A stretch of 42,814 bases of DNA from Nitrososphaerales archaeon (lineage in GTDB: Archaea > Thermoproteota > Nitrososphaeria > Nitrososphaerales > JACAEJ01): contig JACAEJ010000041.1 in NCBI GenBank assembly GCA_013388925.1, positions 1-42,814 on the forward strand, given 5' to 3'. The translations under genes were made by a program, and so were the position numbers. Positions 1 to 42,814 of this stretch are shown in pieces. The notes under the pieces were generated by a model. That model saw nothing but the letters and a program-made list of their open reading frames with translations. It was not told where the DNA came from and did not search any database. Every line of letters begins with the position of its first letter. Positions within the stretch are counted from its first letter, which is position 1.

Positions 1-13
1 AGACGATCCTGAT

Positions 14-1906
14 TTGAGAAGGAAGAAGTGGGGGAGAATGGTCATATCGGCCACCCCTCAGACAGTCAAGAACGATCTTCTTCGTGGGAGAATGGAGACA
101 AGGGACTTCTCCCTCTTGATCTTTGATGAAGCCCACAGAGCGATAGGCGATCATCCCTACAGCGTCATAGGCAGAAGGTTTGCTGAGGACAACCCCAATT
201 GCAGGACCATGGGTCTTACAGCATCTCCTCCATCTGACAGGGAAAGGTTGGAAGAAGTCATGAAGAACTTGAACTTAAGAAGGATAGAGGCAAGGGACGA
301 AAGGAGCGAAGATGTGAGAGGTTACGTCTACAAGACGAAGATAGAGTGGATCAGGCTCGACCTACCTCCCATCATATCAGAGATAAGAAGGGCGCTAAGG
401 GAGGCCCTATCGACAAAGCTCAAGACGTTGGAAGAAGCCCATCTGCTCAAATTTGATGGCAAGGAGTACATAGGCATGAAAAAGCTCCTTGATCTTAGGC
501 AAAAGGCCGAGCAGAGCGGCGTGCCAGAGGCTAGGTCGTCCTTACTTTCATCCATAAGGCTAACTCATGCCATTAACCTGCTGGAGACTCAGAGCATATC
601 GGCCTTTGTCAATTTCATAGAAAGGCTGTTCACGAGGGTTAGGGGAATAGGCGTAAAAGACCTTTTGGGAGACCGTCACGTCAGGGAGGCCTACGAGGCT
701 GCGAGGGGTGCTCTGGCGATAGGAATAGAGCACCCAAAAGTTCAGGAGATAGAAAGGGTTACTTCATCGCTGAAGGATAGTGAGAAAGCCATCGTCTTTG
801 CAAGCTACAGAAACTCTGTCGAGACCCTTCAGAGCAGGCTATCATCAAAAGGGATCAAAGTAGGAATGTTGATAGGGAAGAGGGGGGAGGGGGGCCAGTC
901 ACAGGAGGAGCAAATCAGGGCTCTAAATGGTTTGAGGGAAGGAACCTTCAACGTTTTGGTAGCGACTCAAGTGGGCGAAGAGGGTTTGGACGTATCAGAC
1001 TGCAACCATGTAATATTTTACGACAATGTCCCAAGCGCCATAAGGTTCGTCCAGAGAAGGGGTAGAACAGGTAGAAGGGCTCCTGGCAGAGTAATGATCC
1101 TTATGGCAAAAGGGACTAAAGATGAAGCATACTACTGGGTGGGCAGGAAGAGGCTAAAGGAGACCAAGGAAATCATAAAAGAGGTAGGAAAGGAAGAGAG
1201 AGGTCCCCTCGATGAGTATGTGAAGAAGGAGCGCCCAGAGTCGCCCGTGATATACGTGGATGCTCGTGAGACGATTGGCATGATAGAAAGCCTCAGGGGT
1301 CTAGGTGCCAAAGTTGAGGTCAAGACTCTTGACATAGGGGATTTTGTCCTATCTAGCGATTTGATAGTTGAGAGGAAGACAGTAGAGGACTTCGTAAGAT
1401 CGGTCATGGACAGCAGGCTCTTTAAGCAAGCGATGGCGATGAAGGGCTCCTACAGAAGGCCCATCTTGATACTGCAAGGGGAGCTGAAGGATGCTATGGG
1501 GATTGGGGAGGGTGCCTTCTTTGGTGCTCTAGCGAGCATAATTTCTGACTTTCAGATTCCCATCTTCATGACCCACAACGAGGAAGAGACTGCAAAGATG
1601 CTCTATCATATAGCCCGTCGTGAGCAGATAGGGGCAAAGAGGGAGGTTAGAGTTAGAGAGGGCAAGAAGCCTATGAGTATGGATGAGATTCAACGCTACA
1701 TAGTGTCCGGTATACCCAGTATTGATGCAGTCTTGGCCGATAGGTTGTTGAAGGAACTTGGAACGGTTGAGAAGGTGTTTACAACCGATGAAGATGAGTT
1801 GAAGAAAGTGAAGGGGATAGGTGATAAGTTGGCGAAGAGGATAAGAGAAATATCCAAAGCGAAGTATGAGCTCAGGCGATCTATGACAACTAACCAAAGC
1901 ACTTGA
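14..1906 (+). CDS. hef: Hef-like helicase/ERCC4-type nuclease, 5' end truncated by the window
   Basis: DEAH box (LIFDEAHRAIGD), helicase C motifs (VATQVGEEGLDV, QRRGRTGR), ERCC4 nuclease motif (IVERKTVEDFVRSVMDSRLFKQ), C-terminal HhH (KKVKGIGDKLAKRI). Confidence 0.93.
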   Translation: MRRKKWGRMVISATPQTVKNDLLRGRMETRDFSLLIFDEAHRAIGDHPYSVIGRRFAEDNPNCRTMGLTASPPSDRERLEEVMKNLNLRRIEARDERSEDVRGYVYKTKIEWIRLDLPPIISEIRRALREALSTKLKTLEEAHLLKFDGKEYIGMKKLLDLRQKAEQSGVPEARSSLLSSIRLTHAINLLETQSISAFVNFIERLFTRVRGIGVKDLLGDRHVREAYEAARGALAIGIEHPKVQEIERVTSSLKDSEKAIVFASYRNSVETLQSRLSSKGIKVGMLIGKRGEGGQSQEEQIRALNGLREGTFNVLVATQVGEEGLDVSDCNHVIFYDNVPSAIRFVQRRGRTGRRAPGRVMILMAKGTKDEAYYWVGRKRLKETKEIIKEVGKEERGPLDEYVKKERPESPVIYVDARETIGMIESLRGLGAKVEVKTLDIGDFVLSSDLIVERKTVEDFVRSVMDSRLFKQAMAMKGSYRRPILILQGELKDAMGIGEGAFFGALASIISDFQIPIFMTHNEEETAKMLYHIARREQIGAKREVRVREGKKPMSMDEIQRYIVSGIPSIDAVLADRLLKELGTVEKVFTTDEDELKKVKGIGDKLAKRIREISKAKYELRRSMTTNQST

Positions 1907-1929
1907 TGACTCAAACATCTGGTGAATAA

Positions 1930-2916
1930 ATGGGGATAAGATTGGCCAAGAAGTCTTCGATGAAGAGGGTCTTGCTCTTGGTATCCACCTTAGTATTGGT
2001 GAGCGCTATTCTTGTCTCATGGTTCGCCTATTATAATTATCGACTTTCCGAAAGTGAACTGGACAAAAGGTTAGAAAAGGCTATCGACTTCCTTCTTATC
2101 CAGTACACCCCCCAACTAAGACTATGCTGTGAAGCCCCTTACGTTGCCCCAAACACCTACTGGCTGGCAAGCGATAATCTCCTAGCATATCATGCCCTTG
2201 AGCCCTATTATCCCAATATTTCAATGACGGTTTATCTGGAATTGGAGGGGCGTGATGGGTTGAAGAGTGAACTCTACGAGACCCTCTTTGGCGAGAGCGT
2301 ACCCTTGCCCATAAAAGAGAAAGTAACTTATGTCATAGAGCAACATGATAATTACGTCATAAAGACCGATGTTCACAATTGCACCTCCGCCTTCCCTTAC
2401 TGGGACGAGTATGCCAACCTTCTGATATGTAGCGCTCTTTCTTTGCACTGGGAGGGAAATCATACAGGCGCTCTAAGACTCTTCGACAAAGCGGTTGGAA
2501 TGTGGGATGGAAAAGGTCTGCGTGATAGGGCTATAGAAGAGGCAGAAGAGAACCTTCTTGGCCTCTATGAAACCTACAAGTTGGCGTTATTGCTGTACGC
2601 ATCGAGAATCCTTCAACGCCCACTACCATTTAGGTCCCAGCTCGAAAGCGTCTTGTGGACAACACAAAGGGTTAGCGATGGCGGTATGGTGACTCACTAC
2701 AACGGCTCTACCACTCCGATAACACCTATCGGGGACGCAAATACGGAAACCACATCCCTCACAATAATAGCTTACAGATATACACCAACCACGAATAGTT
2801 ACTCTTTTCCTAGCTTAGGTACTCAATGCTGTGCATGTAGAGACGGTGCGGAATCGCTTAGACGTTTCTATCGACTCTTCTTACACGAACCATCAAAATC
2901 TTCTTTGATTATTTAG
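1930..2916 (+). CDS. Hypothetical protein with N-terminal transmembrane/signal anchor
   Basis: Long ORF; hydrophobic N-terminus VLLLVSTLVLVSAILVSWFAYY; family not recognised. Confidence 0.6.
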   Translation: MGIRLAKKSSMKRVLLLVSTLVLVSAILVSWFAYYNYRLSESELDKRLEKAIDFLLIQYTPQLRLCCEAPYVAPNTYWLASDNLLAYHALEPYYPNISMTVYLELEGRDGLKSELYETLFGESVPLPIKEKVTYVIEQHDNYVIKTDVHNCTSAFPYWDEYANLLICSALSLHWEGNHTGALRLFDKAVGMWDGKGLRDRAIEEAEENLLGLYETYKLALLLYASRILQRPLPFRSQLESVLWTTQRVSDGGMVTHYNGSTTPITPIGDANTETTSLTIIAYRYTPTTNSYSFPSLGTQCCACRDGAESLRRFYRLFLHEPSKSSLII

Positions 2917-2923
2917 GCCATCA

Positions 2924-3262
2924 TCAGGCCTTCTTCATCTTCTCAATTATCTCCATGTAGATAAGAATCAGTCTGGCTATACTTGCCTGTTTTTCTACGT
3001 CCTCCTCCTTGCTCAGAGCATCAGAGAGTCGCTGAATCTTATCTAACGCAATATCTCCAAGGCTCGCAGGCACCCCGCCTTCAAGGCTAACTCTCTCTAT
3101 TGATACCAAGTCTGATAGATCATCACAATTTACGCAAAGGCTCCTGTTCTTGTACCTCACCTGAAGGCCTCCACACTTTGGGCACACTTCTTTCAGTAAG
3201 ATCGCTCCCTTTCTTATGAGCTTTGCAGCATCACCCATCTTGTCCTTTTTGACTTCGGCCAA
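2924..3262 (-). CDS. SSSCA1/autoantigen p27-like zinc-ribbon protein
   Basis: AKLIRKGAILLKEVCPKCGGLQVRYKNRSLCVNCDD pattern. Confidence 0.8.
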   Translation of the reverse strand: MAEVKKDKMGDAAKLIRKGAILLKEVCPKCGGLQVRYKNRSLCVNCDDLSDLVSIERVSLEGGVPASLGDIALDKIQRLSDALSKEEDVEKQASIARLILIYMEIIEKMKKA

Positions 3263-3385
3263 GGTCTAGCCTGATGATGGTATGAGTACATATGTAAACT
3301 TTGATTTTTGAGCCTATGTAACACCTCATCCACAATTCTTATTTATGGATGTCCAGAATGATATAGGGATTATGAGGCGGGTGTT

Positions 3386-3661
3386 ATGGGCTCAAAGAAG
3401 CAGAAGGAGAACGAGGAGAGGCTCGCCAAGGCCATCAGCACTCTACAGTCGGTAGCAGATAGCAACATAACGCCAAGAAACATAAGGAAGATAGCCAAGG
3501 ATGCCATTGTAATGCTTCAGGATGCAAAGTTGAGTATGGGGGTCAGGGCTGCCAATGCCATAAGCATGCTCGATGAAATATCTCAGGATCCAAATATGCC
3601 ATCCTTTGCACGTGTCACTATATGGTCGGCTCTAAGCCACCTAGAGAGTATAAGGGATTAA
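3386..3661 (+). CDS. UPF0147 family protein
   Basis: Small helical archaeal protein with ITPRNIRKIAKDAI...GVRAANAISMLDEISQDPNMP. Confidence 0.85.
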   Translation: MGSKKQKENEERLAKAISTLQSVADSNITPRNIRKIAKDAIVMLQDAKLSMGVRAANAISMLDEISQDPNMPSFARVTIWSALSHLESIRD

Positions 3662-3697
3662 GATGGTTAATGCTACTCGAGAAGGGGGTGTGGTGCG

Positions 3698-4087
3698 ATG
3701 ACTTGTGAGATTTGTGGAAGCCCCACCGAACGCCTGTTCTCGGTCCTGATAGAGGGCGCAACCCTTAGGGTCTGTGGCTCTTGCGCGAAGCTCGGTTCTC
3801 CGGTCAGGGAAAGAAAGGTCACTAGGGTAGCAGTGCAGAGGCCCAAGCCTCCCACCTCTTCTTTGGAGGAGCCTTCAATGGAGCTAGTACAAGAGTACCA
3901 TAGAGTAATAAAGCAGGCCAGAGAGAGGCTCGGGTTGTCCCAAGAACAGCTAGGGCACAAGATAAACGAAAAGTCTTCCGTGATAAGGCTCATGGAGAGT
4001 GGCAAGCTCAAGCCCAACGACCTTTTGGTAAGGAAGGTGGAGCACGCGCTGAAGATAAGGCTCCTTGCGCCTGTTGAGAGCGAGTGA
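3698..4087 (+). CDS. Archaeal multiprotein bridging factor aMBF1 (zinc ribbon + HTH)
   Basis: N-terminal CEICGSP...CGSC ribbon; HTH RERLGLSQEQLGHKINEKSSVIRLMESG. Confidence 0.88.
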   Translation: MTCEICGSPTERLFSVLIEGATLRVCGSCAKLGSPVRERKVTRVAVQRPKPPTSSLEEPSMELVQEYHRVIKQARERLGLSQEQLGHKINEKSSVIRLMESGKLKPNDLLVRKVEHALKIRLLAPVESE

Positions 4088-4119
4088 TTTTTCACAAGTT
4101 TGCATAATCTGATGATGCC

Positions 4120-4581
4120 TTGGACCCAAAAAAAAGGCTCTCTATGACGATAGACTACCTCTTTGGCAGAGGGACAAGTAGTGTCATCCCCGTCGATAGA
4201 CTGAACTTTGCCTTTTCCAAGAGGACTGGTAGGATGAAGAGCGTGCTGTTGGACGGCAAATTGTTGGCCACCCTTCGCTCCGATGGAGGCATAGCTCTAA
4301 CCATCCACGGAGCAGATCTACTGACAAAGCATCCAGGATTCTTCGAAAACTGTGTAGTGGTGGGAGATGAAGCAAGAGAATACGTATCCATGGGCAGATC
4401 TGCCTTTGTAAAACATGTGGTAAGCTGTGGGGACAGGATAAGGCCTGGCTCAGAAGTAGTTGTAGTGGACACTAATAGGCGGGTAATAGCAGTGGGCAAG
4501 GCCATTCTATCGGCAAGAATGATGAGGAGCTTCAAGCAAGGTGTTGCGGTAAAAGTAAGGGAGGGGATAAAAAACGTATAA
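4120..4581 (+). CDS. PUA-domain protein (archaeosine tRNA-guanine transglycosylase-like C-terminal domain)
   Basis: PUA pattern KHVVSCGDRIRPGSEVVVVDTNRRVIAVGKAILSARMM; TTG start. Confidence 0.75.
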   Translation: MDPKKRLSMTIDYLFGRGTSSVIPVDRLNFAFSKRTGRMKSVLLDGKLLATLRSDGGIALTIHGADLLTKHPGFFENCVVVGDEAREYVSMGRSAFVKHVVSCGDRIRPGSEVVVVDTNRRVIAVGKAILSARMMRSFKQGVAVKVREGIKNV

Positions 4582-4589
4582 TAACTTGA

Positions 4590-4958
4590 ATGAGCCTGTT
4601 CTTGGGCAAAGAGGCGATGGTCGTGAAGGTGGGTGATAGGCAGGCCAAGAGAATGCTAGAGAGGATGGGGGTAAACCTTGAGCCCATAAATGGAGTAGAA
4701 GAAGTTATCATAAGAACCATTAGTAAAGACATAGTCATCAGGGACCCTAACGTGTCTGAGGTCAAGGCCAAGGGAATCAGGGTCTTTCAGGTCATGGGAG
4801 AAGATATTGAGGAAAGGATCAGAGAGGCGCCCAAGTTTACTGAAGAGGATATTCTTCTGGTTGCCCAGCAGGCTAATGTATCAAAAGAAGTTGCAGCAAA
4901 TGCTTTGGCCGAATCAAATGGAGACCTAGCTCAAGCCATATTAAAGTTGACATCTTAA
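4590..4958 (+). CDS. nac: Nascent polypeptide-associated complex protein (archaeal NAC)
   Basis: NAC domain plus C-terminal UBA-like EEDILLVAQQANVSKEVAANALAESNGDLAQAILKL. Confidence 0.9.
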   Translation: MSLFLGKEAMVVKVGDRQAKRMLERMGVNLEPINGVEEVIIRTISKDIVIRDPNVSEVKAKGIRVFQVMGEDIEERIREAPKFTEEDILLVAQQANVSKEVAANALAESNGDLAQAILKLTS

Positions 4959-5067
4959 AGTCTTGCAATAACTATCTTGCAAACAAGCTTTATTCTCCTA
5001 GTTTGCGCTATAGGCTCATACATCAAAGAAAAAAGAAATCAGGATAATGATTTGATTGTCGATTTGG

Positions 5068-5448
5068 TTATTCTATGCCCCATTTTTTTGTTATTTTCAC
5101 TATTATGAAGATTACAAATGCAACTATCAGGAATGTTATCAAAGCTCCTATGAAGTGGCCTACGCGGAAGGGCCCTAATTGAATCGTATCCCATGCAACT
5201 CCCGGCATCGCTAGCTCTATTATGGGCATGATCAGATCGCCTACAAGTGCTTGGACCAAGGTGCCAAGGTACAAGCCGAGAATAAAGGCAACCGCCATTC
5301 CCATGACCTTGTACTTTGAAACAAAATCCATGAACTCTCCCCAGAGGCCCTTGGGCTTTGTTGGCGTTGGGGCTGGCTTTGGCTCTAAAATTGTTCGAAT
5401 ACGCCTCAGCTCTTCAAGTATCTCTTCATCCTTCACCAAAATGATCAA
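5068..5448 (-). CDS. mscL: MscL-family large-conductance mechanosensitive channel
   Basis: EFMDFVSKYKVMGMAVAFILGLYLGTLVQALVGDLIMPIIELAMPG; two TM segments. Confidence 0.8.
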   Translation of the reverse strand: MIILVKDEEILEELRRIRTILEPKPAPTPTKPKGLWGEFMDFVSKYKVMGMAVAFILGLYLGTLVQALVGDLIMPIIELAMPGVAWDTIQLGPFRVGHFIGALITFLIVAFVIFIIVKITKKWGIE

Positions 5449-5558
5449 AAATTAGGCTCTTCTCTTTTTCTTATAAATGTTTTGACATATTAGGAAGAAT
5501 CTTTCATACGTGAATCTCTATAGAAATTTTTAATTCATCCTTTAGAATTAGGGGTAGT

Positions 5559-6542
5559 ATGATCAGAGTGATCATAAAGACACCATCGAGGTTACACATG
5601 ACCCTCATAGATCTCAACGGTAGCTTGGGGAGGATAGATGGTGGAGTAGGGATAGCGTTAGAGAGGCCCAAAGTGGCTCTGGAATCAGAGCTCATGAACG
5701 TTGGGATATTGGTCGAAGGAGACGATGATGGTAGAACGCTTGGGATTGTGAATACGGTTTTGAAGAACTACGGTTTGAAAGGTGGGATTCATATCAAGGT
5801 TCTTGAAAAGTACGACGAACACGTGGGACTCGGCCTTGGCACCCAGCTATCGTTGGCCACTGCCTTTTCAATAGCAAAATTGCACGGAATTTGCGTCGGT
5901 CCGAAAGAGTTGGCCAAGGTTGTCGGGAGAGGTGGAACTTCTGGGATAGGAGTAGCTGCCTTTGAAACTGGTGGAATGATCGTCGATGGTGGCCATACTT
6001 TTGGTCAAGACAAACAGAAGCAGAGCTTCCTGCCGTCTTCGGCCTCCAAAGCTCCTCCTGCCCCGATAATCTCGAGACTGGACTTCCCTGAAGATTGGTT
6101 GATAGTGCTGGCTACCCCAAAGGAAAACCAGAGAATTCATGGTTCTCTTGAAGTCGAGCTTTTTTCCAAGAACTGTCCGATACCCATAAGTGAAGTTCAA
6201 GCACTATCACACATAATACTAATGAAGCTCCTGCCCTCGGTCGTTACAAAGGACGTAGCCGAATTCGGAGAGGCCGTATCTCTCATGCAAGGGATAGGCT
6301 TCAAGAAGATAGAGTTGAATCTTCAGTCTAATAGGGTAAAAGAGGTTATGACTGTGATGGCTGAGACTGGTGCCTATGGTGTAGGTTTGAGTTCCTTTGG
6401 GCCCACGCTCTACACAGTTGTCGATAGCATAAAGAAGGCCAAGGCCATAGCTAAGGCTGCTGAAGACGGGATGAAAGAGACGGGAGGAGTGGTGCTGATA
6501 ACGAAGGCGAACAACAAGGGCGCTGAAGTATCCGCGATTTGA
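5559..6542 (+). CDS. Beta-ribofuranosylaminobenzene 5'-phosphate (beta-RFAP) synthase family, GHMP-kinase fold
   Basis: TPSRLHMTLIDLNGSLGRIDGGVGIALERP; GLGLGTQLSLATAFSIAKLHG; GRGGTSGIGVAAFETGGMIVDGGH. Confidence 0.88.
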   Translation: MIRVIIKTPSRLHMTLIDLNGSLGRIDGGVGIALERPKVALESELMNVGILVEGDDDGRTLGIVNTVLKNYGLKGGIHIKVLEKYDEHVGLGLGTQLSLATAFSIAKLHGICVGPKELAKVVGRGGTSGIGVAAFETGGMIVDGGHTFGQDKQKQSFLPSSASKAPPAPIISRLDFPEDWLIVLATPKENQRIHGSLEVELFSKNCPIPISEVQALSHIILMKLLPSVVTKDVAEFGEAVSLMQGIGFKKIELNLQSNRVKEVMTVMAETGAYGVGLSSFGPTLYTVVDSIKKAKAIAKAAEDGMKETGGVVLITKANNKGAEVSAI

Positions 6543-6604
6543 TTTTTCATACTGAAAATCTATGATGAAATGAGCAAAAGAATCCAGATATTTGCCTATA
6601 AAAA

Positions 6605-7186
6605 TCAGAGGAAGCTCGATACAGGGAAGGCCTCTTCTATTCTTATAATTATCCTCTCATTATGTATCACCCTATAGTGTCTAGATAGCATAGAGTCCCC
6701 AACCTTGATTTTAAAGGCTTCAGCAAGTTGATCATCAGCCTTGATGACATCTATTGATTCTATCTCCCTCCTTGTCTCGAGCTTGTGGGAAATTATTATC
6801 TTTCCTATTGGTATATCCGATGAGGTTAGATCTCTTCTTATTGATTCATTTAGCCCTCTTATGGGCGTCCAAGACCTTGCGAGGACTAGGGCCTTGTCGC
6901 TATCGGGGTTCTTTAGGTAAACCACTCTGTAGTTTACTACTTCTCCAGACTTGATCTTCAAATCCTTGGCTAAGGCATCATCTGCATCGATCAGGGTTCT
7001 GACGACCGTTGCTACTACGACTGGCTTTCCTGTCAGGACTTCCAAAGTCCTTGTGACAGAGCCATCTGTCGTGAGCAGTATCTTTTGAACACTCGACAGA
7101 CTGGATCTTATCCTTTTCTCTATCCTTTTTATTGCCCCCAACATTTCGTTGATCTCCATTCCCTTCAATCTTTGCATTGCCATCAT
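6605..7186 (-). CDS. Chorismate pyruvate-lyase-like (DUF98/UTRA-like fold) protein
   Basis: QKILLTTDGSVTRTLEVLTGKPVVV...SDIPIGKIIISHKLETRREI. Confidence 0.75.
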   Translation of the reverse strand: MMAMQRLKGMEINEMLGAIKRIEKRIRSSLSSVQKILLTTDGSVTRTLEVLTGKPVVVATVVRTLIDADDALAKDLKIKSGEVVNYRVVYLKNPDSDKALVLARSWTPIRGLNESIRRDLTSSDIPIGKIIISHKLETRREIESIDVIKADDQLAEAFKIKVGDSMLSRHYRVIHNERIIIRIEEAFPVSSFL

Positions 7187-7261
7187 TGCTCGGTGTGGAC
7201 AGGCAACTTATGAACCTTCTCGATCACACAAGGCATAAATCAAGGCAAATCAGATCATATC

Positions 7262-8638
7262 TTGATTCTTTTGTCCGATCTTGAAGGTCTAACCAGGAAG
7301 TTGATATTGAAGGGGAAGGGCTTGGAAGAAGTGAAGAACAGGCTAGTAGAGGAGATAAGAGTCTACAAGGACAAGTTAAGTAGAGAGTCTGCCGAAAGCC
7401 TTGCCGACGCCGTCCTTGATGAGGTGAGGGATTCTGGCGCCCTTCCTAGATCAGACTTTGTGAGATCTGTACTAGAATACTCAAGATCAGGGGTCAGCAT
7501 GGGAATAATGGGAGTTGGTTCAAGGGGCGAGGGAGACTTCTTCGTTCATCACAAATTGGCCGAGATAGCTGGCAGACCTATCAGCAGTAGAGCTTTGCTG
7601 CATCCCCTCCACCATGACGATGCAGGCGCCATAGAAGTGAAGGGTAAGGTCTTGGTTACAGCAGTGGATGGCATGCACTCTAGGCTCAGTGATTTTCCCT
7701 TCTTGGCTGGCTTCCACGCATCTAGGGCTACCCTGAGGGATGTCTACGTTAAGGGCGCTAGACCCGTGGGCATGCTCGTGGATCTTCATCTAGCCGATGA
7801 TGGGGATGTGGGCAAACTCTTCGACTTCGAGGCGGGCGTCAGCGCCGTATCCATGCTCACGGAAACTCCTATACTAACAGGTAGCACACTGAGAATAGGT
7901 GGGGACATGGTGATAGGAGATAGGATGACAGGCTGTGTCGGGGCCTTTGGCATAACCGAGAGTGAAGCCATGCTCGCCGCAAGGCACAAGGTCAAGCCCG
8001 GAAGTGCCATACTTATGACCGAAGGGGCCGGCGGGGGGACTGTCTGCACAGCAGCGATATACTCGGGAAGACCAGACGTGGTGTTAGAGACTCTTAACAT
8101 TCAATTCGTAAAGGCGTGTAGAGCGTTGCTGGATTCGGGTTTAGTTGGTGAACTTTACGCCATGACCGATGTCACGAACGGAGGTGTGAGGGGTGACGCC
8201 CACGAAATCTCGAAGGTGTCGAAGACGGCTCTTCACTTCGATGAGAAAGAGATCAGACGCTTGGTCAATCCCAAGGTACTTGGATTGCTCGAGGATAAGG
8301 GTATAGACTATCTCGGTGTCTCCTTGGATGCCCTTATGGTATTTACTCCCGATGACCATGTCGATGAAATTGTGAAACAAGTCAGGAGGACCGGAGTGAT
8401 GATCGGTAGGGTTGGCTGGGTAGAAGATGCTACTCCAAAAGTCACCCTCATAACTTCCGAAGGTGAGAAGAATCTGGCTCTAAAGTTCAGAGAATCCGCC
8501 TATACAAGGATAAAGAAGGTTGTGGGTGAGGGGGCACCATGTGGAATCGATGATATGAAGGCGAAGGTAGAAGAGACCGCTAAAAGGGCTATTGGGAAGA
8601 GGGATGCCATCGTCAAGCACATTAACTCACTTGGTTGA
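7262..8638 (+). CDS. AIR synthase-related (PurM/HypE/SelD-like) protein
   Basis: DDAGAIEVKGKVLVTAVDGMHSRLSDFPFLAGFHASRATLRDVYVKGARPVGMLVDLH; TTG start. Confidence 0.8.
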   Translation: MILLSDLEGLTRKLILKGKGLEEVKNRLVEEIRVYKDKLSRESAESLADAVLDEVRDSGALPRSDFVRSVLEYSRSGVSMGIMGVGSRGEGDFFVHHKLAEIAGRPISSRALLHPLHHDDAGAIEVKGKVLVTAVDGMHSRLSDFPFLAGFHASRATLRDVYVKGARPVGMLVDLHLADDGDVGKLFDFEAGVSAVSMLTETPILTGSTLRIGGDMVIGDRMTGCVGAFGITESEAMLAARHKVKPGSAILMTEGAGGGTVCTAAIYSGRPDVVLETLNIQFVKACRALLDSGLVGELYAMTDVTNGGVRGDAHEISKVSKTALHFDEKEIRRLVNPKVLGLLEDKGIDYLGVSLDALMVFTPDDHVDEIVKQVRRTGVMIGRVGWVEDATPKVTLITSEGEKNLALKFRESAYTRIKKVVGEGAPCGIDDMKAKVEETAKRAIGKRDAIVKHINSLG

Positions 8639-8689
8639 TGGAGAGTGCGTGGACAACCTTCATTCTGCCGAAGGATGTGGTGAAGAAGA

Positions 8690-9142
8690 TTACCCACCTT
8701 TCACGCTTATGATAATCCACCAGATGAGCATGCTTATAACAAGTGTGGTCAGGCCCGATAAAACATATAGACTTGGCGCCCTTTTTGTGCCTGTTCTTCT
8801 CCCACCTAGATACATAAGATAGATGCCCAGCGTACCCACAGCAGTCGCAAAGAGGTTCAAGAAGGTCTCCAAAAGGCTTTGGAAAGAGAAAGACGGTATG
8901 ATCATGATCCCTATGATGTTTGGGTCCGTTCCTTCTAAGAGAGCATTTATGGCGCCAGCAGAAAATAGCAAAAAAACAAGTATGTAGCCCATCTCTATCA
9001 ACCTCTTCAAACTCAACAGGTCGTACAGTTTATCGAGCCTCTTCCTACCCACAAATCGCTCCATCCTGTCTAAAGTGGCATGATAAAAGACCAAGGCTCT
9101 ACTCTTTATTCCCAAGCTCTTTAACCTCCACCCAAGCTCCAA
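8690..9142 (-). CDS. Hypothetical multi-pass membrane protein
   Basis: Several hydrophobic segments; fills the gap upstream of topA. Confidence 0.55.
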   Translation of the reverse strand: MELGWRLKSLGIKSRALVFYHATLDRMERFVGRKRLDKLYDLLSLKRLIEMGYILVFLLFSAGAINALLEGTDPNIIGIMIIPSFSFQSLLETFLNLFATAVGTLGIYLMYLGGRRTGTKRAPSLYVLSGLTTLVISMLIWWIIISVKGG

Positions 9143-9175
9143 CCATGTTGCAAAAATCCATTCTTTCTTTTACTT

Positions 9176-11269
9176 TTAAGCCTTTTTGATCCCCGCGCCC
9201 CTTTTTGTGAAGTTCGATTTTGTAGGGCATTTGGGATCTAGGCACATAGAAAAAGGTCTCTTCCCCTTCCTGAATATCTGAATGATGGACGTTAAACACT
9301 CTCTGCACACTCTGTCTAAAGCAACGATCTTTGAATTCTGTGGCAATGGGTATGAGTTGTTGCAATTAGGGTAAGAGCTACACCCAGCAAAAACCTTCCC
9401 GCTCTTCCTTGATCTTATTATCCTGAGTTCCCCTTTGCATCTTGGGCATACACCGAGCCTCCTTTCGTCTCTTCTTGAATCTATCAAGCCCTTCAATAGT
9501 GCCTCTCCCATATCATCCTCATTCTTCCTGATCTCGTTAAGGGCCTCTAACAATACGTCTACTGCCTCCTCAACGAGCTCCTCCCTCCTCTTCTCCCCTA
9601 GCATTACAAGTTCCATCTCCTCCTCAAAGTTTCTGGTCAGTTCCTCACTGATGATCCTTGGGCAGAAGTCTCTTAACACATCTATGACTGTCTCACCTAG
9701 TTTTGTGACCTTTATGCTCTTTCCTGAGATGTAGTTTCTTTCGTACAAGGTCTGCAGTATTTCGGCCCTGGTGGCCCTAGTGCCAAGGCCCCTCTTCTCC
9801 ATCTCCTTTACAATCGATCCTTGGCTGTACCTGTCGGGGGGCTCTGTCCTCTTTTCCATCATCTCTACTCCCATATTTTCAAGCCTTTGGCCTATTCTGA
9901 TCTCTGGAAGAACCTGCTCCTCAAATGTAGTGTATGGCGAGTAGAATCTTGCCCAGCCCAGTGAGATGCTTCTCCTACCAGTCGCTATGAAATCGTTATC
10001 CCCCACGGCTAATATTACATTCATGCTCTCCCTTATGGCAGGGTCAGCAAAGGAGGCCATGAACCTCCTCACTTCGAGATCATAGACTTTCCTCTGCTGA
10101 GCGGTGAGTCTCCTCAAATCTGGAACTTCGGGCGTTGGGTATATGGCTGGATGGGCAGGGTCTTCTTTGAGTCCTTCATTGGGAATCAACTTGCCCATCT
10201 TTAGTAAATAATCACATAGATCACTATAGTGCTCCACCGATGATAGAGCTCTTAGTGTCTTCCCGTATCCTATGCTTACTGGTAGTTTTTGACTGGAAGT
10301 CCTCGGATAGGATATAGCGCCCATCTGATACAGGCCCTCCGCAAGGTCGAGGGTCTGAGAAGGTGAGAATTTGAATTGGGAGTAGGCCTCGGACTGCAGA
10401 TCCGTTGTGTTGAACGGGTAGGGCGGTGGTTGCTTGTACTGCTTCTTGATTATGTCCTTTACCATCACATCCTTGCCTTTACAATCCGCCAGAACCTTAT
10501 CCGCTTCTTCCTTGTTCCAAAACTCTCCCTTCTTGTGCATTGCAACTATCTCATTACCATCGACTTTACAGTGCAGTTCTAACTGCCAGTAGGGCTTTGA
10601 GACAAACCTTCTTATCCCAAGCTCCCTTTCTAGAAGAAGGGCCAGAGTTGGGCCCTGTACCCTTCCTGTTGAGAGGACCTTGAAGCCTCTTTCAGCCTTG
10701 TTCTTCATAGCCAGTGTTAAGGCCCGAGTCAAGTTCAGACCCCAGAGCCAGTCCAGCCAGTGTCTTGTGAGGCCAGCCTCTATCTGACCAATATCGAGGT
10801 GGTTCGACATACCATCATAGGAAGCTGTTAGCTCTTCCTTTGTCAGTGTGCTGAACTTCATCCTTTTTGCATCCTTTGCATCGCACAAGAACTTCAGAAT
10901 GTTCGCGCCTATCAAACTTCCCTCAGTATCGTAGTCACAACATACGATAAAATCTGATGCGTCTCCTGCCACATCCTTTATGGTGTCGAAGTACCTCTTT
11001 GAGAAACTCGATTGCTTTCTTGTCTCGAAGCTCGGCCTCCATTCCGCATCGAAGACGGGATAGGCCCACTCCCCCCTCCCAACAGGACTCAGGTTGAAAA
11101 GGTGCCCTACGGCCGCTACGATCAGATGCTTCTTTTTGTTTCTAACAAATTCGTAATAATCTACGCCTTGATCAGTTACATACTTCTTTAACTTCTCTCC
11201 TTCTGCCAGCGACTCCGCTATCTTTCTCATGGCGTCTGGTTTTTCCGCTATCAGCAGAGTATATCCCAT
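9176..11269 (-). CDS. topA: DNA topoisomerase IA with C-terminal zinc ribbons
   Basis: TOPRIM LLIAEKPDAMRKIAESL, CDYDTEGSLIG; AISYPRTSSQKLP active-site region; C-terminal CPRCKGELRIIRSRKSGKVFAGCSSYPNC. Confidence 0.93.
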   Translation of the reverse strand: MGYTLLIAEKPDAMRKIAESLAEGEKLKKYVTDQGVDYYEFVRNKKKHLIVAAVGHLFNLSPVGRGEWAYPVFDAEWRPSFETRKQSSFSKRYFDTIKDVAGDASDFIVCCDYDTEGSLIGANILKFLCDAKDAKRMKFSTLTKEELTASYDGMSNHLDIGQIEAGLTRHWLDWLWGLNLTRALTLAMKNKAERGFKVLSTGRVQGPTLALLLERELGIRRFVSKPYWQLELHCKVDGNEIVAMHKKGEFWNKEEADKVLADCKGKDVMVKDIIKKQYKQPPPYPFNTTDLQSEAYSQFKFSPSQTLDLAEGLYQMGAISYPRTSSQKLPVSIGYGKTLRALSSVEHYSDLCDYLLKMGKLIPNEGLKEDPAHPAIYPTPEVPDLRRLTAQQRKVYDLEVRRFMASFADPAIRESMNVILAVGDNDFIATGRRSISLGWARFYSPYTTFEEQVLPEIRIGQRLENMGVEMMEKRTEPPDRYSQGSIVKEMEKRGLGTRATRAEILQTLYERNYISGKSIKVTKLGETVIDVLRDFCPRIISEELTRNFEEEMELVMLGEKRREELVEEAVDVLLEALNEIRKNEDDMGEALLKGLIDSRRDERRLGVCPRCKGELRIIRSRKSGKVFAGCSSYPNCNNSYPLPQNSKIVALDRVCRECLTSIIQIFRKGKRPFSMCLDPKCPTKSNFTKRGAGIKKA

Positions 11270-11332
11270 CGAATCACCCTACGGTATAATGCCACCCGAT
11301 TAAGGGTTGTTCCGTCTTGACACTTGTTGCAC

Positions 11333-11500
11333 TTATCTCTCTATTGGTATTACTTCTGTCATAAAGTCTCGAAGGGATAAGGCCTCGCCACACTTCTTGC
11401 ACCTACCATTGTAGAGTTTCAAGATGTTGCTAGGATACTTGAGATCTATGCCGGAGTAGAGGGATATGCCACAATTGTTGCAGACTATCTCAAAGGGCAA
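11333..11500 (-). CDS. Small zinc-ribbon protein (55 aa), absent from the ORF track
   Basis: TTG-start frame MPFEIVCNNCGISLYSGIDLKYPSNILKLYNGRCKKCGEALSLRDFMTEVIPIER* with two CxxC pairs; TATA-like TTTTTATA upstream. Confidence 0.7.
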   Translation of the reverse strand: MPFEIVCNNCGISLYSGIDLKYPSNILKLYNGRCKKCGEALSLRDFMTEVIPIER

Positions 11501-11729
11501 GCCTCTTCTTGATAAGGGGGAAAGTATAAAAACGGTTTGGTTGCACTACCTTAACCCGTCTCAAAATAACTCTTGTCATTGAATTCTCACAAATAAGAAA
11601 GACTATGATCTTTGACCGAAGACGGATCAATCTAAAATGGCATAATTGAGCTGGTACTTCTATCTCTTCTTTCGCCTTCTCTACATGCTTTAAAAATAAA
11701 CTTATTCTTGTGCCATTTGTGTGTTCTAG

Positions 11730-12252
11730 TTATTCAAGTATGAATTCCCACCTACACCAGCAGTCCTGAGGCTTTGGGTCTGGTGGAGCATTGTGGCACT
11801 TCACCTTAATACTGCTATTGAACACCTTTGCAAAGTTCTCGTATAACCTTTGTTCCATAGCCTTACAGGCAAGGAGCTTTCTACCACTTCTCATACGTGC
11901 TTCTTGTGGTGGACATTTGTCAGCCAAAATCACGGCCCTCCTATCTGAATATTCTGCTACCTTCCAGTTGGCAATAATTATCCATGGAAAGTATCTCAAC
12001 GCCTCCAACAATGTCTTCAAATCACCTTTCTCGACACCCATATACTTCATAATATCCTTGGCAGAAACTTCACCAAGCTTCGCCCAAAATCTCTTCATTG
12101 AACCTTGTAGCAGTCTCAAGTCCGCAGCTGTCCTCTACCTTGAGAAACCAATATGCGTCTATAAGCCTATAGTGCCTGAGCAGTAACTCGGTATACTTGA
12201 GTAGCTGATTGTGGCTGAGCTCTCTAAACTCAAATCTAAGATGTTGCTCCAT
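11730..12252 (-). pseudogene. DUF6125-like protein split by an apparent 1-nt frameshift
   Basis: ORF 12070..12252 (...CGLETATRFNEEI) and ORF 11730..12119 (FWAKLGEVSAKDIMKYMG...) overlap in different frames and read as one protein after a +1 shift near 12087-12096. Confidence 0.6.
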
Positions 12253-12367
12253 GGATCAAGGTTTAGATGGCACACACCTTTAAAGCGTATCTATACTAAG
12301 AGGAATTTGGGGAGTTCAAAAGTGGTGGGTGTGTAATGGAGGACGACATCACAGATAGCTGGTCTTG

Positions 12368-13156
12368 CTACTTTTCCAGACTGGACAAGCCCCTCACATA
12401 AATGCACTCGTCGTAATCAACGGTCATAAGTTCCTTATCTATGGGTTCATCGTGCAACTTTATACCTGTATTCCTAGCTATGACTATGGGAACTCCTTCA
12501 TCGGCCTCTCCCATGAGCAACTGAGCCCCTGCACTCAAATCGTCGGCAAGAGCTCGCATCGTAACCCTTAGAGTGTTTTTGAAGAGGTCTTTTCTGCCCC
12601 TTTCATCCTTTACAGGATCGAAGCCGGCCACCCCTATGGCTATTCCAGTAGTACCAGATCTTAACGGTATCAGCCTGCTATCAGTTATCACTATGCCGAC
12701 CTTTTTACCAGTCTCCAAGAGCATCCTTCTCCTTAGCATCTCGGCCTTTCTAAAGGGCATCCTTGGATAGAGGATGGCCCAACCTTCTTGCACATTCGAC
12801 CTATCTATCCCAGCGTTGGGCGTGAAGACGCCATCCTTTATCGATAGAGCGAAGCCAGGCACCCCAGCGAAGACCATGTCTGCCTCTCTTATGATCAACT
12901 CTGCCAGACTACTCGGCACATGGGACCTCAATGCCAACTCTTCGGCTTCTGGGCTTGGAATCACATTCGAGAATCTTACCACCCTGCCTTCAGCCATGGC
13001 AACAAACTTACTCGATATCAGCATTATGTCCCCGTCCTCCAGCCTTTCGCCATTTTTCTCTATCTCCTCCAGAATCGTTCTGAATAAGTCGAACCTTCCA
13101 CGCTTTAGGCGCACATGTATGGGTATGTATATCACACTCCTTGTCTTCTTGGCCAT
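12368..13156 (-). CDS. cofE: Coenzyme F420-0:L-glutamate ligase
   Basis: ILEEIEKNGERLEDGDIMLISSKFVAMAEGRVV...GIVITDSRLIPLRSGTTGIAIGVAGFDPVKDERGRKDLF; start taken at MAKKTRS. Confidence 0.93.
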   Translation of the reverse strand: MAKKTRSVIYIPIHVRLKRGRFDLFRTILEEIEKNGERLEDGDIMLISSKFVAMAEGRVVRFSNVIPSPEAEELALRSHVPSSLAELIIREADMVFAGVPGFALSIKDGVFTPNAGIDRSNVQEGWAILYPRMPFRKAEMLRRRMLLETGKKVGIVITDSRLIPLRSGTTGIAIGVAGFDPVKDERGRKDLFKNTLRVTMRALADDLSAGAQLLMGEADEGVPIVIARNTGIKLHDEPIDKELMTVDYDECIYVRGLSSLEK

Positions 13157-13157
13157 A

Positions 13158-13862
13158 TTAGCGTGCGCCCCACTCAACTCTTAATGGCAATTTGAAGGTC
13201 TTACCAATAAATGCCCCATTGTGCTTGATTACGTCTATATCGATGTGGCTGGAGGTTTTGCTCAATTTGAGGACTATCTTTGCCCTCAACAAAGCCCTCC
13301 CACCAGTAGGAGAAGTGAGCCAAGGTCTAGGCCCTGTCTGTCTCATCCTCCTCGCTCTTATCATGCTCGTGACTAAGATTGGTATATCAAACCTCTCAGA
13401 CATGCTTTGTAGCAGGCTCAGATAGATGCTCATCCTTCTGTTTACATCTGACGGTGCCTTGCCATCGAAGAGGTGGTACAGGGTAGTCATTGAATCCAAG
13501 ACAATGAACCTTAGATAAGGAGAAGAAAGGGAGCAGACCTGAGCCATGGTCTTCTCTACCGTTTGTTCATCGGGTTGAAAGATAAGTAGGTTGTCCAGAT
13601 TTTCAGAATCATGAATCATGATGTTCAAAAAGGCTGTAAAGATGGTATCAAGATCGATGTATACAACAGAACCCTCTCTCAAGGCATAATCTACCATATT
13701 AGCAGCGAAGAGGGTCTTGGTGAAACCATCCTCGCTCAGGATTACGTTTAAGGATGACTTTTCCAATATAAATGGGCAATCCTGAGGTTCTATGGGTACA
13801 GTCCCACCCCATGGCAACTTTTCCATAAATTCTAAAAGACCTTCACGGCTCGAAAAGACCAT
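13158..13862 (-). CDS. RecA/KaiC-superfamily ATPase-like protein with degenerate P-loop
   Basis: VILSEDGFTKTLFA at Walker A position; Walker B-like LRFIVLDSMTTLYHL; ILVTSMIRARR...PTGGRALLRAKIVLKL. Confidence 0.65.
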   Translation of the reverse strand: MVFSSREGLLEFMEKLPWGGTVPIEPQDCPFILEKSSLNVILSEDGFTKTLFAANMVDYALREGSVVYIDLDTIFTAFLNIMIHDSENLDNLLIFQPDEQTVEKTMAQVCSLSSPYLRFIVLDSMTTLYHLFDGKAPSDVNRRMSIYLSLLQSMSERFDIPILVTSMIRARRMRQTGPRPWLTSPTGGRALLRAKIVLKLSKTSSHIDIDVIKHNGAFIGKTFKLPLRVEWGAR

Positions 13863-14014
13863 CCGCTTCCTTCCATCTTTATATTAGTTGATTAACCCTT
13901 TTGTCCATCTTAAAAGATTATATGTTATTGGGCACCTTTTAATATATTTAAATTTATAAATCTGACGTGGGGATCTAATCAAGTGTAATACATTTATTCT
14001 ACTAATAGGACCTT

Positions 14015-14647
14015 ATGGTGATATTGGTGCCCCATGAAATAGCCGTAGCAACCCTTGATGGTAGAGCTTACTACAAGATCATGGGCATGTTGAAGGAGAT
14101 TGGGCTAGAGTTTGACAACGTAATGCCGGGGGAGAGGCCGAATCCTAGCGTAAAGCTGGTAATAACTACAGAGAAAGAAAAGAGCATGATGAGCCACGGA
14201 AAGGTCCTATCCATAGAAGAGTTGGGCAAGGATATTTACCTAGCTGGAGAGAAGATAATCAATCATCTCTACAAAGATGGCGAAGATTCTATCATAGTAG
14301 GCATCGATCCAGGGAAGAGGATAGGCCTAGCGATATACTACCGTCAGAAAGAGATGATGGGGGGTGTATTGAACTCCATGGACGGAGCCATGGAGAAAGT
14401 TGTAAGGTTGATGGGGAGTACCCAAGCCAAGAAGAAGCTTGTCAGGATAGGCAACGGTGATCCAGAGATGGCAGAGAGGATGGCCAAAGAGCTCTCAAAG
14501 CGCCTTAAGAACATGGTCATCGAGCTAGTTGATGAGAGAGGGACATCCTCGCTTTCCATGATGAAGCCCAAAAGAAAAGTGGCAAGAGACCAAAAGTCTG
14601 CAATGATCATCGCTTTGAGACAGGGAAAAAGGTACATTGGAGACTAA
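14015..14647 (+). CDS. RNase H-fold, YqgF/RuvC-like protein with an extra N-terminal domain
   Basis: SIIVGIDPGKRIGLAIYY, then IELVDERGTSSLS and ARDQKSAMIIALRQG, matching the order of acidic motifs in YqgF-like proteins. Confidence 0.65.
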   Translation: MVILVPHEIAVATLDGRAYYKIMGMLKEIGLEFDNVMPGERPNPSVKLVITTEKEKSMMSHGKVLSIEELGKDIYLAGEKIINHLYKDGEDSIIVGIDPGKRIGLAIYYRQKEMMGGVLNSMDGAMEKVVRLMGSTQAKKKLVRIGNGDPEMAERMAKELSKRLKNMVIELVDERGTSSLSMMKPKRKVARDQKSAMIIALRQGKRYIGD

Positions 14648-15902
14648 ATCCTATACCTTGACAAAGGGTGAAACCCTTCTTGTGAAGGGTCCAGCGGCAG
14701 TTCTTGCAAAGAGTAGGGGCTTCTCAGTTTTGGGAGTTCCAATGATGCCTGAAGAGAAGATAGTTGTTAGGAGGAACAAGACCCTCCCTTTTGAGGCCCA
14801 TGAATCTGAATCCTCCGCCCAAGTCACCATGGGTGAGAGAGGGGAGGGTTTGGTCAGCCGTGATAGGGTCGGCGTGAAGATATGGGAGGACGTGCAAAAG
14901 AGAATCTTCGCCAATGTAGAATTGGGCAAGAGGAGAATAATGATCTTGGGAGAGACTGACTCTGGGAAGTCTACCCTTACATCCTATCTTGTCAACTTGG
15001 CATTGATGAGAGATCTAAGGGCTATCCTAGTGGATGGGGACATAGGCCAAGGAGATTTGGCACCACCAGGCTGTATAGGGGCTGTAATTGTGAGGAATAA
15101 GATCTATGATCTTAGGGATTTAAGAGCAGAAATATTTGGCTTTTTAGGATTCACTTCTCCTCGATATGTTAGAGATTTGACAATAGAAAGAATGAAGAAG
15201 GCCGTCTCTTATATTGAAGAAAAAGAGCATGATTTGTGCATTATTAATACTGATGGTTATGTTGCTGATGAAGGCATGGATTATAAGCTCGATATGGTTC
15301 AAGAGCTTAAACCTGACATAATTGTTTGCTTTAAGGACACTGATAAAGAATTGTTCAAAAGGCTCAAGGATTTTGATGATGCTCCTATAATTCTAGTCGT
15401 AGATAAGCCCAAAGGGGTTGTAAAGAGTCCTTCTGAGAGAAGTGAGAGAAGGCTGAATCAGTATTCCAGATTTCTAAAAGATGGAAAAGATCTGAGCATT
15501 GGCTTAAGTAGGATCAAGCTAAACTTTATGGAAGATTTTTATGAGCATAATGTATCTAATATTGAATTAAAAGAAATAGCTAAAATATTATCATCGAGTA
15601 TATTGTTTGCAAAGAAAAATGATAATAAAGTAATTGCATTCAGATCGAATATGAATGATCTAATAGAGATGTTTGGCAGATTTACCATCTTCAATCAAAG
15701 CAGTCTGAGGGGCATGTTTGTTGGATTGGGTTCTAATGATGATGTATTTGGCTTTGCCCAAATAGTTAAATCACATCCAAATCAAATTATAACTTTAAAT
15801 ACAAATTTCAAAAGCAATTTTGATACTTTATTCTTGAGCACCATAAGAATTTCTCAAAATCTAAGAAATGAATCCATATTGCCTTTTTTAAGGAAAAGTT
15901 GA
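14637..15902 (+). CDS. Clp1/Grc3-type polynucleotide 5'-hydroxyl kinase
   Basis: P-loop GETDSGKSTLTSYLVN; LVDGDIGQGDLAPPGCIG; overlaps upstream gene by 11 nt. Confidence 0.82.
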   Translation: METKSYTLTKGETLLVKGPAAVLAKSRGFSVLGVPMMPEEKIVVRRNKTLPFEAHESESSAQVTMGERGEGLVSRDRVGVKIWEDVQKRIFANVELGKRRIMILGETDSGKSTLTSYLVNLALMRDLRAILVDGDIGQGDLAPPGCIGAVIVRNKIYDLRDLRAEIFGFLGFTSPRYVRDLTIERMKKAVSYIEEKEHDLCIINTDGYVADEGMDYKLDMVQELKPDIIVCFKDTDKELFKRLKDFDDAPIILVVDKPKGVVKSPSERSERRLNQYSRFLKDGKDLSIGLSRIKLNFMEDFYEHNVSNIELKEIAKILSSSILFAKKNDNKVIAFRSNMNDLIEMFGRFTIFNQSSLRGMFVGLGSNDDVFGFAQIVKSHPNQIITLNTNFKSNFDTLFLSTIRISQNLRNESILPFLRKS

Positions 15903-16110
15903 TCAAGGGAGAACCTGATATCACTAGAAGAAAGAAGTTATACAAGCTGGCAAGAGGGAGGTGGTAGCTATCTGTTCAGTTACGGTTGAACATCAATAGA
16001 ACATTTTAGTTGGTTGGAACTCCTACAAAGAGAAATGAAACTCAGAAAGCTTTTTTAGCCAGCCAAACATGGTCATCAATGATGAATATATATAGTCTCA
16101 AAACAACATC

Positions 16111-16481
16111 ATGAAGATTTGGTCAATGGACTTTACCGTCAATTGAGACAGATTTTTATTTCATCAGAACAAGCAATTTACCTTTATTTGGATGATGCCC
16201 ATAAAGTTTGTAACAAAAAGTTTGCATCTCTTCTGGGGTACGGTTCACCATCAGAATGGACAAAGATCGAAAAATCTTTTCCAGAAACACTTGTCGATAG
16301 AAAGAGTCGGCAGACTCTGGTTTCAGCATATCAAGATGCCATGGAAAAAATGGTCGGTTCCACTGTAGATGTGACATGGAAGAAAAAGTCTGGCGGTACA
16401 GTTGATACTACTGTCATCTTAGTCCCGATAAGTTATCAGGGACATTTGTTTGCGCTCCATTTCGTATCAGAAAAGAAATAG
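16111..16481 (+). pseudogene. PAS-domain-like small protein, probably disrupted at its start
   Basis: PAS-like SEQAIYLYLDDAHKVCNKKFASLLGYGSPSEW; the nearby ATG (16111) is out of frame with the ORF, which only has TTG at 16119. Confidence 0.5.
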
Positions 16482-16509
16482 ACTAATGAAGTAAGGAGCG
16501 AATAAGTTT

Positions 16510-17326
16510 ATGGTAGAGAATGAACGAGAGGGAAGTTCGATGAAATCAGAAGTGACGGGAAGTGGAAAACCTGTTGTGTTGGTGCCTGGAGGGCTGACAG
16601 GTTGGTTGAGTTGGAAACCGCATGCTGAGCAACTTTCATCGCATTACAAAGTTATTCGTGTACAACTTCTCTCAGTTGATTTTGGGCTGAAAAATGCACT
16701 GCTACCACCAAATTATTCCGTCAATTTTGAAACAAATGCTTTGGAGAAGACGCTTGATAATATCGGAATTTCTGTTGCGGACTTTGTGGCATGGTCATAC
16801 GGAGCTGAGATCACTCTCAATTTCGCCCTCAATAATCCTAATCGAGTACGTTCGCTAGCACTCATTGAGCCACCTGCTATCTGGGTATTACGAAGTCGTG
16901 GTCCATTATCTAAAGAATTACTTGAGCAGTAGAAACAGATTCAGTCGCTTGGACCTAATGATGTAAGCCAGGCACAGCTTGAGTGGTTTACTCATTTTGC
17001 AGGTTTTGTGCCGGCTGGAGTGGATCCACGGAAACTCCCACAATGGCCTTTATGGGTCCAACACAGACAATCGTTACGCACTGGAGACACAGCATTTCGT
17101 CACCAAGATGACATCCGAAGGGTACAAAACTTTAAGAAACCTGTACTGTTGTTCAAGGGTTGAAGGTTCCGCCAAATTTCTTCATCAGATTATTGATATT
17201 TTAGCTGAAGAGTTTCCAAACGTAAGAGTTGAGGTACTGCCTGGCGCGCACGCACTACAGCTAGTTTCAATGGAGCGATTCACAAAAGTTCTTAATGCGT
17301 TTTTGGAACAGTCTCGCCGGCAATGA
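16510..17326 (+). pseudogene. Alpha/beta hydrolase pseudogene (in-frame TAG plus 1-nt insertion)
   Basis: GKPVVLVPGGLTGWLSW..., nucleophile-like AWSYGAE; TAG at 16930-16932 followed in frame by KQIQSLGPNDVSQAQLEWFTHF...PVLLFKG; frame changes at aagggttgaagg, continuing EGSAKFLHQIIDIL...VLPGAHALQLV. Confidence 0.8.
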
Positions 17327-17475
17327 CTGCTCTGCCACAAAAAAATAATCAAAAACTGTATGGCGGCAATATTGACGTAGCTACATGGCAAACGTAAATT
17401 GATAGGCGTAAAAAAGAAAAAAGAGAACACATAAGTTTCTTTAGTTTCTCTCGTTCTTTTGGAATTACAATATTT

Positions 17476-17775
17476 TTACTTCTGGATTCCTATCTTTTTG
17501 GCCCAAACTACAGCGTCTGAAAACTTCATTACTGGAACTATCTTAACGTCTCCTATCAGTCTCAGCGGTTCCACTGCATTATTGAGGGCTGTGTTACTCT
17601 CTGCCTCAACAACAAAATACCACTCATGGCCAGGTCCATCGAGATATCCCTCAACAACCTTTACCCCAGATTTTTTCATACTCCCGTCCAGTTTGGTAAC
17701 GAACTCCTTATCAGGTCTCACTATTCCTCCAGCACACATCTCAGCGGTGTGTTTGGCGATTATCATAAACATCAA
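17476..17775 (-). CDS. Small ferredoxin-like-fold protein (possibly DUF3303-like)
   Basis: MFMIIAKHTAEMCAGG...HEWYFVVEAESNTALNNAVEPLRLIGDVKIVPVMKFSDAV. Confidence 0.55.
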   Translation of the reverse strand: MMFMIIAKHTAEMCAGGIVRPDKEFVTKLDGSMKKSGVKVVEGYLDGPGHEWYFVVEAESNTALNNAVEPLRLIGDVKIVPVMKFSDAVVWAKKIGIQK

Positions 17776-17983
17776 CTCAAAACACCTCCATGTGAATTTT
17801 TTTAACGAGAAACTAATATAAGTTTTGCTAACATGTTCTATTCTCGAATGGCTATCAAGGTAAATAAAAATGGGGCCTCACACCTTGTAGTGAAATAGAT
17901 TGGCCATGCAAAAATAGAGTAAAGATTTAGGCGACTTTCAGCAGAAAAAGAGCTCAATTCTTGCTAATTTTGATAGATGAGCA

Positions 17984-18095
17984 TGGTGCCGGGGATGGGT
18001 TTCGAACCCACGCCCTCTGTTCACTTTGTGGATCTCCAGATTATGAGTCACGCCCAACTCTGCCTGGCGCTCTAACCAGGCTGAGCTACCCCGGC
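17984..18095 (-). tRNA. tRNA-Met(CAT), with 15-nt anticodon-stem insertion (18049-18063), 19-nt insertion before the T stem (18012-18030), encoded 3' CCA
   Basis: Spliced: GCCGGGGTAGCTCAGCCTGGTTAGAGCGCCAGACTCATAATCTGGAGATCGTGGGTTCGAAACCCATCCCCGGCACCA; acceptor and anticodon stems pair fully, the T stem with one G-U pair. Confidence 0.92.
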
Positions 18096-18231
18096 ACGGC
18101 ATTTGGTTAGGAAGATGGGCTAAATATATCCTTTAACCTCCCAGTTTGGATACCTTTACACATCTTGATTTAGTTCGTATCAGTCAGTAATGAGATAAGC
18201 ATTAATATTCTAACACTTATTTTGAGCATGG

Positions 18232-18338
18232 GCCTCGGTAGCTCAGCCTGGTAGAGTTAAGTAGATGATGCCAAAAGCGTTGCCTTGGTATCTCTGACAA
18301 AAAGGCAGAGGTCGCGGGTCCGAAGCCCGCCCGAGGCT
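18232..18338 (+). tRNA. tRNA-Thr(GGT), with 21-nt D-stem insertion (18257-18277) and 12-nt insertion at 37/38 (18291-18302)
   Basis: Spliced: GCCTCGGTAGCTCAGCCTGGTAGAGCGTTGCCTTGGTAAGGCAGAGGTCGCGGGTCCGAAGCCCGCCCGAGGCT; all stems pair. Confidence 0.9.
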
Positions 18339-18487
18339 CTTTTTATTTAATTTCAAATTGTCGGCTTTTCTCCATGCGGAATATTACTTTACAGTTTTCA
18401 GAATCATAATTCGGATTTACGAAAAAGTTAACGGTTCTTTTAACAGAATTTTACTCACGCCAATAATATCGGTTCAAGTCGCGCAAT

Positions 18488-19108
18488 TCAATTTAATGGT
18501 TCACAAATTTTTTCTAAGCTGTCAAGGTTAAATCTCGTATTGGCACAACCATTTTTAGTAAGAAAAACTCCTTGCCCTGCTACATTCATACTTTTAAGGT
18601 GATCCGTGCCCAATTTCATTTCTTCACAACAAGCGACCCCTACAATTCCTTCATAATTTTTGAGTATTTTGGGGATGCAAGAGCCACCAGCTATAACATA
18701 AACATCATATCCTCTTTTTTCTGCTAAAGTTATTGCTTGATGGATTAGGCAGTCAGAAGAACAATGAGCACAATAATAAGATGGAACTTCAGGATCGAAA
18801 CGTGCTTGACATTTATTGTCCATAAATTTTCTTGAACAATGAGGTAATAACAGAGTTCTTTTACTTGTTCTTAAAAAGTTCTCTTTTTCAGAAAGATTCT
18901 TAACATAAACATCTATCAAGTCTTCGACGACTTTCAAAGCATCAGAAATATTTAACCCGGTTATTTCTCCAATTCTGAATTTCTCAACCAAATGTTGCAC
19001 TCTCTCTCCAATTTCTCTATGTAAATTTCTTCTATTAGAAAACTTAGCAACTTCTTTAAAGAACGATTGAGATAAGCGCGACAAATCAAAATTAAACCTA
19101 TATGGCAT
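18488..19108 (-). CDS. DUF116 family protein
   Basis: LLPHCSRKFMDNKCQARFDPEVPSYYCAHCSSDCLIHQAITLAEKRGYDVYVIAGGS...YEGIVGVACCEEMKLG. Confidence 0.8.
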   Translation of the reverse strand: MPYRFNFDLSRLSQSFFKEVAKFSNRRNLHREIGERVQHLVEKFRIGEITGLNISDALKVVEDLIDVYVKNLSEKENFLRTSKRTLLLPHCSRKFMDNKCQARFDPEVPSYYCAHCSSDCLIHQAITLAEKRGYDVYVIAGGSCIPKILKNYEGIVGVACCEEMKLGTDHLKSMNVAGQGVFLTKNGCANTRFNLDSLEKICEPLN

Positions 19109-19274
19109 ACTTTATTATCCCCTCAATCCATATCCTGTGATCTATATATCTTAAATCAATTACTTTTGCGTGAACAAGGTTTTAGTGAAAGTTTCAAAAT
19201 GTTCAAAACTATACTGTTATAATGCTCAAGAATCTCCCTCCAAGTAGGAGAGCATTCGATTTGGAGATGAGTCC

Positions 19275-20279
19275 ATGAAAGCCATAGTACTTCATAAACA
19301 AGCTCCTATAGAGTCAGAACCATTAGTTTATACTGATGTTGATGAGCCTGAGATACACGAGGACGAACTTTTACTCAAGGTTAATTGCTGTGGCGTTTGT
19401 AGAACGGATCTTCACATCGTGGAAGGCGAGCTACCTCCCATGAAGCTCCCGCTCATATTGGGTCACCAAGTTATAGCTATTGTCGATGATATAGGCGAAG
19501 GAGTCAAGGACGTTAAGAGAGGCGATCGAGTGGGAGTACCTTGGCTCTTTTGGAATTGTACCAAATGTAAGTACTGTAGGAGGGGTCTCGAAAACCTCTG
19601 CGACAACGCCCTCTTCACTGGATATAACGTAGATGGAGGCTACGCAGAATACATGGTTGCTAGAGGTGACTTCGTTTATCCATTGCCACAAGACTATGAC
19701 GACCTCCATGCCGCTCCGCTACTATGTGCAGGAGCAATAGGCTACAGGGCATTGAAGCTCACAGGTCTTCTAGAGAGAGAAGAAGGCAACCTAGGAATCT
19801 TCGGTTTCGGATCATCGGCACACATGATTGCTCAAGTGGCTTTAAACAAAGGTTTAGACATCTACGTCTTCACAAGAGGCAAGGAGAGGCAGGAATACGC
19901 ACTTTCCCTAGGGGCCAAATGGGCGGGAGCACCAACCGACGAAGCTCCTGTTAAGCTAGATGCAGCCATAATCTTTGCTCCAGCAGGTTGGGTTATGGTG
20001 GAGGCTCTTAAGAAGCTGGACAAAGGAGGCAGAGTGGTTCTGGCTGACATATACATGACCCCTATCGAGAAATTGGACTACAACCTGCTCTGGCTTGAAA
20101 GGGAAATCAAGAGTGTGGCCAACGTAGCCCCAATGGACGTAAGAGAGCTCCTAACCGAGGCATCTAAGGCCCATGTTAAGCCAGATGTAAAAGCCTATAT
20201 CCTAAAGGACGCCAACACGGCATTACAGGACTTGAAGCAAGGAAAGATAAGGGGCTCAGCTGTGCTGAAAATAATCTAG
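19275..20279 (+). CDS. Zinc-dependent alcohol dehydrogenase (MDR family)
   Basis: CCGVCRTDLHIVEGELPPMKLPLILGHQVIAIVDDIGEGV; CTKCKYCRRGLENLC structural zinc. Confidence 0.92.
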   Translation: MKAIVLHKQAPIESEPLVYTDVDEPEIHEDELLLKVNCCGVCRTDLHIVEGELPPMKLPLILGHQVIAIVDDIGEGVKDVKRGDRVGVPWLFWNCTKCKYCRRGLENLCDNALFTGYNVDGGYAEYMVARGDFVYPLPQDYDDLHAAPLLCAGAIGYRALKLTGLLEREEGNLGIFGFGSSAHMIAQVALNKGLDIYVFTRGKERQEYALSLGAKWAGAPTDEAPVKLDAAIIFAPAGWVMVEALKKLDKGGRVVLADIYMTPIEKLDYNLLWLEREIKSVANVAPMDVRELLTEASKAHVKPDVKAYILKDANTALQDLKQGKIRGSAVLKII

Positions 20280-20336
20280 TGGTTAAACCAGTACAAGAAA
20301 CTTAATATTCCCACTAACTAAATTGGGTAATTAACT

Positions 20337-21152
20337 TCAGATAAGTCTTATCAGCTCGGTCTTGTTTTCGGATGCTTTAACTTCTATAACATCTTCTTCT
20401 CTTATCTTTATGCCCTTTTGACTGCGGATTATGCCATAAAGTCGAGCATCACCCTTTCTTGCGAGCTTTATTCTTATCTCACTGCCATATTGGACAACGT
20501 ATCTTAAGGGATGTTCATTGGTCCCCTATCTTATTGTGTAAGTCGGAAGGATATGATATATGCCCACTTGATCCTCTTTGATTCGAGTATAAGAATCAAT
20601 GTTAAGCAAAGAACCATCCTTAATCCTATCAAGGCTTGAAAAATAGCCTGTCGAACCTGCAGAAGTTGTTACAACAACTCCATTACCTATGGCAAAATCT
20701 ATGAAGCTGAAGCCTTCTCCTTTTACCTCTACTCGATATCTTAAACAGTTACTGTTTAAACCTCTCTCAAGATAGACATCTGTGAATACGTCACTCAGTC
20801 TCTTTCCATTCAAAAGGATCATCAGCCTCTTTTGCTCAATAATGCTATAGTTACCTGCCTTGATGCACCTTAACGCATATTCTAATTCTTCAAAACCGAC
20901 TTCGGCAAAGTAGGCCTTGCTTCCTATCGGCTTCTCTCCCTCCACCCCAACAAACAAGAGGGGGATTCTTCTAACCCTGCCATAGTAGCCAAAGGTTCCA
21001 TCTCCTCCTATCACTATCCCAAATTCGGGCCTTTTCCTATCATGGACCAATCCCACTTTCTCCAAGACCTTTATGGCATCCTCCATGCTGACCTTCGGTC
21101 TTGTGGTATCGAGCAAGATTACAGCTTCCATCAATCTGAGCATGGCGTTCAA
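20337..21152 (-). CDS. NAD(+) kinase-like protein interrupted by one in-frame TAG (20526-20528)
   Basis: FGIVIGGDGTFGYYGR; VVVTTSAGSTGYFSSL; same frame continues after TAG for 62 codons: GTNEHPLRYVVQYGSEIRIKLARKGDARLYGIIRSQKGIKIREEDVIEVKASENKTELIRLI*. Confidence 0.75.
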
Positions 21153-21251
21153 GGCCTTGGATTTAACTCTAACCTTTCATCTCCTCTTATTCCTTTTGGA
21201 ATAATCTTATCAAAAAACTATTTATCATGTGCAATTGCCGTACTGGTTTAA

Positions 21252-22778
21252 GTGATGTTATTGTCAAAGCGTGGAGCAGAGGAGCTAAGGACCTACGAAG
21301 AGATAAACCAGAAGATAAAGAGTGGCGATGCCATAGTAATGACTGCCGATGATTTCATAAAGACTGTCGAGGATTCTGGGTTGAAAAGGGCAGCAAAGGA
21401 GGTGGATGTGGTGACTACGGGTACCTTCGGTGCCATGTGCAGCTCTGGCGCCTTCATAAACTTTGGCCACTCTGAGCCTCCAATAAAGATGTTCAAATGC
21501 TGGCTCAACGATGTCCCAGCCTACAAAGGTCTAGCGGCTGTAGATTGCTACTTGGGCGCTACTGCCATGAGTGAGACGAAGGGCTTCGATTACGGAGGTG
21601 GTCATGTGATAGAGGATCTTGTTTCGGGAAAGGAAATCGAGTTGAGGGCCGAAGCCTATGGAACCGACTGCTATCCTAGAAGATCCATAGAGACGACAGT
21701 TACCATTGACGATCTGAACCAAGCTATGTTACTTAACCCAAGAAACGCTTATGAGAGGTACAATGCCGCAACGAATGGCACTGATAGGATCATCCATACC
21801 TATATGGGCACCCTCCTCCCTCACTATGGGAACGTAACCTACTCTGGCTCTGGTCAGCTGAGCCCGTTGTACAAGGATAGAGGCTTCGAAATCATAGGGA
21901 TAGGCACTCGCATCTTCCTAGGAGGAGGCATTGGTTGTGTAATAGGAGAGGGGACGCAACATAGCCCCCAGAACCAGTTTGGCACCATAATGGTGAGGGG
22001 AGACCTCAAGCAAATGAATAATAGGTACTTGAGAGGGGCGACCTACTACAAGTATGGAACGACCCTTTATGTGGGAATCGGGATTCCTATACCAATCATC
22101 AACGAGAAGGTGGCGGCTTCAGCAGCGCTAAAGGATGAGGAAATCTTTACTGACATCCTTGATTATGGCGTACCGTCGAGAAGTAGGCCCAGCGTCAAGA
22201 GGGCATCTTACTCAGAACTGAGATCTGGTAGAGTTGAGATCAATGGAAGGGAGATAACTTCTTCCTCGCTCTCGAGCAACAAGGTGGCCAAAGAGATAGC
22301 CACGAACCTTAAAGGGTGGATAGAGGAAGGGGCCTTCTTTCTTAATAGGCCTGCAGAGCTGGTTCCAGACCATGGAGAGTTCAAGCCGTTGGAGTTAAGG
22401 AGAAAGGAGCCTAGGGTTAGAGACATAATGACAAGAGAACTGGTCGTCGGCAAGCCGACCGACGATATAAAGAGCGTGGCAAGGATACTGATAGCAAAAG
22501 GGGTGGACCATCTGCCCATAGCGGATGGTGAAGGCAAGCTCATGGGGATAATTACATCTTGGGACTTGGCCAAAGCGGTGGCTCAGGATAAAAGGCAACT
22601 ACATGAGATAATGACCATGAAGGTCGTAACAGCAAAAGAGGACGAAGCCATAGATACGGTGGTGCGGAGAATGGAGCAGCACAACATATCTGGGGTGCCC
22701 GTTGTGGATCATTCCAATCGTATATTGGGCATGTTGACTGTGAACGATATATCGAAAAAGCTCATAAGGAGGCCTTAA
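21252..22778 (+). CDS. Homocysteine biosynthesis protein (DUF39/COG1900) with C-terminal CBS pair
   Basis: VDVVTTGTFGAMCSSGAFINFGHSEPPIKM...CYLGATAMSE; two CBS repeats (VRDIMTRELVVGKPTDDIKSV..., LHEIMTMKVVTAKEDEAIDTV...). Confidence 0.9.
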   Translation: MMLLSKRGAEELRTYEEINQKIKSGDAIVMTADDFIKTVEDSGLKRAAKEVDVVTTGTFGAMCSSGAFINFGHSEPPIKMFKCWLNDVPAYKGLAAVDCYLGATAMSETKGFDYGGGHVIEDLVSGKEIELRAEAYGTDCYPRRSIETTVTIDDLNQAMLLNPRNAYERYNAATNGTDRIIHTYMGTLLPHYGNVTYSGSGQLSPLYKDRGFEIIGIGTRIFLGGGIGCVIGEGTQHSPQNQFGTIMVRGDLKQMNNRYLRGATYYKYGTTLYVGIGIPIPIINEKVAASAALKDEEIFTDILDYGVPSRSRPSVKRASYSELRSGRVEINGREITSSSLSSNKVAKEIATNLKGWIEEGAFFLNRPAELVPDHGEFKPLELRRKEPRVRDIMTRELVVGKPTDDIKSVARILIAKGVDHLPIADGEGKLMGIITSWDLAKAVAQDKRQLHEIMTMKVVTAKEDEAIDTVVRRMEQHNISGVPVVDHSNRILGMLTVNDISKKLIRRP

Positions 22779-22779
22779 G

Positions 22780-23169
22780 ATGAAACTCAAACTCAATTAT
22801 TCCCGTGAAAACATAGGAAAGCCCATTCTATCAGACATCATACTAAGAACCGGTATTCCAATAAATATCCTCGAGGCCAAGATAGAGCCCAATACTGGGG
22901 AGATGCTCATAGACGTGCCCACGGAAGGAGAGAGGTTGAAGGAGTTCTCTTCCCTGTTGCAGAGAGCCGGTGTAACGGTAAAAGAAATAACTCGAACCAT
23001 AGAGATAGACCGTGGCAAGTGCATAACCTGCGGGGCCTGCGTCTCACCGTGCCCGGTCAAGGCCCTAGCTCAGGATGAAAACTGGGATATCATATTCTAC
23101 GAAGAGAAATGTATTGGATGTGGAATCTGTGTCTATACGTGCCCAGTAAACGCCATTCGAATGCTTTAG
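22780..23169 (+). CDS. NIL-domain / 2x[4Fe-4S] ferredoxin protein
   Basis: CITCGACVSPCPVKAL and CIGCGICVYTCPVNAI; NIL-like N-terminus. Confidence 0.9.
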   Translation: MKLKLNYSRENIGKPILSDIILRTGIPINILEAKIEPNTGEMLIDVPTEGERLKEFSSLLQRAGVTVKEITRTIEIDRGKCITCGACVSPCPVKALAQDENWDIIFYEEKCIGCGICVYTCPVNAIRML

Positions 23170-23994
23170 TTGATAGACCTATTGGGAAGTGATAAAGTCT
23201 TGGGCTCGAATATGGTCTTTTCACGAGGGCTATACAGGGCAAGGAGGGTTATCAGACAGTCCAACCTGTTGATCATAAGCGATAAACTTCAAGCCATATC
23301 CATGGCATTGAATTCGGTAACTCTCCATAGGAGTCTATTAGAGAGATACATCCATTATCATCCCGAATATGAATCCTCTTTGGAGCCCTTGGAAGTTGAA
23401 GAGGATGCGCCCAGAGTTGTGAAGTTGGCAACTCTAGCATCGGGAGTGGCCAACGTTGGACCCATGGCAGCCATCCCAGGGGCCCTTGCAGACATAGCTA
23501 TGGGTGATATGGTCTGTCACGACTCTTCTGTGAGCTTGGTCGAGAACGGTGGAGAGATAGCCGCTCTGTCCGATAGACCTCTTGACGTCGGGGTCTATGC
23601 GGGCTCTTCACCACTCTCAGGCCGTATGGGCTTCCATCTATTACGTGATGACTTTCCCATAGGGATAGCAACGAGCTCTTCCACGGTCAGCCATGCCTTG
23701 AGCTTCGGTAACGCGGATGCGGCCATTATAGTGGCAAGATCGGCATCAATAGCAGATGCGGTGGCGACAGCGGTCTGCAACTCTGTTAGAGGAGATGATG
23801 TGGAAGCATCAGTTCAGTCAGGTCTGGAGTTGGCTGAGACTATTCCCCATATAAGAGGCGCTATAGTGATTCGTGGTAGATACGTAGGCAAGGTTGGTAA
23901 ATTGCCGAGGCTTCTGAAGCTGGATGGCGACATCGAAGATCTATTCAAAGCAAGCCTGCACGAATTGATGCCTCACAATGTAAGAATCCTCTAA
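23170..23994 (+). CDS. UPF0280 (COG2122) family protein
   Basis: NLLIISDK...LLERYIHYHPEYESSLEPLEVEEDAPRVVKLATLASGVANVGPMAAIPGALADIA. Confidence 0.85.
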   Translation: MIDLLGSDKVLGSNMVFSRGLYRARRVIRQSNLLIISDKLQAISMALNSVTLHRSLLERYIHYHPEYESSLEPLEVEEDAPRVVKLATLASGVANVGPMAAIPGALADIAMGDMVCHDSSVSLVENGGEIAALSDRPLDVGVYAGSSPLSGRMGFHLLRDDFPIGIATSSSTVSHALSFGNADAAIIVARSASIADAVATAVCNSVRGDDVEASVQSGLELAETIPHIRGAIVIRGRYVGKVGKLPRLLKLDGDIEDLFKASLHELMPHNVRIL

Positions 23995-24093
23995 TCCAAG
24001 CAAAAGGTCACATTACTCAATGTTCGCATCCTAGACTTGGGTATGAATATCATAAAACAACGCTTAAACACATGCTTCTATACGAAATACATG

Positions 24094-24187
24094 GGGGTCG
24101 TGGCCTAGCATGGTATGGCACTGGCCTCGGGCGCCAGAGTCCTTTTAAAAAGGCTGAAGGTCGTGGGTTCAAATCCCACCGACCCCA
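24094..24187 (+). tRNA. tRNA-Pro(CGG), with 20-nt insertion between anticodon stem and variable loop (24138-24157)
   Basis: GGGGTCG/CGACCCC acceptor, CTGGC-CTCGGGC-GCCAG anticodon arm, GTGGG-TTCAAAT-CCCAC T arm; insertion AGTCCTTTTAAAAAGGCTGA. Confidence 0.9.
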
Positions 24188-24493
24188 CCTTGTCCATGAT
24201 TTAACATGAATCATGCCTAAATAACATCCCGCCAAGAGTTGGCTCTATCTCTGAAGCAACCTTCTTTAGGTTCTTCTGGCATTTCATAGATTACCCCTTA
24301 CCCCTCTTAAAATGATAGTCCATCCCCTCTTTCCTAAACTCTGTCGATATGAAGTGCAATAGGCTTGGGCCAGTCAAGATGCAATGCTGGTCGTAAATGC
24401 TGAATCTTTTAAGATCATTCAATAATTCATTCACTCGCTATAAATTTCGAAGATGATAAAAGGAAGATCAAAGTAATCTATACCGATGGTCTT

Positions 24494-26359
24494 TTGAAGC
24501 AGATACTTCTTAACGAAAATGGTAAGAAAGTAATTCTCCTTGGCAATGAGGCTATCGTTAGAGGTGCCTTGGAGTCTGGCGTTGGTTTTTCTTCCACATA
24601 TCCTGGCACCCCTGCATCAGAAATAGGGGACACATTCGCAGACATTGCGAAGGAGGCTGGCTTGTACTTTGAGTACAGCACGAACGAGAAGGTTGCCTTG
24701 GAGGCTGCTGCGGGAGCTGCCCTTTCTGGAGTTAGATCGATGGTCTCCTTCAAGCAGTACGGGCTGAACGTCTCTTCTGACAGTTTCTTCCCTTTGGCAT
24801 ACGTGGGGGTTAGAGCTGGCATGGTCATAGTAGTGGCAGATGATCCTAACTGCTGGAGTAGCGCCCAATCGGAGCAGGATAGTCGGTACTATGCTCGGCT
24901 TGCACACATGCCAATGCTAGAGCCTGCAGATTCACAAGAGTGTAAGGACTTTACAAAGATAGCCTTTGATCTATCCGAGAAATTCGACATTCCCATCCTT
25001 TTGAGGACTACGACAAGAGTTAATCATGGACGAGGGGTTGTTACTCTTGGCAGAATAGTTGAAGGGAGAAAAAGAGGCGAGTTTAAGAAGGACTCGATAA
25101 AGTTCAGGAACTTCCCTCCATACATCATGGGAACTCATGAAGAGCTACACAAAAAGTTAGATGAGATAAGGAAGATCTCAGAGGAGATCCATATAAACTT
25201 CTCTTTGAACGAAGATTCAAGGAGCGATTTGGGGATAGTAACTTCTGGTGTGGCCTTCAACTATGTTATCGATGCCTTGCAAGATCTAAAGTTGGATCTA
25301 TCCGTCTTGAAATTAGGATTGACTTACCCTGCCCCAGAAGATAAGATAAGAAGTTTCATAGGAAATCTTGAATCCGTTCTTGTCGTTGAAGAAATCGAGC
25401 CGATTCTCGAAGAAAGTATGAGCGCTCTAGCAAAGGATGTGAACCCAGAATTGAGGTTGTATGGAAAGAAGAATGGGCATCTGCCAAGGTCTGGTGAACT
25501 TAAGGAATGGCACGCGCTACTTGCTATTAGCAAGATAACTGGGATCAAATCGCAATACAACCCTATTGCTCAAAAGGAAGAGTACAAGAAGTTGAATATA
25601 GCGAGGAGACTTCCTCTTATGTGTCCAGGTTGTCCCCATAGGGCCTCATTCTTCGCAACAAAGTCAGTAGTAGGAGATGATGCTGTATTCGGTGGGGATA
25701 TAGGCTGCTATATTTTGGGAATGTATCCTCCCTTTGAGACTCAAGATTTCGTATTCTCCATGGGTGCCAGCCAAGGGCTGATTCATGGCATCAAAAAAGT
25801 CAGCGATCAGAAGGCCATAGCCTTCATAGGCGATTCGACCTTCTTTCACGCCGGAATTCCGGGCTTGATAAACATAGTCTATAACAGGTCCAATCCTTTG
25901 ATAATAGTCCTTGACAACAGAGCGACAGCGATGACAGGGCATCAGCCACATCCTGGAGTTGGCATAACTGGGATGGGGAAGAAGAGCAAGGTCATCAATA
26001 TAGAGGATGTGGTAAGGGCGTGTGGTGTTGAAAATGTAATGGTCGTAGATCCTTTCAATATAAAAGAGATGGAAGAGGCAGTTAGAGAATCCTTGCAAAA
26101 AGAAGAGGTTTCTGTGATAGTCGCAAAGAGAGAGTGCCAATTGATTGCTATTAGAAGAAAGAAGAGAGAAGGGGCAATAATGCCAAACTTTGGCATAGAT
26201 CAAAGCAAGTGTGATGGTTGCGGTATATGCTTGTATCAGTTTGGCTGTCCAGCGATATTTATGGAGAATGATAAGTTCTTCATTGACAGAGATCTTTGCA
26301 CAGGTTGTGCAGTCTGCGTTCGTATCTGTCCGAAGAGAGCCATAAGGGCGGTAAGATGA
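24494..26359 (+). CDS. iorA: Indolepyruvate ferredoxin oxidoreductase, alpha subunit
   Basis: STYPGTPASEIGDTFADIAKEAGLYFEYSTNEKVALEAAAGAALSG; C-terminal ferredoxin motifs CDGCGICLYQFGCP and CTGCAVCVRICPK. Confidence 0.93.
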   Translation: MKQILLNENGKKVILLGNEAIVRGALESGVGFSSTYPGTPASEIGDTFADIAKEAGLYFEYSTNEKVALEAAAGAALSGVRSMVSFKQYGLNVSSDSFFPLAYVGVRAGMVIVVADDPNCWSSAQSEQDSRYYARLAHMPMLEPADSQECKDFTKIAFDLSEKFDIPILLRTTTRVNHGRGVVTLGRIVEGRKRGEFKKDSIKFRNFPPYIMGTHEELHKKLDEIRKISEEIHINFSLNEDSRSDLGIVTSGVAFNYVIDALQDLKLDLSVLKLGLTYPAPEDKIRSFIGNLESVLVVEEIEPILEESMSALAKDVNPELRLYGKKNGHLPRSGELKEWHALLAISKITGIKSQYNPIAQKEEYKKLNIARRLPLMCPGCPHRASFFATKSVVGDDAVFGGDIGCYILGMYPPFETQDFVFSMGASQGLIHGIKKVSDQKAIAFIGDSTFFHAGIPGLINIVYNRSNPLIIVLDNRATAMTGHQPHPGVGITGMGKKSKVINIEDVVRACGVENVMVVDPFNIKEMEEAVRESLQKEEVSVIVAKRECQLIAIRRKKREGAIMPNFGIDQSKCDGCGICLYQFGCPAIFMENDKFFIDRDLCTGCAVCVRICPKRAIRAVR

Positions 26360-26949
26360 AAGAATTCAATATAATCATCACAGGCGTAGGAGGGCAGGGA
26401 GTGCTGACGCTAACGAACGTAATAACTTGGTCTGCCCTAAAGGAAGGATTAGATGTTAAGGCATCCGAATTGCATGGCTTGGCTCAAAGAAGTGGGGCAA
26501 TAGCTTGCCATGTCAGGTTTGGTAATAGGATATACTCCCCACTGGTCTTGGAAGGGAAGGCAGATTTGATATTTGGATTGGAGCCGTTGGAGGCTTTGCG
26601 CTCATGCTACTTTGGCTCAAGGAACAGAACCATATTCTTGGTGAACACTCATAGAGTGATTCCATCTTCGATCTTTATCACCAAAGAAGAGTACCCATCC
26701 TTGAGCTACATAGTCAAAGCTCTGCGACCCTTTTCAGACAAGGTGATCACACTGGACGCATCTGAGGTGGCAAAGAATGGGACAGGAGATGTTGTGATGG
26801 CCAATATGTATATGCTGGGCTACGCTTGTGCTAAGAACTTGATTCAATTGAAGAAAGAATCCATTTTGGATGGGATGAAAGAAGTTATTCCTGAAAGGCA
26901 TATCAAATCTAATATCAGAATCTTGAATCTCGGGTTTAAAGCCAAGTGA
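26356..26949 (+). CDS. iorB: Indolepyruvate ferredoxin oxidoreductase, beta subunit
   Basis: FNIIITGVGGQGVLTLTNVI...ASELHGLAQRSGAIACHVRFG; ATGA overlap with iorA. Confidence 0.92.
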   Translation: MKEFNIIITGVGGQGVLTLTNVITWSALKEGLDVKASELHGLAQRSGAIACHVRFGNRIYSPLVLEGKADLIFGLEPLEALRSCYFGSRNRTIFLVNTHRVIPSSIFITKEEYPSLSYIVKALRPFSDKVITLDASEVAKNGTGDVVMANMYMLGYACAKNLIQLKKESILDGMKEVIPERHIKSNIRILNLGFKAK

Positions 26950-27028
26950 AAGATATTGAATCAAGCGTTCAATCCTTAACAGAAAGCTATAAAAGAGTAA
27001 AATCATTCGTTTTTAGTAGTCAAGCGGG

Positions 27029-28147
27029 ATGGTACTATTCGAATTGCTACAGGTAGGCCTCTTAGGAGATCAGTCATGGCTAAGTCTCTTGATATTCTGG
27101 GTACCCTTTATCATCCTTATATTTTATGGGCAACGCATACAGATGTGGACGGCTCTAAGTCAAATTTCTCGTGATTTGAACAAACTCAAACTCATGAGGG
27201 AGAAATCGAGAAAGGAGGCCATAGACTTTGTGGTCAATTTCAACAAAACTCAGGATAATGTTACCGAAAAGATAGACCAGTTCCTGGATTACTTCACCCT
27301 CCTTCCAGTGGACCTAGATCCTGCCGGCATCATAAAGAAGATAGAGCACATAATGAACGTAAGGGACGATAGGGTAAGAGCTGAGATCAAGCGTCTTATC
27401 CCATCTGCTTCAGACATTCAAGACAGCAATGTAGAGAACATCTTGGAGGTGGCTACGGCTCTGAACCTCATCTATAAAGTGGTTAGACACTACTACCTTC
27501 TCGGCAAGAAGACCATGAGCCTATATTATGTGGTTCAACTTCAGATGGCCCTACCTATAATACTTCAAGAGGCTGAAGCTCTGATGGGCGCTATAGACGC
27601 CTTCAAACTATCTCAACCCATAGGAGACGGAATAGGAGCCATGGTGGTGGGGAAGATGATGGCCGATAGAGAGAAGAGGGTCATAGCAAAGGATACGATA
27701 ATTAGCGAAATGGAGTATAAGGGAAGAAAACTCTACCTGATCAAGGCAGAAGGGCCTGGAGGGAATGTTGGACAGCCAGGAAATGCTATGACTCGTTTTA
27801 TCGAAGAGATGGGGACAAAGGTAGATGCCATAATAATGATCGATGCAGCCCTGAAGCTCGAAGGGGAGAAGACCGGGGAGGTAGCGGAGGGCGTTGGAGC
27901 CATAATAGGAGGGATAGGTGTTGATAGGTTCAAGATAGAGGAGGTGGCCTCAAAGCATAACATCCCCCTCTATGCTATAGCAGTAAAACAGTCCATAGTC
28001 GAAGCCATATCTGTAATGAAAAAGGAAATAGCTGAAACTATGGACAAGGCCACAGGGATCATAAATAGAGTAATAGAGGAGAAGACGAAGGAAGGGGATA
28101 GGGTAGTAATAGTTGGCGTCGGCAACACTGTAGGCATCTCACAATGA
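27029..28147 (+). CDS. DUF1512 family protein
   Basis: N-terminal TM; RDLNKLKLMREKSRKEAIDFVVNF; IIMIDAALKLEGEKTGEVAEGVGAIIGGIGVDRFKIEE. Confidence 0.8.
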   Translation: MVLFELLQVGLLGDQSWLSLLIFWVPFIILIFYGQRIQMWTALSQISRDLNKLKLMREKSRKEAIDFVVNFNKTQDNVTEKIDQFLDYFTLLPVDLDPAGIIKKIEHIMNVRDDRVRAEIKRLIPSASDIQDSNVENILEVATALNLIYKVVRHYYLLGKKTMSLYYVVQLQMALPIILQEAEALMGAIDAFKLSQPIGDGIGAMVVGKMMADREKRVIAKDTIISEMEYKGRKLYLIKAEGPGGNVGQPGNAMTRFIEEMGTKVDAIIMIDAALKLEGEKTGEVAEGVGAIIGGIGVDRFKIEEVASKHNIPLYAIAVKQSIVEAISVMKKEIAETMDKATGIINRVIEEKTKEGDRVVIVGVGNTVGISQ

Positions 28148-28153
28148 TTCTTC

Positions 28154-28390
28154 ATGAGGGTAAAGAATTTATTAACAGTTGATGAAATCGCTATGAGCTT
28201 TATGAGCAACCTAAAAGGGCGTCAAAAGTCAAGAGTCTCCACCATCGAGGAGTGCCTCTCTTGCGGCCAAAAGACGAAGAGGGCCTTTCAGTCTGGGGAT
28301 TTTGTATACAAGGCGGGAGGGGAGTGCACCAAGTGCAAGGGGAAGACGAAGATAGTTATGATATACGGCGAGAAGGTAGAGGAAAAGTAA
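28154..28390 (+). CDS. Small zinc-ribbon-like protein
   Basis: ECLSCGQKTK...GGECTKCKGKTK; follows the DUF1512 gene by a few nt. Confidence 0.65.
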   Translation: MRVKNLLTVDEIAMSFMSNLKGRQKSRVSTIEECLSCGQKTKRAFQSGDFVYKAGGECTKCKGKTKIVMIYGEKVEEK

Positions 28391-28471
28391 TATTTTATCA
28401 TAGGTAGAGAAAGCGTTTCTGGTCAAAAGATGTTTATTAGACACCGTAATTCAGGATGGTCGTGACCTTTT

Positions 28472-29206
28472 TTGGTGGAGGTAGAGATAAGAGAGTTCAA
28501 GAGGATGAAGTTGGATGGAGCCACCGTGATAGACGGCTTTCCTAGCGTTGGACTGGTGAATACCATCGCTGCCAACTACCTCGTGGCCATGCTTAATCTG
28601 GACCAGGTAGCGGCGCTGGACTCCGATCGCTTTCCAGCCGTATCCATGATCTATGCCAGTAAGCCCAAGTTCCCTGCCAGAATATATGCGAGCGAGGAAT
28701 CGAAGATAGTAGTATTCTTATCCGAGTTCAGAATTCAGCCACATCTCTATAGACCTTTGGCAAAGACTCTATTGAACTGGTCCAAAGAACAAGATTGCTC
28801 ACTAATTATATCTCCTGTGGGATTTCCCGCAGAGCTCTTTCCAGTGGGCGAAGAGCTTTCTGTGCAAGGCGTTGGGAGCACAGATAGAGCTAGAGAGAGA
28901 ATAATCTCAAACGGTATGAAGCAACTGAGCTTTGGGATGATACCGGGAATATCTGGTCAGCTCTTAAACGAGGGGAGATGGGCCGACTTTGATGTGATAG
29001 CCCTCACAGTACCCATCCAACCAGACATTCCCGAAGTCAAAGCTGCTGTAAGGGCTGTAGAAGCGATAGACAAGCTAGTCCCAGAGATCGAAATAGATAT
29101 CGCTTCTCTCGACCAAGAGGCTGAGAGGATAGCAGAGAGGCTGAGCGCCCTTCGTAGACAAGCCAAGCCTATAGAGTCTCAACCTCCATGGGGAGTGTAC
29201 GAGTAA
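28472..29206 (+). CDS. PAC2 (proteasome assembly chaperone) family protein
   Basis: DGFPSVGLVNTIAANYLVAMLNLDQVAALDSDRFPAVSMIY. Confidence 0.85.
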   Translation: MVEVEIREFKRMKLDGATVIDGFPSVGLVNTIAANYLVAMLNLDQVAALDSDRFPAVSMIYASKPKFPARIYASEESKIVVFLSEFRIQPHLYRPLAKTLLNWSKEQDCSLIISPVGFPAELFPVGEELSVQGVGSTDRARERIISNGMKQLSFGMIPGISGQLLNEGRWADFDVIALTVPIQPDIPEVKAAVRAVEAIDKLVPEIEIDIASLDQEAERIAERLSALRRQAKPIESQPPWGVYE

Positions 29207-29227
29207 AACGACTATACCTGATCAGAC

Positions 29228-29255
29228 TGGTGTCGTCACTAGGATTTGAACTTGG
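29228..29255 (-). other. Solitary tRNA 3'-end-like element (imperfect T arm + 3' acceptor strand + CCA)
   Basis: Minus strand CCAAG-TTCAAAT-CCTAG-TGACGAC-A-CCA has correct spacing; no 5' acceptor partner found alongside. Confidence 0.35.
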
Positions 29256-29312
29256 TTTACTACTTAATAATCATAAAAATATTTAAGGCGTAAAACTAAG
29301 AGTGACAGTTGT

Positions 29313-29423
29313 GCGGTGGTCGTCTAGCCTGGTCTAGGACATCAGCCTGCCAACATTTGGGCGGACCGCTGGTAGCCCGGGAGATCACATCTTGATCCGG
29401 GAATTCAAATCCCGGCCACCGCA
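29313..29423 (+). tRNA. tRNA-Gly(GCC), with 14-nt insertion at about 38/39 (29354-29367) and 22-nt T-arm insertion (29382-29403)
   Basis: GCGGTGG/CCACCGC acceptor; TCAGC-CTGCCAA-GCTGG after removing insertion 1; CCGGG-TTCAAAT-CCCGG after removing insertion 2. Confidence 0.82.
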
Positions 29424-29588
29424 CTCTGACCATTAAGTTTTTTATCCTTCTACGTAAACATGAAAGCAAGCCTATTGTGCTCTTTGGTGGAGAGCCTGAA
29501 AAAGAGGATTGAGATGCTATAGGAAAGGGGCATGTGACAAGGATGGAGCTAAAACTGACATATGTAGACACAAGTCCAGCAGGTTGAC

Positions 29589-30836
29589 CTAAACCAAGAA
29601 TCCCAGATTGTATTCGATCGTAAGAACCAAGATGGAGATAAGAATCGTTAACGTTGTGACAATAACACCCGCCCTTAGGAACTCCTTGAAATTCACTCTT
29701 ACCCCTTTCTTCTCTGCTTCCTCTGCAACTATTATATTCGCAATAGCGCCTATTAGGGTAGCATTCCCACCTAAAGTAGCGCCTGCTGCCAAGCTTATCC
29801 ACAACACATTGCCTTCTATATGCTTGATCAAAGGGATGACGAGCATTGTGAGAGGAACATTGCTGACTATCTGAGAAATCAAAGTACTGAATAGGTTTAA
29901 CGATACAATTCCTTCAAAACTGGGAGTGAAGTTTATCTCATCTAGCAAAGCATTGAAAATGCCAGCTTTTGCAGCACCACCTATGACGACAAAGAGCCCC
30001 ACGAAGAACAGTAGCAAAACCCAGTTGACTCTGCTAATGATCTTGGAGGGTTTGACTCTGGCGAAGAGCAGCATCAAAGCCGAGCCTATCAAAGCTATCA
30101 TGGGTATGTCCAACCTGACATAAGAGCTAAGAAAGAATAGAGCTATTGTGAATAGCAATATTGGAAGAGAGGGTCTAAACTTGAGATGAAAATCGTTCAT
30201 GTTGATAGAGTCGTCAATTCTAGGTGTTCTTTTGTCAAAATCCCTTTTGTAGACAAAACGCATGACAAAAATCAAGACTAGGGTAGAAAGAATCGCGACT
30301 GGGAATAGGTAAAGGAAGAAACTCGTATAGGATATTCCTGAGACTATCCCGATGATCATGTTCTGTGGGTTGCCTGTCATTGTCATGGTGCTTCCCACAT
30401 TGGATGCCATGGCCTCTGCTATCAGATATGGCACTGGATTCTTTATCCCCATCAATCTGCAGGTCTCTATTATCACTGGCGTGAATAACAGGACAACGGT
30501 ATCGTTTACCAAAAAGGCACTGGAGATTCCAGTTGCAACGACTACGACCATCAACAGTCTTTTTGGATTCTTCGCTATCGACATAGATTTTATAGCCAAA
30601 AAGGTAAGAAAACCATCCTCTTCCAAGGTTGCTATGATTATCATCATCCCCAATAGCAAGGCTATAGTGTTGAAGTCGATGGCAGCTATGGCCTCTTGAA
30701 CCGTTAGAACGCCGAAAAGTACCATGAGAATCGCTCCGATGAAGGCTGCAGCGGGTCTGTCTATGTTTACCTTGGGTAGCCTTGTGAATGAAATACCTAT
30801 GTAGGTTGCTATCAGTATGATTAGGGCTACGATCAA
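29589..30836 (-). CDS. ArsB/NhaD-type ion transporter (SLC13/IT superfamily)
   Basis: Many TM segments; LLGMMIIIATLEEDGF; GSTMTMTGNPQNMIIG; GGNATLIGAIANIIVAEEAEKKG. Confidence 0.88.
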   Translation of the reverse strand: MIVALIILIATYIGISFTRLPKVNIDRPAAAFIGAILMVLFGVLTVQEAIAAIDFNTIALLLGMMIIIATLEEDGFLTFLAIKSMSIAKNPKRLLMVVVVATGISSAFLVNDTVVLLFTPVIIETCRLMGIKNPVPYLIAEAMASNVGSTMTMTGNPQNMIIGIVSGISYTSFFLYLFPVAILSTLVLIFVMRFVYKRDFDKRTPRIDDSINMNDFHLKFRPSLPILLFTIALFFLSSYVRLDIPMIALIGSALMLLFARVKPSKIISRVNWVLLLFFVGLFVVIGGAAKAGIFNALLDEINFTPSFEGIVSLNLFSTLISQIVSNVPLTMLVIPLIKHIEGNVLWISLAAGATLGGNATLIGAIANIIVAEEAEKKGVRVNFKEFLRAGVIVTTLTILISILVLTIEYNLGFLV

Positions 30837-30904
30837 TCTTTTGACAGATGAGACGCTGAAATTGCTTATTTAAACCTATTCTACTCTATCGAATCTGAGA
30901 CCCA

Positions 30905-31423
30905 CTATCCTCTTACAACCTTGATTACGTTGAGCATTTGATCGAGCTTTATCACAGATACACCAGTATACTTGCCTATGATCTCAATGAGTACTATCCA
31001 GTCAGGGCTCTCCAAGTTTACGGACCTGTTGATGACATTGGCAACGGCGTGAATTACTTCCAAGCTTGAGAGGCTTGTACGCCTCTTTTCGATAGTGATG
31101 CGAAAAGTATCATTCTCTTCTATTCTTGAAGCAAGGCTCGATACTGCATCTACTATCTTCCCAATATCCGTATCTACAACAGTATCAACAGGTATGAGCC
31201 TTAGCAAATATCTTATCCTAAGTGGATCTTCTACGACAATCTTTCTCAAATCTTCTATGACCTTTATGGGCTGTAAATTAGTCTTGACCACCAATAGCCC
31301 CAGTATTCCAGTCCTCATTACATCTGGCGCTTCATCACTCATCTGGGTCAATAGTGCAAAGAGCTCTGAGGATGCTTTGTGTTCGAGACCACGATGAGTA
31401 GTAGCTATGAGGTTGAACTTCAA
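30905..31423 (-). CDS. THUMP-domain protein
   Basis: FNLIATTHRGLEHKASSELFALL...FRITIEKRRTSLSSLEVIHAVANVINRSVNLESPDWIVLIEIIG; TTG start. Confidence 0.8.
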   Translation of the reverse strand: MKFNLIATTHRGLEHKASSELFALLTQMSDEAPDVMRTGILGLLVVKTNLQPIKVIEDLRKIVVEDPLRIRYLLRLIPVDTVVDTDIGKIVDAVSSLASRIEENDTFRITIEKRRTSLSSLEVIHAVANVINRSVNLESPDWIVLIEIIGKYTGVSVIKLDQMLNVIKVVRG

Positions 31424-31434
31424 TAAAAGGCCCT

Positions 31435-32055
31435 CTATACGATATGTTCAAGTAAAACCGATGCCTTTAGAGCTCCCTCTCTTATTACGAGAGGATTTTC
31501 ACCTGCCAGATCAATTACCGTTGATTCCTTTCCTAAGGTCGTTGGACCACCATCGATCATAAGATCGAAACCTCTTCCTAACCTCTTTAGAACCTCAGAA
31601 GGGTTTTTGGGAGATTTCAATCCAGATTTGTTGGCACTCGTTCCTACCAAGCTCCCACCACAGAGTTCTATCAACCTCTTCGCTCCCTCATGGTTGGGAA
31701 TTCTTATCCCGAGCTTATCGCTACCACAGGTGAGGATTTTTGGCAAGGCTTCATCCCTCTTTTTGGCTATAATCGTCAAAGGACCTGGCCAGAACTTCGA
31801 CGCCAATCTTATTCCTCTCTCATCGAGTTTCACAAGCCTTCTCACTACGTCCATGCTCGAGCACAAGACGGGAAGGGGTTTACACTTTCTTGATTTTAGC
31901 TCAAACACCCTATCTATTGCAGATGAATCATATGGGTTACATCCTAGGCCATAGACCGTATCCGTCGGATAGACCACTACCTTGCCCTTCTTGACCATCT
32001 CTGAGGCCTTGATCAGACTCTCTTCATCACACTTGACTATCAATCCCAGTCCCAT
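31435..32055 (-). CDS. Sua5/YciO/YrdC threonylcarbamoyl-AMP synthase
   Basis: GKVVVYPTDTVYGLGCNPYD...IFELKSRKCKPLPVLCSS-type motif; LVGTSANKSGLKSP. Confidence 0.92.
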   Translation of the reverse strand: MGLGLIVKCDEESLIKASEMVKKGKVVVYPTDTVYGLGCNPYDSSAIDRVFELKSRKCKPLPVLCSSMDVVRRLVKLDERGIRLASKFWPGPLTIIAKKRDEALPKILTCGSDKLGIRIPNHEGAKRLIELCGGSLVGTSANKSGLKSPKNPSEVLKRLGRGFDLMIDGGPTTLGKESTVIDLAGENPLVIREGALKASVLLEHIV

Positions 32056-32094
32056 AAATAGCTATCAAAAATCTAAATGGCAATCTATATATTT

Positions 32095-32238
32095 ATGAAC
32101 TTTAGACAAAAGGAGCGCAACGGGGCGATTTCAGTGTCTGATGAAGAGTTCGAAGAGGAGCCTGAGGAAGGATATGAGGAGGAGTATGAAGAGGAGGAGT
32201 ACGAGGAGGGCTGGGAGGAAGAATTTGAAGAGGCATAG
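32095..32238 (+). CDS. Hyperacidic microprotein (47 aa from ATG, or 34 aa from GTG at 32134)
   Basis: MNFRQKERNGAISVSDEEFEEEPEEGYEEEYEEEEYEEGWEEEFEEA*; TATA-like tatatattta just upstream. Confidence 0.5.
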   Translation: MNFRQKERNGAISVSDEEFEEEPEEGYEEEYEEEEYEEGWEEEFEEA

Positions 32239-32348
32239 CTTTGACTCTCCCCAAATTCCCTTTTGAATAGGCCTTTATGATCAAATCTCGGTAAGGTTTT
32301 TCTGAAAGAGAATCGTTAGAATAGTGTAGAGTAGGAATACGATAAGAC

Positions 32349-33080
32349 ATGTGCACAATAGTCGCCATGCTAAGACCGAATGGCGAGGATAGGTTACTAT
32401 TTTTGGAGAATCACGACAAGGTCGATGCAGAGTATTTGGGAGAGGATGTCAGGATCATAGAAGGCAATAGAGTTGTAGCCCTCTTCGACTATAGGTCAAA
32501 GGGTATTGTCTGCGGTTATTCGTTGGAGGCAGGCATATTTGGGGGAGTGGCCAACGTGCCTGGGTTCAAGGGCAGTATGTCTAGGGGAGTATTGCTAAGA
32601 GAAGTTCTATCAGGCTCGAAAGGCCTCTCTGGTGCCATCGAGACGATCGAAGTCAGGCTCAGGTCTGGGCTGTATGGCTCAGCGAACTATGTCTTGGGGG
32701 ATATGGAGGGCCTCTTCAGGATAGAGAGCCTCGGTGGGAGATTATACATATCAGCGGCCAAGGATAGCTTAGTGGTCACGAATAGATTCCGCGATATGGA
32801 TTTTAAGCCAGAAAAAGACTTTCATCAAAGAATCATAGAGAATTCTTTAATGAGGGAGAGTTATATTCAAACTTACATTCAAGGTAAAGGTTTGACACTG
32901 GGCGATTTCCTCAGAATAGCTACCCATCATGGCAAGGAAGTTTCTGTGTGCAGGCACGGAGGCTCTGACACTCTGACCTTGTCCAGCGTGATCTTTCATG
33001 TAAAAGAAGGTCGCCCACCCAAGATTCTATACTCTATTGGAAATCCCTGTGAAAACCAATACAAGGAGTTTATAGCATAG
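32349..33080 (+). CDS. Ntn-hydrolase-like protein with Cys2
   Basis: Starts MCTIVAMLRPNGEDRLLFLENHD, a Cys-2 Ntn-hydrolase style N-terminus. Confidence 0.6.
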   Translation: MCTIVAMLRPNGEDRLLFLENHDKVDAEYLGEDVRIIEGNRVVALFDYRSKGIVCGYSLEAGIFGGVANVPGFKGSMSRGVLLREVLSGSKGLSGAIETIEVRLRSGLYGSANYVLGDMEGLFRIESLGGRLYISAAKDSLVVTNRFRDMDFKPEKDFHQRIIENSLMRESYIQTYIQGKGLTLGDFLRIATHHGKEVSVCRHGGSDTLTLSSVIFHVKEGRPPKILYSIGNPCENQYKEFIA

Positions 33081-33456
33081 ATCCATCTATCATCAACCTA
33101 TCCCCTCTAAGAGTTATGACCGTCAATCCCATGGCCCTTGATCTCCTTCTTAGCTCCTTATCCATGGTAGCCACGGCTAATCCATTTTCGATGGCGTAGC
33201 CCAATATCTTATCATCTACAGAGCCTTCACGAGAGTAAGAAACATGCCCAATCCCTTTTACAAAGTCCAGTGCCAACTTTGCCTGCTTGGATCTCTTTGT
33301 CGATATCCTCTTATTCATGGCTTCAAGTTCCTTTACTGTGTTCTCCAACACCAACAGTTCAGTCTTACCGAGAATCTCTTCGAGCTCTCCGATCAGGTTC
33401 AGAGGCTTACTGGCCATTATAAGAAGAAGGCTAGCATCCAACAATACTTTTGCCAT
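33070..33456 (-). CDS. FCF1/UTP24-like PIN-domain protein
   Basis: MAKVLLDASLLLIM...LVLENTVKELEAM...SVDDKILGYAIENGLAVATMDKELRRR; adjacent to aIF2-gamma. Confidence 0.85.
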   Translation of the reverse strand: MAKVLLDASLLLIMASKPLNLIGELEEILGKTELLVLENTVKELEAMNKRISTKRSKQAKLALDFVKGIGHVSYSREGSVDDKILGYAIENGLAVATMDKELRRRSRAMGLTVITLRGDRLMIDGSML

Positions 33457-33464
33457 ATATGATG

Positions 33465-34718
33465 CTACTCGACTACCCCTGAACCTATCAGGCGCCACCT
33501 ATCTACTATCTTGCGGCTTATGGCAACCCTGCTCTTTATAGGTGCACAGATAACCCTTTTCAATCCTAGCTCTATCCTGTCCCCTTTTATGGATGATACG
33601 TTCCCAAGAGTAACCGCTGTGCCTACGTTCAGCCTAAGGACTTCGTTCACTTTGATTTTCTCCACCTTGACCATCTCTGGTGCTCCAACGACGACTTCAA
33701 AAAGATTGACACTCAGAGTAACTTCTTCATGTATAGGAGGCAGTGAATCGGGCTTGCCTAGGACTTGGCCTACTAAAGCATCCCCCTTTGCAATGTAAGG
33801 GTCTAGCTTCGTTCCAATGGCTATGAGCCCTCCAGGCTTCACTTCGTCCACAAGGCCTGAGCTAGTTCCCAAGCTTGCAACTGTCGTGGATATGGGCTCG
33901 TACTTGGACGCACGTTCAATGAGCACACCAGGCCTTAGCTCGACTTCATCACCCAACTCTATCTTGCCTTGGAGCAAAGTACCACCTACAACTCCTCCTT
34001 TCAATTCGTCTATGGACGAGCCTGGCCTATTTATGTCGAATGACCTTAAAACATACATCAAGGGTAAAGCGTTAGGGTTCCTTTTGGGAGTTGGAATAAG
34101 ATTCTCGATGGCCTCTATCATGGCATCTATGTTGAGCCTTAGCTGAGCCGATACGGGTACTATCGGTGCATCTTTGGCCGTGCTATTGGATATGAAGGAC
34201 TTTATCTTATCAAAATTGGATAAAGCCTCTTCATAGGATATAAGATCGACCTTATTTTGGGCGATAACTATATGCTCCAATCCTAACATCTGCAGCGCCA
34301 AAAGGTGCTCCCTTGTCTGAGGTTGAGGTACTCTCTCGTTGGCGGCTATAACAAATACCGAACCGTCCATCACAGCCGCGCCTGAGAGCATATTCGTCAT
34401 AAGGGCCTCGTGGCCTGGGCAGTCTACAAAGCTCACAACCCTTAGAAGCTCGGTCTGGAATCCACAATGAGGGCATTTAGGAGAAGTTGAGTAATTCATA
34501 GGCGGTAGGCATGAAGGGCATTTGTAGAAGGCAGCATCCGCATACCCTACCTTTATGGTTATACCGCGCTTTAATTCCTCACTATGAGCGCTGGTCCAAA
34601 TCCCTGTTATGGCCTCTACTAAAGTCGTCTTTCCATGGTCCACGTGCCCAGCAGTCCCTATGTTCACTTCGGGTTGTGCTGGTAGTTGATACTTCTTTTC
34701 CACTTCATCCACGCTCAA
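33465..34718 (-). CDS. Translation initiation factor aIF2 gamma subunit
   Basis: GTAGHVDHGKTTLVEAITGIWTSAHSEELKRGITIKVGYADA; zinc knuckle; DCPGHEALMTNML. Confidence 0.96.
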   Translation of the reverse strand: MSVDEVEKKYQLPAQPEVNIGTAGHVDHGKTTLVEAITGIWTSAHSEELKRGITIKVGYADAAFYKCPSCLPPMNYSTSPKCPHCGFQTELLRVVSFVDCPGHEALMTNMLSGAAVMDGSVFVIAANERVPQPQTREHLLALQMLGLEHIVIAQNKVDLISYEEALSNFDKIKSFISNSTAKDAPIVPVSAQLRLNIDAMIEAIENLIPTPKRNPNALPLMYVLRSFDINRPGSSIDELKGGVVGGTLLQGKIELGDEVELRPGVLIERASKYEPISTTVASLGTSSGLVDEVKPGGLIAIGTKLDPYIAKGDALVGQVLGKPDSLPPIHEEVTLSVNLFEVVVGAPEMVKVEKIKVNEVLRLNVGTAVTLGNVSSIKGDRIELGLKRVICAPIKSRVAISRKIVDRWRLIGSGVVE

Positions 34719-34748
34719 CTATTTCTATAATTTTCGCTATTATTCTTG

Positions 34749-35090
34749 TTATTTGATTAATAAAGCATTTACCTGATAGATATCTTCGGTTATGGTACTC
34801 CCTCTTACGAGCTTCCTTCGCCTCTCCCCCTTTCTCTTAGATCTAAAGCCTACACCTTTGGTAAGAAGGGCATACCTTTTCCCCCCTCCCAATATGTCCC
34901 CTCTCATAGGAAAACCTGCTCTATCACTCCCTCCTGTTATCTTGATTCTTCCATCTATCCCCAGAACTGAGGCATCTATCTCATTCCCTATTTTGAGCCC
35001 TACAAGGGCAAGGGCTTGTGGCTCCTTGAGCTCATGCACGCTGGATTTCCCCGTTTCTTTGTCCGAAATGATCAACTTGAAGGCAGGCAA
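34749..35090 (-). CDS. rps6e: Ribosomal protein S6e
   Basis: FKLIISDKETGKS...ITGGSDRAGFPMRGD...GERRRKLVRGSTITEDIYQVN. Confidence 0.95.
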   Translation of the reverse strand: MPAFKLIISDKETGKSSVHELKEPQALALVGLKIGNEIDASVLGIDGRIKITGGSDRAGFPMRGDILGGGKRYALLTKGVGFRSKRKGERRRKLVRGSTITEDIYQVNALLIK

Positions 35091-35137
35091 AATATGTCTA
35101 CCAAAAGCTCTCTTTAATGGTATAATAAATCTTTAAC

Positions 35138-36919
35138 TTAGTATGCCCAGAGGGGAGAGATTTTTCTCTTAATCTCTATTATCCCATCCAATGTTTTAAC
35201 TTCGTCTTCTGTAAGCCTATCCCTGAACTTGGTCAGCAAGAGCTTGACATCCTCTCCTTTTGGCAGTGTGTAAAGAATGTCTTCTTCATTTACCTGTCTT
35301 CCAAATATCGGCTCCTGCATAGAGATGGCAACTTGGGAATTTGTAGGCGCTTCGCTGATCTTTTCGCCCTTGTCTTGTATCTGCTGTACTGTCCCAACGG
35401 TCTTCCCCTGATTGTTCATGAGCGTGGCCTTGTGCCTCAGCCTCCCCGATAGGATCTCTACCCCGAAGATGGCTGGGTTGCTCCTTCTGAATACGAGCCC
35501 TCTTAACACACGCACCTTACACGGGGGGGTTATTGCATCAAAAGCCTTTCTCTCGGCAGCTTCTCTCTCCGAAGTAGCCCAATCTATGTAGCTCTGTATC
35601 AAGTTATAAACGATAGGATCTGAGAAGACCTTTATGTCCTTCTCCAGGGCCTCCTCTTCAGCGTCTGGTAGCAGCTTTACGCCGAAGGCTATTACTACTC
35701 CATGGTACAGATCTACATCCCTGACTGTGCTTGCCTCGACTATGTCCCTTCTTGTTATAGGGCCAATATCAGCTATTCTTATCGGTATCCCCCTCCTCTT
35801 GAGCATGTCCACTATTGCTTCGAGGGTGCCCAAAGCATCGGCCTTGACCACAACGCCTACCTTGTCGATGTCTATGAATACGCTACTGACTTCGCCCTCA
35901 ACCTGCCTCTTTATCTCCTCCATCTTTTCTTCCCTAAGTACTAGCATAGGAGAGCCAGCCAAGACGCCCTCAAGTTCTGGAGTGACTATCTTTATGCCTG
36001 CAGATGCAATGACTTTATCGACAGGGGTGAACCTGTCCCTCGGATCTCTCATTTCGTCCAAGGGCTTTGGCATGAACATGGCCTTTACTCTGGAGATTAT
36101 GGTCCCCTCTCTCTTGCTCAAGACTACACTGTCTCCTATTCTGAGCTCGCCGTCAAGAAGGATCAGGTTGGCAGTATGACCAAGGCCTGCCTCCTCCTTT
36201 ACTTCAAGTATGATGCCCCTTGTTAATTCCGACGTGACGGCCAGTCTACTCTTCATATACTGCTGTGTAAGTCCTATGATGACTGTTAGTAGCTCGGGTA
36301 TTCCTTCGCCAGTCTTGGCGCTCACAGGAACTATCGCTACTTCGTGGGTGAAGTCTTTGACTCTGTAAAACGCCTCAGATTTAAAGCCCAACTTTGATAG
36401 AGTTCCAACGACGGTGTAGATAGCTTCATCGAGTTTTTCTACGACAGGCTTGTCTTGAACCTTCAAAGAGTCTATAAGACGAAGGGAAGGACCAATCTTC
36501 CATCCTGGCAGTAGGTCGATCTTGTTCAAAGCGATGACGAAAGGAACTCTTCTGCTCTTCAGAATCTCTAGGCTCTCATAGGTCTGGGCTTCAAAGCCAC
36601 GGATGGCATCTATAACTAGTATGGAGATATCTGCAGCAGAGCCACCCCTCGTCCTCAGGTTAGCGAATATTTCGTGGCCAGGTGTATCGATGACCAACAG
36701 GCCAGGAACCGCCACCTCTCCCTTTACCCTTGATAAGAGTGGGCCACATATGTTCTTCAACGTATCCATCGGGAAGAAGCTGGCCCCTATGTGCTGGGTC
36801 ATCCCTCCAGCCTCCCTTGCTTGAACAGCAGTCCCCCTTATCTTGTCCAGTAGTAGGGTCTTTCCTGAGTCCACATGGCCCAGTACTACGACGACAGGCT
36901 GCCTTATTCTGGCCTCCAT
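35138..36919 (-). CDS. infB: Translation initiation factor aIF5B (IF-2 family)
   Basis: VVVLGHVDSGKTLLLDKIRGTAVQAREAGGMTQHIGASFFP; DTPGHEIFANLR. Confidence 0.96.
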   Translation of the reverse strand: MEARIRQPVVVVLGHVDSGKTLLLDKIRGTAVQAREAGGMTQHIGASFFPMDTLKNICGPLLSRVKGEVAVPGLLVIDTPGHEIFANLRTRGGSAADISILVIDAIRGFEAQTYESLEILKSRRVPFVIALNKIDLLPGWKIGPSLRLIDSLKVQDKPVVEKLDEAIYTVVGTLSKLGFKSEAFYRVKDFTHEVAIVPVSAKTGEGIPELLTVIIGLTQQYMKSRLAVTSELTRGIILEVKEEAGLGHTANLILLDGELRIGDSVVLSKREGTIISRVKAMFMPKPLDEMRDPRDRFTPVDKVIASAGIKIVTPELEGVLAGSPMLVLREEKMEEIKRQVEGEVSSVFIDIDKVGVVVKADALGTLEAIVDMLKRRGIPIRIADIGPITRRDIVEASTVRDVDLYHGVVIAFGVKLLPDAEEEALEKDIKVFSDPIVYNLIQSYIDWATSEREAAERKAFDAITPPCKVRVLRGLVFRRSNPAIFGVEILSGRLRHKATLMNNQGKTVGTVQQIQDKGEKISEAPTNSQVAISMQEPIFGRQVNEEDILYTLPKGEDVKLLLTKFRDRLTEDEVKTLDGIIEIKRKISPLWAY

Positions 36920-37018
36920 AATCCTCCCCCATACGTGTTTGCTTGAAGATAACCTTGTATAAATTAATGGTTTGCTATTATAAACAAATTAATTAATACC
37001 CATCTAAGACTGTGACTA

Positions 37019-37109
37019 GGGCCAGTAGTCTAGCATGGTTAGGACGTCAGATAATATCCGCCAAGCTCTTACACAGCGAAGGTCGCAGGTTCAAGTCCTG
37101 CCTGGCCCA
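37019..37109 (+). tRNA. tRNA-Val(TAC), with 16-nt anticodon-stem insertion (28/29; 37049-37064)
   Basis: Spliced: GGGCCAGTAGTCTAGCATGGTTAGGACGTCGCTCTTACACAGCGAAGGTCGCAGGTTCAAGTCCTGCCTGGCCCA; all stems pair. Confidence 0.9.
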
Positions 37110-37215
37110 CTGATCAATCAATACTGTTGTAACAAATGAGACTTATTAATCAAACAATCTTCCTACTCACCACCCACTCAGAAACACCCATTTAGAACAC
37201 CCGATAAGGAGACAG

Positions 37216-37251
37216 AGTACATATATGTACACAAAAGTCTTAAATAGTACA
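37216..37251. promoter_or_regulatory. Candidate trp operator/promoter: three NGTACA boxes around a TATA-like element
   Basis: AGTACA at 37216, TGTACA at 37226, AGTACA at 37246 (10- and 20-bp spacing); perfect palindrome GTACATATATGTAC 37217-37230; TATA-like cttaaata 37239-37246. Confidence 0.55.
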
Positions 37252-37337
37252 TTCTTAAAGCGCTATCTGTGGGGATTAGAACTTGGGTGACCTAGTTTGG
37301 CTACGAGCAACACGACAGTGGCTCACCTAATCACAAG

Positions 37338-38693
37338 CTGAACTTCAGACCCTTACCCTTTGCCCCTCCGATTAAGGTCTTCAAGAAGGTATACAAACAA
37401 TTTGATTCAGCATACATACTAGAGTCAGTAACAGGTCCAAGGAAACTAGCCCAGTACTCCTTTGTTGGGTTCGAGCCTAGAACGATCGTAAAGGCGAGGG
37501 GTAATGAGTTAGAGGTGAAGGATTGTAGAGAAGGGCACGTGGAAAGGAAGAATGTGGTAGACCCTTTTTGTGTTATGAAGAAGATGCAAAGAGGTTTTAT
37601 CTCTGATCGGAGATGGCCAAGGCTGATTGGAGGGGTCGTTGGCTACGTATCGTATGATGCCATTGAATACTGGGAAAGGATAAAATCGAGTAAGAAAGAG
37701 TCAGAAATCCCTCGTGCCGAATTTGGCATCTTCAATGATGGCATAGTCTTCGATCACACAAAGAGTCAAGCGTTTTACTATTTCAGAGGGGAGGACCGTA
37801 GCAAAGCAGTCGAATCGGTTCTTGAAGAGCCCGTAGATGATACTGATCTATGCTACTCCCAACCAAAAGTGAACATGGGTTTTGACCCTTTCTGTGAGAA
37901 GGTATCAAGGATAAAAGAGTATATATTTTCTGGAGACATATTTCAAGCGGTTTTGTCAAAGAGGTACGAATTCAAAGTTGAAGGTAACCTTATTCATTTC
38001 TACGAATCTTTAAGGAGCATAAATCCATCGCCCTACATGTACTTCTTGAAGATAGGGGATAGACAGATAGTCGGGTCCAGCCCAGAGATGCTCGTCAGAG
38101 TGGACAACGGAATGGTCGAGACATTCCCCATCGCTGGCACTAGGCCAAAACTCGATGACAAGGTTGCGAACGATATCATGCAAAAAGAGCTTCTGATAGA
38201 TCCGAAAGAGTGCGCAGAGCACGTGATGCTGGTAGATCTGGCAAGGAATGACATAGGGAAGGTCTGTGAATTTGGTAGCGTCCAAGTTTCAGAATTCATG
38301 AAAGTTCATCAGTACAGCCACGTCCAGCACATAGTCTCTAGAGTTGTTGGGAAGTTGAGAGGAGACAAGGATGTCTTCGATGCTTTTAGAGGAATATTCC
38401 CCGCTGGCACAGTTACAGGAGCGCCCAAGATAAGAGCCATGGAGATAATAGACGAACTGGAGCCTTCAAGGAGGGGGCCTTACGCAGGAGCAGTAGGCTA
38501 CTTCTCTTACAACGGTAATGCTGACTTCGCTATAACGATAAGAACGTTGGTAGCCAATGGTGACAATGCATACATTCAGGTTGGTGCGGGGATAGTCGCC
38601 GACTCCGATCCATCGAAGGAATGGCTAGAGACAGAGTACAAGGCAGAGGCTTTGATGAAGGCTTTGAAGTTGTCTGGGAGGCTTCGTACATGA
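37338..38693 (+). CDS. trpE: Anthranilate synthase component I; 5' end uncertain (no ATG/GTG/TTG in frame before 37515)
   Basis: NFRPLPFAPPIKVFKKVYKQFDSAYILESVTGPRKLAQYSFVGFEP upstream of the listed ORF; GTVTGAPKIRAMEIIDELEPSRRGPYAGAVGYF. Confidence 0.88.
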   Translation: MNFRPLPFAPPIKVFKKVYKQFDSAYILESVTGPRKLAQYSFVGFEPRTIVKARGNELEVKDCREGHVERKNVVDPFCVMKKMQRGFISDRRWPRLIGGVVGYVSYDAIEYWERIKSSKKESEIPRAEFGIFNDGIVFDHTKSQAFYYFRGEDRSKAVESVLEEPVDDTDLCYSQPKVNMGFDPFCEKVSRIKEYIFSGDIFQAVLSKRYEFKVEGNLIHFYESLRSINPSPYMYFLKIGDRQIVGSSPEMLVRVDNGMVETFPIAGTRPKLDDKVANDIMQKELLIDPKECAEHVMLVDLARNDIGKVCEFGSVQVSEFMKVHQYSHVQHIVSRVVGKLRGDKDVFDAFRGIFPAGTVTGAPKIRAMEIIDELEPSRRGPYAGAVGYFSYNGNADFAITIRTLVANGDNAYIQVGAGIVADSDPSKEWLETEYKAEALMKALKLSGRLRT

Positions 38694-39277
38694 AGGTTCT
38701 CATAATTGACAATTATGATTCCTTTGTCTACAACTTGGTTCAGTATGTAGGAGAGTTAGGCGCCAATCCAGTAGTTTATAGGAACGACCAGCTGAACCTT
38801 AAGAAGGCTGATACGTTAAGTCCTGATAGCATAATAATATCGCCGGGTCCTGGCAATCCCAAAGATGTCAAGTACTTTGGTATTTGCTCATCGATCATAA
38901 GAAACATGGGCTGTAAAACCCCTCTATTGGGCGTATGTTTGGGACATCAAGGGATAATCCACACATTTGGAGGGAGAATAGTTCGTGCAAATAAGATAAT
39001 GCACGGCAAGACGAGCATGATAAAGCATGATGGCAAGGGAGTCTTGAGGAGCATAAAGAGCCCACTTAGAGCGACTCGGTACCATTCTCTTGTTGGAGAT
39101 AGATCGTCTCTTCCCTCCTGCCTAAAGGTTACCGCTGAATCCTTGGATGATAAGGAGATAATGGGGGTAAGGCATACTTCATACCCAATCGAGGGTATAC
39201 AATTCCATCCAGAATCCATCCTTACAGAGAACGGCAAGAAGATAATAGAAAACTTCCTAAATGGTGAGCGAGGATGA
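38690..39277 (+). CDS. trpG: Anthranilate synthase component II (glutamine amidotransferase)
   Basis: MKVLIIDNYDSFVYNLVQYVGELGA; SPGPGNP; LLGVCLGHQGI; GIQFHPESILTENG. Confidence 0.95.
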   Translation: MKVLIIDNYDSFVYNLVQYVGELGANPVVYRNDQLNLKKADTLSPDSIIISPGPGNPKDVKYFGICSSIIRNMGCKTPLLGVCLGHQGIIHTFGGRIVRANKIMHGKTSMIKHDGKGVLRSIKSPLRATRYHSLVGDRSSLPSCLKVTAESLDDKEIMGVRHTSYPIEGIQFHPESILTENGKKIIENFLNGERG

Positions 39278-40335
39278 TAAGGGAAGGGATTCAAAAGATC
39301 GTAGATGGTAAGGACCTGAGCTACTTAGAAGCTCAAGACATAATGAGGGAGTTGATGTCAGGAAATACCACCAACGCTCAGATGGCCTCTCTTTTGACAG
39401 CCTTGAGGATGAAGGGAGAGAGCGTCGGGGAAATCTCAGCCTTTGCGAAGGTCATGAAGGACTTTTGCTTTAAAATTCACCCTAATGTCAACAAACGCCT
39501 CATAGACATAGTAGGCACGGGTGGGGATCGGATCAAGTCCTTCAACATAAGCACAACGGCATCCTTTATCGTTTCTGGCGCTGGTGCATTTGTGGCCAAG
39601 CATGGTAATCGATCATTTACAAGCAAGTGTGGTAGCGCAGACGTTCTTGAAAAGCTCGGCTACAACTTGGGCACAGAGCCTAGCATCGTTGAGGAATCTA
39701 TCGAGCAAGTGGGGATAGGCTTCATGTTCGCACCAAATTTTCATCCAGCAATGAAGTACGCTCTAGAGTCAAGAAGAGAAATAGGGATAAGGACTGTCTT
39801 TAACATTCTGGGCCCTATCACCAACCCTGCAGACGCAAAAGGATACTTGCTAGGGGTCTATGACAAGAAATTGACAAAGGTCATGGCATCTGTCTTGAAG
39901 AACATTGGAAGCGAGGAGGCTATGGTCGTTCATGGCTTGGACGGGTTGGACGAGATCTCCACTGTAGGCAAGACGGAAGTAGCATGGCTAAAGGAAGGGG
40001 AGATAAAAATCATGGAATTGTCTCCCAAGGACTTTGGCGTTAGATTGGCGAAAACTGATGAAATAGCAGGTTCTGATCCAGACGAGAGTGCTGAACTTGT
40101 CTTTAGAATTCTTAATGGGCTTTGTGCTGAAAGTAATCCAAGAATGGATATAGCGTTAGTGAACGCATCTGCTGGAATCGTTGTTAGTGGTTTGGTCGAT
40201 AGTCTCCATAAAGCGATGGAACTGGCTCGTGAATCAATCGAGAGTGGTGCTGCGTATGGTAGACTAAAGGCCATGATAGGTTTCTGTAATGGCAATAGGG
40301 AAAGGTTGGAGGAGTTGGAGACCAAGTATGGCTGA
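39274..40335 (+). CDS. trpD: Anthranilate phosphoribosyltransferase
   Basis: DIVGTGGDRIKSFNISTTASFIVSGAGAFVAKHGNRSFTSKCGSADVLEKLG. Confidence 0.95.
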   Translation: MIREGIQKIVDGKDLSYLEAQDIMRELMSGNTTNAQMASLLTALRMKGESVGEISAFAKVMKDFCFKIHPNVNKRLIDIVGTGGDRIKSFNISTTASFIVSGAGAFVAKHGNRSFTSKCGSADVLEKLGYNLGTEPSIVEESIEQVGIGFMFAPNFHPAMKYALESRREIGIRTVFNILGPITNPADAKGYLLGVYDKKLTKVMASVLKNIGSEEAMVVHGLDGLDEISTVGKTEVAWLKEGEIKIMELSPKDFGVRLAKTDEIAGSDPDESAELVFRILNGLCAESNPRMDIALVNASAGIVVSGLVDSLHKAMELARESIESGAAYGRLKAMIGFCNGNRERLEELETKYG

Positions 40336-41107
40336 TTTTATAGACAATGTGATCCAAGATGTCAAGAATACTATCAGCGAAGGCTACTATGATCCTCGGT
40401 TCTATGCGAGGAGAGTTGAAACAAGCTTAAAGGAATCTATTGTAAAATGTAAGAGAGTTCCAATCATAGCCGAAATAAAGCCAGCCTCGCCTACAAAGGG
40501 AGTATTGATGGGAGATTTGGGTGTGAAAGACTTGGCACTATCTATGAAGAAGGGAGGGGCAGTGGGTATATCTGTTCTGACAGAGCCGAAGCACTTCGGG
40601 GGTTCGTTGGAGATTTTATCTATGGTGAGAGAAGCTTTGGATCTACCGATTCTGATGAAGGACTTCATCATAAGCCCGGTCCAGATAGAAGCTGCTGAAA
40701 AGATGGGTGCAAATGCGATTCTCCTTATAAAGTCCATATTCGACCGTAATTTGAGTGATTTTAGTCTAAACTATATGATCGAGATGGCCAAGTCAAAGAG
40801 TATAGAAGTCCTACTTGAGGTTCATAATGAAACAGAATTCATCTCATCATCTCAAACAGAGGCTGAAATGATAGGGATAAACAACAGGGACCTTTCGAAT
40901 ATGAATACCAGCTTTGAGGCTACAAGAAGGATATTGAATGCAATAGGAAATGGGGGGCGAATAATAGTGAGCGAGAGCGGAATCAAAGCTCCTGAAGATA
41001 TAAGGTTGCTAAGAAGCTTCGGCGCCCATGCCTTCCTTGTGGGTACTTCTATAATGACTGCAAAAGATGTTGAGGCAAAGGTTCGTGAATTTGTGGAGGC
41101 TACCTGA
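40328..41107 (+). CDS. trpC: Indole-3-glycerol-phosphate synthase
   Basis: PIIAEIKPASPTKG...ISVLTEPKHFGGSLEIL...IGINNRDLSNMNTSFEATRRI...SESGIKAPEDI. Confidence 0.95.
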   Translation: MADFIDNVIQDVKNTISEGYYDPRFYARRVETSLKESIVKCKRVPIIAEIKPASPTKGVLMGDLGVKDLALSMKKGGAVGISVLTEPKHFGGSLEILSMVREALDLPILMKDFIISPVQIEAAEKMGANAILLIKSIFDRNLSDFSLNYMIEMAKSKSIEVLLEVHNETEFISSSQTEAEMIGINNRDLSNMNTSFEATRRILNAIGNGGRIIVSESGIKAPEDIRLLRSFGAHAFLVGTSIMTAKDVEAKVREFVEAT

Positions 41108-41108
41108 A

Positions 41109-41756
41109 ATGGTAAGGGTGAAGATTTGTGGCATAACCAACGAGAGAGACCTTGAAAATGCTGTAATAGCTGGAGCGGATGCTTTAGGCTTTGTCATAGA
41201 TGTGAAGTCTTCTCCAAGAAACATTACAATGGATAAGGCTAAGGAACTAATGAACAAGGCTCCGATATTCATAGGTAAGGTTGCTGTAACCGTCTTTAAG
41301 GATCTTGACCATCTGGTCGAGATAAAGAGTGAATTAGAGCCTGAATATATTCAGATACACGGAGACCTTGGATTTGATAATAATTACTTGAGTAAGGCTT
41401 TATGTGGTACACATATAATAAGGGCCATAGCCCTAAAATCGAACTCTTCATTAGAACTTATTTCAAATGAAATGAAGAATTTTGATGCCATCCTGATCGA
41501 TTCTTACATAGAGGGCAAGCATGGGGGAACAGGATTGGTAAATGACTTTAGGACATGTAGAGAAATCAGAAAAGTGATAAGTCCAAAGCCTTTGATATTG
41601 GCTGGTGGGTTGAATCCAGACAATGTAGAAGAAGCTGTACGCATAGTCGAGCCATTTGCTGTAGATGTAAGTAGCGGAATTGAGAAATCCCCTGGCATGA
41701 AGGACTTTGAAAAGATGCTAAATTTTGTTAAAAATGCGAGAAGGGTTAAAATTTGA
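41109..41756 (+). CDS. trpF: Phosphoribosylanthranilate isomerase
   Basis: [59 protein letters not shown]. Confidence 0.93.
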
Positions 41757-42814
41757 AGAAGTCTATTAGCTATCCTGTCGACGGAAAATATGGCAAGTAT
41801 GGTGGGCGCTTTGTACCAGAGACCCTGATGAGCGCTGTTCTTGAACTGGAAAGAGCGTACTCACGGCTGAAGAATGATCAGGCCTTCAAAAGAGAGCTTG
41901 ACTATTATCTATCAGAGTATGCTGGCAGACCCACTCCACTTTACTTTGCCAAGAATTTGACAAAGAAGTTAGGAGGTGCGAAAATCTACCTTAAAAGAGA
42001 GGACCTATTGCACGGAGGCGCTCATAAGATAAACAACACTTTGGGTCAAGCTCTCTTAGCAAAAAGAATGGGAAAGACTAGGGTGATAGCCGAAACAGGG
42101 GCTGGACAGCATGGTGTAGCAACAGCCATGGCATGCGCAGTGCTTGGCTTAAAAGCTGAGATATACATGGGCAAAGAGGATATCGAACGCCAAAAGCTGA
42201 ACGTATTCCGCATGAATTTATTGGGCGCCAAGGTCCACCCAGTCAAGTCTGGATCAAGAACGTTAAAGGACGCAATAAATGAGGCCCTTAGGGACTGGGT
42301 TGCTAACGTTAGGACAACCTATTACCTCATAGGTTCTGTCGTCGGTCCCCATCCTTACCCTATGATGGTCAGAGACTTCCAGAGCGTCATAGGCAAAGAG
42401 ATCAGAGCGCAGATCGTAGAGAAAGAGGGCAGACTGCCAGATGCCCTGATAGCTTGTGTAGGAGGTGGGAGCAATGCCATGGGTACCTTCTATCCATTTG
42501 TGGATGACGATATCAAGCTATATGGCGTAGAGGCAGCGGGTCGTGGCATAGATTCAGGGGAGCATGCAGCCTCCCTTTGTGCTGGTCATGAAGGGGTTTT
42601 ACATGGCATGCTCACGTATTTCCTTGAGGATGAATATGGTCAGATATGCACCACTCATAGCATATCCGCTGGCCTTGATTATCCGGGGGTTGGACCTGAA
42701 CACTCCTTCCTAAAATCTATCGGTAGGGCAGAGTATGTAGGTGTGACAGACGACGAAGCCGTGGAAGCCTTCGTAGAGCTTTCTAAGAGTGAAGGTATAG
42801 TCCCCGCCTTAGAG
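41753..42814 (+). CDS. trpB: Tryptophan synthase beta subunit, truncated by window end (not in ORF track)
   Basis: TTG-start frame open to the end; [52 protein letters not shown]. Confidence 0.95.

Follow-up and report, generated by a model that had tools for sequence, protein, structure and literature searches.

The window, that is, the whole stretch of 42,814 nucleotides analyzed here, is contig C87 of a 1.28-Mb archaeal draft MAG (94% complete, 89 contigs), the one genome of its species in our sample. The closest relatives of this genome in the public record are Nitrososphaeria MAGs; 'Ca. Methylarchaeum tengchongensis' was described as a predicted methyl-dependent methanogen (PMC6783470). 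The minus strand of the window carries an NAD kinase-like gene interrupted by a stop codon, and the features relevant to it are:

16510..17326, plus strand: broken alpha/beta hydrolase gene (internal TAG, 16930-16932; frameshift of 1 nt, near 17160)
19275..20279, plus strand: zinc alcohol dehydrogenase gene, whose terminal TAG coincides with the end of the ortholog alignment
20337..21131, minus strand: interrupted NAD kinase-like gene, with an ATG start, a TGA stop and one internal TAG
20526..20528, minus strand: the in-frame TAG, a sense codon in orthologs
20340..20525, minus strand: post-TAG tail of 62 codons, predicted to form five beta strands and containing residues conserved in the family
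21252..22778, plus strand: homocysteine biosynthesis (HcyBio/DUF39) protein with CBS domains, an intact, divergent neighbor
22780..23169, plus strand: intact NIL-ferredoxin gene with a TAG end, whose orthologs align over all 129 residues

The synteny of the HcyBio/DUF39 neighbor is kept in relatives. A 274-codon frame that follows the TAG of the NIL-ferredoxin gene was considered as an extension of the latter and rejected, being a separate gene.

The minus-strand frame runs from a TTG at 21152 to the TGA at 20337, and its single internal stop is the TAG at 20528-20526, after which 62 sense codons follow. Comparison with orthologs favors the ATG at 21131-21129 over the TTG as start codon, with 201 codons preceding the TAG. 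When read through, the protein displays the motifs of its NAD kinase-like class (GGDGxF, TDVYLERG and TTSAGSTGYFS) and scores 34.4 bits against PF20143 (Pfam NAD_kinase_C), above the cut-off, compared with 19.4 bits for the truncated form. Moreover, an AlphaFold model of the read-through protein (pLDDT 92, with five strands predicted in the tail) matched NAD kinases in a Foldseek search against the PDB, including that of Mycobacterium tuberculosis (1u0t, E 4.5e-17, TM 0.70). The preliminary description of this DNA had proposed, from the letters alone, an in-frame UAG within an NAD kinase-like gene and a tail resembling the C-terminal beta-rich domain of NAD kinases, and both proposals are borne out by these results.

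The resemblance to NAD kinases (NADK/PpnK, PF01513 plus PF20143) extends to the fold, the GGDG motif and the glycine/serine loop, but the window protein shares only about 20% identity with them, and phosphorylation of NAD by it is putative. Where the canonical paralogs have an NE-type motif, the window protein has TDVYLERG, and their TPTGSTAY is replaced by TSAGSTGY. The NCBIfam equivalog cut-off for NAD kinase (304 bits) lies far above the best score of 71.1 bits, which marks the read-through protein, as judged from its sequence, as a divergent member or paralog of the NAD kinase superfamily, that is, as NAD kinase-like.

The alignment with orthologs, which the preliminary description had called for, showed that all 45 complete orthologs in our genome collection are uninterrupted and continue past the site with a sense codon, none of them having a TAG there. 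The column is variable (E13 L9 D8 S3 T3 R3 A2 K2 Q1 N1), and in the genus that is closest as judged from this gene the codon specifies Glu, being GAA in two genomes and GAG in one. Identity to this genus over the whole gene is 76%, and the tail is included in the end-to-end alignment. The tail is therefore coding-derived and no chance open frame, as had been suspected of the 62 codons after the stop. Its residues Arg210, Arg225 and Gly233 are invariant among the orthologs, while at one position the window gene has Gln where 44 of the 45 have Pro. Internal stops had been reported for genomes G001, G003, G021 and G026, but they are located upstream of the start codon and elsewhere than at the TAG site. 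A scan of viral contigs turned up no relatives.

It had also been argued that inactivation would be surprising, NAD kinase being normally essential, and a second NAD kinase had been proposed as a check. The search for one revealed an intact homolog of 331 aa on contig C28 (9146-10141, minus strand; L109), with both PF01513 and PF20143, a MarR-like C-terminus and the GGDG motif altered to GEDR. The class of this homolog occurs across the family, and in the genomes of a sister genus it was the sole NAD kinase homolog found by our search. The NAD kinase-like paralog is present in only part of the order and is absent from all three sister-genus genomes. Because the sister genus lives without the paralog and the window's genome has the intact 331-aa homolog, the interrupted gene is, on sequence grounds, best described as a second, lineage-restricted and dispensable NAD kinase-like paralog, and the argument from essentiality finds no support.

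UAG is an ordinary working stop in this genome. In the 285 kb surveyed, TAG terminates 66 of the 212 ORFs with 150 codons or more (31%, with 39% for TGA and 30% for TAA), and both the alcohol dehydrogenase and the NIL-ferredoxin genes beside the interrupted gene end in TAG at positions matching the ends of their orthologs.

The most plausible explanation, with a probability of about 0.68, is in our view that a dispensable NAD kinase-like gene of a hot-spring-type archaeon recently acquired a nonsense mutation. UAG would act as a stop, and translation from the ATG at 21131 would end after 201 residues. Given the conserved residues and the five predicted strands of the tail, the truncation should destroy the beta domain, and we infer a loss of activity; a product without the last five strands of this domain would probably be inactive or degraded. 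A restart yielding a separate C-terminal protein was ruled out, as the tail is devoid of in-frame ATG, GTG or TTG codons. Cellular NADP synthesis could rest on the intact homolog on contig C28, and the tail would still look coding-like since the lesion would have arisen long after the nearest genus split off.

Selection on the tail was evaluated with a codon model written for this analysis, in which synonymous sites were near saturation, so that the omega values are rough. In a joint fit with shared branch lengths, omega on the gene's own branch was roughly 0.23 before the TAG and 0.11 after it, compared with about 0.07 elsewhere. The hypothesis that the own branch equals the background was rejected (LRT 9.5, 2 df), omega being higher across the gene, and so was a neutral own-branch tail (LRT 5.8; 2.9 lnL units). 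The elevated omega, like the Gln found in the tail in place of Pro, counts in favor of a nonsense mutation. The tail fitted alone gave an own-branch omega of 0.42, indistinguishable from 1, versus 0.04. As a rough conclusion, the tail was constrained through most of its own branch, which fits either a young TAG or a tail still in use. A tail that still looks constrained suggests a recent lesion; nevertheless, the same constraint would also be expected of a translated tail.

Short-lived in-frame stops with omega below 1 have been reported as widespread in bacteria (Belinky et al. 2021, PMC7918605). The case described here is like them in having a single stop, unshared with relatives, in a conserved gene with omega below 1, and it does not differ substantially from the nonsense-type pseudogenes of that study, except that it concerns an archaeal gene in a draft MAG.

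Other broken genes were found in the same genome. The alpha/beta hydrolase gene of the same contig, located 3 kb from the NAD kinase-like gene, has intact homologs, 70-76% identical, in three other families and none that we could find among other members of its own family, suggesting that it was probably transferred and then decayed, or else mis-assembled. A Type I phosphodiesterase gene (G000:C17, L053, 7371-8663, minus strand) is split by one in-frame TGA, its halves matching complementary parts of PF01663. An ABC transporter ATPase gene (G000:C13, L049, about 3854-4759, plus strand) presents two frameshifts between conserved segments and is either a sequence error or a pseudogene. These lesions comprise a TAG with a frameshift, a TGA and frameshifts, and thus the lesions of this genome are not TAG-specific.

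We infer that the population really carries the mutation, and with a single genome of the species a consensus error is possible. In this alternative, the TAG would come from a consensus or assembly error, or from a minority strain variant captured in the MAG, and the living population would carry a functional gene with a sense codon at the site. We regard it as unlikely, though it deserves to be taken seriously. It fits the fact that the frame, intact and constrained otherwise, has just one lesion; the two frameshifts of the ABC transporter ATPase gene look like low-quality consensus, and a related public MAG bears an assembler coverage tag of just 1.7. Nevertheless, consensus errors are more often indels than base substitutions, which weighs against this explanation, as do the higher omega of the whole gene on its own branch and the presence of two lesions in the nearby alpha/beta hydrolase gene.

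A programmed or leaky readthrough of the UAG by near-cognate tRNAs, producing a short and a long isoform of which the latter would be functional, seems quite improbable. The constraint on the tail and a TAG-site column that accepts many residues would be compatible with it, and bacteria have been proposed to read through in-frame stops (PMC7918605). However, the TAG occurs in no relative, so nothing indicates a signal conserved by selection, and TAG is among the standard stops of the genome. In addition, the RNA downstream of the TAG shows no unusual structure (z = 0.13), and a recoding RNA element was rejected on this ground.

The proximity of a pyrrolysine-using lineage made recoding worth testing here. 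In the sister genus, which belongs to the same Nitrososphaeria family (G006:C59, L104, 3815-8073; also L103, L105, L117 and L118), PylS above the cut-off and tRNA-Pyl were present in all three genomes, and two of these contained an mtmB gene that has one internal TAG. The one genome checked for the whole locus has pylB, pylS, pylD and pylC over the NCBIfam cut-offs. The PylRS of these genomes has 275-292 aa and is devoid of the N-terminal domain; PylRS from Nitrososphaeria is already known from the literature (PMC7615293). In a tree of the IF2 family, the window's genus and the Pyl-carrying genus were not firmly separated (support 0.54), and the tree could not serve to place a loss of pyl, as the three genera branch in no firm order. 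A MttB-family gene of a related genome (G001:C11:1602-2846; L227-L229) contains several stops and frame changes.

The preliminary description had rightly pointed to pylT/pylS or a suppressor tRNA(CUA) as the thing to look for, and none was found in the window's genome. The profile search returned no PylS over the cut-off, the pylT of the sister genus had no match, and neither MtmB nor MttB was found; pylS and mtmB are likewise absent from three genomes of another genus. The sole call with a CTA anticodon, an ARAGORN 'tRNA-Pyl(cta)' at G000:C76:5014 (L067, 1501-1588), was discarded as a suppressor tRNA. Its fold contains a 5-bp anticodon stem, a 3-nt bulge and a 4-bp helix, as in archaeal tRNA introns, and removal of this 12-nt bulge-helix-bulge intron yields tRNA-Arg(UCU), the only representative of that isoacceptor in the set of tRNAs found. 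The spliced anticodon loop would be CCTCTAA, with C at position 33, which is usually U. Another tRNA, called Ser(ACT) by ARAGORN (G000:C73:2127, L065, 1501-1589), is better interpreted as a tRNA-Ala(UGC) in which an intron-like insert, at a non-canonical position, separates the D-stem from the anticodon stem.

The window gene resembles the Pyl-encoding genes mtmB, mtbB and mttB in its in-frame TAG, its archaeal origin and a family with Pyl-using members, but it is no methylamine methyltransferase, its TAG is unconserved and no Pyl machinery was found with it. Insertion of pyrrolysine, or another residue by a suppressor tRNA, is hardly credible: the Pyl system of the sister genus, the low support of the IF2-family tree and a genome 94% complete, from which a pyl locus could be missing, speak for it, while the negative searches for pylS, pylT, mtmB and MttB here and for pylS and mtmB in the other genus, the 31% of long ORFs ending in TAG and a variable site with no hint of a need for Pyl speak against it. 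Altogether, it is very improbable that the UAG is read through by either route, a near-cognate tRNA or a Pyl system encoded in the missing 6% of the genome, to yield the NAD kinase-like protein at full length with a residue that is non-standard or variable at this site.

By itself, one broken or mis-assembled gene means little. It illustrates that a coding-like tail past a stop, even in a family that includes a Pyl-using genus, is no evidence of recoding before decoder, stop usage and orthologs have all been examined. Should readthrough nevertheless be true, it would mean UAG decoding beyond methylamine genes in a relative of methanogens.
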